Shown here: positions 1 through 64,000 of the stretch, one piece after another
Position numbering within the stretch: the stretch's first letter is position 1
Layout: each line of letters starts with the position of its first letter
DNA from: Loigolactobacillus coryniformis subsp. coryniformis KCTC 3167 = DSM 20001
Lineage (GTDB): Bacteria; Bacillota; Bacilli; Lactobacillales; Lactobacillaceae
Length of the DNA stretch: 64,000 nucleotides
Direction: 5' to 3'
NCBI RefSeq assembly: GCF_002706425.1
Contig: NZ_CP017713.1
Span: 186,001 to 250,000 of the forward strand
Program-made: the position numbers and the translations under genes
The notes under the pieces: model-generated
What the model was told of the DNA's origin: nothing
The model's database searches: none
What the model saw: the letters and a program-made list of their open reading frames with translations, nothing else

Positions 1-84
1 CCTAAAGAAGCATAATGAGGTAGCGACATATAGCTAATTCCGTTATGATAAGGTTAATTTAGAAAATGAAACGGAATGACATGT

Positions 85-933
85 ATGCAAAATATACTAT
101 TTGAAATTCATAGTCAATTAAGTAAACTATCACCATCAGAGTCAAAGGTAGCGGCTTATATTTTAAAGCATCCTCGTAGTGTGATTGAAATGAATACGGC
201 GACTTTTGCGCAAAAAGCTGGCGTCAGTACAGCAACGATCATTCGCTTTAGTAAGAATATTTGTCCGGAAGGTGGTTTTCCAGCATTAAAGTTGCGTCTT
301 TCAGCGGAAACGGAAATTGATGAGCGGCTTTATAGCGAGATCAATCCTGGAGATAGTTTGGCTGTTGTGAAAAATAAGTTTGCTATGCGGGTCAGTCATA
401 CGATCACACAAACTAATCAGGTCTTAAGTGAAGCATCAGTACAAACTGCGGTGCAACAACTAACTGCAGCTGCAACAATTTTTGTTTATGGTTTAGGTGC
501 CTCGAATGTAGTGGCACAGGATTTTCAACAGAAGTTTATCCGAGTAGGTAAATCAGTAGTTCAATCATTAGATACACATTTATTAGCAGCTGGTTTAACT
601 GCACAAACACAACCAACGGTTTTGGTACTCATTTCTAATTCTGGTCAAAAAAAAGATAGTCAAAATCTAGCTAAGTTGGCACGAGATCAACAGGTGCCAG
701 TGATCGTGCTAACCCATGCGGCTAAAAGTAAACTCGCTAAACTTGCGACAACACTGCTATTGCATGATGATAGCGAAGAAAATATGAATACGCGTAGTGC
801 AGCGACAACTTCCTTGTTGGCCCAACTATATGCAGTTGATCTACTTTATTATGCTTATGTGGCATCTAATTATCATGCTAGTATTTTACCGATCGTCAAC
901 TCACATGACGTGATCGGTAAGTATTTTGACTAA
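85..933 (+). CDS. MurR/RpiR family transcriptional regulator
   Basis: An N-terminal helix-turn-helix domain (about residues 1-75, with the stretch KLSPSESKVAAYILKHP and the recognition region AGVSTATIIRFSKN) precedes a SIS sugar-phosphate binding domain (about 105-240, VYGLGASNVVAQDF, LISNSGQKKDS). RpiR proteins sense phosphosugars and control sugar catabolic genes. I prefer the ATG at 85 because GGAA lies 8 bases upstream; an in-frame ATG at 76 has no site. The gene is followed at once by a PTS EIIA gene, so it probably controls sugar uptake. The effector cannot be read from the sequence. Confidence 0.85.
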   Translation: MQNILFEIHSQLSKLSPSESKVAAYILKHPRSVIEMNTATFAQKAGVSTATIIRFSKNICPEGGFPALKLRLSAETEIDERLYSEINPGDSLAVVKNKFAMRVSHTITQTNQVLSEASVQTAVQQLTAAATIFVYGLGASNVVAQDFQQKFIRVGKSVVQSLDTHLLAAGLTAQTQPTVLVLISNSGQKKDSQNLAKLARDQQVPVIVLTHAAKSKLAKLATTLLLHDDSEENMNTRSAATTSLLAQLYAVDLLYYAYVASNYHASILPIVNSHDVIGKYFD

Positions 934-946
934 GTGGAGGTTCGAT

Positions 947-1435
947 ATGTTTAACTTTTTAAAAAAGAAAAGTAGTCCAAAAGATGAATTACACGCGTTA
1001 GCAACTGGTAAACTGATACCGTTAGAACAAGTAGCTGACGATGTTTTCTCACAAAAAATGATGGGCGATGGTTTTGCAGTTCAGCCAGATACTGGTGAAA
1101 TCGTTGCACCAATAACCGGTAAAATTGAAAGTATTTTTCCAACTAAACATGCGCTAACGATCAGTACATCTACTGGTCTAGAATTAATGTTGCATTTGGG
1201 ATTGGACACAGTTGAATTAAATGGCGCACCATTCTCATTAAATGTTAGTGAGGGTCAAATGGTTACGGCAGGTGAACCACTTGTAAAAATGGATCTAGCA
1301 GCAGTGACAGCTGCTGGTAAAGAAACAACCGTTATTGTGGTCATCACGAATATGGATGTGGTAGCTGAATTAACCACAGTTGAAACACGATCAGTTACCG
1401 CTGGCGAAGTTGTTCAAGAAATTAGTCTTAAATAA
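947..1435 (+). CDS. PTS EIIA(Glc)-type phosphocarrier domain, stand-alone
   Basis: This 162-residue protein is a single EIIA glucose-family domain. His68 (FPTKHA) and His83 (MLHLGLDTVEL) match the two active-site histidines of the Crr fold, one of which is phosphorylated by HPr. The start at 947 follows a GGAGG at 936-940; a longer TTG reading from 926 would overlap that site. No EIIB or EIIC domain is attached, so the protein must donate phosphate to a permease encoded elsewhere. It lies 13 bases after the RpiR gene and is probably cotranscribed with it. Confidence 0.88.
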   Translation: MFNFLKKKSSPKDELHALATGKLIPLEQVADDVFSQKMMGDGFAVQPDTGEIVAPITGKIESIFPTKHALTISTSTGLELMLHLGLDTVELNGAPFSLNVSEGQMVTAGEPLVKMDLAAVTAAGKETTVIVVITNMDVVAELTTVETRSVTAGEVVQEISLK

Positions 1436-1454
1436 GTATGTACCACTAAAAAAA

Positions 1455-1478
1455 CACGCTCACTGAGCGTGCTTTTTT
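1455..1478. terminator. Bidirectional rho-independent terminator
   Basis: The stem CACGCTC/GAGCGTG has a 3-base loop, is flanked by an A-run on the left and a T-run on the right, and separates two convergent genes. Confidence 0.9.
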
Positions 1479-1484
1479 GTTTGA

Positions 1485-2516
1485 CTAAGCTGGTTTTTCC
1501 CCGGCCAAGATACGTTTGGCTGCCGCTTTACTTAAGTCATAGTGATAGTACTTTTCGTAAAATTGTTGCGTTTTTTGGATCATGTTTAATTGTTTGAATT
1601 GAGCGGGATGTAATTTTTTCGCCGCCCATAAGACTTGTAAGGCCTCTTCAGCACTATAGCGATCCCAGGCAAAGGTACCTTGCGGGTTACCATACACCCG
1701 GCCAGCTTTGACAGCTTTTAAATTTGCAAAACGAGAATCCGCCCGTAATGTTTTTAGCGCCGCTTTGCTAGTGGTGCTGCCAACGATGATCACATCGGGA
1801 TTAGCCGCAATGATCTGCTCGGCAGTCACTGCTTTCATATTACCTTTGATCGTTAGCGCATTTTGACCGCCACTTAATTTGATCCATTCATCGACGATCG
1901 TATCGCGCCCGTCAACTTTCAGTAGATCTTGGGCGTTGACGATGTGCAAGACCTTAGGCTTTTGCGTGCCTTTTTTAAGATGTTTCGCCACGTAATTAAT
2001 ATTGCCATTCAGTTCCTTAGTGTACGTTTGGGCGATGGTCGGCGCGTTACCGCCTAATACTTGCGCGGTTACTTTGACCGATTTTTTTAAGCCGGCAAAA
2101 TCTTGGTACATCAGGTTAACAGCGGGAATACCGGCTTTTTTGGCTTGTTCCGCTTGGCTGGCATCTGCAGTCAGCACTACATCTGGTTTTTGTTTCAGTA
2201 ATTCTTCTGTTTGGAGATCACTGCCGCTTAGCGGTGCAGTCACATTTTTGATCCCCGGGTACACCGTGGTGAACCAAGGCATCTGCTTGATCGTATCCGT
2301 GGTAGCAACTAATTTTTTCTGGCCATTTAACAATAAAACAACCTGATTATTGGCGTGCCAGAGGTCGGCAACACGGGTCACTTTTTGTGGCAAAGTGACT
2401 TTGGTGCCGGTTAGATCAGTTACCGTACGCGCACTGGCAGTTTGGCTAGGTGTTGCCATGATCGTAGTCGCTACCAGTAAACCAGCAACTAGAGCACATT
2501 TTTTCCAAAGTTTCAC
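1485..2516 (-). CDS. ABC importer substrate-binding protein (BtuF/FepB/MolA superfamily)
   Basis: This 343-residue exported protein starts at a GTG (2516) placed 6 bases after AAGGAGGA. A signal peptide (KLWKK then a hydrophobic core) ends at about SQTASA/R. There is no lipobox cysteine, so cell attachment is unclear. The body is a PF01497-type two-lobed binding fold (PDVVLTAD, NPDVIIVGS). The C-terminal FAWDRYSAEEALQVLWAAKKLHP stretch is typical of the branch holding metal, siderophore and molybdate binders. With the next two genes it forms a complete importer. Its place next to moaEDA suggests molybdate or tungstate, but iron chelate or cobalamin cannot be excluded. Confidence 0.8.
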   Translation of the reverse strand: MKLWKKCALVAGLLVATTIMATPSQTASARTVTDLTGTKVTLPQKVTRVADLWHANNQVVLLLNGQKKLVATTDTIKQMPWFTTVYPGIKNVTAPLSGSDLQTEELLKQKPDVVLTADASQAEQAKKAGIPAVNLMYQDFAGLKKSVKVTAQVLGGNAPTIAQTYTKELNGNINYVAKHLKKGTQKPKVLHIVNAQDLLKVDGRDTIVDEWIKLSGGQNALTIKGNMKAVTAEQIIAANPDVIIVGSTTSKAALKTLRADSRFANLKAVKAGRVYGNPQGTFAWDRYSAEEALQVLWAAKKLHPAQFKQLNMIQKTQQFYEKYYHYDLSKAAAKRILAGEKPA

Positions 2517-2530
2517 GAAGAATCCTCCTT

Positions 2531-3328
2531 TTAAATCGTGGTAAAAGTGGTTTGATCGACGATACAAGTTTCTTGGTGGCTGTCCGGTAGTTCCAGAACA
2601 CGCAATGGTAATTGGTAGACTTGGCTTAGGTGGTCACTGGTTAAAAGTTCGGCTGCTGTACCGCTGTGCCACTGGCCATTTTGCGCTAGAGTACTAACTT
2701 GGTCATTAAGTAAAAGCGCTTGGTTAGGGTCGTGAGTGGTCAAAACAATGCCGTAACCAGCGTGAGCAAGTTGGCGAATCAATTTGAGTACGCGCACTTG
2801 ATTGGCGACATCTAAGGCAGAGGTGGGCTCATCAAAAATGATTAATGCCGGTTCCTGCAGCAACGCACGGACAATACTAGCGAGTTGCTGCTGGCCACCG
2901 CTGACCGCCGAATAACTGTTATCAGCGCGCTCGCTTAGGCCAAAACGGTCCAGCAGCTGATCAGCTTTGGCAATGTCTTTTTTGCTGGGAGCAGCGAGCA
3001 AACCGAGATAAGGTGCGCGGCCTAATAAAACATAGTCGCGTAAACTAAATGAGACAGGCGTACGTTCACTACTCATTTGCGGCACGTAGGCGATTTTACG
3101 GGCGCGCTGAGTCGGTGTAAGCGAAGTTAGTGCGTGCTGATCCAACTTGATCTGGCCGTCAGTCGGTTGGTAAGCACCGGCTAAGCAGTTGAGCAATGTG
3201 GACTTGCCGACACCGTTAGGCCCTAGGATACAGTGAATTTGACCACTTTTAAGGTGAAAATTGATCCCGCTAAACAGTGGCGTCGCTTGGTAAGCAAAAC
3301 TGAGATTCTGCGCTGTTAATTCAGTCAT
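2531..3328 (-). CDS. ABC importer ATPase (FecE/BtuD type)
   Basis: This 265-residue ATP-binding subunit has Walker A LGPNGVGKST (about 35-44), signature SGGQQQ (about 143), Walker B LIIFDEPTSALD and the switch histidine in LTTHD. It powers the adjacent FecCD-type permease. The start overlaps the end of the permease gene by 4 bases, which indicates translational coupling. The binding-protein gene follows after 14 bases, so permease, ATPase and binding protein form one minus-strand operon. Confidence 0.92.
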   Translation of the reverse strand: MTELTAQNLSFAYQATPLFSGINFHLKSGQIHCILGPNGVGKSTLLNCLAGAYQPTDGQIKLDQHALTSLTPTQRARKIAYVPQMSSERTPVSFSLRDYVLLGRAPYLGLLAAPSKKDIAKADQLLDRFGLSERADNSYSAVSGGQQQLASIVRALLQEPALIIFDEPTSALDVANQVRVLKLIRQLAHAGYGIVLTTHDPNQALLLNDQVSTLAQNGQWHSGTAAELLTSDHLSQVYQLPLRVLELPDSHQETCIVDQTTFTTI

Positions 3329-4353
3329 GATAAGGTCACTCGTTTCTTTAGCAAAAGCCAGACGAACAGTGGGGTACCGATGAAACCAGTCAGAATACCT
3401 AACGGAATCTCACCGGCGCTGACGGTGCGTGCTAAACTGTCCAACAACAATAGGAAAATAGCGCCGAAAATAGCAGCGAGCGGCAAGGATTTGGCATTGT
3501 TTTGGCCTGATACTAAACGCGCGGCATGGGGAATGACTAAGCCGATCCAGCCGATCGTGCCACTGAGGCAAACTGCACTGGCAGTTAAAATCGTTGCGCA
3601 TAAAATGACGATGCCTTGTTCTAAGCGTAAATTAGCGCCTAAAGTGGTGGCTTCCAGCGGATTCAAGCTGAGTAAATTCAAACGCCAGCGTAACGCATAA
3701 AGCACGATTCCAGCTAAGAGTAAAGTCGGTAAATTAAGTCCAAGATTGGTCAAGGTGACTTTTTCCAGACTGCCTAGTTGCCAATAAGTAATACTCGGTA
3801 GTTGCTGATCAGGATCGGCAACGTATTTTAATAGCCCGATGATTGCTTGCATAAAACCGCTGATGATAATCCCAGCTAGCACTAAGGTCAAACTACCGCG
3901 CGTGTGTAATAAACGCTGGATCGTGATCGCTGCAGTCACTGCCAATAGTCCCCCGATAAAGGCGCTAAACTGAATACCGGCTGTATGTGCGCCTAAAATA
4001 ATCGCCAACGCGGCACCAGCGGCAGCCCCATTGGACACGCCTAGTAAGTCCGGTGAAACTAGTGGATTATGAAAAATAGCTTGAAAGGCGGTCCCAGAAA
4101 TTGCCAACGCCGCACCGATCACTGCTGCGGCAATAATGCGCGGTAATCTTAATTCGAAAATAATTTGTTGGTCAGTGGCACTTAGCGCCGGTGCCAAATG
4201 CAGTGGATGCAATAGAAAACGGGTGATCGTTGTGGCTGACAAGGGGTAGCGGCCAACGCTAAGCGCAACCAGCGCGACTACCAGCAACAATAAACTACTA
4301 CCGCCGATCAATTGCCGATTGCTGAGTTGATGTTTTTTTTGAATGTGAGCCAC
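3325..4353 (-). CDS. FecCD-family ABC importer permease
   Basis: This 342-residue membrane protein has about nine to ten hydrophobic segments. It carries family landmarks LRLPRIIAAAVIGAALAISGTAFQAIFHNPLVSPDLLG near the N-terminus and GTIGWIGLVIPHAARL near the C-terminus. It would form the homodimeric channel of a type II importer. It is the first gene of the minus-strand operon and faces moaE across a 186-base divergent promoter region. That arrangement supports a role in molybdenum supply; the substrate is inferred only from context. Confidence 0.9.
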   Translation of the reverse strand: MAHIQKKHQLSNRQLIGGSSLLLLVVALVALSVGRYPLSATTITRFLLHPLHLAPALSATDQQIIFELRLPRIIAAAVIGAALAISGTAFQAIFHNPLVSPDLLGVSNGAAAGAALAIILGAHTAGIQFSAFIGGLLAVTAAITIQRLLHTRGSLTLVLAGIIISGFMQAIIGLLKYVADPDQQLPSITYWQLGSLEKVTLTNLGLNLPTLLLAGIVLYALRWRLNLLSLNPLEATTLGANLRLEQGIVILCATILTASAVCLSGTIGWIGLVIPHAARLVSGQNNAKSLPLAAIFGAIFLLLLDSLARTVSAGEIPLGILTGFIGTPLFVWLLLKKRVTLS

Positions 4354-4433
4354 CGGCCTTCTATGGTAGAAAAAATTTGCAGAATATCTTTATCTGCTCG
4401 TTTCAATTATAGCATGTGGCGTTTTTCACGCTT

Positions 4434-4442
4434 ATTAGGGAA
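4434..4442 (+). promoter_or_regulatory. ATTAGGGAA motif, candidate regulator site upstream of moaE
   Basis: The same nonamer occurs as an inverted pair upstream of narG (23612-23661). Here it lies in the divergent region between the ABC importer and moaE, about 60 bases upstream of a TAAAAT that could be a -10 box. It is a candidate binding site for a shared regulator such as NreC; the binding protein is inferred. Confidence 0.4.
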
Positions 4443-4539
4443 TTGACTAATTTAAATTCGTGTAAGCGTCTGCCATACTGAAGGCAACAAATGATAAAAT
4501 TCGCACATTCTTTGGAATGGTAGAAGTGAGGGAAACGCC

Positions 4540-4947
4540 GTGCATTATGTTGCCATCGCAGCGCAACCATTAGATGTTCAAGCGCTGTATGAAAAATTAA
4601 AAGCGCCACAATTTGGCGGTATCGTGACCTTTGTGGGTACGGTACGTCAGTGGACCGATGATGTGGAAACGCAGTCGCTTGAATACAGTGCCTATACAGA
4701 AATGGCCATCAAAGAAATGACTAAGTTAGCCGTGGCGATCGAAGCTAAAGGCGCCAACGTGGTGATCGTTCACCGAGTGGGTCATCTAGCGCTAACTGAA
4801 GAAGCTGTTTTTGTTGGTGTGGCAGCAGCCCATCGCGGTGAAGCCTTTAAGTGGTGTGAGTACCTGATCGATACTGTGAAGAAGCAAGTGCCGATTTGGA
4901 AGAAAGAATTTGATACCGACAAAGTGCGCTGGGGAGGTCCGCAATGA
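4540..4947 (+). CDS. moaE: Molybdopterin synthase large subunit MoaE
   Basis: MoaE (135 residues) joins two MoaD subunits to insert the dithiolene sulfurs into cyclic pyranopterin monophosphate. The family landmarks are present: GGIVTFVGTVRQ, HRVGHLAL, and the catalytic lysine stretch KKQVPIWKKE near residues 113-122. Translation begins at GTG after a GAGGG site. It overlaps moaD by 4 bases and opens the moaE-moaD-moaA-narK series. Confidence 0.95.
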   Translation: MHYVAIAAQPLDVQALYEKLKAPQFGGIVTFVGTVRQWTDDVETQSLEYSAYTEMAIKEMTKLAVAIEAKGANVVIVHRVGHLALTEEAVFVGVAAAHRGEAFKWCEYLIDTVKKQVPIWKKEFDTDKVRWGGPQ

Positions 4948-5192
4948 TGTTCAACGTCAAGTTATTCGCGATTTTAGCTGAGCAAATTGGCCAAACTGAA
5001 GTTCAATTGTCACTTACGGCACCAATCACAGCCGCTGCAGTCAAGGCTGCTTTGCAGGAACAATTTCCACAAACAGCCGCTGTTTTAGCCGATTGCCTGG
5101 TTGCCATCAACCAAACGTTTGTCAGTGAGGAGCGTTTTGCCCCTGACGAGGTTACTGAGATTGCCTTAATTCCACCAGTCAGTGGTGGTTAG
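4944..5192 (+). CDS. moaD: Molybdopterin synthase sulfur carrier subunit MoaD
   Basis: This 82-residue ubiquitin-fold protein ends in PPVSGG. The terminal Gly-Gly is adenylated by a MoeB-type enzyme and then carries a thiocarboxylate for molybdopterin synthesis. It overlaps moaE (ATGATG at the junction; a second in-frame ATG is at 4947). The length and C-terminal tail are typical. Confidence 0.94.
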   Translation: MMFNVKLFAILAEQIGQTEVQLSLTAPITAAAVKAALQEQFPQTAAVLADCLVAINQTFVSEERFAPDEVTEIALIPPVSGG

Positions 5193-5193
5193 A

Positions 5194-5312
5194 GTGGGTT
5201 GGAAAAACTGATTTTCCAACCACATGTAGGCTAAATTAACAGTGTTCAGAAATATTTGCTGAACTCTGCTTGATTAGTCAGATATAGTCACGTGTTTAAC
5301 GTGGCAGCATAA
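5194..5312 (+). promoter_or_regulatory. Hairpin-rich leader between moaD and moaA
   Basis: Three successive inverted repeats occupy the gap before moaA. The first is a GTGG/TTGGAAAA stem with TTTTCCAACCAC (5194-5223, one bulged base) and no T-run. Next come GTTCAG/CTGAAC (about 5243-5265) and CACG/CGTG (about 5290-5304). They may be processing or attenuation structures of the moaED-moaA transcript. I cannot match them to the published Moco riboswitch. Confidence 0.4.
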
Positions 5313-5334
5313 TAGGGTATGGGAGGAACTTTTC

Positions 5335-6330
5335 ATGAAACAATTATACGACCGCTATGATCGCTTGCATAATTATATTCGGATCTCGATCACTGATCGC
5401 TGTCCGTTGCGTTGCGTCTATTGTATGCCAAAAGAAGGACTACCGTTTTTCCCGACGGAGCGTGTTCTATCGCAAGACGAGATCGTCCAAATGGTAGAAA
5501 ACTTTTCCGAAATGGGTATTTCTAAAGTTCGTTTTACTGGCGGGGAACCTTTGTTACGCAGTGATGTTGTCGATATTGTCCGCCGTGTTCATGAGATTCC
5601 TGGCATTGACGATATTTCGGCTACAACGAATGGACTGTATTTACCGCGCAAAGCTGCAGCCTTAAAGGAAGCGGGTTTGCAACGGCTAAATATTAGTTTA
5701 GACACCTTCGATGCGGATCGTTACAAAAAAATCACCCGTGGTGGTAACATTAAGCAGGTGCTTAAAGGCATCGAAGTCGCCGCTGAACTTGGTTTTATGA
5801 TCAAATTAAACGTCGTGGTGATCAAGGGACAAAATGATGATGAGATCATCGACTTTTTGAACTATACCCGGACACACAACGTAAATATTCGCTTCATCGA
5901 GTTCATGCCGATCGGCAATCCGCTAAAAACATGGCAAAAAGAATACGTTGGTTTGAAGAGCGTCTTCGATGTTTGTGCGGAAAATGGGCTAGAGTATGAA
6001 CCAATTGAGTTAACGGGTAATGGCCCGTCGGAAAATTTCCAAATCAAGGACGCTGTAGGGAGTTTTGGTTTGATCCACCCTATTAGTAATAAATTCTGTG
6101 AGACCTGCAATCGTTTGCGGATCACACCAGATGGTTATGTAAAAGCTTGCCTATACTGGGACGAAGAGATCAATATTCGCCAAGCTATTCCGGATAAGGA
6201 GGAATTTCAACGCTTGATCCAAAAAGCCTTAGATAATAAGCCGCTTAACCATGAAATGGCGATGGCGGATGCGGATAAGGTGGTCAACAAAGCCCCGACA
6301 TGGCGTCATATGAGTCAAATTGGAGGTTGA
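5335..6330 (+). CDS. moaA: GTP 3',8-cyclase MoaA
   Basis: This radical SAM enzyme (331 residues) catalyses the first step of molybdenum cofactor synthesis with MoaC. Cys23, Cys27 and Cys30 (CPLRCVYC) bind the SAM-cleaving 4Fe-4S cluster. The C-terminal [21 protein letters not shown] holds the three cysteines of the second cluster. The protein ends in the expected Gly-Gly (MSQIGG), which is needed to activate the enzyme in characterised homologues. A GGGAGG lies 8 bases before the ATG. narK follows after 5 bases. Confidence 0.96.
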
Positions 6331-6335
6331 GAGCG

Positions 6336-7517
6336 ATGCAAAAAGAAGCAAGTTCCAAGTCTAGCGCGATAATAGCTTTGATCATGGGTACTTTGGCCAT
6401 GGCGGGCTGTTTTATGGCTTGGTCAAGTTTTGCGCCATTAGCAGCACAGATTCAAGAAACATTGGGCTTATCCATGTCACAACGGACATTATTATTAGCT
6501 ACCCCGGTATTACTCGGATCGATCATGCGGATTCCAGTGGGGATTCTCAGTGATCGTTATGGTGGTAAAAAAGTGTACATTGCCTTGATGATTTTTGTTT
6601 TGATTCCATTGTTCTTAGTACCGCGGGTACATTCATTTGGCATGCTATTATTTGTTGCTTTATTATTAGGAATGAGTGGGACCTCGTTTGCTGTCGGAAT
6701 TTCATACGTGTCGGTTTGGTTCCCACCAGAGCGCCAAGGTTTGGTTTTGGGGATCGCTAGTCTCGGTAACATCGGTAATGCAATCTCTGCATTGACGTTA
6801 CCGCGGATTGCCGCAAAATGGAACTTCAGTATGGTTTATAACGTGCTGATCGGTTTATTGTTGGTACTGATCGTTTTGTTCATCGTACTTTGTAAAGAAA
6901 TGCCAGTCGATAAAACTAAAACGTTAAAAGGTTCTTTAGCAGTAGCGAAAGACGCCAATACTTGGTACTTATCCTTATTTTATGCGCTGACTTTCGGCTT
7001 GTTTATGTCGTTTAGTAATTTAACGCCAACATTATTGGATAGTTTGTTCCAAATGAACCCCGTTAATGCCGGCATGTGGGCGGCAGCGTTTGGTGCGCTG
7101 TGTACCTTTGTTCGTCCCGTCGGTGGGATGTTGTCCGATCATTTACGGCCGATGCAGTTGCTACAATGGGTTTTGATCGGCATTGGCGTTTTTGCCATTG
7201 AAATGGGATTAACGCTTAGCGGCATTGGACCATTTGTCACTGGCTTAGTATTGATTGGTGTGGTCGCTGGTTTAGGTAACGGGATCATTTTCAAAATGGT
7301 GCCGTACGTCTCTAAAGGTAACACCGGTGCCGTTACTGGCTTTGTTGGTGCCATCGGCGGTCTGGGGGGCTACTTCCCACCAATTTTATTAGGTAGTTTA
7401 AAACAAATGACGGGCAGTTATACGTGGGGCTTCTGGCTTTTAGCCGTATTTGCGGTTATTTGCTGGTTCGTCCTGTATCGCGAATTTATTCGTGGTGGCT
7501 CGCACATTGTCCAATAA
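6336..7517 (+). CDS. narK: NarK-type nitrate/nitrite transporter (MFS)
   Basis: This 393-residue major facilitator protein has about twelve membrane segments. Landmarks include FAPLAAQIQETLGLS, the loop RIPVGILSDRYGGKKV, and the Gly-rich nitrate signature regions GMSGTSFAVGISYVSVWFP and GLGNGIIFKMVPYV. NarK proteins import nitrate and/or exchange it for nitrite. The start at 6336 follows GGAGG at 6322-6326. It closes the moa operon and supplies substrate for NarGHI encoded 16 kb away. Confidence 0.9.
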   Translation: MQKEASSKSSAIIALIMGTLAMAGCFMAWSSFAPLAAQIQETLGLSMSQRTLLLATPVLLGSIMRIPVGILSDRYGGKKVYIALMIFVLIPLFLVPRVHSFGMLLFVALLLGMSGTSFAVGISYVSVWFPPERQGLVLGIASLGNIGNAISALTLPRIAAKWNFSMVYNVLIGLLLVLIVLFIVLCKEMPVDKTKTLKGSLAVAKDANTWYLSLFYALTFGLFMSFSNLTPTLLDSLFQMNPVNAGMWAAAFGALCTFVRPVGGMLSDHLRPMQLLQWVLIGIGVFAIEMGLTLSGIGPFVTGLVLIGVVAGLGNGIIFKMVPYVSKGNTGAVTGFVGAIGGLGGYFPPILLGSLKQMTGSYTWGFWLLAVFAVICWFVLYREFIRGGSHIVQ

Positions 7518-7531
7518 TTATTTTATCGTTA

Positions 7532-7571
7532 CACCAAGCTAAGGCGGATTCGCCTAGCTTGGTGTTTTTTT
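7532..7571 (+). terminator. Rho-independent terminator after narK
   Basis: A strong stem CACCAAGCTA/TAGCTTGGTG with an inner GGCGGATTCGCC hairpin is followed by seven T. Confidence 0.93.
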
Positions 7572-7641
7572 GGCCTAAATAGTATAGAATTAATCAAGTA
7601 GAAAATATGTTCGCATAGTGGATATAAAGGATGGTAACTCA

Positions 7642-9726
7642 ATGATCGATATGTTAATTTTAGCCGAAAAATCCAGCGCTGCTAAGCACATGGCCAAAGC
7701 GTTTGGTGGGATGACTGGCAGTGTAGTCGGGAAGACATATAAAATTGTTCACGCTCACGGACACTTAATGGAATTTAAAGATCCTGAAAAAATGGTAACT
7801 ACAGAAGCAGATAAACAGCGCTATAGTTCGTGGACGGATATGCAGACGATGCCCTGGAATCAGGATGATTTTTCCTGGGCGAAAACCTATGCGAAAGCTT
7901 ATAATGCCTACACGAAAAAGTCCAAGTCGACCCGCGCTGATGTGACTGCCATTAAAGCAGAAGCAGCCAACGCTAAGGCGATTTTAATGGCGACGGATAA
8001 TGATCCTTCAGGTGAAGGCGATTTATTGGGCTGGGAGATCATCAATGCGATCAAATGGCACGGGCCAGTGTATCGCATTCGTTTCGCCGATGAAACTCCT
8101 AAATCGTTAAATCAAGCCATACGACAAATGGTTGAGATCACGGATCAATTTAAGCAGGGAGAATATCTGAAGTCAGATGCGCGCAGCAAGTGGGATTTTT
8201 TGTCGATGCAATTGACGCGGATCTCGACCTACGCCGCACGGCAGGCCGGTTATCGGGTCAAGGTGATCAATCAAGGCCGCTTAAAATCAGTGATCGTTTT
8301 AAAAATTTGGCAGCAACAACAATTGATCGATAATTACGTCAAAACGCCGTATTTTGAAACTAAGTTTAAGGATCCGGCGGGACATATTTTTGCTCGTGAA
8401 CTTAAAACCGAAGCACAAAAACAAGCCGCGCGCTTTGCTGATGAAAAAAGCGGCCAGGCAGATGTAGCCCGCTATACCAAAAGTCCAGTGATTAAGCTTA
8501 AACGGGTACATAAAACTCAGGCGCCTGGCGCTTTACTTGATTTAGCTAAATTAGGCTCACTTTTAGCGCGGCAAGGCTTTAACCCTAAGGAAGTGTTGGC
8601 GACTTATCAGAAAATGTACGAGGCGGAGATCGTCTCCTATCCGCGGACGGAAGATCGGAAAATCACACAAGAACAGTACAACGAACTTTTGCCTGTGGCC
8701 GACCGCATTGCTGCCGTGATCGGTGTGGACCCACAATTGCTGACTCATCGAACGTTACGCAGCAAGCATCGCGCTAGTTCGGCCGCCCATGGTGCTAACC
8801 GTCCTGGCGTCAAGGTGCCGCAGTCATTGGCTGAATTAGCTAAATATGGCCCCAGCGCTCAAGCCATTTACAAAACGTTAGCTGCCAACTATTTAGCTAT
8901 TTTAGGTGAAGATTACGAATTCGATCGCATTACCGCCGAATTGCAGTTGTATCCGGCATTTAAAACGGGTTTCAATGTGCCCGTAAAATTGAACTACAAG
9001 GCGATCTTTGATGATGCTGAAAAAGGGGTACCGGAAAGCCAGCTAGCTAATCAAACAGTTGGCCCTGAGGCAGCACCCTTTATGTACCAAGGCGCTAATC
9101 CTAAACCGACACGGCCTAGCGCTGATTGGATCGGCAAGTTTTTGGAAAAGCATAATATTGGTACTGGTGCGACGCGGTTGAGTGTCCAAGCGCAGTTGAC
9201 CAGCGGCAAAAACGCCTTTATCAACGAAAAGCGCGGTTTTTATACTTTGACGCAACCAGGGACGATCGCAGCGATTTTAGTGCGGGAGACTTGGATCGGC
9301 TCACCGCAAATTACAAAGCAGCTTTTTGATCATATGGATGCTGTTGGTAAATTAAATGAAGCCCCGGCGGTCGTGGTCAATTCAGCCACCAAAGTTATCG
9401 CCCACGATTTACCGCTGATCTTAAGAAATAGTCAGGAGCTGGCCCAATTTGTCGGCCAACAATCCAAAGCGCGTACCACTAAAAAATACAAAACTAAGCC
9501 TAAAACACAAGGACAGTATCGTGATGGCCAGACGGTGGAATTCAATTCAACTTGGGGCGGCCATAAGTTTAGTGCGGAAGAAATTCGCAAATTGTTACAA
9601 GGCGACACGATTTCCTTTAATGCCACCAGCAAGTACGGTAAGGCCTATACTGCTACGGGCGCTTTAAAGCAGCAAACATTTAAAGGCAAAAGGTTTTGGG
9701 GCTTCAAAGCTGATTTTGGCAAATAA
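7642..9726 (+). CDS. topB: Type IA DNA topoisomerase (TopB/topoisomerase III-like)
   Basis: A Toprim domain opens the protein (LAEKSSAAKHMAKAFGG, then the acidic DNDPSGEGD). The active-site tyrosine lies in EIVSYPRTEDR. The usual GR(V/L)QTP strand-gate motif reads GRLKSV here. No C-terminal zinc-ribbon cysteine clusters are visible, so substrate handling may differ from TopA. The protein would relax or decatenate DNA by single-strand passage. The ATG at 7642 sits 7 bases after AAAGGATGG. The gene has no evident link to nitrate metabolism and is monocistronic. Confidence 0.85.
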   Translation: MIDMLILAEKSSAAKHMAKAFGGMTGSVVGKTYKIVHAHGHLMEFKDPEKMVTTEADKQRYSSWTDMQTMPWNQDDFSWAKTYAKAYNAYTKKSKSTRADVTAIKAEAANAKAILMATDNDPSGEGDLLGWEIINAIKWHGPVYRIRFADETPKSLNQAIRQMVEITDQFKQGEYLKSDARSKWDFLSMQLTRISTYAARQAGYRVKVINQGRLKSVIVLKIWQQQQLIDNYVKTPYFETKFKDPAGHIFARELKTEAQKQAARFADEKSGQADVARYTKSPVIKLKRVHKTQAPGALLDLAKLGSLLARQGFNPKEVLATYQKMYEAEIVSYPRTEDRKITQEQYNELLPVADRIAAVIGVDPQLLTHRTLRSKHRASSAAHGANRPGVKVPQSLAELAKYGPSAQAIYKTLAANYLAILGEDYEFDRITAELQLYPAFKTGFNVPVKLNYKAIFDDAEKGVPESQLANQTVGPEAAPFMYQGANPKPTRPSADWIGKFLEKHNIGTGATRLSVQAQLTSGKNAFINEKRGFYTLTQPGTIAAILVRETWIGSPQITKQLFDHMDAVGKLNEAPAVVVNSATKVIAHDLPLILRNSQELAQFVGQQSKARTTKKYKTKPKTQGQYRDGQTVEFNSTWGGHKFSAEEIRKLLQGDTISFNATSKYGKAYTATGALKQQTFKGKRFWGFKADFGK

Positions 9727-9779
9727 AAAACGAGCGTGTGTATAAGGCACGACGCAACGACTACGCCACAGTAGCAGTT

Positions 9780-9798
9780 GATTTTCATACTGAAAATC
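9780..9798 (+). repeat. Short perfect hairpin downstream of topB
   Basis: GATTTTCA and TGAAAATC flank a 3-base loop, followed by a weak T-rich stretch. It may act as a weak terminator. The surrounding 9727-9988 gap shows no convincing gene. Confidence 0.45.
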
Positions 9799-9988
9799 TT
9801 TGACGTTTCGGCCATTGACCATTCTTGGGGCAAAAACCTTGCCGTAAGAAACATAGCAAGGTGAAAGCCATCAAGTTAAAACCTGGTAAGCAGCAAAAGT
9901 TGCCTTATATCACATGTTTTAGCTACATCGTTCGGAAGTACAAAGAAGGAGTTGGACAATGATGTCACAACCCCGTTTTAAAATCGTC

Positions 9989-10792
9989 TCAGCGCCGCTT
10001 TTTACGTAAGAAATCAACAATGCGCGTTATATCGGTTGGCGATGTGGTGGTACGTTTGAATTTAATATTCGGGAATGCCCGAAGCAAGCGGCGTTGTACG
10101 TAGTTCAGTTTGGGCTGTTGGTCGATCAACTTAATATTCGTACGGAAATTTTCAAACCAAGCAAGTGGCCTGCTTAACTTGGTATCAGTTGTAACCTGAT
10201 TTTTCAGCTCAGCTTTCAACGTTTCCACGGTGTTGCCAATCCGTTGGGTGGCCGCGCCAAAACCAATCACGTTGGCAACCGTAAAGCCCAAGTCAAACAT
10301 TAGCAGATCAGTCAATACGACGCTAGTGGCGATCGCCGTAACACTAGGTAAACCTAAAATAATATGGCTGACAAACGGGTGGACCAGCTTGACGATCACC
10401 ACCACACCAAAACCCCAAAAAAGCGAGATCGGTAGCGCCACGCGGCCATTTAGATTCAGTGGTAGCGTGCTGTAATCCCACCAGCGTGCTTGAAAAAGTT
10501 TTTCCATCAACCAGCTGGTGACGTATTCGATCAACGTGATCAACAGGGCGCCAGTGATGAAAAGTAGGCCGATGTTATTTTTAAATGGTTCAAGGATTAG
10601 CAGTACAGCCAGCATACTGAAGCCGTAAACTGGGATGATTGGGCCAATCAAAAAGCCTGAGTTGGTCAGATGCTTTTTACGCACACTGACGTAGGCACTT
10701 TCCCATAGCCAGCCCACCAAGGCGTAAGCAAAAAAATAAAGAATCAGCAAGGAAAAACGTAATTCAGCTGGTGACAATAAAATTTCGTGCAT
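9989..10792 (-). CDS. CmpB/DUF1113-type integral membrane protein
   Basis: This 267-residue protein has six or so membrane segments. It carries the family pattern ALVGWLWESAYVSVRKKHLTNSGFLIGPIIPVYGFS near the N-terminus, then LIEYVTSWLMEKLFQARWWDYS and NGRVALPISLFWGFG. This matches PF06541, annotated as putative ABC transporter permease although no ATPase lies nearby. The tail is basic and cytosolic. It starts after a GGGAGG and stands alone between convergent and divergent neighbours. Its function is unknown. Confidence 0.8.
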   Translation of the reverse strand: MHEILLSPAELRFSLLILYFFAYALVGWLWESAYVSVRKKHLTNSGFLIGPIIPVYGFSMLAVLLILEPFKNNIGLLFITGALLITLIEYVTSWLMEKLFQARWWDYSTLPLNLNGRVALPISLFWGFGVVVIVKLVHPFVSHIILGLPSVTAIATSVVLTDLLMFDLGFTVANVIGFGAATQRIGNTVETLKAELKNQVTTDTKLSRPLAWFENFRTNIKLIDQQPKLNYVQRRLLRAFPNIKFKRTTTSPTDITRIVDFLRKKRR

Positions 10793-10889
10793 GTAGCTCC
10801 CTCCATTTTGCCAGATAATAATTTAATGTTACCACGACTGGCAGTGTTCGTCTGTGTGGAACGATTCGCCACGTTTTTCTAAGGGCTGA

Positions 10890-10940
10890 CCCTAATTTTT
10901 ATTGAGAATCGTTCTCATTACCGTGGTTACCTGTTATAAT
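10890..10940 (+). promoter_or_regulatory. Promoter with Fur-like operator for the DUF1858-DUF438 operon
   Basis: The palindrome TGAGAA-TCG-TTCTCA (10903-10917) covers the weak -35 (TTCTCA, 10912-10917). A TGTTATAAT extended -10 (TATAAT at 10935-10940) follows at 17-base spacing. A CCCTAAT at 10890-10896 resembles the half-site seen upstream of narG. Binding by a Fur/PerR/Zur-class repressor is inferred from resemblance to the family's 7-1-7 boxes. Confidence 0.6.
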
Positions 10941-10957
10941 AAAGCTAGTTTTGAAAG

Positions 10958-10987
10958 ACGCGGTCCGGCAGTAATTGTTGACCGCGT
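10958..10987 (+). repeat. Hairpin in the 5' leader of the DUF1858 gene
   Basis: ACGCGGTC and GACCGCGT form a perfect 8-bp stem within the roughly 130-base untranslated leader. A second, longer-range pairing (GTGTG...GGCACAC) follows before the start codon. Confidence 0.5.
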
Positions 10988-11069
10988 GGTGTGTCAATGC
11001 CAGTACATAAAGTCGAAGCGCTTTTTGGCACACGTTAAATTAACCACCGTTTTGAAAGGGGATCGACAC

Positions 11070-11306
11070 ATGGCGACACTTGATCTGCAACAATCAGTTT
11101 ATGAATTAGTAACGGCACACCCAGAAGTGGCCGATGTATTATATGAAATTGGTTTAAAAGATATTAAAAATCCGGCAATTCTTAACACGATGGGGCGCTT
11201 CATGACGATCCCCAAAGGTGCAGCGATGAAAAAGGTGCCGTTGGCGCAGATCGTTGCTAAGCTGGAAGCTAAAGGATTTGAGGTGATCAATGATGCCGGA
11301 AATTGA
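11070..11306 (+). CDS. DUF1858 small protein
   Basis: This 78-residue protein matches the DUF1858 pattern (LDLQQSVYELVTAHPEVADVLYEIGL, then NTMGRFMTIPKGA). Such domains are common beside DUF438 and hemerythrin-like proteins. The ATG at 11070 follows GAAAGGGG. It overlaps the downstream gene by 17 bases, so the two proteins are probably made together. It has no cysteine, unlike the related ScdA N-terminal domain. Function is unknown; a role in redox or metal stress is suggested by the partner and the Fur-like operator. Confidence 0.75.
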   Translation: MATLDLQQSVYELVTAHPEVADVLYEIGLKDIKNPAILNTMGRFMTIPKGAAMKKVPLAQIVAKLEAKGFEVINDAGN

Positions 11307-12906
11307 ACATAATAGCGTTTATCGTCAGAAAAAAATCGTTGAAATTTTAAAGATGCTCCATGAAGGCGGTAGTTTTGACGAAGCTAAACGAATCTTCGAT
11401 AGCACCTTTTCCAGTGTCGATGTTTCCGAGATCACTTCAGCGGAACGTGAATTGATCGGCAGTGGTTTGAATCCGATGGAAATCCAGCGACTATGTAATG
11501 TGCACGCCGCGGTTTTTAAAGGGTCGATCAATCCTGGTTCTGGTGACAGTGTGGAAGAAGTACCCGGTCATCCAGTCGCAGTGATCAAATTGGAGAACAC
11601 CGTGATCACGTCATTATTGGATGATGAATTATTGCCAGTTTTAAAGAAATGGCAGCAGTCCAGCAATGATGCAACGCCTTCAGCGCAAGATCAAAGTTAT
11701 TTACAACGGATGAAAACGGCGTTAAGCGACCTTTTGACGATCGACAAACACTATCAGCGTAAAGAAAATCTGATTTTTCCGATCATGGACCGCTATGGGA
11801 TCACTGCACCGCCTAAAGTGATGTGGGGCGTGGATGATGATATTCGTGGTTGGATCAAGGATGCTTTGCGCTTGGTCAACACTGAGCCAACGCCACCTAA
11901 ATACGATATCGAAGCTGCTATTGAAAAGGCACGCAAAGATATTGAAGAAATGATCTTCAAGGAAGAACAGATTTTGTTGCCAATGGTTTCCGAAGTATTT
12001 ACGCCAGATGATTGGGCGTTGATCCAAAGTGAAAGTGGCGATATTGGCTACACGCTGATTCCTGAGCCGTTACCATGGCAACCGTCAGAGCGGGATTACG
12101 CTGAAGCAGCAAAACGCAAGCCATCTAAAATGGCGCAAGAATTAAATGCGATGGCGCAGTCGATGGCTGACGAACAGGATCTCGCCAATAAGCAGCATAT
12201 TGCTGAACCAGAATCAGATGCGGCACCAGTGATTCCAGATGATTTAAAGGCGAAAAAAGATGATCCGGCGGCAATCAATGCCCTGCCATTGCATTTACGT
12301 GCCGAAATGGGTCAAGTTCAAGCCGAGCAGCCAGCCAAAGAAGACGCGCGTGCGCAGATCAACGTCAATATCAGCAAACAACCGGCTGCGAAGAAAGAAA
12401 TGCCAGAATTTGTTAAGCAAATGTTGGCTGATGAAGCAGCTAAGCCGGCTAGCAAGCGACGGCCGCGGATCACGGAATCACATTTAGAAATTGGCGCGGA
12501 CAATCACGCCACGATCGTGATGCCGACTGGTGACCTTGATTTAAACCAATTAACTGGCTTGTTCAGTGTTTTACCGGTAGATGTTACTTTTGTTGATGCC
12601 AACGATATCGTACGCTGGTTCTCTGACAATGGTGAACGGATCTTCCCCCGGACGCGTGCGGTGATCGGCCGTGCGGTGGTCAACTGCCATCCACCTAAGA
12701 GCATGGATAAAGTGCAGAAGATCCTCGATGATTTCCGTAGTGGCGCGCAAGATCACGCCGATTTCTGGATCGATTTACACGGTACTAAAAAAGTCTATAT
12801 CCGTTATTTTGCGGTTCATGATACGAAGGGCACCTATCTCGGTTGTTTAGAGGTTTCACAAGATATCACAGAAATTCAAAAGTTAGACGGCGAAAAACGA
12901 CTATAA
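11290..12906 (+). CDS. DUF438 - hemerythrin-like - PAS protein
   Basis: This 538-residue protein has an N-terminal DUF438 region (about 5-85, ILKMLHEGGSFDEAKRIFD and SGLNPMEIQRLCNVHAAVF). A hemerythrin-type helical bundle follows (about 90-255; HPVAVIKLEN, DKHYQRKENLIFPIMDRYG, MIFKEEQILLPM), then a charged linker rich in Ala, Gln and Lys, and a C-terminal PAS fold (about 410-530, VDVTFVDANDIVRWFSDNGERIFPR). Hemerythrin bundles hold a di-iron site, and PAS folds bind ligands or sense redox state. No kinase or DNA-binding domain is attached, so output is unclear. Its setting among nitrate genes suggests handling or sensing O2, NO or nitrite stress. Confidence 0.82.
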   Translation: MMPEIEHNSVYRQKKIVEILKMLHEGGSFDEAKRIFDSTFSSVDVSEITSAERELIGSGLNPMEIQRLCNVHAAVFKGSINPGSGDSVEEVPGHPVAVIKLENTVITSLLDDELLPVLKKWQQSSNDATPSAQDQSYLQRMKTALSDLLTIDKHYQRKENLIFPIMDRYGITAPPKVMWGVDDDIRGWIKDALRLVNTEPTPPKYDIEAAIEKARKDIEEMIFKEEQILLPMVSEVFTPDDWALIQSESGDIGYTLIPEPLPWQPSERDYAEAAKRKPSKMAQELNAMAQSMADEQDLANKQHIAEPESDAAPVIPDDLKAKKDDPAAINALPLHLRAEMGQVQAEQPAKEDARAQINVNISKQPAAKKEMPEFVKQMLADEAAKPASKRRPRITESHLEIGADNHATIVMPTGDLDLNQLTGLFSVLPVDVTFVDANDIVRWFSDNGERIFPRTRAVIGRAVVNCHPPKSMDKVQKILDDFRSGAQDHADFWIDLHGTKKVYIRYFAVHDTKGTYLGCLEVSQDITEIQKLDGEKRL

Positions 12907-12910
12907 TCAA

Positions 12911-12950
12911 AAAAGCTGTTCGCATAAATTTGCGAGCAGCTTTTATTTTT
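12911..12950. terminator. Bidirectional terminator between DUF438 gene and polyprenyl synthase
   Basis: The stem AAAAGCTGTTCGCA/TGCGAGCAGCTTTT contains one G-U pair and has A and T runs on its two sides. It overlaps the stop codon of the minus-strand gene. Confidence 0.88.
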
Positions 12951-13920
12951 GGCGCTTCAACAAACGCCGGGTCAATTTTTCTAAGTCATTACGGGCACGA
13001 GAATCTGGTAGGGTCTGAATATCGATCAAAGCTTGATCAGTCAATTCGTTCGCCATTGTTTGAGCCTGGGTGACGCCACCGCTGTTGATCACAAGTTGTT
13101 GTAACTCTTGTAATTCAGCTGTCGTCAGGCGGGCTTTCTTGCTAAGAAACGCCCGTGTCGCCGTTGGTTGTGCTTCTAATGTGAATAATAATGGCAAGGT
13201 ATAGATGCCATTTTGAATATCCTGCAAAATCGGTTTGCGGATGCTGTCTTGGGTGCCGGTGTAATCTAGAATGTCGTCTAAGATCTGGTAAGCTAAGCCT
13301 AAGGAGCGGCCAATTTGTTCGCCAGTTTCCACAATGATCTCATCGGCGTGAGCTAATTTAGCGCCTTGCGCACAGGCTAGCGCAAAAAGTTTAGCCGTTT
13401 TACCTTCGATCTCGCGTAAATATTGGTCGACCGTTTCGTTGAGTTGGTAATTGAGATTATATTGATCAAGTTCGCCGGTCAAAATACCATGCATCGCTTT
13501 AACGTTAGTATCGATATCAGCAAATGTTTCTGCCGAACGCAATACTTGATCAAAGTACAAGGTGAACAGCAGATCACCCGCGTAAACGGCGTTGCGGTTA
13601 CCGACGCTAGTTTGGACGGTAGCGGTGTGGCGCCGTTCAGCGGCTTGATCGATCACGTCGTCGTGGATCAAAGTGGCTAAATGGAGTAATTCAATTGCAG
13701 CGGCACCAGCTTTTAGTCGTGCTTGATCAGGTGTCGTACCGAATTCGCTAAATAAATAAAATAGCCCGGCGCGGACTAATTTACCCCCGTTGTGGATCAA
13801 GGCTTGCACTCGCTCATTGACGGCAGGCTGTTTGATCCGTGCTGCCTCAAGTAAATAAGGCGTCAGCGGGGTTAATTTTTCTTGAATGTAGGGGAAGTCA
13901 TCCCAAATTTGAAGCGTCAT
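12943..13920 (-). CDS. Polyprenyl diphosphate synthase (trans-isoprenyl, long chain)
   Basis: This 325-residue enzyme extends allylic diphosphates with isopentenyl diphosphate. The first Asp-rich motif is DDVID (residues 87-91, in TLIHDDVIDQAAERRH), and the second is YQILDDILDYTG. GGKLVRAG takes the place of the usual GGKRLRP. The closest roles are heptaprenyl or solanesyl diphosphate synthase component II. Because NarGHI takes electrons from menaquinol, a quinone side-chain role fits the island, though no menaquinone genes are in the window. A small partner subunit is not seen nearby. Confidence 0.87.
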   Translation of the reverse strand: MTLQIWDDFPYIQEKLTPLTPYLLEAARIKQPAVNERVQALIHNGGKLVRAGLFYLFSEFGTTPDQARLKAGAAAIELLHLATLIHDDVIDQAAERRHTATVQTSVGNRNAVYAGDLLFTLYFDQVLRSAETFADIDTNVKAMHGILTGELDQYNLNYQLNETVDQYLREIEGKTAKLFALACAQGAKLAHADEIIVETGEQIGRSLGLAYQILDDILDYTGTQDSIRKPILQDIQNGIYTLPLLFTLEAQPTATRAFLSKKARLTTAELQELQQLVINSGGVTQAQTMANELTDQALIDIQTLPDSRARNDLEKLTRRLLKRQK

Positions 13921-13935
13921 AGGCTACCTCTTGTT

Positions 13936-14919
13936 CTAGTGATTAAATTTGGCGATCTCGGCAGTCAACTGTTCAGTCAAAGGCATGAAAACAGCGGTAA
14001 ACATGCGCTCGAGATCTTTTTGAGTCGTTTTGGCATCAGTGGCCAACTCGCTAGATTTATCCCACGCGTCTTTGCGCATAGTTGAAAGCAAGCCACCTTT
14101 GATGTGGTTCAGATGTTTGGCTAATTTTGAATTAGCTGCTGCGTATTTACGTAAGAAATAGTAGAAAATTTCATGAAAAGTATTGTCAAGATCCCAGAAA
14201 AAAGTATTCCGTAAAATACGATCATTCATGGCTTGACCAAATAGTTGTTCGCCAACAATTTCGTGCGTGGCAAAGGCGGCAGCAGAGGAAATTACTGCTT
14301 TGACTTCATGATTATCAGATAAATAACGACTGAATTGTTCTAATTCAGTATCAGGTAACTTGAAACCAATCGTTTTTTCACGTTCTGCCGCTGACATTTC
14401 GGTCAGTTGACCAACAAATTTTGGTGCGATCTTTTGACTGTCGGTGATCAGATCAGCCACCATTTCTTCTAATAAAGCCTGGTTTTTCGCTAAATAGATC
14501 TTAACTTGGGCCCAGATTTTATCAAAAGCAGGGGTGAAGTCGCTGAATAGCTCATCGGTGGTGGTGACCAACTCACGCTCGACACTAGCCTTTTCAGTAT
14601 GCGCTTCAAATTGTACCACTAATGGCAGCTCAAAGGTATCCTCACCGGCAATTAAGCCTTCTGTTTGGCGTTTTTTTGCCGTGTAATCACGTAATTCCTG
14701 TAAGTCGAGTAACCCTAATGGTGCGATCGTCAACTCAGAATTAGTGGCCATGATCTGCAAAGCAAATGGTGTCGCTGCATCCTGATTTTCGGTAAAAGAT
14801 TTTAAAGTTGTCAGCAGAGTTGATCGATTTTTCAAAGGGTCTTCCGGATCTGCATAAAAGCCGGAAGTATAAATCGGTGTATTTTCATATTTTGCGTTAA
14901 GTTTATTTTGAATGTCCAT
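13936..14919 (-). CDS. Uncharacterised 327-residue protein
   Basis: I do not recognise this family. The protein is acidic, soluble and mostly helical by composition, with no signal peptide or membrane segment. A middle region (about 110-190) is rich in Glu, Leu and Lys, and FFWDLDNTFHEIFYYFLRKYAAANSK is a notable aromatic stretch. It starts after AAAGGAATG and lies 15 bases upstream of the polyprenyl synthase, so the two are likely cotranscribed. The preceding small gene may belong to the same unit. Confidence 0.6.
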   Translation of the reverse strand: MDIQNKLNAKYENTPIYTSGFYADPEDPLKNRSTLLTTLKSFTENQDAATPFALQIMATNSELTIAPLGLLDLQELRDYTAKKRQTEGLIAGEDTFELPLVVQFEAHTEKASVERELVTTTDELFSDFTPAFDKIWAQVKIYLAKNQALLEEMVADLITDSQKIAPKFVGQLTEMSAAEREKTIGFKLPDTELEQFSRYLSDNHEVKAVISSAAAFATHEIVGEQLFGQAMNDRILRNTFFWDLDNTFHEIFYYFLRKYAAANSKLAKHLNHIKGGLLSTMRKDAWDKSSELATDAKTTQKDLERMFTAVFMPLTEQLTAEIAKFNH

Positions 14920-14965
14920 CTACTCATTCCTTTGTGGGTGCATGATGTGAGTGTCTGCTTAATCG

Positions 14966-15220
14966 TTAATTTTTGTGCGCGGCCAAAAATTCTTCACCTG
15001 CAGGTGTCAAACTGGCGTTGCGTAAATCAATGCTAGCGACTGGTTTGTTAGTTGGGTCTTCAACTGAAGCGTCAGCTAGTAACTTTTCTTGGACGGCATA
15101 GTAAGTTGTTTGGTAAAGCATTGATTCAGGATTGATGCTCCGGGCTTCCCGGAAGCGGTGGTTGGAAACATCGGTTAAAATGCCAATCAATTCTTCTGTG
15201 CGGCTAACATTATGGGCCAT
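14966..15220 (-). CDS. Uncharacterised 84-residue protein
   Basis: A small soluble protein (MAHNVSRTEELIGILTDVSN at the start; ASLTPAGEEFLAAHKN at the end) preceded by GTAGGAA. The ending resembles the tail of winged-helix proteins, but no complete DNA-binding domain can be assigned. It is 46 bases upstream of the 327-residue unknown gene on the same strand. No function can be given. Confidence 0.6.
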   Translation of the reverse strand: MAHNVSRTEELIGILTDVSNHRFREARSINPESMLYQTTYYAVQEKLLADASVEDPTNKPVASIDLRNASLTPAGEEFLAAHKN

Positions 15221-15296
15221 AAGTATTCCTACTTTCTATAGTAATTATTTTGAGGTCAAGGCCTGGCATTAGTGGTGTTTTAAAACTACTTCAACT

Positions 15297-16058
15297 TTAG
15301 CGTCTGCGATGGCGTAAAAAGGTGAAGAAATGTAAGATACTTGCCAATAAGACGTAGAAAATAATCACAAAAGTAGCGTAAGTCATCCAAAACTTACCGG
15401 TGGCAAAAACGCCAAAAATCAATTGTTGCAAGCCCATAGTTATAAGTGCCATTACGGCAATCATGCAGAATAATTGTATGTATCGTTTCACGGTGTTGTC
15501 GTCCTTCTTTTGTTTAGTGGCTAATTTAGCGCCCCAATGTTCACAAAGTGCTAACTTAGCGGGATCAGGTTGTTTGGTGCCCCAAGTACCAGTACCGACG
15601 ATTTCAGTGACTTTGATCAAACCAGCGCCGGTTAGCGCACGATCGATCGTTTTAAAAGTGTCATCAGTGATACCGACGAAGAAATTTTCCAGACTTGATT
15701 GAAAGCAGGTCGTCAGTGACAAATAATGTTTGTCCTTAAACTGCGCCGGTAGTGTATCGGCAGCTTTTGTCATTCGTACCATCCGCGGCCGCATACAATC
15801 TAAAAAGTTTTTCATAAGTCCAGAAAGGGTGCCCCAATAAGTGGGTGTCGCCATGATCCAGATATCACTTTCTTGCAGCTTTTTCTCCAATTGATCTAAA
15901 ACCGGATTTGGCTGACCAGTGTCGGGCTTGATCGTGTATTCAGCTAAGTAAAGTAATTCGTAGTCAATATTTGCGGGTAATCCTTTAGCGATGGCAGCTA
16001 AATATTGACCGGTAAAGCCATCCTTTTTATGTGCGCCTAAGATACCTAAAACTTTCAA
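15297..16058 (-). CDS. Flavodoxin-like NAD(P)H/FMN oxidoreductase with C-terminal membrane anchor
   Basis: Residues 1-180 form a NADPH-dependent FMN reductase-type flavodoxin fold (LGILGAHKKDGFTGQYL, ESDIWIMATPTYWGTLSGLMKNFLDCM). The last 60 residues form two hydrophobic segments (YIQLFCMIAVMALITMGL; FWMTYATFVIIFYVLLASIL) and a basic tail RHRRR, so the enzyme is probably membrane-tethered. The start is TTG at 16058, 8 bases after GGAGG. It may feed electrons to the quinone pool or reduce quinone or metal, but the substrate is unknown. A CCCTAAT-type motif lies about 190 bases upstream. Confidence 0.75.
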   Translation of the reverse strand: MKVLGILGAHKKDGFTGQYLAAIAKGLPANIDYELLYLAEYTIKPDTGQPNPVLDQLEKKLQESDIWIMATPTYWGTLSGLMKNFLDCMRPRMVRMTKAADTLPAQFKDKHYLSLTTCFQSSLENFFVGITDDTFKTIDRALTGAGLIKVTEIVGTGTWGTKQPDPAKLALCEHWGAKLATKQKKDDNTVKRYIQLFCMIAVMALITMGLQQLIFGVFATGKFWMTYATFVIIFYVLLASILHFFTFLRHRRR

Positions 16059-16082
16059 AGTATATCCTCCAGAACCTAAAGT

Positions 16083-16174
16083 GTGTTTGGAAAAGTGCTA
16101 GATTTTACGCACTGGCTGACTATGTTTAGGTCGAATCAGCGGTGAGTACTAATGTTGGCGTATTTTTCAAACAC
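16083..16174. repeat. Dispersed palindromic element, copy 1
   Basis: The ends GTGTTTGGAAAAGTGC and GCGTATTTTTCAAACAC pair imperfectly over about 92 bases. It lies between nreC and the membrane-anchored flavin reductase. It belongs to the family described for 56097-56208. Confidence 0.55.
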
Positions 16175-16265
16175 AACCTTTATATAAAAAGCTATATACC
16201 GCAGTATATAGTTAATAACTCCTATGATAATAATTTCACGAAACTAACACCATTAGGGTTTTACC

Positions 16266-16925
16266 TCAAAAGTCGATCAACCCATGGTGTAAGGCATAAT
16301 GAACTAGATCAACCCGGTTTTTAAAACCAAGCTTACGGTTAATGCTGGCTTTATGTGCTTCGACCGTTTTGATCGAAATATATAATTTTTTGGCAATTTC
16401 TTTATTTGAATAGCCTAACGCGATCAATGGTAAAACTTCGCGTTCACGGCTAGAAAGGTCTGCATATCCCTCAATTTTCAAGTTAACATCGTTATCGTTT
16501 GAATTGATCTCAGCGACATCCGTTTTAGTTAAGATAATATTCTGATCGACATACGTCCGGTGATTAGCCACCGCCTGCAGAGCACTGAGTAATTCAGTAT
16601 CCGGTGAACTCTTTAGCACGTAAGAGTCAGCACCATTTTGCATGGCACGATCGATATAATCCTGTTCTTCGTGCATCGATAAAATAACGATACCGACTTT
16701 AGGAAAACGGTCATGGATCCGCTTAGTCGTGATCAGACCATTTTCGCCAGGCGGCATATTTAAGTCAAGGACGATCAAGTCGACACCAGCGCGCTCAACT
16801 TCAAAATAAGCTTCGTTGCCGCTGGCTGCTTGCGCCACAACGTGAAAATTAGGTTGCTGATTAATGAGGAATGACAGGCCGCTGCGCACGATGGCGTGGT
16901 CATCGGCAATCAAGACTTTATACAA
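16266..16925 (-). CDS. nreC: Response regulator NreC (NarL/FixJ family)
   Basis: This 219-residue protein has a receiver domain with Asp8, Asp9, phospho-acceptor Asp54 (LIVLDLNMPPG) and Lys in VLKSSPD, then a LuxR-type helix-turn-helix (LSSREREVLPLIALGYSNKEIAKKLYISIKTVEAHKASI). It is the partner of NreB and would activate narGHJI and narK when oxygen is low. A TTG at 16925 lies 8 bases after GGAGG and gives the conserved YKVLIADDH start. Longer upstream readings run through a palindromic repeat and are rejected. Confidence 0.9.
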   Translation of the reverse strand: MYKVLIADDHAIVRSGLSFLINQQPNFHVVAQAASGNEAYFEVERAGVDLIVLDLNMPPGENGLITTKRIHDRFPKVGIVILSMHEEQDYIDRAMQNGADSYVLKSSPDTELLSALQAVANHRTYVDQNIILTKTDVAEINSNDNDVNLKIEGYADLSSREREVLPLIALGYSNKEIAKKLYISIKTVEAHKASINRKLGFKNRVDLVHYALHHGLIDF

Positions 16926-16957
16926 GCGCGGTCCCTCCCTGTCTATAGTATTAGAGT

Positions 16958-17130
16958 GTGTTGAAAAAGTGCTTAGCTTATGGAATGATCTGCGATTGGA
17001 GCCGGACGGCTTTTGACAATAATCAAAATGGTTTGCCTTACGAACTTTGCAACTACCTGTCGCTTTTTGCACCGCCAAAACGGCTCCCTCTAGTTCAACC
17101 AAAAACGAGTGACAATGCTTTTTCAATCAC
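16958..17130. repeat. Dispersed palindromic element, copy 2, inside nreB-nreC
   Basis: GTGTTGAAAAAGTGCTTAGC at one end and GCTTTTTCAATCAC at the other pair imperfectly across about 173 bases. Nested complementarity such as GGAGCCG...CGGCTCC lies within. It separates nreB from nreC and may set their relative expression. Confidence 0.6.
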
Positions 17131-17184
17131 GTTTACACTAAGTAAATAGTAAAAACTAACTTAGCAGTATTTTGCAAATATCAC

Positions 17185-18213
17185 TTAAGCGATCGGGAAG
17201 GTGGCGGTAACCGTAGTCCCACTACCTGGCTCCGACTTGATTTGGAAAGTACCGTGCAATGACTTGACGCGCTCGTTCATATTGATCAGCCCCAGTGAGT
17301 GACCATTAAAACTAACGTGTTGTTTAACATCGAAGCCAGTACCATCATCAATGATCTCTAAACTGATCTCGTGTTCATGCGCCACTAAAAATAAGTTGAT
17401 TTCGTTAGCCTCCGCGTGTTTGATCGCGTTGGTCATCGCTTCTTGTGCGATGCGATAGAGTACAGTTTGGACATCCTCGGATAATTTCAGCTCTTCTGCA
17501 TCCCGGGTAACCACGATAATATCAATGCCGGTATTTTCCTCTAAACGTTTAGCTAATGCTTTCAACGCAGCCATCAGTCCAAAACTATCTAACACTGATG
17601 GCCGAATATCTAGTGCCATCCCTTTGATTTCTTGCAAGGTGGCGTAAAGCTGACTTTCGATCAATTTAGTTTGGCGAGCAAAAGCCTCTGGATCGGCATT
17701 ATTCACGGTTGATTCCAGATGGCGTACGCCCATGATCGATGAATAGACCCCTTGCGCGATGCTGTCATGCAGATCCTGTGACAATCGTTTACGTTCCTCT
17801 TCGTGGGCGCGATTGACGTATTGAACGAGTTTACGCTGTTGTGCCAATTGATCGACACGTTGCATTAAGTCGCTACTCTTCAAAGTTAGTGAATAAACGT
17901 TTTGTGCGGCATCTAATTCAGAATAAACCAGGAAAAAGGAGAGCGAGTGCGCACCTTTGACTGGTAAAGTGAACGGAATTGCCGTCTTCGCCATATCCAA
18001 AACGACACAGTTAAAACAATCATTGGTGCGTGACTTTTGTTGTTTGACGACACTGTTCATTAACTTAGTAATATAAGCGGTGCTCAGCGCGTAGTCAGCT
18101 TGCAGCGTTTGCGCGGCATGATTGCTAACTAGCAGTTGATCATCACGAAAAATGAAAACCGCATCTGGCGTTTCATTGAAATTTTTTTCGACCCAACTGA
18201 CAGATTCTAACAT
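17185..18213 (-). CDS. nreB: Oxygen-sensing histidine kinase NreB
   Basis: This 342-residue soluble kinase has an N-terminal PAS-like domain (about 1-115), a HisKA_3 dimerisation helix with phospho-His149 (RLSQDLHDSIAQG) and a HATPase domain (AQEAMTNAIKHAEAN, DDGTGFD, GLINMNERV). Characterised NreB binds an O2-labile 4Fe-4S cluster through four cysteines in C-x2-C-x11-C-x2-C. Here only Cys66 and Cys69 (NDCFNC) are present, and they are the only cysteines in the protein. The start at 18213 follows GTAGGTG. It forms a unit with nreC, separate from nreA. Confidence 0.88.
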   Translation of the reverse strand: MLESVSWVEKNFNETPDAVFIFRDDQLLVSNHAAQTLQADYALSTAYITKLMNSVVKQQKSRTNDCFNCVVLDMAKTAIPFTLPVKGAHSLSFFLVYSELDAAQNVYSLTLKSSDLMQRVDQLAQQRKLVQYVNRAHEEERKRLSQDLHDSIAQGVYSSIMGVRHLESTVNNADPEAFARQTKLIESQLYATLQEIKGMALDIRPSVLDSFGLMAALKALAKRLEENTGIDIIVVTRDAEELKLSEDVQTVLYRIAQEAMTNAIKHAEANEINLFLVAHEHEISLEIIDDGTGFDVKQHVSFNGHSLGLINMNERVKSLHGTFQIKSEPGSGTTVTATFPIA

Positions 18214-18286
18214 GTGATTCACCTACTTCTATGGATAAACTTTGTTAAGTTTACGGCAACTTAACCAATATAATAATAACAGATTG

Positions 18287-18300
18287 TAGAAGCGCTTACA
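18287..18300 (+). promoter_or_regulatory. Possible cre (CcpA) site upstream of nreB
   Basis: TAGAAGCGCTTACA agrees with the cre consensus at 12 of 14 positions and lies about 75 bases upstream of nreB. Carbon control of nitrate regulation is inferred only. Confidence 0.3.
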
Positions 18301-18416
18301 GCTACTTTTAACTTATACAGGTTGTGGTTCATTAGATTGCGAACAATTATGCCGTGTATATGAATAGAATAGCCAAGTATTAGCTTAAGAGGCAAGCTTT
18401 TTGGTTATATAGTAAT

Positions 18417-18445
18417 AAAAAAAGTGACAAGGAGATCCTTGTCAC
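18417..18445 (-). terminator. Rho-independent terminator after nreA
   Basis: GTGACAAGGA and TCCTTGTCAC form a perfect 10-bp stem with a 2-base centre; on the minus strand it is followed by seven T. It separates nreA transcription from nreBC. Confidence 0.9.
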
Positions 18446-18460
18446 GTGATGGATCGTGAT

Positions 18461-18898
18461 TTACTGGAATCGCTGTAAATATTCCTGCAACACGTGACCG
18501 GAGTGAGCAGTGACTTTTTGTTGGTGTCGATAACCAGCGAGTAAAACGCCGATAATAAGCCGATCTTGATCAAAAATAGGTATCGCCACCGCACTGGTTA
18601 AGTGCTCGATCATCGTGATCGGCTGCGACATGTAACCCGCATATTGATGGTGTGCTAGGTCATTTTCTGCAAAGGGCTCACCTGTGCGGATCACTAAACC
18701 AGCAATCCCAATTCCGCTACGCAAGATAATTTTGCGGAAACGCTGGCTGGTATTGCCAGCTGCATAGCGCCAATGAATTTTACGCCAGCTGGTATTATCT
18801 TGTAAAGCAACGCCAACAAACTCGAAGTCCTCTTGTTGATAGATCAACTGGACTAAATCATGGTAAGCGATATTTTTGGCGATCTTCTCGTCACCCAT
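18461..18898 (-). CDS. nreA: GAF-domain nitrate receptor NreA
   Basis: This protein of about 145 residues is a single GAF domain (FEFVGVALQDNTSWRKIHWRYAAGN, GIAGLVIRTGEPF, AVAIPIFDQDRLIIGVLLAGYR). In staphylococci NreA binds nitrate and restrains NreB phosphorylation when nitrate is absent, and position beside nreBC supports the same role. The ATG at 18898 lies 11 bases from AGAGGAG; a TTG at 18904 has better spacing and may be the true start. It is followed by its own terminator, unlike a strict nreABC operon. Confidence 0.85.
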   Translation of the reverse strand: MGDEKIAKNIAYHDLVQLIYQQEDFEFVGVALQDNTSWRKIHWRYAAGNTSQRFRKIILRSGIGIAGLVIRTGEPFAENDLAHHQYAGYMSQPITMIEHLTSAVAIPIFDQDRLIIGVLLAGYRHQQKVTAHSGHVLQEYLQRFQ

Positions 18899-19009
18899 AA
18901 TCAATGTCACTCCTCTCTGAGTATAGCATAGTCTGGTCATGATTTTACGCTAGAATTAGATTTTAATTACATATATGTCTAAAAAAAACGGTTAAATTTA
19001 TAAATTATG

Positions 19010-19237
19010 TTAAATATCTTCTGTTAAAAATTGTTTATAGTGATCGTAATCTTCACGAATCGGCCGAATTTGCTGTTCTAGGTTCTCGATCGCTTCATCT
19101 TGTTCTAGTGTGCGCAGATCAGCACGTTGGTCAGCAATTTCATTTTCTAACAGTGTCCGGTGAATCCGTAGATCCATTAAGGCAATCTTTAATAATTTTT
19201 GGAAATCAGCGTCGGACATCTCGTTTTTTTGTAGCAT
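19010..19237 (-). CDS. Small coiled-coil-like protein
   Basis: This 75-residue, highly charged, helical protein (LLENEIADQRADLRTLEQDEAIENLEQQIRPI) is probably a short coiled coil. It follows AGGAAGTG and lies 4 bases downstream of the mobA stop on the same strand, so it is probably the last gene of the Moco operon. I do not recognise the family. Confidence 0.6.
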   Translation of the reverse strand: MLQKNEMSDADFQKLLKIALMDLRIHRTLLENEIADQRADLRTLEQDEAIENLEQQIRPIREDYDHYKQFLTEDI

Positions 19238-19241
19238 GGGT

Positions 19242-19808
19242 TCACTTCCTATAATTTAAATTCTGTAACGCCAGATCAACGGCGACCATTACGGGCTGGC
19301 ATTGGGCCACGTTAACGATAAAAGTTTGCAAGCGGCGTTGGCCACTGGCTAAAAATTGACGTACGGTAGCATGATCAGTGTAAAAATGGGCCAAAGCGTA
19401 ATGTGCTTGCGCTGTAGTTGCAAGATAGCTACGCGGCTGCTGGGCCAAGGTTAGCAGCAATTCACTGGTCAAATAAGGATAATCGGTGGCAAGCAGTAAA
19501 TAGTCATGGCACCGTGGTTGTGCTGCAGTCGCGGCGTATAAACCACCAAGTGGACCACAATCAGTAAAATCAGCGTGATCCACACAAATATGTACCTGCG
19601 GTAAGTCGATAAATAGGGTGGTTAGCGCAGCGGCATTTTGGGTGTTGGCAGCAACATAAATTTGGGTCGTTAGCGGCAACAATTTGTGTACAGCTAAAAC
19701 CACATTTGGTTGTGTTTGCTCCGGTAAGACGGCCAAGGCTTTATCACGCCCAAAGCGGCGCGAATGACCGCCAGCTAATACGATTCCCGTCGGCTTATTT
19801 TGCGGCAT
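19242..19808 (-). CDS. mobA: Molybdenum cofactor guanylyltransferase MobA
   Basis: MobA (188 residues) transfers GMP to Moco to make the bis-MGD form required by NarG. The nucleotide-binding loop is [17 protein letters not shown] (about 8-24), and [15 protein letters not shown] and [11 protein letters not shown] are typical. I place the start at the ATG at 19808 because it begins just before this loop; it overlaps the end of moaC by 14 bases. Confidence 0.92.
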
Positions 19809-20277
19809 CGTAAGTGAAATGGCCGCTTTTACCGCCATCTTTTTCCAGCAAATGGACGTCATTGATCACCATGCCGCGGTCGATGGCTTTACACATATCG
19901 TAGATCGTCAGTAGGCTGATCTGGCAAGCCGTCAGCGCCTCGATCTCAACGCCGGTGACGTGTTTGGTTTTGACGGTGACCACTGCAGTGATCGTATCTT
20001 GATCGTTATCGCTAAAGTGAATGTCGACGCCAGTTAAAGGAATCAAATGGCACATCGGAACTAAATTACTCGTCTGTTTGGCCGCCATAATACCGGCAAC
20101 TTGGGCGACAGCGAGGACGTCGCCTTTTTTCATTGTACCAGCATGAATACGCGCTAATGTTTCCGGATGCATCGTGATTTGGCCGGTTGCTTTGGCAATC
20201 CGTGCAGTTACTTTTTTGGCGGTGACATCGACCATCCGTGCACGATTTTGATCATTGAAATGAGTTAATTCAGCCAT
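19795..20277 (-). CDS. moaC: Cyclic pyranopterin monophosphate synthase MoaC
   Basis: MoaC (160 residues) converts the MoaA product to cyclic pyranopterin monophosphate. Landmarks are [64 protein letters not shown] and [10 protein letters not shown]. The ATG shares bases with the mobB stop (TAATG arrangement) and follows AAGAAGGA, showing translational coupling. Length matches the family. Confidence 0.95.
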
Positions 20278-20771
20278 TAAAATCCTTCTTTCTGCAAATA
20301 GGTCGTAAACCAAGCTTGGCGTTGTACGCTAGTGCTGAAATCTAAACAGGTACTGAACTCTGGGGTATGCAAGCTAGCGTATGCCGTAATGTGGCTTAAT
20401 TGCTCAAAGTCGATCGGCCGTTCGCCAGGCCGTACTAACACGAGCTTAGGGTAGGCTGCCGCCTTGAAGCCTTCCAGTAGACAAAATTGCTCGGGCTGGG
20501 CGTAAGTGGCGATCAATTGCGCCGCAGTTGGCGGCCGAGTGATCTGCTGTTGTACCATCGTTGCCTGATCGGTTGCCAATAAAACGGTTTGCGCGCCAGC
20601 AGCAGTGAAACGAGCGGTATCAGTTCCAGCTTGATCCATTTGTGCATTATGCGCGTCATGCTTTAACACGCACACTGGCTGGTGCTGTCGCTTTAGAACG
20701 GCTAGAAAATCGTTGATCGCCGTGGTTTTACCGCTTTTCTTAAAGCCAACTATTTGAAGGGGAGCAACCAT
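20277..20771 (-). CDS. mobB: Molybdopterin-guanine dinucleotide adaptor protein MobB
   Basis: MobB (164 residues) is a P-loop GTPase that assists MobA. Walker A is GFKKSGKTT (9-17), and KHDAH and LLEGFK are the conserved downstream motifs. It overlaps moeA by 22 bases and moaC by one, within the minus-strand Moco operon. Confidence 0.93.
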
Positions 20772-21970
20772 GTTTCCACCTCGGCATTTAAGGGTAGTGG
20801 TTCATGACTATGCGGTATCTTGAAGAGGCAAGTAGTCGATTGCAGATTGCCCAGTGAGCCGGATACATCGCTGCCATTTAGCTGAACTTGATAACGACCG
20901 TCGTTTAACTGATAGGTACCGCGCAAAATTTTATCGTAACCGTTAGTTTTAGGATAAATGCGGGCTAAGTTTGCGGTCACTTTCTGACAATGTGATGGCT
21001 GAGCAACAAAGCGCCGTAAAATTGGTTCAGCAAATAAGTAAAAGCCGGTGTAGCAAGCCCCCGGATTACCAGATAAGGCGATGATCAAGGTATTGTCATC
21101 AACAAAAGCGGTCGTAACACTGCCAGGCCGCATTTTTAACTTGTTAAATAATAACTGCTCTGAATTGCGGGCGGTAGTAGCTAAATAGTCAAAATCGCCG
21201 ACCGAAACGCCACCATCAGTGATAACTAGGTCGTTGGTTTGCTTAAGTCGTTCTAAATTGGTTTGTAATAATTTATAATCATCGACTAATTGAACGGTTT
21301 CAGTGACGATCGCGCCGCTTTCTGCGACTAGATTAGCGATCAAAGGCCCATTACTATTAAAAATCTTACCTGGCTGTGGGGTGTCGCCAGGATTTAGTAA
21401 TTCAGTGCCAGTCGTGATGATGGCAACGCGTGGTTGCCGGTAAACCTTGACTTCAGTGGTACCAAAGGCGGTTAGCAGACTGAGCCCACCAGGATTCAAT
21501 TCGGTGCCAGCAGCGATCAGCAGTGCCCCTTGTTTAAATTCGGAACCGGCGGGGGTAATGTTGTCGCGGTCTTGGCTGACCATAATTTTCACCTGATCAG
21601 GTTGTTCAGGTACCGACCGCGTTTGCTCTAACATAATGACTTTAGCTGCGTTATCGGGAACAAAGGCACCAGTCATGATCCGTGCGGTTTCATTTTCACC
21701 TAGATCATGATCAAAGGTAGCGCCGGCTTGAATTTCGCCGACCACATGGAAATTTTTCGGGAAATCATGGTCATCGGCAGCACGAATGGCGTAGCCGTCA
21801 TAACCAGAACGACGGAAATTGGGATAATCATACGCAGCTACGGCATCTTCGGCTAAAACGCGATGATTAGCGTCAGCCACCGGAATCGTTTCTACCTGTT
21901 GGGGTAATTTTAATGCGGCTAATTTTGCTTGTGCTTCTTCTAATGTAATTGGTTTACGACGTTCTAACAT
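20750..21970 (-). CDS. moeA: Molybdopterin molybdenumtransferase MoeA
   Basis: MoeA (406 residues) inserts molybdate into adenylylated molybdopterin. The conserved regions are present: NFRRSGYDGYAIRAAD, GEIQAGATFDHDLGENETARIMTGAFVPDNA, PRVAIITTGTELLNPGD, TDGGVSVGDFDY and ALSGNPGACYTGFYLF. It lies 9 bases downstream of moaB. Length is normal for the family. Confidence 0.95.
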   Translation of the reverse strand: MLERRKPITLEEAQAKLAALKLPQQVETIPVADANHRVLAEDAVAAYDYPNFRRSGYDGYAIRAADDHDFPKNFHVVGEIQAGATFDHDLGENETARIMTGAFVPDNAAKVIMLEQTRSVPEQPDQVKIMVSQDRDNITPAGSEFKQGALLIAAGTELNPGGLSLLTAFGTTEVKVYRQPRVAIITTGTELLNPGDTPQPGKIFNSNGPLIANLVAESGAIVTETVQLVDDYKLLQTNLERLKQTNDLVITDGGVSVGDFDYLATTARNSEQLLFNKLKMRPGSVTTAFVDDNTLIIALSGNPGACYTGFYLFAEPILRRFVAQPSHCQKVTANLARIYPKTNGYDKILRGTYQLNDGRYQVQLNGSDVSGSLGNLQSTTCLFKIPHSHEPLPLNAEVETWLLPFK

Positions 21971-21979
21971 ACAAGTTAC

Positions 21980-22447
21980 CTACTTTCGTCTTTCAAATAA
22001 CAAATGTTGCCATTCAGGTAAGATCAACTGCTGTAACGCGGTTTGGCAGGCATTGGTCGAACCAGGCAGCACAAAACAAAGTTGATCGCGAACATTAAAA
22101 CCGGCTAGCGCCCGTGAAGCCAAGGCGCGCGTGCCGATCTCAGTAAAACTGATCTGCCGGAAATGTTCGCCAAAACCAGGGATCGTTACGGGCAATAAAG
22201 GTTCTAAAGCATCAAAAGTGACATCGCGTTGAGCGATACCCGTGCCACCATTGGTGATGATCATGTCAGGTTCCGTTAATTCTAATTGTAAAAATGCGCT
22301 TTGGATCGCCACGATATCATCAGGCACCACTAAGCGCTGGGTAACGGTGATCTCAGCGGTACCCAGCGCAGTGGCGATCGTTTGACCACTTTTATCATTA
22401 TCTAAATTACGCGTATCACTGACCGTTAAAATTGCTGCCGTTGTCAT
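21980..22447 (-). CDS. moaB: Molybdopterin adenylyltransferase-type protein MoaB/Mog
   Basis: This 155-residue protein has the MoaB/Mog fold (ILTVSDTRNLDNDKSGQTI, IITNGGTGIAQRDVTFDAL, FVLPGSTNACQTALQQLILPE). It adenylylates molybdopterin before metal insertion. Only one member of this family is in the window, so it probably serves as the sole Mog activity. The ATG at 22447 shares bases with the moeB stop (TAATG), indicating coupling. Confidence 0.93.
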   Translation of the reverse strand: MTTAAILTVSDTRNLDNDKSGQTIATALGTAEITVTQRLVVPDDIVAIQSAFLQLELTEPDMIITNGGTGIAQRDVTFDALEPLLPVTIPGFGEHFRQISFTEIGTRALASRALAGFNVRDQLCFVLPGSTNACQTALQQLILPEWQHLLFERRK

Positions 22448-23496
22448 TATGGCTGACCTTCTTTCTGTCGCGGCGCTTTGAGTAGCTGCCACAGCGCACG
22501 GTAATGCTGCTGTGCTTGTTGCTCATTTAGTTTATAAAGTTGCACTTTACCGGTTTTAAAGTAGCTAGCCGGTGCGTCGTGCCACTTAAAGGTGATCATG
22601 CTTGGTGTAACGCGATAAGCGACATGTTTAGCGGCTAAAGTGGCGGCTACCTCAGCAATACTACGTGTTTGCGGTAAATAAACTGACCAAGCATTGCTGC
22701 CACATAAGCGGCGCAACAACGTTTTATCATTTAACGTGATCGGTACCTGTTTGTGCTGGCAAACTGGGCAGTCAGCGCGTTTTTTCACTTTAAAGTGCTG
22801 CTGCGCTGGTGGCCAACAGCTAACCGTCGTCAATTGATCCAAGGCACCAGCGCCGCTGACAACATAGCGCAACGCCAACGAAACTTGGATGCTGGAAACC
22901 AGCGGAATCAGCGGTGTAGCGACGCCGAGAATGTCGCAGTCGCGCTCTTTTAACTTGGTGATATCGGGAAAGGCACACTCAAGGCACGGACCAGCAGTAG
23001 GATCAACCAGCATTAATTGGCCGGAAACGCCGGCACAAGCTGCAAAAACGAAGGGAAAGTGCTGATTGAGTGCCAAGCGATTAAGCAGGTCACGGACACT
23101 AAAATTATCACTACAGTCTAAGGCCAACGTCAACGGCTGCATTTGCGCCAGTAATTCGGGGCGCAGTTCCACCGGAAAAACATCAATGGTGACGTTGTGA
23201 TTGATCTGGCGTAATTTAGCTGCTGCTGCATCGACTTTAAACAGTTCATTAGTGGCATCAGCTTCTGTGAAAAGACTTTGGCGCTGTAGGTTAGTTTCAC
23301 TGACGGTATCAGGATCCACTAAATAGAGTGTACCGACACCGGCGCGCACCAACTGTTCAGCTGCATAAGTTCCTAAGGCGCCACAGCCGACGATCAGAAT
23401 CGTGCTAGCGTTGATTTTAGCTTGACCAGCGGCGCCAATTTGTTTGACGCGCATTTGCCGATCATAACGTTCGATGACGCTCACCTCCGTGTGCAT
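22447..23496 (-). CDS. moeB: MoeB/ThiF-family MoaD-activating enzyme
   Basis: This E1-like enzyme (about 350 residues) adenylates the MoaD C-terminus. The ATP site is ILIVGCGALGTYAAEQLVRAGVGTLYLVDPDTVSETNLQRQ; the zinc cysteines are CLEC and CPVC. About 90 extra residues follow the usual 245-residue core; they have no active-site cysteine of a rhodanese domain that I can identify. The start is uncertain: ATG 23496 lacks a good site, and a GTG at 23484 overlaps a GGAGG. It leads the Moco operon and is divergent from narG. Confidence 0.9.
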   Translation of the reverse strand: MHTEVSVIERYDRQMRVKQIGAAGQAKINASTILIVGCGALGTYAAEQLVRAGVGTLYLVDPDTVSETNLQRQSLFTEADATNELFKVDAAAAKLRQINHNVTIDVFPVELRPELLAQMQPLTLALDCSDNFSVRDLLNRLALNQHFPFVFAACAGVSGQLMLVDPTAGPCLECAFPDITKLKERDCDILGVATPLIPLVSSIQVSLALRYVVSGAGALDQLTTVSCWPPAQQHFKVKKRADCPVCQHKQVPITLNDKTLLRRLCGSNAWSVYLPQTRSIAEVAATLAAKHVAYRVTPSMITFKWHDAPASYFKTGKVQLYKLNEQQAQQHYRALWQLLKAPRQKEGQP

Positions 23497-23877
23497 AGAC
23501 AAAATGCATTGAAATAACTGCTAACTAATCCTTGAGCAAAAACAAAAAACCACTAGTTGAATACTCTTATTTTTAACAAAAATTTCTGTATTTTTCATAA
23601 AATTCGGGCAATTCCCTAATCGCAGTATAGCATTGTAAATGATATTGTGAATATTAGGGAAAAGTCTTACTTTTGTGCGCAACTTTTGCCGGAGAAGTTA
23701 GCTCGCGTTTGTGATTATATTTGGTATTAAGGTAGTTAAAAAATATTCAATGTGGAAACGTGTTGAAAAAAGCAAAATGACCTATCGCCGTATTAGCCAA
23801 ACAACTAGCTAGGCGATACGTTCTATAATCTAAGCGCTTTTTTCAATACTTTAGTTCTGGAAGGGACGTGAATAATC
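23497..23877. promoter_or_regulatory. Divergent moeB/narG control region
   Basis: This 381-base gap contains an inverted pair TTCCCTAAT (23612-23620) and ATTAGGGAA (23653-23661) with centres 41 bases apart, and a palindromic repeat (23760-23849) next to the narG ribosome site. The paired nonamer also occurs upstream of moaE. It is the natural place for NreC to act on both the Moco and nar operons. No gene is seen here. Confidence 0.5.
23760..23849. repeat. Dispersed palindromic element, copy 3, upstream of narG
   Basis: GTGTTGAAAAAAGC pairs with GCGCTTTTTTCAATAC, with an inner TATCGCC/GGCGATA stem and the family core TAGCTAGGCG. It ends 28 bases before the narG start, so it would fold in the narG leader RNA or act as a terminator. 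Confidence 0.6.
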
Positions 23878-26800
23878 GTGAAATCTCGCTTTTTTAAGCA
23901 AGTCGAGAAATTTAACGGCAGTTTTACGCAGCTGGAAGAAAATAATCGCCGCTGGGAAAAACTGTATAAGCAGCGTTGGGCCCACGATAAAGTTGTTCGA
24001 ACGACTCATGGTGTCAATTGTACTGGCTCGTGTAGTTGGAACGTTTATGTGAAGCAAGGCATCATTACGTGGGAACATCAAGCGACTGATTACCCATCGT
24101 GTGGGCCAAACATGCCGGAATTTGAACCGCGGGGCTGCCCACGTGGCGCTAGTTTTTCGTGGTATGAATATAGTCCGGTACGGATCAAATATCCTTACAT
24201 TCGTGGCAAGTTGTGGCAATTATGGACTGAAGCTAAGCAAAACGCGGCAGATCCAATTGCTGCTTGGGCGAGTATTGTTGAAGACAAAGAAAAGACACAT
24301 TACTACAAGAGTGCCCGCGGTCATGGTGGCTTAGTTCGGGTGCATTGGGATGAAGCACTGGAATTGATCTCAACGATGCTGATCTATACATTGAAAAAAT
24401 ATGGCCCTGATCGGATCGCCGGTTTTTCACCGATCCCCGCGATGTCAATGATCAGTTATGCTTCCGGCGCACGTTTCCTTTCCTTGCTTGGCTCGGAAAT
24501 GTTGAGTTTCTATGATTGGTACGCGGATCTACCACCGGCGTCACCACAAGTTTGGGGTGAACAAACCGACGTTCCTGAATCCAGTGATTGGTACAACAGC
24601 CAATATATTATGATGTGGGGTTCTAATGTGCCGTTGACCCGGACGCCGGATGCGCATTTTATGACTGAAGCGCGCTATCACGGGGCTAAGATCGTTGCCG
24701 TCAGCCCAGATTATGCGGAAAATGTTAAATTTGCCGATAACTGGTTGGCGCCACATCCAGGGACCGATGCTGCTTTAGCTCAAGGGATGACCCACGTCAT
24801 TTTAAATGAATACTATCAAAAACGGCAGGAATCGCAATTTATCAATTATGCGAAACAATTTACCGATCTGCCATTCTTAGTTTTCTTAGACCCGAGTGCG
24901 GCTAATGATCATCACTTTACATCGGGGCGCTTTGTGCGGATCAGTGATTTATCTAGTGACAAGGTGGCTAACGCTGAATGGAAGCCAGTGGTCTGGGATC
25001 AAAATACCCAGCAGATCGTGGTACCAAACGGCACGGTCGGTCAACGGTGGGAAGATAATCGGCAGTGGAATCTGACGCTGCAGGATGACGCTGGCAATCC
25101 GATCGATCCTGAATTAAGTGTCGGTGCTGACAGTGAGAATGTCGTTGTTGATTTCCCAGTATTTGATCGGCAAGGCAACGCTGTTTTAGTTCGGCATTTA
25201 CCGGTTCGTTCAATTACTTTAGCCAATGGACAGCAGAAATTAGTCACTACTGTTTATGATCTAATGATGAGTCAATACGGTATCAAGCGCACCGCCAATG
25301 ATGATTTAGCGGCGCAAGGTTACGATGATGCCGCCAGCATTTACACGCCAGCGTGGCAAGAACAAGTTACCGGCGTTAAACAGAGCTTAGTCGTGCAGAT
25401 CGCCCGTGAATTTGCCCAAAACGCCATCGATACTGGTGGTAAATCAATGGTGATCATGGGCGCTGGGATCAATCACTGGTTCAACAGCGATATGAATTAC
25501 CGGACGATCATCAATATGCTGCTATTATGCGGCTGTGAAGGTGTTTCCGGTGGTGGCTGGGCCCATTATGTTGGTCAAGAAAAGTTGCGGCCAGCTGAAG
25601 GTTGGGCAACGATCGCCTTTGCCAATGACTGGCAACCTGGTGGTGCGCGCCAACAAAACGGCACGTCCTTCTTCTATTTTGCCAGTGATCAATGGAAGTA
25701 CGATGAATTAGACAATCGGGCGCTGAAGTCACCGGTCAAAAAAGTGAAGCACAGTTACGATCATCCCGCGGACTACAACCAAATGGCGATCCGCCTAGGC
25801 TGGCTGCCGGGTTATCCGCAATTCGATCGTAATTCGCTGAACTTTACTGAACAGTACAAAACCACTGACATCGGTGAGCTCAGTCAAAAGGTGGTCCGTG
25901 ATCTGAAGTCTGGCGACTTGCATTTTGCCGCTGAAGATCCCGATGCGCCACAGAATCAGCCGAAAGCAATGTTTGTTTGGCGCTCCAACTTATTTGCTTC
26001 TTCCGGTAAAGGCCAAGAATATTTCATGAAACACTTACTCGGTGCGGAAAATGGTTTATTGGCTAAGAGTAACGATAACTTTAAGCCGACAGAAATGAAA
26101 TGGAATGATGAAACCATTGAAGGTAAGCTCGACCTGTTGGTTTCCTTAGACTTCCGGATGGTAACCACGCCGCTATACGCTGACGTGGTTTTGCCAGCGG
26201 CAACTTGGTACGAAAAGGAAGATCTATCGTCCACCGATATGCATCCCTTTATCCATCCGTTTAATGCGGCGGTCAGCCCACTATGGGAATCTAAGAGTGA
26301 CTGGCAAACCTTTGCGGCGCTGGCACGAAAATTCTCGACGATGGCAGCCAAATACATGCCGGAACCAGTTTATGACTTGAAGACACAGCCGTTAGGACAT
26401 GATTCTAAGGCAGAGATTTCCCAACCATTAGGTGAGATCAAGGATTGGAAGTACGGCGAAGTTGAACCAATTCCGGGCAAAACGATGCCAAGCTTGTCCT
26501 TAGTTAAGCGCGATTATACCCAAGTTTATTCGAAGTATGTTGCGCTAGGGCCACACGCTGATGGTAACGTCGGTGCGACTGGCTATTCATACAGCGTTAA
26601 GCCAGAATACGCTGAGTTACGTGATCGTAATTCAGTTTGGGACGACGGCATCAATGTCGATTGTCCAAAATTAGACCAAGATAAGAAAGTCGCTGAAGCG
26701 GTCTTACTACTTTCCAGTGCCACCAATGGTCACGTAGCACAACGGGCGTGGGCGGATGCTGAAAGTAAAACTGGACGTAAGCTACAAGATATCAGCGCTG

Positions 26801-27546
26801 GCCGTGCCGAGGAAAAGATCACCTTTAAGGCGATCACCACCGAACCACGCGAGGCGATCCCAACGCCTGTCTTTAGTAGCTCGAAGCATGATGGTGATCG
26901 CTATTCACCATTTACCTTGAATGTTGAGCGCTTAGTACCGTTCCGTACCTTAACTGGGCGGCAACAATTCTATCTTGATCACGAAACGTTCCAAGAATAC
27001 GGTGAAGAATTAGCCACTTACAAGCCAACGCTGCCGCCGACGGTGATGGGACCTAAGGATACGAAGATCACACCGGAAGCTGATGAATTGACGTTGCGTT
27101 ATATGACACCGCATGGTAAGTGGAACATTCACACGATGTACTATGATAATTTGGAAATGCTGACCTTGTTCCGGGGCGGCCCGAACGTTTGGCTCAGCCC
27201 ACTAGACGCCGATAAAATTGGTATCAAGGACAACGATTGGTTGGAACTTTACAACCGTAATGGGGTCGTTACTGCACGGGCAGTGGTCAGTCACCGGATG
27301 CCGGAAGGCTCGATGTATATGTACCATGCTCAAGATATGGAAATCCAGGAACCATTATCGACGATCACGGGTAACCGTGGTGGTAGCCATAATGCGCCAA
27401 CCCAGATCCACATCAAACCGACGCAAATGGTTGGGGGCTACGCGCAATTAAGTTACGGCTTCAACTACTATGGTCCGATCGGTAATCAGCGTGATTTGTA
27501 CGTTAAAGTCAGAAAATTAAAGAAGGTGAACTGGAATGAGGATTAA
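23878..27546 (+). CDS. narG: Respiratory nitrate reductase alpha subunit NarG
   Basis: This 1222-residue catalytic subunit reduces nitrate to nitrite at a bis-MGD molybdenum centre. His44, Cys48, Cys52 and Cys87 (HGVNCTGSC and RGCPRG) bind the FS0 cluster. Asp217 in WYADLPPASP corresponds to the molybdenum-ligating aspartate. WGEQTDVPESSDWYNS and TRTPDAHFMTEARYHG are strongly conserved. Translation starts at GTG 23878 after GGAAGGGA. No Tat signal is seen, as expected for a cytoplasm-facing enzyme. The start of narH lies within its last codons. Confidence 0.98.
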   Translation: MKSRFFKQVEKFNGSFTQLEENNRRWEKLYKQRWAHDKVVRTTHGVNCTGSCSWNVYVKQGIITWEHQATDYPSCGPNMPEFEPRGCPRGASFSWYEYSPVRIKYPYIRGKLWQLWTEAKQNAADPIAAWASIVEDKEKTHYYKSARGHGGLVRVHWDEALELISTMLIYTLKKYGPDRIAGFSPIPAMSMISYASGARFLSLLGSEMLSFYDWYADLPPASPQVWGEQTDVPESSDWYNSQYIMMWGSNVPLTRTPDAHFMTEARYHGAKIVAVSPDYAENVKFADNWLAPHPGTDAALAQGMTHVILNEYYQKRQESQFINYAKQFTDLPFLVFLDPSAANDHHFTSGRFVRISDLSSDKVANAEWKPVVWDQNTQQIVVPNGTVGQRWEDNRQWNLTLQDDAGNPIDPELSVGADSENVVVDFPVFDRQGNAVLVRHLPVRSITLANGQQKLVTTVYDLMMSQYGIKRTANDDLAAQGYDDAASIYTPAWQEQVTGVKQSLVVQIAREFAQNAIDTGGKSMVIMGAGINHWFNSDMNYRTIINMLLLCGCEGVSGGGWAHYVGQEKLRPAEGWATIAFANDWQPGGARQQNGTSFFYFASDQWKYDELDNRALKSPVKKVKHSYDHPADYNQMAIRLGWLPGYPQFDRNSLNFTEQYKTTDIGELSQKVVRDLKSGDLHFAAEDPDAPQNQPKAMFVWRSNLFASSGKGQEYFMKHLLGAENGLLAKSNDNFKPTEMKWNDETIEGKLDLLVSLDFRMVTTPLYADVVLPAATWYEKEDLSSTDMHPFIHPFNAAVSPLWESKSDWQTFAALARKFSTMAAKYMPEPVYDLKTQPLGHDSKAEISQPLGEIKDWKYGEVEPIPGKTMPSLSLVKRDYTQVYSKYVALGPHADGNVGATGYSYSVKPEYAELRDRNSVWDDGINVDCPKLDQDKKVAEAVLLLSSATNGHVAQRAWADAESKTGRKLQDISAGRAEEKITFKAITTEPREAIPTPVFSSSKHDGDRYSPFTLNVERLVPFRTLTGRQQFYLDHETFQEYGEELATYKPTLPPTVMGPKDTKITPEADELTLRYMTPHGKWNIHTMYYDNLEMLTLFRGGPNVWLSPLDADKIGIKDNDWLELYNRNGVVTARAVVSHRMPEGSMYMYHAQDMEIQEPLSTITGNRGGSHNAPTQIHIKPTQMVGGYAQLSYGFNYYGPIGNQRDLYVKVRKLKKVNWNED

Positions 27547-29095
27547 AGCACAGATCGGTATGGTCTTAAACTTAGATAAATGTATCGGCTGTCATACGTG
27601 TTCGGTCACGTGTAAAAACACTTGGACCAACCGTCCCGGCGCAGAATACATGTGGTTTAACAACGTTGAAACTAAGCCCGGGGTCGGCTACCCGAAACGT
27701 TGGGAAGACGAAAGCCATTATCACGGTGGCTGGGAACTTAATAGCAAAGGCAAGCTACAACTGAAGGCCGGCAACAAACTTAACAAGATTGCTTTAGGTA
27801 AGATTTTTTACAATCCTGACATGCCAGAGCTTGATGATTACTATGAACCGTGGACTTATGACTACCAAACGCTTTTTGGCCCAGAAAAGAAACATCAGCC
27901 AGTTGCGCGGGCAAAGTCACAGATCACCGGCGAATATATGGATCTTAAAACTGGCCCCAACTGGGACGACGATTTAGCAGGTTCGCCGGAATACTTGCAA
28001 CAAGATCCGAATATGGCAAAAATTGAAACGGATATCAAGGCTAATTTTGAACAAGCCTTCATGATGTATCTACCACGGCTATGTGAGCATTGCTTAAATG
28101 CACCTTGTGTCGCTTCATGCCCATCTGGTGCTATGTACAAGCGTGACGAAGATGGTATCGTGTTAGTCGATCAAGAACGCTGTCGTGGCTGGCGTTTCTG
28201 CATGACTGGCTGCCCATATAAGAAAGTTTACTTCAACTGGCGGACGAATAAAGCTGAAAAATGTACCTTCTGTTATCCACGGATCGAAGAAGGCATGCCA
28301 ACAGTTTGTGCTGAAACTTGTGTCGGCCGGATTCGTTACATTGGCGTGATGTTGTATGACGCTGATCGCGTTGCGGAAGCAGCCGAAGAACCCGATGATT
28401 CTAAACTGTACGAAAGCCAACTGAGCTTATTCTTGGACCCTAACGATCCAGCAGTGATCGAACAAGCCTATGCTGACGGCATTAGCGATGAAATGATTAC
28501 CGCTGCCCAGAATTCACCGATTTACCGGATGGCCGTTACGGAAAAAATTGCCTTCCCATTGCATCCCGAATATCGGACAATGCCAATGGTTTGGTACGTG
28601 CCGCCTTTGTCACCAATCATGAACTACTTTGAAGGCCGCGATTCGATCAATAACCCAGAAATGATTTTCCCAGGGATCGATGAAATGCGTATTCCTGTTG
28701 ATTATTTAGCTAGCCTATTGACTGGCGGCAACACGGAAGCCATCAAAGCAGCGCTATACAAATTAGCGATGATGCGGCTTTACATGCGGGCACGGACTAG
28801 CGGTAAAGATTTCGACACGGAAAAATTAGGTCGCGTTGATCTAACTGAACGTAGTGCGACTTCTTTATATCGCTTACTCGCAATTGCCAAATACGAGGAT
28901 CGGTTTGTCATTCCAACTAACCATAAAGAACAAGTTGAAGATGGTTATGATGAACAAGGGACATTAGGTTATGACGAATGCCAAGGTTGCAGCTTAGCAC
29001 CGCAACATAGCAGTATGTTCCGCAAGGCTGAGGCCGGCAAGTCAACGGCAGAAATCTATGCCGAAACATTCTATGGGGGGATCTGGCGTGATTAA
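27536..29095 (+). CDS. narH: Nitrate reductase beta subunit NarH
   Basis: NarH (519 residues) carries four Fe-S clusters linking NarI to NarG. The cysteine groups are CIGCHTCSVTC, CEHCLNAPCVASCPSG, CRGWRFCMTGCPYKK and KCTFCYPRIEEG...CAETCVGR. Trp in CRGW replaces one cysteine, as in the 3Fe-4S cluster of the Escherichia coli protein. It overlaps narG by 11 bases and narJ by 8. Confidence 0.97.
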   Translation: MRIKAQIGMVLNLDKCIGCHTCSVTCKNTWTNRPGAEYMWFNNVETKPGVGYPKRWEDESHYHGGWELNSKGKLQLKAGNKLNKIALGKIFYNPDMPELDDYYEPWTYDYQTLFGPEKKHQPVARAKSQITGEYMDLKTGPNWDDDLAGSPEYLQQDPNMAKIETDIKANFEQAFMMYLPRLCEHCLNAPCVASCPSGAMYKRDEDGIVLVDQERCRGWRFCMTGCPYKKVYFNWRTNKAEKCTFCYPRIEEGMPTVCAETCVGRIRYIGVMLYDADRVAEAAEEPDDSKLYESQLSLFLDPNDPAVIEQAYADGISDEMITAAQNSPIYRMAVTEKIAFPLHPEYRTMPMVWYVPPLSPIMNYFEGRDSINNPEMIFPGIDEMRIPVDYLASLLTGGNTEAIKAALYKLAMMRLYMRARTSGKDFDTEKLGRVDLTERSATSLYRLLAIAKYEDRFVIPTNHKEQVEDGYDEQGTLGYDECQGCSLAPQHSSMFRKAEAGKSTAEIYAETFYGGIWRD

Positions 29096-29660
29096 TATTG
29101 AACGCGTGGACCAAATGCGGCCCGGCTTCGTCTATTTTTCGCACTGGTTAGATTACCCCAGCGACGAATTATTGCAGCCAACGTTGGTCGCTGACTTTGC
29201 CCGCGACTATCCGGAAACACCTAATAAAGCAGCGTTAGTCGCTTGGATCAAACAATTACAACAAAAGTCATTGTTTGACCTGCAACAAGAATATTCAAAT
29301 CTTTTTGACCTGAATAAGCGTTTTACGCTATATTTAAGCTATTATCGCTACCAAGACTCTCGGGAACGCGGGCAACTGTTAGCAAAATTAAAAATGTTGT
29401 ACGAAATGTTTGGCGTCTCCGTTGAGGGTGACGAGCTAGCTGATTATTTTCCATTGATGCTGGAATTTTTGACCTATGGTAATTGGGATCAAGATGAACG
29501 GCAACAAGATATTGGGCTTGTGTTCCAAGTCATTGAAGACGGCACTTACAATTTACTGAAAAATGAAGCCGAATATGCTGGCGAAGCCTATCTCGAATTG
29601 ATTCGCTTACTGCGGCAAGAATTTAAATCCTGCATCGGCGCACAACAGGAGGTGTCATAG
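29088..29660 (+). CDS. narJ: Nitrate reductase assembly chaperone NarJ
   Basis: NarJ (190 residues) helps insert the molybdenum cofactor and Fe-S cluster into NarG and is not part of the final enzyme. Family patterns include the acidic helical stretch YPSDELLQPTLVADFARDYPETP-like region (about 20-45) and ADYFPLMLEFLTYG. The GTG at 29088 follows GGGGGG and overlaps the narH stop; a longer in-frame start has no site. Confidence 0.93.
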   Translation: MINIERVDQMRPGFVYFSHWLDYPSDELLQPTLVADFARDYPETPNKAALVAWIKQLQQKSLFDLQQEYSNLFDLNKRFTLYLSYYRYQDSRERGQLLAKLKMLYEMFGVSVEGDELADYFPLMLEFLTYGNWDQDERQQDIGLVFQVIEDGTYNLLKNEAEYAGEAYLELIRLLRQEFKSCIGAQQEVS

Positions 29661-30359
29661 ATGATCGCGAGCCATCCGTTTCAATTTTTCTTGTGGAGTA
29701 TTTATCCGTATCTCATGCTGGGATCATTTTTCTTCGGCACGATCATCCGCTTTGCCTTTTTCCACCCAACCGTTACTGCCAAATCCAGTGAACTGTTGGA
29801 AAAAAAGACCTTGATGATCGGTAGTATTATGTTTCACGTCGGCATTATCGGTGTATTTTTTGGCCATATTATCGGCGTGTTGATCCCAAAAGCCTGGACG
29901 GACGCACTGGGGATCAGCGATGAATTTTATCATCACATTATCGCCATGCCAGCCGGTGCTTTCTTCGGGATCTTGGCCACGGTCGGGGTATATATCCTTT
30001 GTTTCCGTCGCTTTCATGATCACCGGGTGTTCCACGCTAGCTCAACGGGTGATCTAGTGGTGATCGTCGCATTGACCGTGGAGATCACACTGGGGATGCT
30101 ATCTTCCTTTGTTGCGGGGCCGATCAATCCTGATTTTAATTATCGGACGTCCTTGGCAATTTGGGCGCGGCAGATCTTCATGTTCCATCCTGATTTCCGC
30201 TTGATGCTGCAAGTGCCACTAATGTTCAAGATGCACGTTATCTTCGGCTTTATGATTTTTGGCGCCTTCCCGTATACGCGCTTGGTTCACGCGTTGGCCT
30301 TACCATGGCAATACGTTTACCGTCGTTTCATCGTGTATCGACGCCGGCCACAGATTTAA
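29661..30359 (+). CDS. narI: Nitrate reductase gamma subunit NarI (cytochrome b)
   Basis: NarI (232 residues) has five membrane helices and oxidises menaquinol. His59/His69 and His192/His210 show the same 10- and 18-residue spacing as the four haem ligands of E. coli NarI. The basic C-terminus (VYRRFIVYRRRPQI) faces the cytoplasm. It directly abuts narJ. The organism would need haem b, made or taken up, for this subunit. Confidence 0.96.
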   Translation: MIASHPFQFFLWSIYPYLMLGSFFFGTIIRFAFFHPTVTAKSSELLEKKTLMIGSIMFHVGIIGVFFGHIIGVLIPKAWTDALGISDEFYHHIIAMPAGAFFGILATVGVYILCFRRFHDHRVFHASSTGDLVVIVALTVEITLGMLSSFVAGPINPDFNYRTSLAIWARQIFMFHPDFRLMLQVPLMFKMHVIFGFMIFGAFPYTRLVHALALPWQYVYRRFIVYRRRPQI

Positions 30360-30382
30360 TCACATTTAGGACGGTCACCGCT

Positions 30383-30448
30383 AAAATAGCGATCGCCGAC
30401 TTTCTGTTTGTTATCTGCAAACAGTTAAGTTGGTGGTCGCTATTTTTT
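30383..30448 (+). terminator. Terminator after narGHJI
   Basis: AAAATAGCGA pairs with TCGCTATTTT around an inner CTGTTTG/CAAACAG hairpin, followed by a T-run. Confidence 0.8.
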
Positions 30449-30491
30449 AGTAACCGAATACAAATTAATCGTTTCTATTTTAGATTTAGAC

Positions 30492-30520
30492 TTGACTTAG
30501 AATGATTATCATTTAGAATA
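30492..30520 (+). promoter_or_regulatory. ahpC promoter with PerR/Fur-like box
   Basis: A -35 TTGACT (30492-30497) and a -10 TAGAAT (30514-30519) enclose TTAGAATGATTATCA (30497-30511), which matches the PerR consensus at 12 of 14 defined positions. The core AATGATTATCATT is a perfect palindrome. A repressor bound here would cover the promoter spacer. Confidence 0.7.
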
Positions 30521-30559
30521 AAGGTTGCAGGCAATTAAATTTTAGGAGGCTACCATATT

Positions 30560-31123
30560 TTGTCATTAGTTGGAAAAAAAGTTGGCGAATTTAACGCACA
30601 TGCATATCGGCAAGGTGAGTTTGTTGACGTTTCAGATAAAGATTTACTCGGTCATTGGAGTATTATCATGTTTTATCCAGCGGATTTCTCATTTGTTTGT
30701 CCGACTGAATTAGAAGATCTTCAAGATAATTACGCACAGTTACAATCATTGGGTGTTGAAGTTTATTCCGTTTCCGCGGATACACACTTTGTACATAAAG
30801 CGTGGCACGATGATTCCGAAGCAGTTGGTAAAGTCGAATACACTATGATCGGCGATCCATCACAGAAAATCATCCGCTTATTCGATGTTTTAGATGAAGA
30901 ACAAGGCCTTGCTCAACGGGGGACGTTCATTCTTGATCCTGAAGGTGTCGTTCAAGCCATGGAGATCAACGCTGATGGTATCGGCCGTAACGCTGGTGAA
31001 TATTTGAATCGGATCAAGGCTGGCCAATATGTGGCCGCGCATCCGGGTGAAGTTTGCCCAGCTAAGTGGAAAGAAGACGAAGCCACACTGACGCCTGGCT
31101 TGGATCTTGTCGGTAAAATTTAG
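30560..31123 (+). CDS. ahpC: Alkyl hydroperoxide reductase subunit C (peroxiredoxin)
   Basis: This 187-residue 2-Cys peroxiredoxin reduces H2O2 and organic peroxides. Cys47 (FVCPTE) is peroxidatic, and Cys166 (EVCPAKW) resolves. The C-terminus [11 protein letters not shown] is typical. Translation appears to begin at TTG, 10 bases after AGGAGG; no ATG fits the conserved [10 protein letters not shown] start. It is paired with the AhpF-type gene downstream. Confidence 0.95.
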
Positions 31124-31178
31124 CGTCGTTAGCTGAAAGAAGTTGCTTTGTTAATTACGTTTTAGAGTAAAGCATGTT

Positions 31179-31203
31179 AAAAGGCCGCGAGTTCGGCCTT
31201 TTT
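31179..31203 (+). terminator. Terminator/attenuator between ahpC and ahpF
   Basis: AAAAGGCCG pairs with CGGCCTTTTT around a 6-base loop. It probably lowers ahpF expression relative to ahpC. Confidence 0.85.
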
Positions 31204-31238
31204 CGATAGAAGTAAATCTTCAAGGAGGTTTTACAGCG

Positions 31239-32804
31239 ATGGCAATTGATGCAACAGTTAAGCAACAACTGGTTGGTTACTTAAAATTATTAGAGCATGA
31301 TGTGGTGATCACCACCGATCTAGGGACCGATCAGCGTTCGCAAAAAGTCAGTGACTTTGTAAATGAAGTCGCAGCGTTGACGCCACGGATCACCGTTGTC
31401 AGTGGCAAACTAAAACGACAACCAAGTTTTGCGCTTGATCAAGCGGGTCAAGCTAGCAGCGGGATTGAATTTGCTGGGGTACCATTAGGACACGAATTCA
31501 CGTCATTTGTGCTGGCGTTACTTCAGGTTTCCGGTCACGCACCAAAAATTAGTGCGGCGACGAAACAGCGGATCACCGCTATTAACACGGATTTACATTT
31601 TGAAACTTTTGCCAGTCTAAGCTGCCATAATTGTCCCGATGTGGTACAAGCGCTGAATATTATGAGCGTGCTCAATCCACACGTCAGTCATACGATGATC
31701 GAAGGTGGCATGTATCAGGATGAAGCCACGGAAAAGAATATCTTGGCTGTGCCGACGGTCTTTTTAAATGGTGAAGAATGGCATAATGGCCGAGCAACGT
31801 TGGAAGAACTAGTTGATAAAGCTGCTGGCGCTGCACCGCAGCATGTTGCTAGTGATTGGACTGACCAACAATTTGATGTCGTGATCGTTGGTGCTGGCCC
31901 AGCAGCTGGCAGTGCAGCAATTTATGCCGCACGTAAAGGGATCTCGACAGCAATTGTAGCCGATCATTTTGGCGGCCAACCACTGGATACGTTGGGTATC
32001 GAAAACTTAGCTGGTACCGACTATGTTGAAGGTGAGCAGCTGATGGCCAATATTCAAGCGCAAGTTGAAAAGTACGGCGTCAAAGTACTGACAGGCCAAC
32101 GGGTTGAACAGATCGTCAAAAATGATGTGGTCGAATTGACTTTAGCCGCTGGCGATGTGCTTAAAGCTAAAACAGCGATCATCGCAACTGGTGCGCAATG
32201 GAAGACTATTGGCGTTCCCGGCGAAGCTGAATTTAAAAACAAAGGCGTCGCCTACTGCCCACATTGTGATGGTCCATTATATGCCGGTAAAGAGGTTGCC
32301 GTGATCGGCGGCGGTAATTCTGGCATTGAGGCAGCCATTGATTTGGCTGGCATTTGTCAGCATGTGACCGTGCTTGAATTTGCACCTGAACTAGGCGCGG
32401 ATAGCGTTTTGCAGGCTAAAGCCAATGCGGCAACTAACATTACGCTGCTCACCAACGCCGCCACCAAAGAAATCACTGGTGCGGGCCGGGTTAACGGTCT
32501 AACTTATACGGATCGTGCCACCCAAACGGAACATCATTTGGATCTAGAAGGGGTCTTCGTGCAAATTGGGTTAGTACCAAATACGGACTGGGTCACTGCG
32601 CCGATCGAAGTCAACGCGCATCATGAAATCGTTACGGATGCACGCCAAGCAACCAATGTTGACGGTATTTTTGCCGCCGGCGACTGCACTGATTCGGCTT
32701 ACAAGCAGATCATCATTGCGATGGGCGCCGGTGCAACCGCAGCCTTAAGCGCTTTTGACTATTTGGTTAGAACCAGCGTTAAAGCTGAAAAAGTCATGGC
32801 GTAA
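31239..32804 (+). CDS. ahpF: Alkyl hydroperoxide reductase subunit F (NADH:peroxiredoxin reductase)
   Basis: This 521-residue flavoprotein re-reduces AhpC. Tandem thioredoxin-like folds occupy about residues 1-200, with CHNC at Cys129/Cys132. A thioredoxin reductase-like part follows with FAD site VGAGPAAGSAAIYAARKG, a redox pair in AYCPHCDG, NADH site VIGGGNSGIEAAIDLAG and the terminal FAAGDCTDSAYKQI. It follows AAGGAGG by a normal distance. Confidence 0.95.
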   Translation: MAIDATVKQQLVGYLKLLEHDVVITTDLGTDQRSQKVSDFVNEVAALTPRITVVSGKLKRQPSFALDQAGQASSGIEFAGVPLGHEFTSFVLALLQVSGHAPKISAATKQRITAINTDLHFETFASLSCHNCPDVVQALNIMSVLNPHVSHTMIEGGMYQDEATEKNILAVPTVFLNGEEWHNGRATLEELVDKAAGAAPQHVASDWTDQQFDVVIVGAGPAAGSAAIYAARKGISTAIVADHFGGQPLDTLGIENLAGTDYVEGEQLMANIQAQVEKYGVKVLTGQRVEQIVKNDVVELTLAAGDVLKAKTAIIATGAQWKTIGVPGEAEFKNKGVAYCPHCDGPLYAGKEVAVIGGGNSGIEAAIDLAGICQHVTVLEFAPELGADSVLQAKANAATNITLLTNAATKEITGAGRVNGLTYTDRATQTEHHLDLEGVFVQIGLVPNTDWVTAPIEVNAHHEIVTDARQATNVDGIFAAGDCTDSAYKQIIIAMGAGATAALSAFDYLVRTSVKAEKVMA

Positions 32805-32809
32805 TTGCT

Positions 32810-32852
32810 AAAAATCACTTGGTAGTGCAACTGACTACCAAGTGATTTTTTT
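32810..32852. terminator. Bidirectional terminator
   Basis: AAAAATCACTTGGTAGT pairs with ACTACCAAGTGATTTTTTT between convergent ahpF and the phosphoesterase gene. Confidence 0.93.
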
Positions 32853-34173
32853 AATAGCGCAATGTCAAATGGTGATCCGGCAAATTATGATCACCATTTA
32901 ATGTGCCTAAGGGGCCGCTTAACTGTGAATCATGGGCCGCCAATTTGTAGCCTGACGTTTGCTTCAGTTTCGCTAATTGTGGGGCCGTCATAAAGTCATT
33001 GCCGGTTTCGAAGCGCCAATTGGCATTGATCAAGAAATTAATTTCGACATTTGCTTGCTGCTTAGTTAGCCTATGATTGGCGTTGATGTGCTGCGCTACC
33101 ATGTTGTCATTCATTTGCTGGAACAACTTTTTCAAGTGGCGTTGATAGTGAACCAATGACGGCTGCTGGCGCTGTTTGGCGGTCAGGTAAGGCGTCAGCT
33201 TGAGTTGCCGTGTTTGGTAGTGTAGTTGGTGTGGCGTCGATGTTACCACGCCATAACTGGCCGGAGTCATAGAAAAGCTACCGCTAACGATCTCAATTGT
33301 GGCGTGCTTTTGCTTCGGCGCAGCCATAATATCTTGCGCGTGAATGTGGCCAGAAAATAAGACTGGCACATGATACCGATTCAGGATGTGCCGCAACGCA
33401 GCGGCATTATCCAGGACCCAACCTTGCTTCATCATTGAATGGGCATAAAGATTGTGGTGTGTGAACACCAGCGTTTGCTGGCCAGCGGCTTTAGCGCTAT
33501 GTAGTTGACCTTCGAGCCACAGCAGCGTACTCTGTTTCAATTTTCCACCCGTATTCGGCGCGTCAGTTGAGGTGTGGGTTGGATAAGTATTATCGTCCAA
33601 CAATAATAGCCGGTAACGTTTATTCAAATTAACCGCGTAGCTCAGTGAATCATTATCGACGGCGCAAGCATTTTGATAACCGTCAGCAAAAATCTGGCGC
33701 CAAGCGCTGGGACTGATCTGGGGAGTGGGGCTTTGCTGCTTGCCGGAAAATTTGCGCGCCCAACCGCCATTAATATCATGATTACCGGGGATGATCAGCA
33801 GGTGAATGCCAGCTTTTTGCAGTGGCCGCAGCCGGCGGGCTAAACTTTTTGCACTGGCTAATTCACCGTTAAACGTTACGTCGCCAGTGATGATCACTGC
33901 CGTTGGCCGCTTTTTTAAAGCCGTTTGGACTAAGGCATGCAAGGCAACTGGCTGGTCGGTCAAGTCTTTGCCAGCTGCGGTCTGGGTGATCTGCTTAAAA
34001 GCCGCCTGCTGGTCGTGTAAGCTGGGCGCAATAAAATGTGGGTCCGACAGCACCCAAAAACTCGGCTTAGTATTGTTAGTTAAATCGTGGTCAGCGGCTT
34101 GTGTGGTTGTTAAACCTAAAGCCAACAAGCAGCCTGTGATCAACATAGTTAAAATAATCGTTGCCCGGCGCAC
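32851..34173 (-). CDS. Exported metallophosphoesterase
   Basis: This 440-residue protein carries the calcineurin-like motif series WVLSDPHF, ITGDVTFNGE, PGNHDINGG, FTHHNLYAHS and FSGHIHAQD, which bind two metal ions. The N-terminus is a secretion signal (MRRATIILTMLITGCLLALG). LITGC could be a lipobox, or a signal peptidase may cut after TTTQA. The GTG at 34173 follows GGAGG by 8 bases. Related exported enzymes act on nucleotides or phosphodiesters; the substrate is not known here. Confidence 0.83.
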   Translation of the reverse strand: MRRATIILTMLITGCLLALGLTTTQAADHDLTNNTKPSFWVLSDPHFIAPSLHDQQAAFKQITQTAAGKDLTDQPVALHALVQTALKKRPTAVIITGDVTFNGELASAKSLARRLRPLQKAGIHLLIIPGNHDINGGWARKFSGKQQSPTPQISPSAWRQIFADGYQNACAVDNDSLSYAVNLNKRYRLLLLDDNTYPTHTSTDAPNTGGKLKQSTLLWLEGQLHSAKAAGQQTLVFTHHNLYAHSMMKQGWVLDNAAALRHILNRYHVPVLFSGHIHAQDIMAAPKQKHATIEIVSGSFSMTPASYGVVTSTPHQLHYQTRQLKLTPYLTAKQRQQPSLVHYQRHLKKLFQQMNDNMVAQHINANHRLTKQQANVEINFLINANWRFETGNDFMTAPQLAKLKQTSGYKLAAHDSQLSGPLGTLNGDHNLPDHHLTLRY

Positions 34174-34296
34174 GGCCGTCACCTCCTTGCGTTTATTGTA
34201 GAAAATTAACTGGCTAAACACAAATGCCGCTATTGCCTAAGCTAAATTATTATTCTACACTTAGTGTTATTAACTTTAATGAAAGACCGTGAGCAA

Positions 34297-34986
34297 ATGC
34301 AAAAAGTCGGCATTATTGGTGGCTTAGGCCCGGAAGCAACGATGATGTATTATCGCGCAATTATTAGTCAGTTTCAACAACATCAAGGCAATCAAACGAC
34401 ATTACCAGAATTAATGATCAACAGTGTGAATATGTACCAAATGTTTGCCTGGCTAGAAAAAGAAGATTACACTGCGGTGGCCAATTATTTATCCCAGGCT
34501 GCCCAGCAATTGGCTGCCGCTGGCGCTGATTTTGTGGTCATGTGTGGGATTACACCGCATATCGTGTTTGAGCAAATTCAGCAGCCGGTACCGCTGCTAA
34601 GCATGGTAACGGCCAGCTGCCAACACGCGCAAAAATTAGGTCTGAAAAAACTTGGTTTACTGGGAACTGAATTCACGATGCAACACGACTTTTTTAAACG
34701 CGCCTTTCGTGACGCTGGCATTGAAGTGATCACGCCAAATTCACAGCAGCAACAATTTATTCACCATAAAATCGTAACTGAGCTGGAAAACGGAATTGTT
34801 AAACCAGCGACACGACAGGATTTTTTAGCCATTATTAAGCAATTGCAGTTCGAGCAGCAGATCGATGGCGTTGTTCTTGGTTGCACCGAATTACCTTTAT
34901 TATTAAAAACAACGGATGTGGCATTACCATTGTTAGATCCGGCGGCCATCCATATTGCGGCGATCGTGGCCCAAATTTTCAGTTGA
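34297..34986 (+). CDS. Aspartate/glutamate racemase family protein
   Basis: This 229-residue protein has the Asp/Glu racemase fold: VGIIGGLGPEATMMYYRAII at the start, catalytic Cys83 in VMCGITPH and the second cysteine in LGCTELPLLL. It is closer to the aspartate racemase (RacD/YgeA) group than to MurI. The start at 34297 is chosen because the conserved KVGIIGG motif begins there; the ribosome site is weak. It stands alone. Confidence 0.85.
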   Translation: MQKVGIIGGLGPEATMMYYRAIISQFQQHQGNQTTLPELMINSVNMYQMFAWLEKEDYTAVANYLSQAAQQLAAAGADFVVMCGITPHIVFEQIQQPVPLLSMVTASCQHAQKLGLKKLGLLGTEFTMQHDFFKRAFRDAGIEVITPNSQQQQFIHHKIVTELENGIVKPATRQDFLAIIKQLQFEQQIDGVVLGCTELPLLLKTTDVALPLLDPAAIHIAAIVAQIFS

Positions 34987-35118
34987 CTGCAGAAAACGTA
35001 ATGTTTTTCTTGATGGGCCACCACAGCCACAAAAACGGCTATAATAGAACATGATCAGTTAATAGGCGACCATACAGTATAAACTATTTTTGGACCTAAA
35101 TTAGGAGGAACTTACGCA

Positions 35119-35913
35119 ATGTCACTCATTACATTAAAATCAGCTCGCGAAATTCGTGGGATGCAAAAATCAGGTGCCGTTTTGGCGGGGATGCACCTTG
35201 GCCTACGCAAAATTATCAAGCCGGGTATTTCTAGCTGGGATATTGAAAAATTCGCGCTACGTTATTTGGCTGAAAATAACGCTAAACCAGAGGAAAAGGG
35301 TTTTGAAGGCTACGAATACGCCACTTGTGTCAGCATCAATAATGAAGTTTGTCACGGTTTTCCGCGCAAGGATGTCCTGTTGAAAGACGGCGACTTAGTT
35401 AAAGTTGATACCGTCGTTTCTGTCGATGGCTATATGTCAGATTCCTGCTGGGCCTACGCGGTCGGCGAAGTCAGTGATGAAGTCAAACATTTGATGGCAG
35501 TTACGAAAAAGGCACTTTACCTCGGAATCGATCAAGCCGTCGTCGGCAATCGCGTCGGCGATATTGGCCATGCGATCCAAACTTATGTTGAAGATGAGCA
35601 GGGTTACGGCGATGTGCGTGAATACGTAGGGCACGGCATTCAACCAACGATGCACGAATCACAAGATGTTCCCGGTTATGGTAAAGCAGGCAAAGGCTTG
35701 CGTTTACGGGCCGGCATGACGATCACCATCGAACCAATGGTTAACGTTGGTGACTGGCGCTGCGATAGCTCTGCGCCCGATGGTTGGACCGTGACCACTG
35801 AGGACGGCTCACTTAGCTGCCAATATGAACATACGTTAGTGATCACCGATGATGGTCCGAAAATTTTGACCTCACAGGATCCAGAATACGATGCTAAATA
35901 TTTACTCAAATAA
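35119..35913 (+). CDS. map: Type I methionine aminopeptidase
   Basis: This 264-residue enzyme removes N-terminal methionine. The metal ligands are Asp97 (VDTVVSVDGYMSDS), Asp108, His in YVGHGIQPTMHE, and glutamates in TIEPMV and YEHT. AGGAGG precedes the ATG. An extra segment around residues 200-225 (GDWRCDSSAPDGWTVTTEDGS) is common in lactic bacterial forms. Confidence 0.95.
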   Translation: MSLITLKSAREIRGMQKSGAVLAGMHLGLRKIIKPGISSWDIEKFALRYLAENNAKPEEKGFEGYEYATCVSINNEVCHGFPRKDVLLKDGDLVKVDTVVSVDGYMSDSCWAYAVGEVSDEVKHLMAVTKKALYLGIDQAVVGNRVGDIGHAIQTYVEDEQGYGDVREYVGHGIQPTMHESQDVPGYGKAGKGLRLRAGMTITIEPMVNVGDWRCDSSAPDGWTVTTEDGSLSCQYEHTLVITDDGPKILTSQDPEYDAKYLLK

Positions 35914-35918
35914 GTTTT

Positions 35919-35953
35919 AACGCACTGACGCGGTTATGTCAGTGCGTTTTTTT
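35919..35953. terminator. Bidirectional terminator after map
   Basis: AACGCACTGAC pairs with GTCAGTGCGTT, followed by a T-run. Confidence 0.93.
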
Positions 35954-36887
35954 ATTGATAGCGTGCAATCATTGTTTGTAATTGCTGCAAATAGCTGTTT
36001 TTGAGTTGTTCTGGATATTCGATAGTGACGTGCTCGCCAAAGGTGATCAGATAGTGGGTCATGTAGGCCAGTTCTTCTTGATTATAGCTGCCGGTGATAT
36101 ACGGGACCTGATCAATCGTTTCTAAGGTCATGTTCGGATAATTATTTTTTAAAAAGAGTTCCTTGCCGAAGGCGGTCAAGCGGCATTTAAATGGAATATC
36201 GTGATAGTGCTGTTCGTAATCTCGTTGTAACTGACTTAATTCAGCCTGAGAGTAGGCGGCGGTATGGGCATGATCAATTGCCAATTCAGTCATGTAGTCG
36301 CAGCGATACGTACCCCAATGTTTTTTCTGAAGATCGTAGGCACTGCAGAACCAAATTCCATTGCGATAAAAGAGTTCATAGATCTGTAGCTGCGTTGTTT
36401 CCGGCGTATATTGCGTATAAGTCACAGTAACGATTTTATTTTCCAAAATTGCTTGTGTGATCGATGCCAAGTTCGCCGGTGTATTGATCGGCGCCACATT
36501 ATAATAATGAATCACGTCGAGTACTTTAGTGATATCAGCTTGTTGTGCCACCGGCATCGTCGCCAATAATTTTTGCCGGATCTGTGGATATGATTTCTCA
36601 CAAGGGGTACTTGAGAGTGAATTCAACGCCTCTAAGGCAAAAAAGATGGCGCGGATCTCTTCTTCATTAAAATAAATCGGCGTTAATAATTTCTGACTGA
36701 TCAAGTGGTAGCCACCATGCCGACCATTTTCCACGTAAAATGGTAGACCTAAAGTTTCCAGTTCGGCGATATCACGTAAAGCAGTTCGTTTGGAAATATT
36801 AAATTTGGTCATTAGATCGTGTAATTGAAAGACATGCTTAGCGCTGAGAAAAATAAGTTCTTGATTTAACCGTTCCGATTTTTTCAT
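35952..36887 (-). CDS. WYL-domain transcriptional regulator (YafY/DeoR type)
   Basis: This 311-residue protein has an N-terminal helix-turn-helix (LHDLMTKFNISKRTALRDIAELETLGLP) and a WYL sensor domain (about 135-215, ILENKIVTVTYTQYTPE and RNGIWFCSAYDLQKKHWGTYRCDYM). WYL proteins often control the gene next to them. It is divergent from an azoreductase gene across a 83-base gap that holds a strong palindrome. Confidence 0.88.
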   Translation of the reverse strand: MKKSERLNQELIFLSAKHVFQLHDLMTKFNISKRTALRDIAELETLGLPFYVENGRHGGYHLISQKLLTPIYFNEEEIRAIFFALEALNSLSSTPCEKSYPQIRQKLLATMPVAQQADITKVLDVIHYYNVAPINTPANLASITQAILENKIVTVTYTQYTPETTQLQIYELFYRNGIWFCSAYDLQKKHWGTYRCDYMTELAIDHAHTAAYSQAELSQLQRDYEQHYHDIPFKCRLTAFGKELFLKNNYPNMTLETIDQVPYITGSYNQEELAYMTHYLITFGEHVTIEYPEQLKNSYLQQLQTMIARYQ

Positions 36888-36904
36888 GGCTAACTCCTCG
36901 ATTT

Positions 36905-36929
36905 AAAGGTGCCATGTTTTGGCGCCTTT
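36905..36929. promoter_or_regulatory. Palindromic operator candidate between WYL regulator and azoreductase
   Basis: AAAGGTGCCA and TTGGCGCCTTT form a near-perfect inverted repeat. It lies between the two start codons, close to a TATACT-like -10 for the azoreductase, and fits an operator for the WYL protein. Confidence 0.5.
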
Positions 36930-36970
36930 TATATTTATACTCATTGTAACAAATGAAGAGGAGTGCTAAC

Positions 36971-37600
36971 ATGCAAACATTAATTATTAATGCACAACCA
37001 GATTTAACTAATAAAGCCCATTTTTCAACTAAGCTACAGGAAATGTTCTTGACTAAATTTGCGGCACAATTTCCAGAAAGCACAGCGACGATTTTAAATT
37101 TATACGATACACAAATTCCGCGGATCGAAGCAGCACAGTTACTCAAGGTTTGGGAGCAAGGTGCTACCTTATCATCAGAAGAAGTCGCATTAGCGCAAAC
37201 CTCGACCGCATTATTAGCGCAATTTAAGGCCCATCACCGTATTGTGATCGTGTCACCGCTGCATAATTTTAACGTCACCTCACGTTTAAAAGATTATCTC
37301 GACAATATTTTGATTGCGCGGGAAACGTTTAAGTACACTGACGATGGGTCAGTCGGCTTAATGACTGATGATTATAAAGTACTGTTATTGCAAGCTAGCG
37401 GCTCAATTTACACGAATGATGATCGTTACACGTCACTGGAATTCTCGCGGTTTTATTTACAGAAGATGTTCGAAGAAATCATGGGTTTTGATCAATTCTA
37501 CATTGCCCGCGCCCAAGGCACCGCTACTTTACCGGTCAAGCAAGTTCTAGCCAGTGCGGCCGCCGATCTCGATTCAGTCTTTACCCAATTTTACGCGTAA
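36971..37600 (+). CDS. FMN-dependent NADH-azoreductase/quinone reductase
   Basis: This 209-residue flavodoxin-like protein belongs to the AzoR group (MQTLIINAQPDLTNKAHFST, VSPLHNFNVTSRLKDYLDNILIARETFKYT). It would reduce quinones or azo compounds with NAD(P)H. The ATG at 36971 follows GAGGAG by 8 bases. It is divergent from the WYL regulator gene, which probably controls it. Confidence 0.82.
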   Translation: MQTLIINAQPDLTNKAHFSTKLQEMFLTKFAAQFPESTATILNLYDTQIPRIEAAQLLKVWEQGATLSSEEVALAQTSTALLAQFKAHHRIVIVSPLHNFNVTSRLKDYLDNILIARETFKYTDDGSVGLMTDDYKVLLLQASGSIYTNDDRYTSLEFSRFYLQKMFEEIMGFDQFYIARAQGTATLPVKQVLASAAADLDSVFTQFYA

Positions 37601-37608
37601 GCAAAAGG

Positions 37609-37636
37609 CCAAGAAAAGTGTTTTCTTGGACTTTTT
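37609..37636 (+). terminator. Terminator after azoreductase gene
   Basis: CCAAGAAAA pairs with TTTTCTTGG around GTG, followed by a T-run. Confidence 0.85.
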
Positions 37637-37643
37637 AATGCAT

Positions 37644-38576
37644 TTATTTAATTTGATACGTTGTATCCAACAGTTCAACTTTAGCGCGCAAGCCAGCGGT
37701 TAAATAGATCTGCTGATTTTTAGTCACGTAAATAGCGGCTAAATTCGGCTGTTGTGCGATCAATTTAGTACTGCTTAAGCCTTGGTAAAAGGCGATTGTC
37801 GTCCAAATATCAGCGGTCAGTGAGTCTGGGGCAATGATGGTCACGCTAGCTAAATTATTGGCGATCGGGTAGCCAGTTTGACTGTCGAACATATGATGAT
37901 AATCGTGACCGTCAATTTGCAGATGACGCTCATAAATACCGGAAGTGACCACCGCCGCGGCCCCAGTGGTTAAGCGTAGGATCACATGGCCACGTTGCTG
38001 TTGTGGCGATTGAATGCCAACGCGCCACTGCTGCTGGCCAACTAATAGAATATTGCCACCGAGATCGATAATCCCTTCAGCCACGCCTCGTTGCTGCCAT
38101 AATGTACGGATCGCATCGGCAATATAGCCTTTGGCGATGGCACCGAGGTCAAGTTCCATACCGGGTTGCCGCAGCCAAACGCTTTGCTGCTGATCATTTA
38201 GTACGATTTGTTGCGGATCGATCAATGGCAATTTAGCGGCAATCGCTTCTGGACTAGGTTTACGGGCATCGCTAAAACCGATGTGCCATAATTTAACTAG
38301 CGGACCGATGGCGGCATTGAAGCCTAAAGCTTGTTGACTGACCTTGACCGCTGTTTTGACCAATTGATAGGTCAACGTTGAAACTTGAACTGCGTGCCGA
38401 CCGGCGGCATGATTGATCGTCATTACTTCTGACTGTGGCCGATTAACGGTCAGCACATCTTCATAATGTTGGATCAAATGGTAAGCCGCTTCAATATCAG
38501 CTACCGTTGCCGGCGCAAAAACAGTTAAGTTGATCAAGGTGCCGAGCGCAAAATAACTTTTCTTAATTGGTTGCAT
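37644..38576 (-). CDS. apbE: FAD:protein FMN transferase ApbE
   Basis: This 310-residue enzyme attaches FMN covalently to Ser/Thr in target proteins. Landmarks are ELDLGAIAKGYIADAI, IDLGGNILLVGQ, TSGIYERHLQIDGHDYHHMFDSQTGYPIANNLASVTI and the later TADIWTT. It lies 3 bases downstream of the FMN-binding-domain reductase gene, which is its obvious target. No lipobox is present, so it acts in the cytoplasm. Confidence 0.94.
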   Translation of the reverse strand: MQPIKKSYFALGTLINLTVFAPATVADIEAAYHLIQHYEDVLTVNRPQSEVMTINHAAGRHAVQVSTLTYQLVKTAVKVSQQALGFNAAIGPLVKLWHIGFSDARKPSPEAIAAKLPLIDPQQIVLNDQQQSVWLRQPGMELDLGAIAKGYIADAIRTLWQQRGVAEGIIDLGGNILLVGQQQWRVGIQSPQQQRGHVILRLTTGAAAVVTSGIYERHLQIDGHDYHHMFDSQTGYPIANNLASVTIIAPDSLTADIWTTIAFYQGLSSTKLIAQQPNLAAIYVTKNQQIYLTAGLRAKVELLDTTYQIK

Positions 38577-38579
38577 TGT

Positions 38580-40967
38580 TTATGCGTGGACGGTTTTAGC
38601 TAAGGCATTTTTAACGGCGCTCTTGATCGCGTTGCTGGAAGCTGAGGCACCAGAAACCGCATCAACATCGTAGCTATTGGCTGCAACCATTTTAGCTGGT
38701 AATTGTTCGACTGCTGCTTTGCCGACATCTTCACTTTCACTTTGTTTAACGACTTCAACTGCTTGGATCTTATCGTCAGCGTAAGTGACACGAACAACCA
38801 CTTGGCCACCAATACCGGCTTCACTGACACCTAAATATTGGTTGGGGCCGACACTGATACCAGCTAATGAATCCTCACTGCTTAAATCATTGCCGCCAAG
38901 ATCGACGTTAGCGGTTGTTGTTACTGGCGCAACCGTCGTTTCACCTTTGGCTTTTGCGGCATTTTCACCGGCAATTTTACCGAAGATCAAGCATTCGGCT
39001 AAGTTACTGCCACCGGCGTATTGGTTAGCGTTGGCGCCACCAAGTTCACCAGCACCGTATAAATGCGGAATTGGTTGTTGCTTTGTGTTTAAGATTTCTG
39101 CTTTTGCGTTGCGCCGTGGACCGCCTTGAGTGTTCAACATGCCGGATTCTAATTTAACAGCATAGTATGGACCAGCAGCGAAAGCCCGCATCGTTGCAGC
39201 ATCACGATGCTGACTGTAGTCAACACCATTTTTGGCAAAACTATTAAATTCAGTCACGGTTTGTTGTAAAACGTCAGGGTTCAATTGCGTTTGCGCCGCT
39301 AAATCAGCCAAGCTATCTGCTTTGATCACACGACTGAAGAAATCAGGATCAGGTAATTGTTTTGCGGCCTTAAATTGATCATATTGTTTTTGATCGAAAA
39401 TCAAATAAGGATGATCTTGCGCTGTTGGGATCCGCCAAGTACCGTGATCATACAAGCGACCGTGGCGGTTGGCTTCATCTTCACGGAAGTAACGACTACC
39501 ATCGTCACCGACCACAAAAATACTGCCGGTGTACAGATCAGGCCAAGGCGCTAAAATTAATTTGCCTCGTTCGCCGGGATGGGTGGCAAACGTCATACCG
39601 GAAAGCAGGCCTAAACCTTCATAACTCTTCATATGCCACATGTCAGCGCCAATTTCTTCGGCCATTTTAATGCCGTCGCCTTGGTTATACAAAGTGCCGA
39701 TCGGTGCCAAATGTGGGGCGCCTAAATAATCTTGGATTGCTTGCTTGTCAGTTTCAAAACCGCCGCAAGCCAAGACGACCCCGTTTTTAGCCTGTATGTT
39801 GACGCTTTGACCGTTACGCTTGATCGTGACCCCAATGATTGCTTTTGTAGTTGGATCTTGAATCAAATGTTGCGCTGGAGAAGCTAACCAAACATCGATA
39901 TTTTGGTTGCGGTCAACAACGTGTTGGCGTAAGTTTTTCCATAAAGCAGCGTCGAAGAAACCTTCGTGCACGGTGGTTAGATCAAATGTATCGGCACCTT
40001 CATATTCCGGATATTCAGGCGCTAAGCCTTTAGCTACTTCGCCACGAGAACCATTTTTGTAGGTGTCGTTGTAGCTAACTGGTTCAACATCGAGGTAATC
40101 GCGGAAGTATTGGCGCATATTGACCATACCGTGAACGTAGGTCTGCAATAAGTCAGAATCTAAATCAATTGGACCGAGCATGGCTTTATAGTAAGCCAGC
40201 ATTTTGTCGTAGTCGGAGCCAGTAGCAACGACTTGGCCAGCGTAGCGGACATTGCCGCCTTCGTGACCTTCTGGAGCGGCATCGGTCAATAAGACTTTCG
40301 CACCGTTATCAGCGGCAAAGCGGGCGGCAGTTGCACCAGCAGCACCGAAACCAATAACGATGACATCATAGGCACCATTCCAAGTTGTTTTTGCAGCCAA
40401 TTTTGGGGCTTCCTTTCGATATGTGTGATTGATCACACGAGCAAAATCAAGATAATGCGTGAAACATTCTTCTAAAAAGCTGATCGTTTGGGCGTCTTTT
40501 AACTGTTGGTCGCCGTCAAAGGCTTCCTTAACGTGACCCAGTAAGAATTCATTGCCAGGTAAGACGATCGCACCGACACCAGGTGAATCTAAAATTTGAC
40601 GCAAATGTTGCTGCGCCCGTGAAGTGCCTTGAGGACCATACGAGGCACCGACGATCATGACTGGTTTATGGGTCAGTGGGTGCACCTTGCAAGACAGCCA
40701 CTCGATCGCACTTTTAAGGGCTGCTGGAATAGAATGATCATATTCCGGAGTGGCGATGATCACGCCATCAGCAGCGTCAATTTTTGCGGCTAATTGAGCC
40801 ACGCTGCCAGGTGTTGGCGTGACGATATTTTCATTGAATAATGGTAATTGATTAATTTCACAAATTTCGATCGCGTGCTGCGCACCGAAGTGTTTTTGCA
40901 TGTATTGGAGCAAAATACGATTGGTTGAATAGTCCGCATTTGTACCAACGATACCAATAAATTTCAT
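38580..40967 (-). CDS. Three-domain flavin enoate reductase (NADPH-FMN reductase / FAD fumarate-reductase-like / FMN-binding)
   Basis: This 795-residue protein has an N-terminal NAD(P)H:FMN reductase domain (1-180, IATPEYDHSIPAALKSAIEWLS). A FAD_binding_2 domain follows (about 205-660, DVIVIGFGAAGATAARFAADNGAKVLLTDA), then a C-terminal FMN_bind domain (about 690-795) with DAVSGAS, the site ApbE would flavinylate on serine. The usual fumarate-site HTMGG and NRLGGNA motifs read NTQGG and QYAGGSN, so fumarate is unlikely. The layout matches the HcrB-type hydroxycinnamate reductase of Lactiplantibacillus plantarum. No signal peptide is seen. The start follows AGAGGG. Confidence 0.85.
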   Translation of the reverse strand: MKFIGIVGTNADYSTNRILLQYMQKHFGAQHAIEICEINQLPLFNENIVTPTPGSVAQLAAKIDAADGVIIATPEYDHSIPAALKSAIEWLSCKVHPLTHKPVMIVGASYGPQGTSRAQQHLRQILDSPGVGAIVLPGNEFLLGHVKEAFDGDQQLKDAQTISFLEECFTHYLDFARVINHTYRKEAPKLAAKTTWNGAYDVIVIGFGAAGATAARFAADNGAKVLLTDAAPEGHEGGNVRYAGQVVATGSDYDKMLAYYKAMLGPIDLDSDLLQTYVHGMVNMRQYFRDYLDVEPVSYNDTYKNGSRGEVAKGLAPEYPEYEGADTFDLTTVHEGFFDAALWKNLRQHVVDRNQNIDVWLASPAQHLIQDPTTKAIIGVTIKRNGQSVNIQAKNGVVLACGGFETDKQAIQDYLGAPHLAPIGTLYNQGDGIKMAEEIGADMWHMKSYEGLGLLSGMTFATHPGERGKLILAPWPDLYTGSIFVVGDDGSRYFREDEANRHGRLYDHGTWRIPTAQDHPYLIFDQKQYDQFKAAKQLPDPDFFSRVIKADSLADLAAQTQLNPDVLQQTVTEFNSFAKNGVDYSQHRDAATMRAFAAGPYYAVKLESGMLNTQGGPRRNAKAEILNTKQQPIPHLYGAGELGGANANQYAGGSNLAECLIFGKIAGENAAKAKGETTVAPVTTTANVDLGGNDLSSEDSLAGISVGPNQYLGVSEAGIGGQVVVRVTYADDKIQAVEVVKQSESEDVGKAAVEQLPAKMVAANSYDVDAVSGASASSNAIKSAVKNALAKTVHA

Positions 40968-41214
40968 TGAATAACCCTCTTTGATAGTGATTTTTGAGCC
41001 AAAGATTTCTGATGTTATGGACGCTGACCTTACTGGTGGCGGCAATCACGCTTATCAAAAACATGGCTTTGTAATATATTCTATAAACGATATAACGTGT
41101 TTTCATGCACGGAAAGTAATATCTTTTTTGAAGATCATTAGGATTAAATTAACCTTCATTTTCTATACTAGTCCATTTCAATAAATTGTGAAATAATTAT
41201 TTTGTGTTAAAGTT

Positions 41215-41235
41215 ATGCTATTTTTGGCATATAAT
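41215..41235. promoter_or_regulatory. LysR-type box overlapping the LysR gene promoter
   Basis: ATGC-N8-GCAT (41215-41230) gives a T-N11-A LysR motif, and TATAAT at 41230-41235 overlaps its end. This suggests autoregulation and control of the divergent reductase gene. The rest of the 299-base gap shows no gene. Confidence 0.5.
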
Positions 41236-41266
41236 GAATTTATCTAGTGGAATGAGGTGAACGGGC

Positions 41267-42196
41267 ATGACACCATTAGCAAAAGATAAACAGTTTATCG
41301 CGATTTTAGAGATGGTGGCTAAATTGGGTAATATTACTGCAGCCGCTGAGGCATTATTTATGACTCAACCAGCCGTCAGCAAAATTATTCAGCAACGGGA
41401 AAATCATTTGGAAACGCGCTTGATCGAACGGCGCCATCATCCACTGCAATTGACTTATGCGGGCGAATATTATTTACAACGACTACAGCATATTACTGCT
41501 CAATATGATTCACTGTATCATGGCCTGGCCACGCTAAATGAAGCAGGGCACGGGCGTTTGACGATCGGTGTGACCCAGTCATTAGGGGCGCAGATCTTGC
41601 CCCAACTATTACCGCAGTACCACGCTACTTACCCCAATGTGGAGTTGCGTTTGGTCGAATATCCTAGCAGTGAAGTAGAAAATGAACTGGCTAATGACAA
41701 TTTAGATTTATATATCGGCGTTTTACCAGTGGATAATCATAAAATTCACTATCAATTGTTTGAGCGCGAGCCGATTTATTTGCTGGTACCACCTAGCCAC
41801 CCGGCATACCGTAAGCCCACCAAGGCAGTGACGGTGATCAATGATTGCCGCGATTTAATTGACCGGCAGCCATTAATTTTGGAAAACGAAAATTCAGGCT
41901 TTCAACGTTTGATCGCAGAATATTTAGCCAAAAATAATATTGATCCACAAATCGTTTTACGCACGGCCAGTTTGGATACGGGGATCAAATTGGTGCAGCA
42001 CAACTTCACTGCCGCAACGTTTGTACCGTACTCGGTTTGGCAGAGTCATCCAGCAACAGCAGCATTAGCAACTTATCAATTAGCGACCACGGAGTTACAA
42101 AGCGAAACAGTGATCGCTTATAAACGTGACCGCCTGCTGACGAAGCAGGAAAAGGCATTTATCGATTTGGCAGTGGCAGTTGGGCGAGGAGTTTAG
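41267..42196 (+). CDS. LysR-family transcriptional regulator
   Basis: This 309-residue regulator has the winged helix at residues 10-70 (FIAILEMVAKLGNITAAAEALFMTQPAVSKIIQQRE) and a two-lobed effector domain (GHGRLTIGVTQSLGAQILPQLLPQYHATYPNVELRLVE). It is divergent from the three-domain flavin reductase and apbE, so it probably senses that enzyme's substrate. The start follows GGAATGAGG. Confidence 0.92.
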   Translation: MTPLAKDKQFIAILEMVAKLGNITAAAEALFMTQPAVSKIIQQRENHLETRLIERRHHPLQLTYAGEYYLQRLQHITAQYDSLYHGLATLNEAGHGRLTIGVTQSLGAQILPQLLPQYHATYPNVELRLVEYPSSEVENELANDNLDLYIGVLPVDNHKIHYQLFEREPIYLLVPPSHPAYRKPTKAVTVINDCRDLIDRQPLILENENSGFQRLIAEYLAKNNIDPQIVLRTASLDTGIKLVQHNFTAATFVPYSVWQSHPATAALATYQLATTELQSETVIAYKRDRLLTKQEKAFIDLAVAVGRGV

Positions 42197-42380
42197 CAAA
42201 TTTATAGTGTGGTGTATTTCGCATGATTTGCTGAAAGTAACGTTGATATTTAAATTATGCGTATCTCTAGCTATGCATAATTGTAATAGATAACCATAAC
42301 AAATAAGTATGTTGTTGGGTCAAAGTTGTGGCTTACAATATATGTATAAATGTTATTTAACTACAGAAGGAGAAATGTTT

Positions 42381-43436
42381 ATGCCTGAAACTAAAGTAGC
42401 AGCGCTGGAAGCAACTTGATCTGATTTCAAAACTTTTCATCATACTATAATCAAAAGAAGAGCATTACGACCAGATGATGTGGCAATTGACATTAAATAT
42501 TGTGGAATTTGTCACTCAGATATCTCAATCGTTGAAGGAATTGATAGTATCTTTAAGCGCCCAATTGTGCCAGGGCACGAAATATCGGGAATCGTTAGTG
42601 CTATTGGCCAAAACGTTCATAAGTTTAATGTTGGCGATCGAGTAGGTGTAGGTTGTTTTGTTGATTCGTGCGGCAAATGTAAATATTGCCAAGCCGGCGA
42701 AGAACAATTCTGTGAAAAGGGCGTTATTTCTGTATTTGTTGGCGATGATTATGCTGGTAATCAATCAGAAGGCGGCTACTCTCAATCTATCATTGTTAAA
42801 GATCGCTTTGTTTTATCAATTCCCGATAAGCTAGATTTAGCTGAAGCTAGCCCGTTACTTTGTGCTGGTATCACAACATATAATCCTTTAAAACGTTATG
42901 GTATAAAGAAAGGATCTAAAGTGGCGATTGTTGGTTTAGGCGGATTAGGTCATATCGCTACCCAGTTTGCTAATAAGATGGGTGCGGAGGTTACAGTGAT
43001 TGGACACTCAGAATCAAAAGCCAACGAAGCAAAAGAATTTGGCGCTAAAGCGTATGAGATACTAAAAACGCCAGAAGATTTCACTCGCTTGGATGGTCAA
43101 TTTGATTTTCTTCTTAGTACAGTTGCGGTTAAGCTAGACTGGAATGAGTATTTTAAATTATTGAGCGTTAAAGGCATTGCTTGCAGTGTTGGCTTGCCTA
43201 TCGAAAACCAAGAATTTAGTTTACAAGCGATGTTTAATCGGCAGAATACGTTAATCGTATCGAATGTTGGCGGGATCGCGTTGACGCAAGAAATGTTAAA
43301 TTTTGCAGCGGAAAATGATGTTCATCCTAAAATAGAAATGATCGGTATTGATGATGTACCAGCCGCATATGAACGCATTCTGAATAGTGATGTTCACTAT
43401 CGGTTCGTTATAGATATGAGTACTTTGAAGAAATGA
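42381..43436 (+). pseudogene. Zinc alcohol dehydrogenase, disrupted by an early TGA
   Basis: The reading frame opens at ATG 42381 after AAGGAG, gives 12 codons (MPETKVAALEAT), then hits TGA at 42417-42419. It then continues in the same frame through the full medium-chain dehydrogenase. Catalytic zinc residues (YCGICHSD, GHE), structural zinc cysteines (CGKCKYCQAGEEQFC) and the NAD loop GLGGLGHIA are intact. The family resembles cinnamyl-alcohol-type YahK/AdhA. Expression would need readthrough or restart at GTG 42480, losing 33 residues of the GroES fold. A sequencing error is possible. Confidence 0.8.
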
Positions 43437-43501
43437 TGTGGGTCAGTTTGCTAACAGATGTTTGTCGATTTTAAAGTCACTGTGTGAACGGAAAAATTAG
43501 C

Positions 43502-43540
43502 GTAAAAATAACGGTGCAGCAGAATCTAATTAGATTTTAC
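43502..43540. repeat. Left half of a hairpin split by ISL3
   Basis: TAAAAATAACGGTGC here pairs with GCACCGTTATTTTTA at 45026-45040 across the insertion. Before insertion this was a bidirectional terminator-like hairpin between the convergent dehydrogenase and 132-residue genes, with AATCTAATTAGATT in its loop. Confidence 0.75.
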
Positions 43541-45016
43541 GGTTCTATACTTTTTCCTGTTGATAGCTTACTTAACATGGTAATCTATTAGCAGGATTTT
43601 TTAGTGCAAAATAAAAAAGGCCCATAAGCCTCGCACCTAAAAAATCCACCCACTACAGCATCATTTTTAAAGGACGTGAAAACTTATGGACCCTGTAGAT
43701 AATAATATAAAATTTGCGCTCAGTATTAAAGACCCAAATGTAGTTTTTTACAAATATAACTATCAAGTGATTAAAGCTAAGCGCGCAAAAGTATATATAG
43801 CCACGGTTAAGTTCGACCAGAAACATTGCGCTAACTGTGGCTTTTGCGAGCTAAGTCATAATGGACACTACGTATCACGCGTGACCTATCTGGCAGCGAA
43901 TGCGAGTGAACCAGTTTATTTAGAACTCCATAAAGAACGCGTCATTTGTCGTAATTGTAAAGCGTCGTTTATGGCTACTTCTGATGTGGTAGACAAGTAC
44001 TGTTGTATCTCCCGAGCCACGCGTCAGAAAGTGTTTATGAGTCTACAAGACGACCGCACTCAAGCTAGCATTGCGATCGATGCCGGCATATCAGCTAGCA
44101 CTGTCTGTCGTTACTTAGACAACTATGATGACTTATTTCGCAGAAATCTTAACTATCTACCGGTTCATCTCGCCATGGATGAATTTAGAGGAATTGGTGG
44201 TCGGCTCCATTTCATCTGTATTAATGGCGCTGGTGAGCATGAAATTCAACAAATTCTGCCAGACCGATTCAAGCAAAGTATTACTGATTATTTTAAACAA
44301 TTTCCAGCAAGTGTTCGAGCACGTGTCAAAACAGTTACCGTAGATCTAAATAGTTACTATCAAGACATTGCCAAGGCAATGTTTCCGCAGGCAAAAATTG
44401 TGATCGACCGCTTTCACATCGTTGCAATGATGACTCGGGCTTTTAATCAAACTCGGGTGCAAACCATGAAAAAGTACAATAAAAGATCCTATGAATATCG
44501 CACGTTAAAGTTCGCCTGGCGGCTTTATTTGAAGTATGCCGGAAATCTAGATGAGGAACATGTCTTTTATGACCGACACCTGCGAAAACAACTCACACAA
44601 CTAGAACGTGTAGAACAAGGACTGACAATTAACGAAGAACTTAAAGCATCGTACGAGTCGATGCAAAGCATCATGGAAAACCTTAAGAATCAAGACAAAG
44701 ACAAGCTTGTGGAAGATCTATATACAAATCAAAATATAAGTCCCTACATGAAAGCAGTGTTTCAAACGTTCAAAAAGAACTTAGTGGTTGTACTCAACGC
44801 CAGTGAATCGGACTATACGAATGGCCCAGTCGAAGGCATGAATCGAATGATTAAACAAATTCAACGTACAGCATTTGGATTCCGTAATTACCATCATATG
44901 ATTTCACGTATTAAGTTACGGCAAATGAGAACAAAACCAATGAAAAAACAGAGTTGAAAGTCGCATGACTTTCAACTCTGTAAAAGCTATTCATCAACAG
45001 GATTTGACAAAGAGCC
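43541..45016. mobile_element. ISL3-family insertion sequence, 1476 bp, with 8-bp target duplication
   Basis: The left end GGTTCTATACTTTTTCCTG and the right end (read inward GGCTCTTTGTCAAATCCTG) form imperfect inverted repeats extending to TGTTGAT. GATTTTAC is repeated exactly at 43533-43540 and 45017-45024, the 8-bp duplication expected for ISL3. The transposase frame is intact. A strong hairpin (GAGTTGAAAGTC/GACTTTCAACTC, about 44951-44980) follows the transposase gene as a terminator. Confidence 0.93.
43686..44957 (+). CDS. ISL3-family transposase
   Basis: This 423-residue transposase has N-terminal zinc-binding cysteines (CANCGFCELSHNGH and CRNCKASF), an internal helix-turn-helix (ASIAIDAGISASTVCRYLDNY) and the DDE catalytic core. 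Catalytic candidates are Asp in AMDEFRGIG, Asp in TVDLNSYY and Glu in NGPVEGMNRMIKQIQRTAFGFRNY. The length is normal for the family, and no frameshift is seen. Confidence 0.95.
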   Translation: MDPVDNNIKFALSIKDPNVVFYKYNYQVIKAKRAKVYIATVKFDQKHCANCGFCELSHNGHYVSRVTYLAANASEPVYLELHKERVICRNCKASFMATSDVVDKYCCISRATRQKVFMSLQDDRTQASIAIDAGISASTVCRYLDNYDDLFRRNLNYLPVHLAMDEFRGIGGRLHFICINGAGEHEIQQILPDRFKQSITDYFKQFPASVRARVKTVTVDLNSYYQDIAKAMFPQAKIVIDRFHIVAMMTRAFNQTRVQTMKKYNKRSYEYRTLKFAWRLYLKYAGNLDEEHVFYDRHLRKQLTQLERVEQGLTINEELKASYESMQSIMENLKNQDKDKLVEDLYTNQNISPYMKAVFQTFKKNLVVVLNASESDYTNGPVEGMNRMIKQIQRTAFGFRNYHHMISRIKLRQMRTKPMKKQS

Positions 45017-45079
45017 GATTTTACCGCACCGTTATTTTTATACATAAGCATTTCAGTAACATTATTGTCGCTACTTTAT

Positions 45080-45478
45080 TTAAGCACCCATTTCCCAATG
45101 CCCTAAATTACTGGCAGCAAGGGTTTCAAAATAGGCGAGTAATTCAATAGCAGCGTGCCGATCAACGCGAGCAAGCGCGTTAAATCCCGTACCCGTAGGC
45201 ACAACGTTGGACATGCTGGTGATTTGATTGCCGTTTTCGATCGTGACTTGAGCGAAAGTGGCAGACCAATTGGTGCCCATGTTTTGCGCGAAAACAAAAA
45301 ACAAATTAAAATCATCGCTGAGATAAGCAGGCATGGCCCACGCTTCTGCGTCCATCGGTTCAGGCACGACGTTATCGTGGAAAACCAATAACGGTGCAGT
45401 TTTGGCTGTAATTGGTTGCTTTAAAATAAAAATAGCATTTTCAAATTCAGGACTACCAGGTTCTGCGCTAAGATTCAC
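45080..45478 (-). CDS. Uncharacterised 132-residue protein
   Basis: I do not recognise this protein. It is soluble with alternating hydrophobic pattern (AIFILKQPITAKTAPLLVFHDNVVPEPMD; NLFFVFAQNMGTNWSATFAQVTI). The GTG start has only a weak upstream site, so the true start may differ. The gene lies downstream of another unknown gene on the same strand, and its terminator is now split by the ISL3 element. Confidence 0.45.
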   Translation of the reverse strand: MNLSAEPGSPEFENAIFILKQPITAKTAPLLVFHDNVVPEPMDAEAWAMPAYLSDDFNLFFVFAQNMGTNWSATFAQVTIENGNQITSMSNVVPTGTGFNALARVDRHAAIELLAYFETLAASNLGHWEMGA

Positions 45479-45525
45479 GCGGGATCACTTACTTTCATTG
45501 AGGTTAAAGGCATTTGGCACGTTGT

Positions 45526-46506
45526 CTAAGAGAAATTATTTAGATAAAATGCGTATTTAGTCTTGATCTGCTTGATGGGTTCATCCATCACGTGCTCATA
45601 GCCCTTATCGTCGACCAAAAAATGTTGATGGACGATAGCCGACAAATGGTGCCGCAAAACAGCATTCGCAACCGGAATTGGCGTTGTATGGATATCAAAA
45701 TGATTTAGATAGCCCGGCGTCAAGACCTTGGCAAAGTCATTAAAGGTATCAGCGAAGACTTGTGCATAAGCTTTATCGGCATACTTCAATTCGATCTCTT
45801 CCAATTTCGTATAATAAACGCGGTCTTCTAATTTTTTCTCATTTTTAATGATGTGCTGGGCATCATATTCATGAGTCAAATAAGCATCCCAGTCACGGAA
45901 TGCATAGGCCGACAGACGGTCGACGAATTGCTGTCCTTCAGGGGATAAATTCTTGCGGTGCAGTTCATGCGAATCACTAATAAAGTAGGGGTGCGCTAAA
46001 CGTTGAATTACAAAATCGTAAAAAGTTGCTGGTTCGATCGCGCGCACACTATCAGGATCATATAAAGGTCCCTTACCAGGCTTTTCAGGTAGTTTACGCA
46101 AGGCCTGCCGTGTCTGGTCAACCGCAAAGATCAAGTCTTCAATATCAGTATTATTTGGATCAGGGTCACGACTGATAACTTGTAAAATTTGCGTATACAA
46201 ACGGATCAGGTCATTACACTCAGTCTTTTGATTCGTAAAAACGGCTTTTTGTGCCTCATACTTACGTGTTTCTTGTTCTAATTCTTCTTCCAGTGCCACT
46301 GCTAAGCGTTCAATTTTGACAGGCAGTACTGGTTGATCAAAGGATTCTTCCGCGACTGTGTGTACCGCTTGGCGCAATTGCGGCCGCATTTCGATAAAAT
46401 CGGGATAATCAAATACGTTAGGAAAATCTTCCTTTGGTTTAGCTGACTTAGCTGATTTTTCCTGATTACCAGTTAATGCAGCGTGATCAATGTGAAAATG
46501 TGCCAT
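45526..46506 (-). CDS. Uncharacterised 326-residue protein
   Basis: I do not recognise this family. The protein is soluble and highly charged, with a probable coiled-coil (about 60-110, LAVALEEELEQETRKYEAQKA-like region). No membrane segment, signal peptide or catalytic motif is clear. It starts after AGGTGA and lies 47 bases upstream of the 132-residue unknown, which may be in the same unit. Confidence 0.6.
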   Translation of the reverse strand: MAHFHIDHAALTGNQEKSAKSAKPKEDFPNVFDYPDFIEMRPQLRQAVHTVAEESFDQPVLPVKIERLAVALEEELEQETRKYEAQKAVFTNQKTECNDLIRLYTQILQVISRDPDPNNTDIEDLIFAVDQTRQALRKLPEKPGKGPLYDPDSVRAIEPATFYDFVIQRLAHPYFISDSHELHRKNLSPEGQQFVDRLSAYAFRDWDAYLTHEYDAQHIIKNEKKLEDRVYYTKLEEIELKYADKAYAQVFADTFNDFAKVLTPGYLNHFDIHTTPIPVANAVLRHHLSAIVHQHFLVDDKGYEHVMDEPIKQIKTKYAFYLNNFS

Positions 46507-46589
46507 GATGGGTTCACCTATCTTTCTCCGTAAAAACTATATCCACTATAAGCGTTTTCTACACAAAAGTGAATGGGTGAAATGCCTAA

Positions 46590-46880
46590 TTAAAAATGAT
46601 TTAAACGTCCAAATAGATTCAATAATATGACAATAAGAACAGCAAGATTGCCTAAGCAAGATACCATAATGATACCAAAACGCAGCGTAAAAATTTTATA
46701 ACCACCGTGTACGTAGTCACGACGCTGGCGTCGGCCGCGATAGGCTAGGGCTGTCATGAAAGTAACAATTGTTAAAACCGCTTGCAAAAAGACGCCGATA
46801 AATACAGGATAAATCTGTCCAGTTAGAAAAGCGTAATTGACTAGTGTTAAAATACCAGTAATAATGGCTAATAAAGACAT
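46590..46880 (-). CDS. Small membrane protein, three predicted helices
   Basis: This 96-residue protein has hydrophobic segments at about 3-20, 27-45 and 70-90, with a basic loop AYRGRRQRRDYVHGG between the second and third. AGAGGTGA precedes the ATG. No family is recognised. Confidence 0.65.
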   Translation of the reverse strand: MSLLAIITGILTLVNYAFLTGQIYPVFIGVFLQAVLTIVTFMTALAYRGRRQRRDYVHGGYKIFTLRFGIIMVSCLGNLAVLIVILLNLFGRLNHF

Positions 46881-46932
46881 TAGGTCACCTCTAATACGTA
46901 TTCTAACAAATTTACACCGCGCGTTTTATAAT

Positions 46933-48140
46933 CAAGTTAGCCAAATACTTTTAGCTAATTGATAAAATAAAAAACACCCAGACAAATCTCTGTTATCATT
47001 GATGTTCCTACACAAACAATGAAAGAGGTTATTGTCTTGATGCAAGAACAGAATACCACAGTCAGAAAAAAAGGTCAGCACCTAACTTCGTTTGAACGAG
47101 GCAGAATTGCTACGCTGCACAGCCAAGGCTATTCCAATCGTGCAATTGCCAGAGCGCTTAATGTTTGTCATCAAACAATCAATAATGAATTGTGCCGCGG
47201 CGAGATCGACCAAGTAAAAAAAGTGAATAGTCAACGCCAATATTACGCTGTATACTCACCAGAAACAGCACAAGCTAAGTACGAAGCTAATCGAGCCCAC
47301 TGTCATCGACCTTTGAAACTCGTCGGTGTCGCTGATTTTATCGACTATTTTACGACTCATTTGCGTCAAGATGGTTGGTCGCCTGATGCAGCAGTAGGAC
47401 GGGCCAAACTTGAAGGCTTATATCAACCTGAGGAGATGGTCTCGACCAAGACGCTATACCACTATATTGATGCCCAGTTACTTGAAGTCCGTAATCTTGA
47501 TCTACTCGAAAAAACGCGCCACCGTGCTAAACATCATCACTCGATCAAGCACAAGCGTCTGGCCGGACGGAGTATTGATGAACGGCCTAAAAGTATCGAC
47601 CAGCGCCAAGAGTTCGGCCATTTCGAATTGGACACCGTGGTGGGCAAGCGCAACGGTCAAGAGAGTGTGATCTTAACGCTGATCGAGCGTCAATCCCGCT
47701 GCCAAATTCTACGTTTGATCGATGGTCGTGATGCCGATTCAGTCAACTATGAGCTGGCCAAGATCTGTCAAGAATACGGATCAATCATGAAGTCAGTTAC
47801 TGCCGATAATGGCGCTGAGTTCTCGGAAGTTGGCGCTGTACTTACCGGTGTCGCTGACCTTTATTATGCCCATCCATATCGTTCCTCTGAGCGTGGGACT
47901 AACGAAGCGCATAATCGAATGATCCGCCGCGATGTACCCAAGGGTCTATCCATGGATATTTTGGGTCCTCATGATATCCAAGCAGTTGAGTCAAAGCTAA
48001 ACAATTTACCGCGCCGGCAAACTGGCTATCAAACACCCAAAGAGCTTTTCTCCGCTGCTTCCGCCGGTTAAGTTAAGTCCATAAAATATGAATATTAATG
48101 AAAATACTGATTTAATAGGATTTATCGTGTGGCTAATTTG
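46933..48140. mobile_element. IS30-family insertion sequence (ends uncertain)
   Basis: The transposase gene nearly fills the element. The best inverted-repeat candidates are CAAGTTAGCCA (46933-46943) and TGGCTAATTTG (48130-48140), one mismatch when paired. A perfect 14-bp direct repeat AACAAATTTACACC flanks the whole block at 46905-46918 and 48156-48169. Exact ends and target duplication cannot be fixed by eye. Confidence 0.6.
47040..48071 (+). CDS. IS30-family transposase
   Basis: This 343-residue transposase has an N-terminal helix-turn-helix (HLTSFERGRIATLHSQGYSNRAIARALNVCHQTINNELCRG) and the IS30 DDE core: FGHFELDTVVGKRNG, TADNGAEFSEVGA and SSERGTNEAHNRMIRRDVPKG. The ATG at 47040 (or the TTG just before it) follows AAAGAGG. 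The frame is intact. Confidence 0.94.
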   Translation: MQEQNTTVRKKGQHLTSFERGRIATLHSQGYSNRAIARALNVCHQTINNELCRGEIDQVKKVNSQRQYYAVYSPETAQAKYEANRAHCHRPLKLVGVADFIDYFTTHLRQDGWSPDAAVGRAKLEGLYQPEEMVSTKTLYHYIDAQLLEVRNLDLLEKTRHRAKHHHSIKHKRLAGRSIDERPKSIDQRQEFGHFELDTVVGKRNGQESVILTLIERQSRCQILRLIDGRDADSVNYELAKICQEYGSIMKSVTADNGAEFSEVGAVLTGVADLYYAHPYRSSERGTNEAHNRMIRRDVPKGLSMDILGPHDIQAVESKLNNLPRRQTGYQTPKELFSAASAG

Positions 48141-48258
48141 TTCTTGCAATTTGGGAACAAATTTACACCTAAATGGGTTGATTTTTTTGATAGAATTTGT
48201 TTCATGTGGAACGAGAAATTGAAGTTTATCAAAATATGGTCAACTGTAACCAAAAAAA

Positions 48259-48310
48259 TGCTGTGAACGTCAAACCATTTTAGTGGTTTAACACGTTCAC
48301 AGCACTTTTT
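48259..48310. terminator. Long bidirectional hairpin terminator
   Basis: TGCTGTGAACGT pairs with ACGTTCACAGCA, with an inner AAACCA/TGGTTT stem and A and T runs on the two sides. It ends the minus-strand membrane protease-like gene. Confidence 0.85.
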
Positions 48311-48321
48311 AGTTGGAGCAG

Positions 48322-49104
48322 CTAATGTACCAGCCGTAATACTCGTAGTAGGCCATTTAGCAATAGGCTAATGATCACAGACATGATCAACCAACTGACG
48401 ATCATTAAGCCAGCATGTTCGATCAGCTTGGCCGCGGTGTCGCTTAAACCTAAAATCGCAATCAAACCACTAATGACCAGTACTAACAGCAGCGTCGTTA
48501 ATACGCCAGTGGCTGAGTTTTTGAAATCGGCTGGGCTTAAATCAAAACCGCCTAAAGTGATATTGGTTATTAACGCTAACCAAATCAGCAGTAAGGGTAA
48601 CGAACTAAGCGAAAAGCTACCTAGTAGCCATTGCAATGCGTCGCCGCTGGGATTAGTGACAAAAGTTTCTAGACGCTGATAAGTCACTGGTAATAACAGG
48701 TAGGTGCTAAGGTACATCGCTGCGGTGCAACCGAAAATAGGCGCGATACCGATAAATAAATTACCCATTGTAGGCCAAAATCTTTTAGTTGCAGCGTGTT
48801 TGACGTAACCAAGCGCTTGCTCGGTCGAATTTGCATTGAGGTGCCAGGGTAGCACTAATAATCTATAATCGATAATTTTATGGTGAAAAAGTAACGCTGT
48901 TAGCAGATGGCTAGTTTCATGCAAAACAATGCCTAGACCGCCTAAATAAACTTGGGCTTGCAGGCCGAATTGATTGACTAACATCTGTTTAGAGTTGCGA
49001 TTGAGGTAAGTAAGCACCAATACGAATAAAAAAGGTAGTAAAAATAGATAGCCGATCAGCGGCAAACAGATAGCTAAAAATGCCGCCATAAACTGTGTGA
49101 GCAT
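48322..49104 (-). CDS. Integral membrane protein with HExxH motif (site-2-protease-like)
   Basis: This 260-residue protein has about six membrane segments. HETSH in GIVLHETSHLLTALLF, followed by LGYVKHAATKR, resembles the zinc site and GYV motif of M50-type or related membrane metalloproteases. The second part is only hydrophobic helices, and no clear NPDG-type third ligand is seen. It may therefore be a divergent protease or an inactive relative. It stands alone. Confidence 0.6.
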   Translation of the reverse strand: MLTQFMAAFLAICLPLIGYLFLLPFLFVLVLTYLNRNSKQMLVNQFGLQAQVYLGGLGIVLHETSHLLTALLFHHKIIDYRLLVLPWHLNANSTEQALGYVKHAATKRFWPTMGNLFIGIAPIFGCTAAMYLSTYLLLPVTYQRLETFVTNPSGDALQWLLGSFSLSSLPLLLIWLALITNITLGGFDLSPADFKNSATGVLTTLLLVLVISGLIAILGLSDTAAKLIEHAGLMIVSWLIMSVIISLLLNGLLRVLRLVH

Positions 49105-49236
49105 TAATTTGATCCCTTCTAAATAGACTTAGTTTAGCAGTTTTAAGTGGTTGGCAAACGTAAATATGTTTTTTATAGTTTATTTTTAAAGTTTTGTTTG
49201 GGGCAACCTGCGCTAGGCAAAGCTACGGCTAACTTG

Positions 49237-49242
49237 TATACT
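49237..49242 (+). promoter_or_regulatory. Candidate -10 box of the nucleoside hydrolase operon
   Basis: TATACT here would give a leader of about 90 bases containing the riboswitch-like pseudoknot. The -35 is weak. Confidence 0.4.
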
Positions 49243-49273
49243 AAAACTGTGCATTTATAAAAACAGGCGTCAG

Positions 49274-49313
49274 TCTGGTCTGGTTCGTGAACTTCCCAGG
49301 ATAAAAAACCAAG
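49274..49313 (+). promoter_or_regulatory. preQ1-I-like riboswitch candidate
   Basis: P1 pairs TCTGG (49274-49278) with CCAGG (49296-49300). The A-rich tail ATAAAAAACCAAG (49301-49313) matches the classic preQ1-I tail ATAAAAAACTAAG at 12 of 13 positions. The loop TGG pairs with the tail CCA, where Bacillus subtilis has UAG with CUA, a compensatory change. The second loop is longer than in type 1 and contains a GTTC/GAAC mini-stem. The downstream genes fit queuosine salvage. Confidence 0.6.
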
Positions 49314-49341
49314 TATCTCAATTGAAGAAAGAGGTTGGAGA

Positions 49342-50328
49342 ATGAATGCGAAAAAAGTTATTATTGACTGTGATCCTGGCATCGATGATAGTTTGGCGCT
49401 GATGTTAGCGTTGGCGTCACCGGAATTCGATGTTATTGGGATCACGATTGTTTGTGGTAATGTGCCCACTGGTCTCGGTGCTGAAAATGCGCTGAAAATC
49501 TTGCAGCGGGCGCAACGTTTGGATATTCCCGTTTACATGGGCGCTACGCAACCACTAAAGCGCGACTATGTTAGCGCGCAAGACACCCATGGTATGGATG
49601 GACTAGGCGAATCGGCGCTAGCCAACGTCACTGAAGTGCGGCCGCACATGGGTGCAGTTAGTTTCCTGAATCACACGTTACAGGCAAATCATGATGTGAC
49701 TGTGATCGCGTTAGGCCCACTGACCAATATTGCGTTGGCGTTGCAGCAGGATCTAACTGCTTGGCAACATGTGGCTGAGTTTGTGTCAATGGGTGGCAGC
49801 TTTCACAGTCCGGGCAATTGTTCACCAGTGGCTGAATATAATTATTGGTGTGACCCGGATGCGGCCCAGCAAGTTTATGCGACCATGCCGGTGCCGATCA
49901 AAATGATCGGTTTAGACGTAACGCGTAAAATAGTGCTCACACCTAGTTTGTTGGCCTATGCGCAGCGGGTAGATCCAAAAGTCGGCGGTTTTATCGCCCA
50001 GATCACCCAATTTTATTTTGATTTTCATTGGCAGCAAGAAAAAGTCATCGGTTGCGTGATCAATGATCCATTGGCCGTAGCCTATGCGATCAATCCTAGT
50101 TTGTGTTGCGGTTTTAGCAGTTACACCACTGTAGTCACGGACGGCATTGCGCTGGGGCAAACTATCAGTGACACCGCTAATTTTTGGCAGCGACCGACCA
50201 ACAGTTTAGTATTAACTGAAGTCGCAGCTTTTCGTTTTTGGCAATTGTTCTTGAATCGGGTTATAAGTGCACAGGAACCTGAATTAAGTGTTATTTTACG
50301 ACAATTACATTATACGGAGGCTGAATGA
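49342..50328 (+). CDS. IUNH-family nucleoside hydrolase, candidate queuosine hydrolase
   Basis: This 328-residue enzyme has the calcium-binding N-terminus IIDCDPGIDDSLALMLAL, VIALGPLTNIALAL and WCDPDAAQQV. The usual catalytic His-Asp-Pro near the C-terminus reads INDPLAVAYAI, with Asn for His, pointing to an unusual substrate. A QueK enzyme of this family releases queuine from queuosine in Clostridioides difficile. The preQ1-like leader and the ECF component downstream fit that role. The ATG follows GAGGTTGGAG, and the stop overlaps the next start. Confidence 0.82.
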   Translation: MNAKKVIIDCDPGIDDSLALMLALASPEFDVIGITIVCGNVPTGLGAENALKILQRAQRLDIPVYMGATQPLKRDYVSAQDTHGMDGLGESALANVTEVRPHMGAVSFLNHTLQANHDVTVIALGPLTNIALALQQDLTAWQHVAEFVSMGGSFHSPGNCSPVAEYNYWCDPDAAQQVYATMPVPIKMIGLDVTRKIVLTPSLLAYAQRVDPKVGGFIAQITQFYFDFHWQQEKVIGCVINDPLAVAYAINPSLCCGFSSYTTVVTDGIALGQTISDTANFWQRPTNSLVLTEVAAFRFWQLFLNRVISAQEPELSVILRQLHYTEAE

Positions 50329-50882
50329 TGGCACGAAAAATGAAACCACGGGTGCTAGTTTTCTTGGCATTGTGTGTGGCTTTGAATCTAGTTGGCGGCA
50401 ACTTGGCGTTGTTGCTGCGGTTACCAGTATATTTAGATACGTTGGGTACGATTTTAGCGGCCGCATGTCTAGGACCGTGGGCTGGGATGTTGGTCGGCTT
50501 AACGGGTAGCTTAGTTACTGGTTTGACCACCGATCTATTCTCGCTATATTACTTACCGGTGCAACTGATCGTCGGCTTGACCGCTGGGTTGGTTTATCGT
50601 TATCGGCCACAAGCACAAGCCAAAAATGTTTGGTGGCGCGCACTGGCGATTTCATTACCTGGCACCTTGATCAGCACACTGATCACCGTGTTACTTTTTA
50701 ACGGTATCACTTCATCGGGCTCCAGCTTACTGGTTCAACTTTTAGCTGGTTTAGGCCTGGGCAAAACGGCCGCCGTCTTCATCGTTCAAGTTGGTACGGA
50801 TTACTTGGACCGTGTGATCGGTGTTGCTTTTGTTGCCGCCGTTTACCGCGTGGTAACGACACGACTAGCAGTGCATCACTAA
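50325..50882 (+). CDS. ECF transporter substrate-binding (S) component
   Basis: This 185-residue membrane protein has about six helices and S-component features (LALCVALNLVGGNLALLLRLPVYLDTLGTILAA, GPWAGMLVGLTGSL). It would pair with a shared EcfAAT energizing module encoded elsewhere. It overlaps the nucleoside hydrolase gene by 4 bases. Together with the riboswitch-like leader, this suggests uptake of a queuosine-type base or nucleoside; it is not the classic QueT family by sequence. Confidence 0.8.
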   Translation: MMARKMKPRVLVFLALCVALNLVGGNLALLLRLPVYLDTLGTILAAACLGPWAGMLVGLTGSLVTGLTTDLFSLYYLPVQLIVGLTAGLVYRYRPQAQAKNVWWRALAISLPGTLISTLITVLLFNGITSSGSSLLVQLLAGLGLGKTAAVFIVQVGTDYLDRVIGVAFVAAVYRVVTTRLAVHH

Positions 50883-50885
50883 AAT

Positions 50886-50924
50886 AAAAGTCGACTAAGC
50901 ATTAAATCGCTTAGCCGGCTTTTT
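50886..50924. terminator. Bidirectional terminator
   Basis: AAAAGTCGACTAAGC pairs imperfectly with GCTTAGCCGGCTTTTT between convergent genes. Confidence 0.8.
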
Positions 50925-51867
50925 ATTTGCGCTCAGGTAAATATTTTTTTAGAAAAGCAACAATATGACGTTGATACCGTGCTGGATCGATCCAGAAACT
51001 TTCAACGTGGGTCGCATCTTTGACTAACCATAATTCGCGGGGACCTTGGGTGGCGCTGTAATTATCGAAGGCCATCTCGCTAGGGACAAAACTATCGTGA
51101 TCACCATGGATGAAGAAAATCGGCAAGTGATTCTTTTTCAATTGGGTCGTCGATTGAACGGCGTTTAGATAGTAGCCTAAGCGTCGTTTGTTGATTAGGC
51201 TAACCAAGGGAACAAACGGATATTTTGGTAAATGAAATTGCTTTTTCAGTAAATAAGCTAATTCGGCTTCAATACTGGAGTAGCCACTGTCGGCGATCAA
51301 GGCTTTAACTTGGGTAGGCAGCTTTTCGCCACTCATCATTTCCACCGTGGCCCCACCCATGCTGGCACCAAATAAGACGATCTCTGCCTCGGGGCCAACT
51401 TTTTCGATGATCATTTGTAACCAATCTAAGTAGTCAACGCGGTCGAGCCAGCCGAAGTTGATATATTCACCAGCACTGCTGCCATGGCTGCGATTATCCG
51501 GCAACAAGACGTTGAAGCCGAGTTGATGAAACATTTGCGCATAGTTCGCCATCGTTGAACCGTTGCCTTTGTAACCGTGAGAAATGACAACGACACGCTT
51601 ACTATTTTCAGCCGGAATGAAATGGGCAACTAAATGATTGGCAGCATCATTTGGGTGCAGCTGCCAGGTTGCCTTGTTTACCTGTTTGTACCAGTCCATA
51701 TATTGCCAGTAAGCATCGGCATATTTTTGCTTTTCAGCCGAAGTTTCTGGCACATAATCGACGCGCTTGAACGCATAGTTGAACAGCCGCAAACTAGCGC
51801 CGAAGACACTTGAAGCCACTAACATGGGGGCCACTAATTCGGCGGCAGTTCGTTTGCTCATTTTCAT
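50923..51867 (-). CDS. Alpha/beta hydrolase, membrane-anchored
   Basis: This 314-residue protein has the fold's landmarks: oxyanion HGYKGNG, DNRSHGSSAG, nucleophile elbow GASMGG, acid HGDHDSFVP and the final DATHVESF histidine. One hydrophobic segment near the N-terminus (AAELVAPMLVASSVFGASL) may anchor it in the membrane. Start is ATG 51867 or 51861 after GGAAGGTG. Substrate is unknown. Confidence 0.85.
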   Translation of the reverse strand: MKMSKRTAAELVAPMLVASSVFGASLRLFNYAFKRVDYVPETSAEKQKYADAYWQYMDWYKQVNKATWQLHPNDAANHLVAHFIPAENSKRVVVISHGYKGNGSTMANYAQMFHQLGFNVLLPDNRSHGSSAGEYINFGWLDRVDYLDWLQMIIEKVGPEAEIVLFGASMGGATVEMMSGEKLPTQVKALIADSGYSSIEAELAYLLKKQFHLPKYPFVPLVSLINKRRLGYYLNAVQSTTQLKKNHLPIFFIHGDHDSFVPSEMAFDNYSATQGPRELWLVKDATHVESFWIDPARYQRHIVAFLKKYLPERK

Positions 51868-52287
51868 GAAAGTAACACCTTCCTTTTGAGTAGTTATACT
51901 TTATTATACGCAGTTTTCATGGAAATACCTACTAGGTAGGCAGTTTAATTTAGTTGTAACAAGTACCAGCAGCGCGACTACTAACCACGTTTGGGCTGTG
52001 CGTTAAACGCAGCTACCTATGGTCGAAAGATATTGGCTAACTAAAAGCAGTGAAGAACATGTGCGCCGTAAAACATTCCTATCAGGACCATTAGCGGTAA
52101 CAGAGGTCAATTGTTTATGTAGCCCATAACAATCTGCAGACACTGACTATTTCCCCCAATTTAATTTTTCAGTTATACTGTAAAGTGTGTTTAGAAATTA
52201 TTTTATGTGTCAGCGATATTCTAGACATTAAAAAGAAATTGCAGGCTTGGGTTTCTTGCTGAGAATATAAAACGAGGAGCGAAAAAC
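51868..52287. other. Intergenic region without recognised gene
   Basis: This 420-base gap contains the promoter of the hydrolase gene and, near 52170-52185, a likely promoter for the DUF975 gene (TTATACTG). A GTGTGTTTAGAAAT near 52187 resembles one end of the dispersed palindromes but has no clear partner. Confidence 0.4.
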
Positions 52288-52980
52288 ATGACGAAAACTC
52301 GAGCCGAATTAAAGGCTGAGGCAAAAGCTTTATTGCGTGGTCATTGGGGCACCGCAATTTTACTAAATTTAATACCAAATATTTTGACGTTTATTTTGTG
52401 GTTTGTGATTGTTTGGACAGGTATGTTGCGGGATGATGTCAGTATATTGGCGTGGTTATTCCAAGTGTTAAGCCGAATCGTTGCGACTTTAGCGGCAGTG
52501 GGGGTTTCGCTGACGTACTTACGTTGGCTACGTGATCCACAGCGTAAAATTAGACCATTTCGGGATCCTTTTTTCACTTTTGACGCTGGCTGGTTTGTGC
52601 CGCTACTAGTTTTGGCGATTGGGATCTATGTTTATACCACGTTATGGTCGCTGCTGTTTCTAATTCCTGGAATCATCAAGGCCTTTGCTTACAGTCAAGC
52701 GTACCTTATTTATCAAGATGAGCGATTGGCCGGAAGCAAGCCGGCAACACCACTGGCAGCGATCACGCGCAGTCGCGAGTTAATGTATGGACATAAAATG
52801 GATTACTTTATTTTAATGCTGAGTTTCCTAGGCTGGGATATTTTGGGAGTACTCACCTTAGGTATTGGGTTCTTGTGGATCGCACCTTATCAGTCAGCAA
52901 CGTATGCGGCATTTTATAATGATTTGGTGCAGTTAAAGACACAAAAACAAACAGCTAATGATGAACAACCAACTGCATAA
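52288..52980 (+). CDS. DUF975 family membrane protein
   Basis: This 230-residue protein starts with the DUF975 signature (RAELKAEAKALLRGHWGTAILLNLIP) and has four to five membrane segments. It includes WFVPLLVLAIGIYVYTTLWSLLFLIPGIIKAFAYSQ and DYFILMLSFLGWDILGVLTLGIGFLWIAPY. GAGGAGCG precedes the ATG. Function is unknown in the whole family. Confidence 0.88.
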   Translation: MTKTRAELKAEAKALLRGHWGTAILLNLIPNILTFILWFVIVWTGMLRDDVSILAWLFQVLSRIVATLAAVGVSLTYLRWLRDPQRKIRPFRDPFFTFDAGWFVPLLVLAIGIYVYTTLWSLLFLIPGIIKAFAYSQAYLIYQDERLAGSKPATPLAAITRSRELMYGHKMDYFILMLSFLGWDILGVLTLGIGFLWIAPYQSATYAAFYNDLVQLKTQKQTANDEQPTA

Positions 52981-52997
52981 TCTGATATATCAAAAAG

Positions 52998-53043
52998 ACA
53001 CTAGTAAAATGACGATCTGTTGCCATTTACTAGTGCCTTTTTA
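52998..53043 (+). terminator. Terminator after DUF975 gene
   Basis: CACTAGTAAAATG pairs with CATTTACTAGTG, followed by a T-run. Confidence 0.85.
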
Positions 53044-53098
53044 TGTATATAAGTGACCGTGATAGTTACTAGCTAACAGGTCGCTTGAATCATATTGT

Positions 53099-53251
53099 TC
53101 AATGATTTTCTTTAGCATTGGGTTTCGCCGGTTCTTTGTTATGGAATAGTGATGAATTTTTGGATTGGCGGTTGATCCAGAGTACACTGGCTTGGCCAAG
53201 TAGAATAGGAGTGAGCAGGGCTACGACAATGATTCCAAGTGTTCTCAACAT
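53099..53251 (-). CDS. Small single-span membrane protein (50 residues)
   Basis: The peptide begins MLRTLGIIVVALLTPILLGQ, giving one membrane helix, and ends in a charged tail rich in Lys, Asn and Pro. The ATG at 53251 lies 9 bases after GGGAG; an in-frame ATG at 53260 is too close to it. It begins 19 bases downstream of the 85-residue gene's stop on the same strand. No family is recognised. Confidence 0.5.
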   Translation of the reverse strand: MLRTLGIIVVALLTPILLGQASVLWINRQSKNSSLFHNKEPAKPNAKENH

Positions 53252-53269
53252 AGCTAACATCTCCCTTCA

Positions 53270-53527
53270 CTAAACGGTCGCTGCACCTGGTACCATCCAA
53301 TCAAAGGACAGTAGTTGGTGGAAGTGGCGGCCCACAGGAATCCACAAGCCAGCGGACAATATGTTTTTAAGCGCGGCCCAGAATAACGGGTCCTCACGCT
53401 GTTTTTTGGAAGTCTTAATGGTTAAAAGCTCACCGTTTTCTGCCTTAGCGACGATCTGCGGATAGGTTACGCTGACTAATTGAGCAGTGATAATGTTGCA
53501 CATTTTTTTATCGTAATCAAGAATCAT
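53270..53527 (-). CDS. Uncharacterised 85-residue protein
   Basis: A small soluble protein (AQLVSVTYPQIVAKAENGELLTIKTSKKQ in the middle) with a weakly hydrophobic C-terminus. AAAGGGATG lies 8 bases before the ATG, supporting translation. It is probably cotranscribed with the 50-residue membrane protein downstream. I do not recognise the family. Confidence 0.55.
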   Translation of the reverse strand: MILDYDKKMCNIITAQLVSVTYPQIVAKAENGELLTIKTSKKQREDPLFWAALKNILSAGLWIPVGRHFHQLLSFDWMVPGAATV

Positions 53528-53746
53528 AATTGTTCATCCCTTTATTTAAATTGATCGTTTCTTAGTGAAAACCGCGAATAGCTGTTGCGTCTATTTTGTG
53601 GTAAAGTACGTCAAATTAAAACCTGACTTGCTTTAGTTGATAAATACAGTTTATCGACACTGGCTTAAAGTAACCCTAAAAAAGTGTGATCAATTTGTAG
53701 CGATTTGCTTAGAAAAGACTTAAGGGCTTAAGTAAAGATAAAGAAA

Positions 53747-53784
53747 AGCAGCCGTACCACCTGAGTTAGGGGGGCACGACTGCT
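53747..53784 (-). terminator. Terminator after thrC
   Basis: On the minus strand AGCAGTCGTGCC pairs with GGTACGGCTGCT (two G-U pairs) and is followed by a T-rich stretch. Confidence 0.8.
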
Positions 53785-53793
53785 CTAGTTTTG

Positions 53794-55290
53794 TTAAGCG
53801 TGTAATTTTAAGATATCGGCGATGATACTGCGCATTTGTTCTGGCGTGGTTTCACGTTTGTGTAAAACTGGTGCGCCAATCAATTCGCTGACTGCATTTG
53901 GTAGCGGTAAATTAATGAAATCGGCCAAGCGCTGATCGGCTAAAATACCGTCAGTAGATTCGCGCTCACCAGCTAAGGCAGCGAGCACGGTATTCGGAAA
54001 TTTAAACGGACTAGCAGTCGAAACGGTAACGGTCAATGTTTTGTCACCAGTTTCAGCACGATACTGGCGGGCAACGGCGGAAGCAACCGCTGTGTGTGGG
54101 TCGATCGTATATTGATTTTCCCGAAAAATCCGATTGATCTCTTTAGTGGTGGCAGCTTCGTCGGCATACCCGGCGTAAAAGTCATTGAGTTCAGCGCGCA
54201 TTGCTTCGTTGATCTCATAATGCCCACTGGTACTCAGTGTATCCATCAAACGCTTGGTTTCGCCACTATTATGGCCGGTCAGGCGGAACAATAACCGTTC
54301 TAAGTTGCTGGAGACTAAAATATCCATCGATGGTGATGAGGTGACATAAAATTCACGATTGCGGTTATAACTACCAGTATGGAAGAAGTCAGTCAAAACG
54401 TTATTGCGGTTAGAGGCACAGATCAGTTTATTAACTGGTAAGCCCAACAATTTTGCGTAGTAAGCTGCTAAAATATTACCAAAATTACCAGTTGGTACAC
54501 TGATATTGATCTTGTCGCCTAAGTTGATCGCCTTTTGATTCAATAACTGAGCGTAAGTATAAATATAATAAGCGATTTGTGGCACTAAGCGGCCGATATT
54601 GATCGAATTAGCTGATGAGAATTGATAATGATTGCGCGCCAATTCTTGACGGAACGCTTGATCATTGAAGATAGCTTTGACTTGCGTTTGCGCCTGGTCG
54701 AAATTACCGGTCAACGCAACTACCGCCGTGTTTTCACCAGTTTGCGTAATCATTTGTTGTTTCTGAATTGGGCTGACCCCATCACGTGGATAGAACACGA
54801 TGATTTTCGTTCCCGGAACATCCGCAAAGCCGGCCATCGCCGCTTTACCTGTGTCGCCGGAAGTTGCGGTAAGGATCACAATATCCTTATCGACGTGATT
54901 TTTCTTAGCAGCAGTGGTCATCAAGTAAGGCAGCAGCGATAACGCCATATCTTTAAAAGCAATGGTTGGCCCATGAAACAATTCTAGAAAATAGCCGTCC
55001 TGAGATTGGCGCAACGGCGCGATCGCCGGCGTGTCGAATTTTTTATCATAAGCTTGGTTGATACAATCGCGCAGCTCCTCTTCCGTAAAATCGCTGAAAA
55101 AAGCCTGCATGACAGTATAGGCAACTTCTTGATAAGAAGCGGTGCTTAATTTTGCAAAATCTAAGTTTAGTTGTGGCATTTCAACTGGGACGTAGAGGCC
55201 ACCATCAGGGGTGAGTCCTTGTAAAATTGCTTGCGAAGCAGTAACTGCTTTGGCGGCTGCATCCCGCGTACTACGATAAAGTGTTTCCAT
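53794..55290 (-). CDS. thrC: Threonine synthase
   Basis: This 498-residue pyridoxal-phosphate enzyme converts O-phosphohomoserine to threonine. Lys113 in HGPTIAFKDMA binds the cofactor, and TATSGDTGKAA and SVPTGNFGNILAAY-type motifs bind phosphate and substrate. The N-terminal STRDAAAKAVTASQAILQGLTPDGGLYVP is typical of the long form. The ATG at 55290 follows TAGGAG by 8 bases. It is monocistronic, without homoserine genes nearby. Confidence 0.95.
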   Translation of the reverse strand: METLYRSTRDAAAKAVTASQAILQGLTPDGGLYVPVEMPQLNLDFAKLSTASYQEVAYTVMQAFFSDFTEEELRDCINQAYDKKFDTPAIAPLRQSQDGYFLELFHGPTIAFKDMALSLLPYLMTTAAKKNHVDKDIVILTATSGDTGKAAMAGFADVPGTKIIVFYPRDGVSPIQKQQMITQTGENTAVVALTGNFDQAQTQVKAIFNDQAFRQELARNHYQFSSANSINIGRLVPQIAYYIYTYAQLLNQKAINLGDKINISVPTGNFGNILAAYYAKLLGLPVNKLICASNRNNVLTDFFHTGSYNRNREFYVTSSPSMDILVSSNLERLLFRLTGHNSGETKRLMDTLSTSGHYEINEAMRAELNDFYAGYADEAATTKEINRIFRENQYTIDPHTAVASAVARQYRAETGDKTLTVTVSTASPFKFPNTVLAALAGERESTDGILADQRLADFINLPLPNAVSELIGAPVLHKRETTPEQMRSIIADILKLHA

Positions 55291-55300
55291 ATTCAATTCT

Positions 55301-55331
55301 CCTATTTCACAATTAAGGTTAATTTATTAGC
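55301..55331. repeat. 31-bp direct repeat, copy A
   Basis: The segment beginning CCTATTTCACAATTAA and ending GTTAATTTATTAGC recurs at 55585-55615 with a single mismatch, 284 bases away. Copy A overlaps the thrC leader. Confidence 0.8.
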
Positions 55332-55584
55332 CAAATACACTAATAAATTTTAGATGTTACACTGTTACTCGTTTTTAAATATATTGTTTGGCAGATATTC
55401 ATTATTAGAACTTATTTGCTAAACAGTTTTGACTTCCCGATGTCGATTAGACTACGCCAAAATACGGCAAGTCTAAGTCGCATGCGGTGACCATTCTTGT
55501 GGCAAAGATTAAGGAGCGTAGTTGCACAGTCCGCAACTGCGTTTCCTCAACTCAACCCGTTTCGGTCACCGCAAGAAACATGGC
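55332..55584. other. Palindrome-rich segment between the 31-bp repeats
   Basis: GCGGTGACC (about 55485) pairs with GGTCACCGC (about 55572), enclosing an AGTTGC/GCAACT stem. GACCATTCTTG(T/G)GGCAAA here recurs at 9817-9835, as does a CCG(C/T)AAGAAACAT. No gene is seen. It may be an inserted non-coding repeat. Confidence 0.5.
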
Positions 55585-55615
55585 CCTATTTCACAATTAA
55601 AGTTAATTTATTAGC
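55585..55615. repeat. 31-bp direct repeat, copy B
   Basis: This is the second copy of the 55301-55331 repeat, with one base changed. Confidence 0.8.
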
Positions 55616-55820
55616 TAGGCAATGATGTCTGTGCCCGACGTTGATGATTCATTAGTTGTTTTTTGATTGCTTTAATGTAAAGTTATTCAAGCGCTACCCA
55701 AATCATACCATATTGCTGGGTACTTTTTTCACTCCAGTGTATAACTTTTATGCATTTGAAATATTTAGCATATCATGAGTAGGTGATGAGTTAAAGATGA
55801 AAATTAAATTAAAATTAGTG

Positions 55821-55849
55821 TTGACATTAAAAAAATAAATTGTTAGGAT
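55821..55849 (+). promoter_or_regulatory. leu operon promoter
   Basis: TTGACA (55821-55826), a 17-base spacer and TAGGAT (55844-55849) form a good sigma-A promoter upstream of the leader peptide. Confidence 0.75.
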
Positions 55850-55909
55850 AAGGACATCAAATCAAGCAAATCAATTTACTAAAAACAATTTGAAAGGGAG
55901 TTGATCGTT

Positions 55910-55969
55910 ATGACGAAACAATTAAATAATCAATCGAACAACTCCTTATTCTTTGCCCTCCTCCTCTAG
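55910..55969 (+). CDS. Leucine leader peptide LeuL
   Basis: The 19-residue peptide MTKQLNNQSNNSLFFALLL ends with three CTC leucine codons before TAG and has two more leucines as TTA. GAAAGGGAG lies 9 bases before the ATG. Ribosome stalling at the CTC triplet when leucyl-tRNA is scarce would alter folding of the downstream RNA and prevent termination before leuA. Confidence 0.85.
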   Translation: MTKQLNNQSNNSLFFALLL

Positions 55970-55972
55970 ACA

Positions 55973-56089
55973 GGACTCTACACATATAAGTGTTGAGTCC
56001 TATTCGTTTTAGAGAAGTAGGGCTCAACGCAAGGCAGCAATTTAGCTTAGCACCCTATTTCTTAACCGAGATAGGGTGCTAATTTTTTT
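55973..56089 (+). promoter_or_regulatory. leu operon transcription attenuator
   Basis: AGGACTCTACAC pairs with GTGTTGAGTCCT (pause hairpin). GTTGAGTCCTA can instead pair with TAGGGCTCAAC at about 56029-56039. The terminator stem TTAGCACCCTAT/ATAGGGTGCTAA (56047-56082) is followed by seven T. TAGGG in the middle segment can also pair with the CCCTA of the terminator, so alternative folds exist. Confidence 0.8.
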
Positions 56090-56096
56090 GCTGAGA

Positions 56097-56208
56097 GTGT
56101 TTGAAAAAGCGCTTAGCTTCTGAGCACTAGTTTAGTAAGACAATAAGCAGCACGCAGTGATGCGTTTGACTTACGTAGCTAGGCGCAGGAAGCTGCTTTT
56201 TCAAACAC
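56097..56208. repeat. Dispersed palindromic element, copy 4, between attenuator and leuA
   Basis: The ends GTGTTTGAAAAAGC and GCTTTTTCAAACAC match perfectly over 14 bp. The inside carries the family words GCTTAGCTTCTGAGC and TAGCTAGGCG. It lies 40 bases upstream of the leuA start. Confidence 0.75.
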
Positions 56209-56247
56209 GTTTATGAAATCAAACCTAAAATGAGGAGCGTATTAAAA

Positions 56248-57414
56248 ATGAAAAAAATTCAATTCTTCGACACAACCTTACGTGATGGTGAACAGACGAT
56301 CGGCGTTAATTTTAGTATTGAACAAAAAGTAACGATTGCAAAACAATTAGAAAAGTGGGGCGTTGATGTTATTGAAGCAGGCTTCCCGATTGCTTCACCG
56401 GAAGATTTTGCGGCGTGTAAAGCTGTTTCCGAAGCGGTGACCCACACAATGATCACTGGTTTGGCGCGTTGTAAAAAGGCTGATATCGATGCCTGCGTTC
56501 AAGCGACGAAAAATGCGCGGATCAAACAGATCCACGTTTTTATCGCTACTAGCCCGATCCATCGTGAAGATAAGCTACATATGACCAAGGAAGAAGTCAT
56601 CGCCAGTATTACTGAACATGTGACTTATGCTAAAAAGTTTTTCGATATCGTTCAATTTTCACCAGAAGATGCGACACGAACAGAGCTTGACTTCTTAGCG
56701 GAAGCAGTTCAGACCGCAATCGATGCTGGCGCTACCGTGATCAACATTCCCGATACGGTTGGTTACACTAACCCGGCTGAATTTGCGCATTTATTCCAGT
56801 ATTTACGCCAGCATATCAGTAACTTTGACGACATTACATTTTCCTCCCATTGCCACAATGATTTAGGGATGGCCACTGCAAATACATTAGCCGCTATCGA
56901 AAATGGGGCGACGCGGGTTGAAGGGACCGTCAATGGTATTGGCGAACACGCTGGCAACGTTGCGTTAGAACAAGTAGCAGCCAACTTTTACGTACGCCAC
57001 GATTATTACCAATGCGAAGATAATATCAAGCTAGAATACACCAAAGAAACCAGTGAAATGGTCAGCCGCTTCTCTGATATGGCGGTGGCTAACAACCAGC
57101 CCGTTACCGGCGTCAACTGCTTTGCAATCGAATCCGGCATTCACCAAGATGGCTTCTTGAAGAACCCACAGACTTACGAAATTTTGACACCAGAAACTGT
57201 TGGCATGCCAGCAACGGCTTTACCATTAGGCAAGTTATCTGGCAGCCACGCGGTGATGGATAAATTAAATCACATCGGCTACAACGTTGACCGTGGCGAT
57301 ATGCGGATCCTTTTTCCACGCTTCAAAGCAATCGCTGATCAAACCAAGTTAGTTTCCGACGCAGAATTACATGAAATGATGCAAGAATATAAAAAGGACG
57401 TGATCTCGGCATGA
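56248..57414 (+). CDS. leuA: 2-isopropylmalate synthase, short form without regulatory domain
   Basis: This 388-residue enzyme condenses acetyl-CoA with 2-oxoisovalerate. The TIM-barrel motifs are intact: [57 protein letters not shown] and [14 protein letters not shown]. Usual LeuA proteins have about 510 residues; the C-terminal leucine-binding domain is missing here, and the gene overlaps leuB directly. Loss of feedback inhibition is inferred. The ATG at 56248 follows GAGGAGCG. The operon context excludes homocitrate synthase. Confidence 0.88.
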
Positions 57415-58472
57415 GCGCAACAATTGCAGTATTACCTGGTGACTATATTGGACCAGAAATTATGCAGGCTGGCTTAGCAGTATTAAAAGCCGCTGCTGCA
57501 GCAACGAATTTTGACTATCAGCTAAAAACTTATCCGTTTGGTGGTGCTGCAATCGACGCAACTGGCGAACCGCTGCCGGCAGCGACATTAAAGGGTGCGC
57601 AGGCCGCCGATGCCATTTTACTGGCCGCAATTGGCGGGCCAAAATGGGATAACGCGACGCAACGACCTGAAGCTGGGTTATTGGCGATCCGTAAGGCATT
57701 AGGCTTATTCGCCAATATCCGGCCCACCCAGGTATTACCTGCCTTAGTGCCGCGTTCACCATTAAAGGCCGACATTGTCAGCGGCACCGATTTTGTGATC
57801 GTACGCGAGCTGACTAGTGGCATTTATTTCGGCGAACCGCGTGAATTAGCTGCCGATCACGCTATTGATACCATGGTCTATCAAGCCAGTGAAATCGAGC
57901 GTATCCTCCGTGCGGGCTTTGAATTAGCCCAAACACGGCGCAATCACGTCACCGTCGTTGATAAGGCTAACGTTTTAGCGACTAGCAAGCTGTGGCGCCA
58001 AATTGCCGCACAAGTTGCACCCGATTATCCAACTGTAACCGTCGATTACGAGTACGTTGATGCTGCCGCAATGAAAATTTTGCAGCAGCCGACCCATTTT
58101 GATGTGATCATCACTGAAAATTTATTTGGCGATATTCTGAGTGACGAAGCGGCAACAATTACCGGTTCGCTGGGGACGATTCCATCAGAAAGCCGTGGTA
58201 TCAGCGGTCCAAGTCTATACGAACCGATTCATGGTTCCGCACCAGATATCGCCGGTACTGGCAAAGCCGATCCGCTATCCATGATCAACTCGATCATGTT
58301 AATGTTGCGCAACAGTTTTCAAGCCAATGCGACTGCCGACAAAATTGCCCAAGCCGTGGCGGCAACCTTAGCAGCGGGAATCATGACGCCAGATCTAGGC
58401 GGCACTGCCACCACAACGTCAATGACCAACGCAATTATTGAACAAATTACAACGAAAGAAGCGATGTACTAA
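57411..58472 (+). CDS. leuB: 3-isopropylmalate dehydrogenase
   Basis: This 353-residue NAD-dependent enzyme oxidatively decarboxylates 3-isopropylmalate. Motifs are [15 protein letters not shown] (with Tyr where Gly is more usual), [42 protein letters not shown] and [18 protein letters not shown]. It overlaps leuA by 4 bases and touches leuC. Confidence 0.95.
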
Positions 58473-59845
58473 TGGCACAAACAATGTTTGATAAAATTTG
58501 GGATAAACATGTGATTACGGGAGAAGCGGGCCAACCGCAACTAATCTATGTTGATCTACACCTTGTGCACGAAGTAACATCGCCTCAGGCTTTTGAAGGT
58601 CTACGGGAAAATAATCGAACCGTGCGGCGTCCTGAGCGAACTTTCGCCACGATGGACCACAACGTACCGACCGAAGATATTTTCAACGTTAAAGATGTGA
58701 TCTCCCGCAAGCAAATGGATACCCTAAGAAAAAATTGTGAAGAATTTGGCGTTCGGTTAGCGGCGTTAGGTGACCGGCAGCAGGGGATCATTCATGCGAT
58801 CAGTCCGCAATTAGGGCTGACACAGCCAGGACAAGTTGTGGTTTGTGGTGATTCACATACCTCGACACACGGTGCCTTCGGTTCGATTGCCTTTGGTATT
58901 GGTACTTCTGAAGTTGAACACGTTTTTGCCACCCAAACGATTTGGCAATCCAAGCCTAAAACGATGGGCATTCACGTTACTGGTAAATTACCACAAGGCG
59001 TTTACGCTAAAGATCTGATCATGGCATTGATCGCACAAAACGGTGTCGATTTTGGGACTGGCTACGCGATCGAATTTTATGGTGACACGATCGACCGTAT
59101 GTCGATGGAAGAGCGCATGACTATCTGCAACATGGTGATCGAAGGTGGCGCTAAATCAGGCATCATCAAGCCAGATCAAACCACGTTCAATTACGTTGCC
59201 GGCCGCGAATACGCGCCGCAAGATATGGCCGCCGCTAGCGAATATTGGTCACAATTTTACACTGATGATGAAAGTGCCTTTGATAAACAATATGATTTTG
59301 ATGCTACCCAATTGGCGCCATACGTTTCCTGGGGCACGAATCCAGGAATGGCGGTGCCAATCGATCAGCCATTCCCCGAACCAGTGGATATCAATATGCA
59401 AAAAGCTTACGACTATGAAGGATTGAAACCAAATGGCCAAGCCCGTGATATTGATCTAGGCTTTGTCTTCATCGGTTCCTGTACCAATGGTCGTTTATCC
59501 GACTTGGAGATCGCCGCTAACATTATGCGCGGTCGGAAAATCGCACCGAACGTGACTGCGTTAGTTGTCCCCGCATCACGCGCGATTCGCGATGAAGCCG
59601 AACGCCGCGGCTATGCTAAAATTTTCCAAGATGCTGGCTGCGAATGGCGTGAACCCGGCTGCTCCGCTTGTTTAGGTATGAACCCTGACCAAGTGCCCGC
59701 TGGTGTGCACTGTGCCTCAACGTCTAATCGTAACTTCGAAGGTCGCCAAGGTGCTGGCTCAATGACGCATTTAGCCAGTCCAGCAATGGTCGCCGCTGCG
59801 GCGATCCACGGCCACTTTATCGATATCCGTAGCGAAGCGATTTAG
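58472..59845 (+). CDS. leuC: 3-isopropylmalate dehydratase large subunit
   Basis: This 457-residue aconitase-family subunit isomerises isopropylmalate with LeuD. The 4Fe-4S ligands lie in IGSCTNGR and [11 protein letters not shown]. The start overlaps the leuB stop (TAATG). [27 protein letters not shown] is conserved. Confidence 0.96.
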
Positions 59846-59867
59846 TTGGTATTGATTTATTTGAAAC

Positions 59868-59979
59868 GTGGTAAAAAGGGCAGATTATTGCGTATAGCTA
59901 CGCTAGTCAAACGAGTCACTTCGTGTCTCTTATTGCCTAGCTAGGCTATACTCCATAATCTAGGCGCCTTTTTTACCAC
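59868..59979. repeat. Dispersed palindromic element, copy 5, between leuC and leuD
   Basis: GTGGTAAAAAGGGC pairs with GCGCCTTTTTTACCAC. An inner AGATTAT...GTATAGC/GCTATAC...ATAATCT stem and the core TAGCTAGGC follow the family pattern. It ends near the leuD ribosome site. Confidence 0.7.
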
Positions 59980-60001
59980 TCTAATGAAGGGTGGCATTAT
60001 T

Positions 60002-60589
60002 ATGGAAGCAATCAAAATCGAAACAGGTAAAAGTGTTGCCTTAATGCGCAACGATATTGATACAGATCAGATCATTCCTAAGCAATTTCTGAAAAACATT
60101 TTAAAAACGGGTTACGGTATCCATGCTTTTTATGATTGGCGTTATTTAAAGGAAAGTGGTCGACCAAATCCCGATTTTATTCTGAATAAGCCAAGTTCTA
60201 AAGGGGCTACGATCCTAGTGACCGGTAATAACTTTGGCTGCGGCTCGTCGCGTGAGCATGCGGCTTGGGCAATCAAAGACTGGGGCTTCAAGGTGATCAT
60301 CGCTGGTGGTTACAGCGATATTTTCTACATGAACTGTACGAAGAATGGACTATTACCAATTGTGTTACCACAAGCAGCGCGTGATATTCTAGCCAAAGCA
60401 ACGCCTGAAGAAACGATCACCGTTGATTTAGAGCATCAAAAGGTGAAATACAACGATCACGAATTTGCCTTTGATATCAATCCAACGTGGAAAGAAAAAT
60501 TCATCAACGGAATCGATGATATTGATCTGACTATGAGCCATGAACAAGAGATTGAAGCTTTTGAAGCACAGATCCCTAGTTTTGGGTAA
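60002..60589 (+). CDS. leuD: 3-isopropylmalate dehydratase small subunit
   Basis: This 195-residue swivel-domain subunit completes the LeuCD dehydratase ([38 protein letters not shown]). The ATG at 60002 follows GAAGGGTGG; a longer in-frame start at 59984 is less likely. It is separated from leuC by a palindromic repeat rather than by overlap. Confidence 0.95.
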
Positions 60590-60590
60590 A

Positions 60591-60697
60591 GTGTGTCGCA
60601 AACGGCAATTAGCTTTTGAGCATAGCCTAGATTTAAGATACACGTAGTGGTTCGTTGATAATCGTAGCTAGGTGGAAAAAGTTGCCTTTTTAGACAC
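60591..60697. repeat. Dispersed palindromic element, copy 6, after leuD
   Basis: GTGTGTCGCAAACGGCAATTAGC pairs with GTTGCCTTTTTAGACAC, and the family words TTAGCTTTTGAGCA and TAGCTAGG are present. It lies 2 bases after the leuD stop. Confidence 0.6.
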
Positions 60698-60737
60698 GTT
60701 TGATCTGAATATTGATGAGATAAGTACTAACAAAAAG

Positions 60738-60773
60738 CGGCGCTGAGACGATGACTCGGTGCCGTTTATTTTT
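60738..60773 (+). terminator. Terminator of the leu operon
   Basis: CGGCGCTGAG pairs with CTCGGTGCCG and is followed by a T-rich run. Confidence 0.88.
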
Positions 60774-60886
60774 AAAAATTTAGCATATGCGATGTTTGGC
60801 AAAGCTTGTTAGCTTATTTTTTGCCGCTAATTTAGCGTAAACGTAGCTAGTGCTCAAAATCTGAATAACTCTAGGAGGAACAGCAA

Positions 60887-62176
60887 ATGGAAATCACTTC
60901 ATTAGAACAGCGCATGGACAATAGCGCTACAACGCCATTATTTTATAAAATTTTCGCTTTAGTTTCCGGTGGCATGTTCCTCGATGCAATCGATGTCTAT
61001 ATGGCTAGCGGCGTCAGTAGTGTTTTACTAAAGTCCGGCTGGTCAACCTTAATGGAAAATACGATCTTTTTGTCAGTCGGTTTTATGGGCCTCTTCATTG
61101 GCTCGTTGCTAGCAGGTCTTGTTGGTGATCGTTATGGACGACGGCGTGCTTACCAAATGAATTTGTTACTCTTCGGTGGCTTTACCTTTTTGGGGGCGGT
61201 TGCGCCTAACATGATATTTCTGATCTTCTGCCGATTTTTCAGTAGTGTGGGTTTAGGCTCGGAAATTGTGACCGGCTACTCAATGTTAAACGAGTTTGCG
61301 CCAATCAAATCACGGGGGCGCTGGTGTGCAGCAGCTTCGTTGATCGCCAATTGTGGCGCACCGATCACCATGTTATTATGCACAGTCCTAATTCCTAAAT
61401 TTAGTTGGCGGATCATGTTTGTTTTAGTTGGTGTGCTGGCAATCGTTTTATGGATCTTGCGCCGTGACATTCCAGAATCACCACGCTGGCTAATGGCACA
61501 AAAACGTTATCCGGAAGCGGAAAAGATTATTCAACAATTGGAAGGTAACCATACCCACCAACAGTCTGACTTCGCGACACCAGCAGCATCAGCAACGCAC
61601 GAACCTAAAATAGGTCGTAGCCTAGTTGTAGCCATCGTTGCCGTTTCGGCGACAATCATTTGTCAGTATACGTTCACGACCTGGGTACCAACATTATTAG
61701 TCAAACGGGGCATCAATGTGGTCAATTCATTGAGCTTTTCAACGGTAATGATGTTAGGCGCACCAACCGGCGCCTTGATTGGTGTTTTACTAGTTGACCG
61801 TATTGACCGAAAAAAACTGATTGTGCCTACTTTTATTCTAACCGCTGTTTTTGGATTGCTATACGCTGTACAAACTAATGCGACAGCAGTGATGATCGTT
61901 GGCTTCTTATTGACGACCTGTTTTTACGTTTTAATGGCTAGTGTCGTCGCCGTCTACGTCGCGGAATTATTCCCGACCGCGTTTCGCTTCCGTGGCTCCG
62001 GCATCGCTAACGCCACCGCTAAATTATTGACCGTCGGCATGCCGTACGCGGTTGCGGCGTTTCTAACTTGGTTTAGCGCATCGTTGATTTTTGTGATGAT
62101 CAGTGCGATCGCTTTGATCGCCGCTATTGTTGTTTGGTGGTTAGGTCCAGAGACACGGCAAAAAGCGATTCGTTAA
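60887..62176 (+). CDS. MFS transporter (sugar/acid symporter-like)
   Basis: This 429-residue, twelve-segment transporter has the loop motif GDRYGRRRAYQMN, PESPRWLMAQKRYPEA at the end of the first half, DRIDRKK in the second, and AELFPTAFRFRGSGIANATAK. These features fit the sugar-porter and aromatic acid/H+ symporter groups. Substrate cannot be assigned. AGGAGG precedes the ATG. Confidence 0.85.
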   Translation: MEITSLEQRMDNSATTPLFYKIFALVSGGMFLDAIDVYMASGVSSVLLKSGWSTLMENTIFLSVGFMGLFIGSLLAGLVGDRYGRRRAYQMNLLLFGGFTFLGAVAPNMIFLIFCRFFSSVGLGSEIVTGYSMLNEFAPIKSRGRWCAAASLIANCGAPITMLLCTVLIPKFSWRIMFVLVGVLAIVLWILRRDIPESPRWLMAQKRYPEAEKIIQQLEGNHTHQQSDFATPAASATHEPKIGRSLVVAIVAVSATIICQYTFTTWVPTLLVKRGINVVNSLSFSTVMMLGAPTGALIGVLLVDRIDRKKLIVPTFILTAVFGLLYAVQTNATAVMIVGFLLTTCFYVLMASVVAVYVAELFPTAFRFRGSGIANATAKLLTVGMPYAVAAFLTWFSASLIFVMISAIALIAAIVVWWLGPETRQKAIR

Positions 62177-62180
62177 GTTG

Positions 62181-62223
62181 AAAAAGGCACTATTTCCGAT
62201 TGATTGGAAGTAGTGCCTTTTTT
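62181..62223. terminator. Bidirectional terminator
   Basis: AAAAAGGCACTATTTCC pairs with GGAAGTAGTGCCTTTTTT between convergent genes. Confidence 0.93.
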
Positions 62224-63086
62224 CAGCGTTGTTGCCAATAATTCACCGCCGCCCCACGTAAGTTGGCTTCAGCACGGAACTGGCACAAACGGACGTCAGG
62301 GCGCACGGTGGCGATTGAAACTTGATTCATGATCTGATCGACTGCCTTCTCAATGCCAGGTAACAGCGCTGGATTGGCGGAGATACCACCGCCTATAACG
62401 AAGCATTGTGGATCGATACTGTATTGTAGATTAAAAATCGTTTTGGCTAGTACGTGGTAGAGCTGTTGTAATGCTTGTTGCGCGTCTTTGTCACCGGTGC
62501 CCGCCAGATCAAAAATTTCCTGACCAGTTAGTGTTGTGTGGTGGCTTTGATTGTAGTATTGCGCCATTTTAACGGCGGTACCGGCTTCACTAACCGTGGC
62601 GGTGTCCGTTGTTAGCATATAACCGAATTCGCCACCTAGCAAATGTTGTCCGTGGCGGACTTGACCGTTAATGATAATAGCACCACCAACACCAGTGCCG
62701 ATGACCAAAAAGACGACATCTTGCAGACCTTGCGCGATACCGGCTGTAACTTCGGCAAGGGCGGCACAGTTTGCATCGTTTTCGATAGCGACGGGCAGAC
62801 CAAAGCGCTGCTCAAGTTCGGGCACAATTTTGAAGTTGTGAATATAGGAGATGGCGCTGGCTCCACGGATAATGCCGGCCGGCTGATCAACTGCGCCTGG
62901 AGAGCTGATACCAATGCCGGTTAAATCAAATTGCTGCCGCATTTGTTGTACCCATTGAGTGAGTAGCATGTAAAAATCAGCCAAATTATCTGGTGTTGGC
63001 TGGCTAGATTTAGCTATAATTTGTTGTTCCTGCCAAATACCTAATTTAATAGTGGTACCACCGATGTCGATCAAGCCTAAAGCCAT
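62223..63086 (-). CDS. ROK-family sugar kinase
   Basis: This 287-residue protein has the ATP site LIDIGGTTIKLGIW, catalytic Asp in IENDANCAALAE, and LVIGTGVGGAIIINGQVRHG. The usual ROK zinc motif (HxCxCGxxGC) is absent; HLLGGEFGYML stands in its place. There is no helix-turn-helix, so it is a kinase rather than a repressor. Candidates are glucose, beta-glucoside or amino-sugar substrates. The ATG at 63086 follows GGGGTG. Confidence 0.85.
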   Translation of the reverse strand: MALGLIDIGGTTIKLGIWQEQQIIAKSSQPTPDNLADFYMLLTQWVQQMRQQFDLTGIGISSPGAVDQPAGIIRGASAISYIHNFKIVPELEQRFGLPVAIENDANCAALAEVTAGIAQGLQDVVFLVIGTGVGGAIIINGQVRHGQHLLGGEFGYMLTTDTATVSEAGTAVKMAQYYNQSHHTTLTGQEIFDLAGTGDKDAQQALQQLYHVLAKTIFNLQYSIDPQCFVIGGGISANPALLPGIEKAVDQIMNQVSIATVRPDVRLCQFRAEANLRGAAVNYWQQR

Positions 63087-63104
63087 TATGAACACCCCTT
63101 ATTA

Positions 63105-63127
63105 TTAGAACGTTTTCATTAATTATA
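63105..63127 (-). promoter_or_regulatory. ROK gene promoter with cre site
   Basis: On the minus strand TATAAT (63122-63127) is followed directly by TGAAAACGTTCTAA (63105-63118), which fits the cre consensus at 13 of 14 positions. CcpA bound here would cover the transcription start and repress the gene. Confidence 0.6.
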
Positions 63128-63151
63128 CCTTAATCTATTATCCCAAGAATC

Positions 63152-63193
63152 AAAAAAACGCCGTTTCTGTTCAATTTAAACAGAAGCGGCGTT
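63152..63193 (-). terminator. Terminator of the binding-protein gene
   Basis: AACGCCGCTTCTGTT pairs with AACAGAAACGGCGTT on the minus strand, followed by a T-run. Confidence 0.9.
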
Positions 63194-63201
63194 ACTTATT
63201 T

Positions 63202-64000
63202 CTACTTATCTGCTTTGATCAGCGCATCAGTCACGATTTTCAACTGTGCGCGCGTTGCGTATGGATCATAGTAGTACATTTTATTAAATGGCAACTCGAT
63301 GACTCGGTTGGCTTTGACGGCAGCCAATGATTTCCAAATTGGGTTTTTCTTCATCGCTACTAACACTGGATCCTTCTGCCCCTTAGTACTGGATGTGGTA
63401 ACGAACATATAATGGGCTTGGTATTTAGGCAAGGATTCAACGGATATTTCTTTGAATCCAGCACCGGAATCAACTTTTTGCAATGGTTTGGATAGTTTGA
63501 AGCCTAGTGCCAGCATTGCTTGGGCGCCACGACTAAAGCCAGAGCCATAAGCGTAGAGCTTGTTACTTTGCATCTCATAAACACCAAACGTACTCTTACG
63601 GCTGATCTTCGCCGCATTTAACCGCTTGATCTGCTTTTTCGCTGCGGTGTTGAAGGATTTTTTGAAGGCTTTGGCTTGTTTAGGCCGATTTAATAACTTC
63701 GCAAAATAGTTCATTGAGCTGGTGAATTGCTGCGTTTTTTGATAAGGAATTTGCACGGTTGGGGCAATTTTTTCCATTTTCTTAGTGTCGCTTTCGTTAT
63801 TAGTGATGATCAAATCAGGCTTTAGTTTCAAAACAGCTTCGGCGCTCATCGGTGTGCCGACATCGGTCATACTTTTGATCTTAGCTTGATCTAAGTAAGG
63901 ATTGGCCATCTCTAACTTTGTTGAACCAACCACATTAACGCCTAATGCCATCACTTGACCTAAATAAAGGCCAGCAACAACGCGTTTAGGATGGTTAGGG
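63202..64000 (-). CDS. Metal/siderophore ABC substrate-binding protein, 5' end outside window
   Basis: The frame continues past an internal methionine to the window edge, giving NHPKRVVAGLYLGQVMALG, the usual N-terminal motif of PF01497 binding proteins. It is therefore partial. At least 265 residues are present, ending in YYYDPYATRAQLKIVTDALIKADK. AEAVLKLKPDLIITN and YMFVTTSS are typical lobes. It resembles FhuD/FeuA-type iron-siderophore binders and differs from the protein at 1485-2516. The signal sequence and partner genes are outside the window. Confidence 0.8.
   Translation of the reverse strand, partial: PNHPKRVVAGLYLGQVMALGVNVVGSTKLEMANPYLDQAKIKSMTDVGTPMSAEAVLKLKPDLIITNNESDTKKMEKIAPTVQIPYQKTQQFTSSMNYFAKLLNRPKQAKAFKKSFNTAAKKQIKRLNAAKISRKSTFGVYEMQSNKLYAYGSGFSRGAQAMLALGFKLSKPLQKVDSGAGFKEISVESLPKYQAHYMFVTTSSTKGQKDPVLVAMKKNPIWKSLAAVKANRVIELPFNKMYYYDPYATRAQLKIVTDALIKADK

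Follow-up and report, generated by a model that had tools for sequence, protein, structure and literature searches.

A probable two-gene queuosine salvage operon, queK-qrtT, under a preQ1-I riboswitch in a lactobacillal genome

A stretch of 64,000 nucleotides from a genome of the family Lactobacillaceae (2.95 Mb, one contig), hereafter termed the window, very probably carries a two-gene salvage operon, queK-qrtT, for queuosine (Q), a building block of tRNA, under the control of a preQ1 riboswitch. In the proposed pathway, the S component and a shared ECF module would import a queuosine-type 7-deazaguanine compound, perhaps a nucleoside, since a nucleoside hydrolase almost always accompanies the S component; this hydrolase would split Q into ribose and queuine, and the base would then be converted to preQ1 or taken by TGT, ending in tRNA. 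The leader, predicted to bind preQ1 from its conserved contact bases, would reduce expression when preQ1 is plentiful. The kind of system is already known; here, the enzyme for the released base was not found. QueK-type salvage had been proposed for this locus in an earlier note, and the proposal holds up on three grounds, namely a switch scoring above the cut-off, a hydrolase falling in the clade of QueL-linked hydrolases, and an S component belonging to the cluster of S proteins from QueL operons. What the earlier note had observed stood as regards the aptamer, its A-rich tail, the hydrolase gene and the ECF S gene, but not as regards a longer loop and a compensatory P2 pair. The features are collected in Table 1.

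Table 1. Features of the operon and of the candidate dehydrogenase locus (window positions, except for the last row).
Feature	Position	Strand	Basis or remark
Sigma-70-like promoter, TAGGCA-17-TATACT, ~30 bases 5' of aptamer	49214-49242	+	Consensus scan, weak
PreQ1-I (type I) riboswitch aptamer	49274-49318	+	RF00522; contact bases kept in 39 switches
Aptamer P1	49280-49283 with 49296-49299	+	
Aptamer bases: specificity C; tail C; unusual C	49295; 49309; 49310	+	
Shine-Dalgarno hairpin, likely expression platform	49316-49334	+	Covariation of arm pairs
QueK-like nucleoside hydrolase P0001, 328 aa	49342-50328	+	PF01156, tree clade, Asn241
QrtT-like ECF S component P0002, 185 aa	50325-50882	+	PF12822, cluster shared with S proteins of hydrolase loci
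Terminator-like hairpin at operon end	50892-50917	both	Pattern scan, weak
Short-chain dehydrogenase, 253 residues, 3' of QueT, same strand	L032:3888-4649 = C1:1330890-1331648	-	

The preQ1-I-like element claimed in the earlier note was recovered at exactly its place when the whole 64 kb was searched against 4227 Rfam families, where RF00522 scored 43.4 bits (gathering score 39; E 1.7e-5) and was aligned without a gap over model positions 1-45 of 45. RF00522 was the sole family at E<=1 between positions 49100 and 49400, and neither preQ1-II nor preQ1-III gave an Rfam match there. According to the accessible part of PMC8752633, which describes a Carnobacterium type I structure with two bound preQ1 molecules, the ligand is contacted by G5, U6, U7, U16, C17, A30 and C31; all of these bases are present in the window aptamer, and they are conserved across 39 aligned switches (12 QueK-type and 27 QueT-type, out of 64 inspected) except for U16 in four. 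The A-rich tail, correctly noticed before, is nearly invariant in the same 39 switches. The marks by which type I is defined in the available text of PMC11625349, a UC before the 3' strand of P1, a UU after its 5' strand and a tail C, are likewise found in the window. The CUA of the type I 3' tail is absent from the window switch, which has CCA, as do 10 of the 12 aligned QueK-type switches; CUA is stated in the accessible part of PMC8752633 as a preference and no absolute rule.

The deviating base is tail position 32, which is C in 10 of 12 QueK-type and in none of 27 QueT-type aligned switches, and which is located, in the portion of PMC8752633 available, in the ceiling of the pocket above the beta ligand. 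This difference speaks for a variant switch, whose leader would sense queuine or Q, or would turn expression on; the retention in the window of all alpha and beta contact bases, as given in that portion, speaks against it. The suggestion of a variant class put forward in the earlier note is unsupported, because the match is gapless, the ligand contacts are kept, and the compensatory P2 pair is missing: the loop, said to be longer than in type 1, matches the Rfam consensus without insertion, and the unusual C32 faces an unchanged A12 (numbering from the same part of PMC8752633), so that it stands uncompensated inside P2.

The on-direction of such a variant was weighed on the leader beyond the aptamer. 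In the window, the Shine-Dalgarno GAGG (49331-49334) pairs with UCUC (49316-49319), and the inner four pairs of this hairpin were paired in 66 of 68 cells, with 17 distinct arm pairs, two-sided changes and a permutation p of 0.005 that ignores kinship. The sample consists of 33 leaders sharing an arm motif that was defined after inspection of the leaders, eight further short leaders without the motif being left out. The outer four pairs, which share the aptamer tail, were held in 61 of 68 cells, no better than permuted (p 0.24). The tail strand could pair with bases beside the Shine-Dalgarno, as an on-switch would require, but when the tail was blocked in folding calculations the mean exposure of the Shine-Dalgarno stayed at 0.16 versus 0.16 over the 33 leaders, rising in six and falling in seven. 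An on-switch working through competition between tail and Shine-Dalgarno hairpin was therefore rejected, given the outer stem without covariation support and a Shine-Dalgarno that, on average, remains closed. Among 35 long leaders, 13, mostly clostridial, have a tail with a perfect downstream complement of at least six bases, in several cases directly preceding a T run, and the other 22 have none; the mean complement over the 35 is 4.8 bases versus 3.3 in single-base shuffles. These complements resemble the antiterminators of preQ1-off switches, and preQ1-off is taken as the default direction. With these points considered, a leader that senses another ligand or acts in the opposite sense is regarded as very unlikely. 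In the preferred reading, preQ1 would lower expression of the operon, a direction suggested by the known class and the antiterminator-type relatives and not by the short-leader subtype itself. The short QueK leaders place the Shine-Dalgarno within a separate downstream hairpin, and in the QueT leaders inspected it lies inside or adjoins the tail.

As a separate observation made by eye, the aptamer loop of five leaders (L163, L164, L168, L178 and L180; four Peptostreptococcaceae and one relative), which reads GAGAACC or GAGAACU, matches a downstream GGUUCUCC or AGUUCUCC, an element also complementary to the Shine-Dalgarno region. A second, translational layer of control in those five leaders is possible.

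The hydrolase gene starts 23 bases 3' of the aptamer, and its end shares four bases with the start of the S component gene. The promoter-like site of Table 1 has 9 of 12 consensus matches in a consensus scan, and a second one, at 49151-49179, has 10 of 12; seven such sites occur in the scanned stretch versus 3.4 expected, so that the promoter support is weak, as is that of the terminator-like hairpin (three versus 2.3 expected). Upstream of the operon, open reading frames at 43686-44957 and 47019-48071 resemble, by eye, ISL3-type and IS30-type transposases.

An IUNH-family hydrolase followed by an ECF component, as the earlier note had named the two genes, was confirmed by Pfam matches to IU_nuc_hydro (PF01156, E 5.6e-89) and ECF_trnsprt (PF12822, E 4.1e-12). 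A maximum-likelihood tree of 122 rows unites it, with support 98/99, in one clade with every one of the 31 hydrolases that are linked to QueL in the named loci, and to these it is 50-60% identical; other IUNH genes from these same genomes branch elsewhere. The link to the QueK of C. difficile was drawn from gene content in Peptostreptococcaceae, the comparison being made by relatives with the same gene set; because loci of the clade carry the C. difficile gene set queK-qrtT-queL, the window locus is read as a queK-qrtT operon, and its membership in the clade of QueK suggests that the hydrolase would cleave Q to ribose and queuine. The NCBIfam models for RihA, RihB, RihC and UriH scored 189-206 bits against cut-offs of 382-459, none of which was reached (RihC 206 against 382, UriH 190 against 450). 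These scores count for little, because a hydrolase from a non-queuosine locus (L119) also falls below all of these cut-offs.

Residue 241 of the window hydrolase is Asn, where the five solved IUNH sequences compared (YeiK three times and two plant enzymes) have His, which we take to be the catalytic residue (H239 in YeiK, H241 in the Crithidia enzyme). All 80 clade members from the named loci (the best 80 of 574 relatives) have Asn241; a second gene of the cluster in L198, outside the clade, carries His, and in eight genomes of the family Asn was found in 8 QueK-type genes and His in 13 other IUNH matches, five more being unscored. Asn241 was considered as a 7-deazaguanine signature, as there is no N7 to protonate, and was rejected: two hydrolases of the sister group (L119 and L120) also have Asn, so that the residue does not mark queuosine alone. 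As judged from the sequences compared, Asn241 is a feature common to the wider group and no proof of a queuosine substrate. The neighbours of the sister-group genes are uridine phosphorylase and EcfT/EcfA-like genes, plus a ribokinase-like open reading frame in L119, and because of them the wider family seems to serve ordinary nucleosides too.

The Pfam matches of the S component are PF12822, PF07694 and, below the cut-off, PF07155 only; the QueT family PF06177 gave no match in this protein. NF045596 is the best model for it (94.7 bits, below the cut-off of 180) and for five S proteins from such loci, all of them sub-cut-off. The window protein matches all 30 QueL-linked S proteins of its cluster, with 41-54% identity to the 11 best-scoring. 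More distant S relatives adjoin EcfT/EcfA-like genes in some loci, L119 and L120 among them, of which some add a nucleoside hydrolase, a ribokinase-like gene and a uridine phosphorylase; these relatives are probably dedicated nucleoside importers.

The spread of the arrangement was followed in 80 named hydrolase loci, the best 80 of 574 relatives, which come from Lactobacillaceae, Enterococcus, Streptococcus, Lachnospiraceae, Clostridiaceae, Peptostreptococcaceae, Erysipelotrichaceae and others and which include near-copies such as five Streptococcus cristatus strains. A model was trained on 39 switches, 12 QueK-type and 27 QueT-type, with L161 in the training set; run on these loci, it found a preQ1-I switch upstream of the hydrolase in 68 of the 80 at E 4e-6 or better. 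No full switch was found by this model in the other 12 of the best 80, among which 11 have none, including L188 with a chance-level partial match and L143, L157 and L194 with little upstream DNA in the locus, and one (L206) is broken. Rfam, run on 13 of the 80, was above its cut-off in 10 and found none in three, which are also without a full switch in the 39-switch model. An S component of one cluster is present in 75 of the best 80 loci; 31 of the 80 encode a radical SAM protein that is homologous to QueL and likewise belongs to a single cluster. Since the L138 member of that cluster matches the solved structure 6p78 'Queuine lyase' (E 4.4e-79), the 31 loci are read as queK-qrtT-queL operons. 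A radical SAM protein close to the relative in L116 was rejected as QueL, as it matches TIGR04100 and no solved structure at E<=0.01.

These counts bear on a further rival explanation, namely that an ordinary hydrolase and transporter for nucleosides lie behind an incidental aptamer. The Pfam name, inosine-uridine hydrolase, and the occurrence of S-component relatives with uridine phosphorylase would suit it, but a switch upstream in 68 and a following QueL in 31 of the best 80 of 574 loci, the former across several Bacillota families, make it extremely improbable.

Among 121 genomes of the family, RF00522 was found at 70 places in 55 genomes at E<=0.001, and above its cut-off in 35 of those 55. 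Of the 64 places inspected, 13 precede a hydrolase and S pair, 50 precede QueT and one (L066) precedes neither; a switch in G093, inspected additionally, precedes a hydrolase and S pair, and five places (G039, G041, G046, G072 and G073) were left out of the survey. In Leuconostoc gelidum (L206/L264, G016:C28), the queK leader is without the 5' part of the aptamer, and L066, about 43 kb off on the same G016 contig, has a stretch like the promoter and the larger part of an aptamer, and no queK follows; the switch seems to have been split by a rearrangement.

The window genome is very likely that of a queuosine user, because its QueA and TGT genes are neighbours, QueG is present, and a second preQ1 switch, at C1:1332446-1332490 (-), precedes its QueT (PF06177). 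QueH was not found in this genome, and the sole match to QueC covers model positions 2-64 of 210 (20.5 bits, or 26 when neighbours are included, against a cut-off of 22) and probably represents another ATP-binding enzyme. Of 14 QueK-bearing genomes checked, seven (G099, G071, G038, G085, G007, G054 and G016) have QueA and TGT but gave no match to QueG or QueH at the thresholds applied. No match to QueL was obtained in the window genome, and the 121 family genomes gave a single weak one with three stops. A nearby queL is also missing from 49 of the 80 clade loci (best 80 of 574), and queL is no strict criterion for QueK.

The TGT of all 20 genomes checked carries the motif GGLSVG, which is of the preQ1 type, and queuine may therefore be unusable by this enzyme. 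In the accessible part of PMC11570991, queuine-using TGTs are given the motif GG[LS][AS]G, and a Bartonella TGT with GGLAVG takes queuine at high concentration, so that the motif does not settle queuine use. With QueL not found and TGT of the preQ1 type, queuine released by QueK would be hard to use via the known enzymes and may be a dead end unless something turns it into preQ1.

One way out of this difficulty would be a different substrate. If the hydrolase took a different 7-deazaguanine nucleoside (preQ1 riboside or epoxyqueuosine, for example), preQ1 or a close base would be yielded and QueL would be unneeded; this would accord with an adjacent QueL in none of the 24 named Lactobacillales loci of the tree (from the best 80 of 574) and with the retention of the operon under a preQ1 switch in a family whose 121 genomes gave no sound QueL. 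However, we know of no source of free preQ1 riboside, and the lactobacillal hydrolases keep the conserved residues of the clade, so this alternative to a queuosine substrate is considered distinctly unlikely.

Another way out would be a different enzyme. In bacteria with QueK and without QueL, a short-chain dehydrogenase might stand in for QueL by oxidising a hydroxyl of the cyclopentene-diol of queuine, which would free the amine as preQ1; we offer this as a tentative idea that is, on balance, unlikely. Its lactobacillal candidate forms a family with 52-64% identity, versus at most 38% for the next paralogue, in 20 genomes searched, and is present at E<=1e-60 (at least 48% identity) in 44 of the 121 genomes. 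It occurs in 15 of 15 QueK-bearing family genomes identified (13 from the survey plus G016 and G093) and in 22 of the 40 further genomes that have a preQ1 switch; with the 13 QueK genomes, Fisher p is 0.002, kinship being ignored, QueK presence being scored via the switch survey and the five uninspected places being counted as QueK-less. The dehydrogenase lies 3' of QueT in 21 of 50 QueT loci, some with only 1.5 kb downstream. In 8 of the 15 QueK genomes (G000, G007, G016, G022, G054, G081, G085 and G108) it adjoins the QueT switch, and in the other seven it lies elsewhere in the genome, away from QueT, which lowers the odds of this reading.

A shorter clostridial dehydrogenase stands beside queK-qrtT, at the place expected for queL, in 8 of the best 80 of 574 loci (L147, L151, L155, L187, L189, L196, L199 and L202) and never, at the level of these loci, in one with QueL (chance 0.016; the loci are few and partly related). 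It is about 26% identical to the lactobacillal one. NF005118 is the best NCBIfam model for the three dehydrogenases scanned, with 336 bits for the lactobacillal one, above the cut-off of 270, and 86 and 94, below it, for two clostridial ones; its name, 3-oxoacyl-ACP reductase, counts against a stand-in for QueL. In Leuconostoc fallax (L039, G007, 1140-4639, reverse strand), the hydrolase gene adjoins the QueT-dehydrogenase pair, each neighbour being under its own preQ1 switch and the switches lying about 2.2 kb apart; the S frame there has only 117 codons and may be broken.

By these results, queK-qrtT with its preQ1 switch is found not just in clostridia but also in lactobacilli, enterococci and streptococci, in genes whose general annotation would probably read only 'nucleoside hydrolase' and 'ECF component'. 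These lactobacilli, with a TGT of the preQ1 type and no queuine lyase found, should release queuine, which leaves three possibilities: that TGT accepts it, that the substrate is a different one, or that preQ1 is made by some other enzyme. The literature searched (main texts, few subscription papers) yielded no account of this operon from lactobacilli, nor any of a link to the dehydrogenase.

Compared with known systems, the hydrolase shares the Pfam family and, by alignment, the conserved Asp motif with RihA/B/C, YeiK and the plant enzymes, and differs from the solved ones (YeiK, plant) in Asn241 at the place of the His that is H239 of YeiK. In the accessible part of PMC8752633, the Carnobacterium type I switch is alike in P1, UU, UC, A-rich tail, tail C and contacts, whereas the window has CCA instead of CUA and keeps its Shine-Dalgarno in its own downstream hairpin and not in the tail. 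QueT (PF06177) under a preQ1-I switch, the usual arrangement in Lactobacillaceae (50 of 64 switches inspected), is alike in switch family and in having an ECF S component; in contrast, the window S component belongs to a different family, the QueT examples have the Shine-Dalgarno in or next to the tail, and QueT in the window genome is a separate locus, followed by the dehydrogenase. The preQ1-I/queK-qrtT-queL operon of C. difficile was reportedly described by Yuan et al. in PNAS in 2019. As far as the available part of PMC11477304 goes, a preQ1-I switch precedes queK, qrtT and queL in that organism. Unlike it, the window operon and genome are without queL, none that is sound being found in 121 family genomes, and the window has a short leader with a Shine-Dalgarno hairpin; the two operons, as described in that part, are alike in the preQ1-I switch, the IUNH-family hydrolase and the ECF S component.
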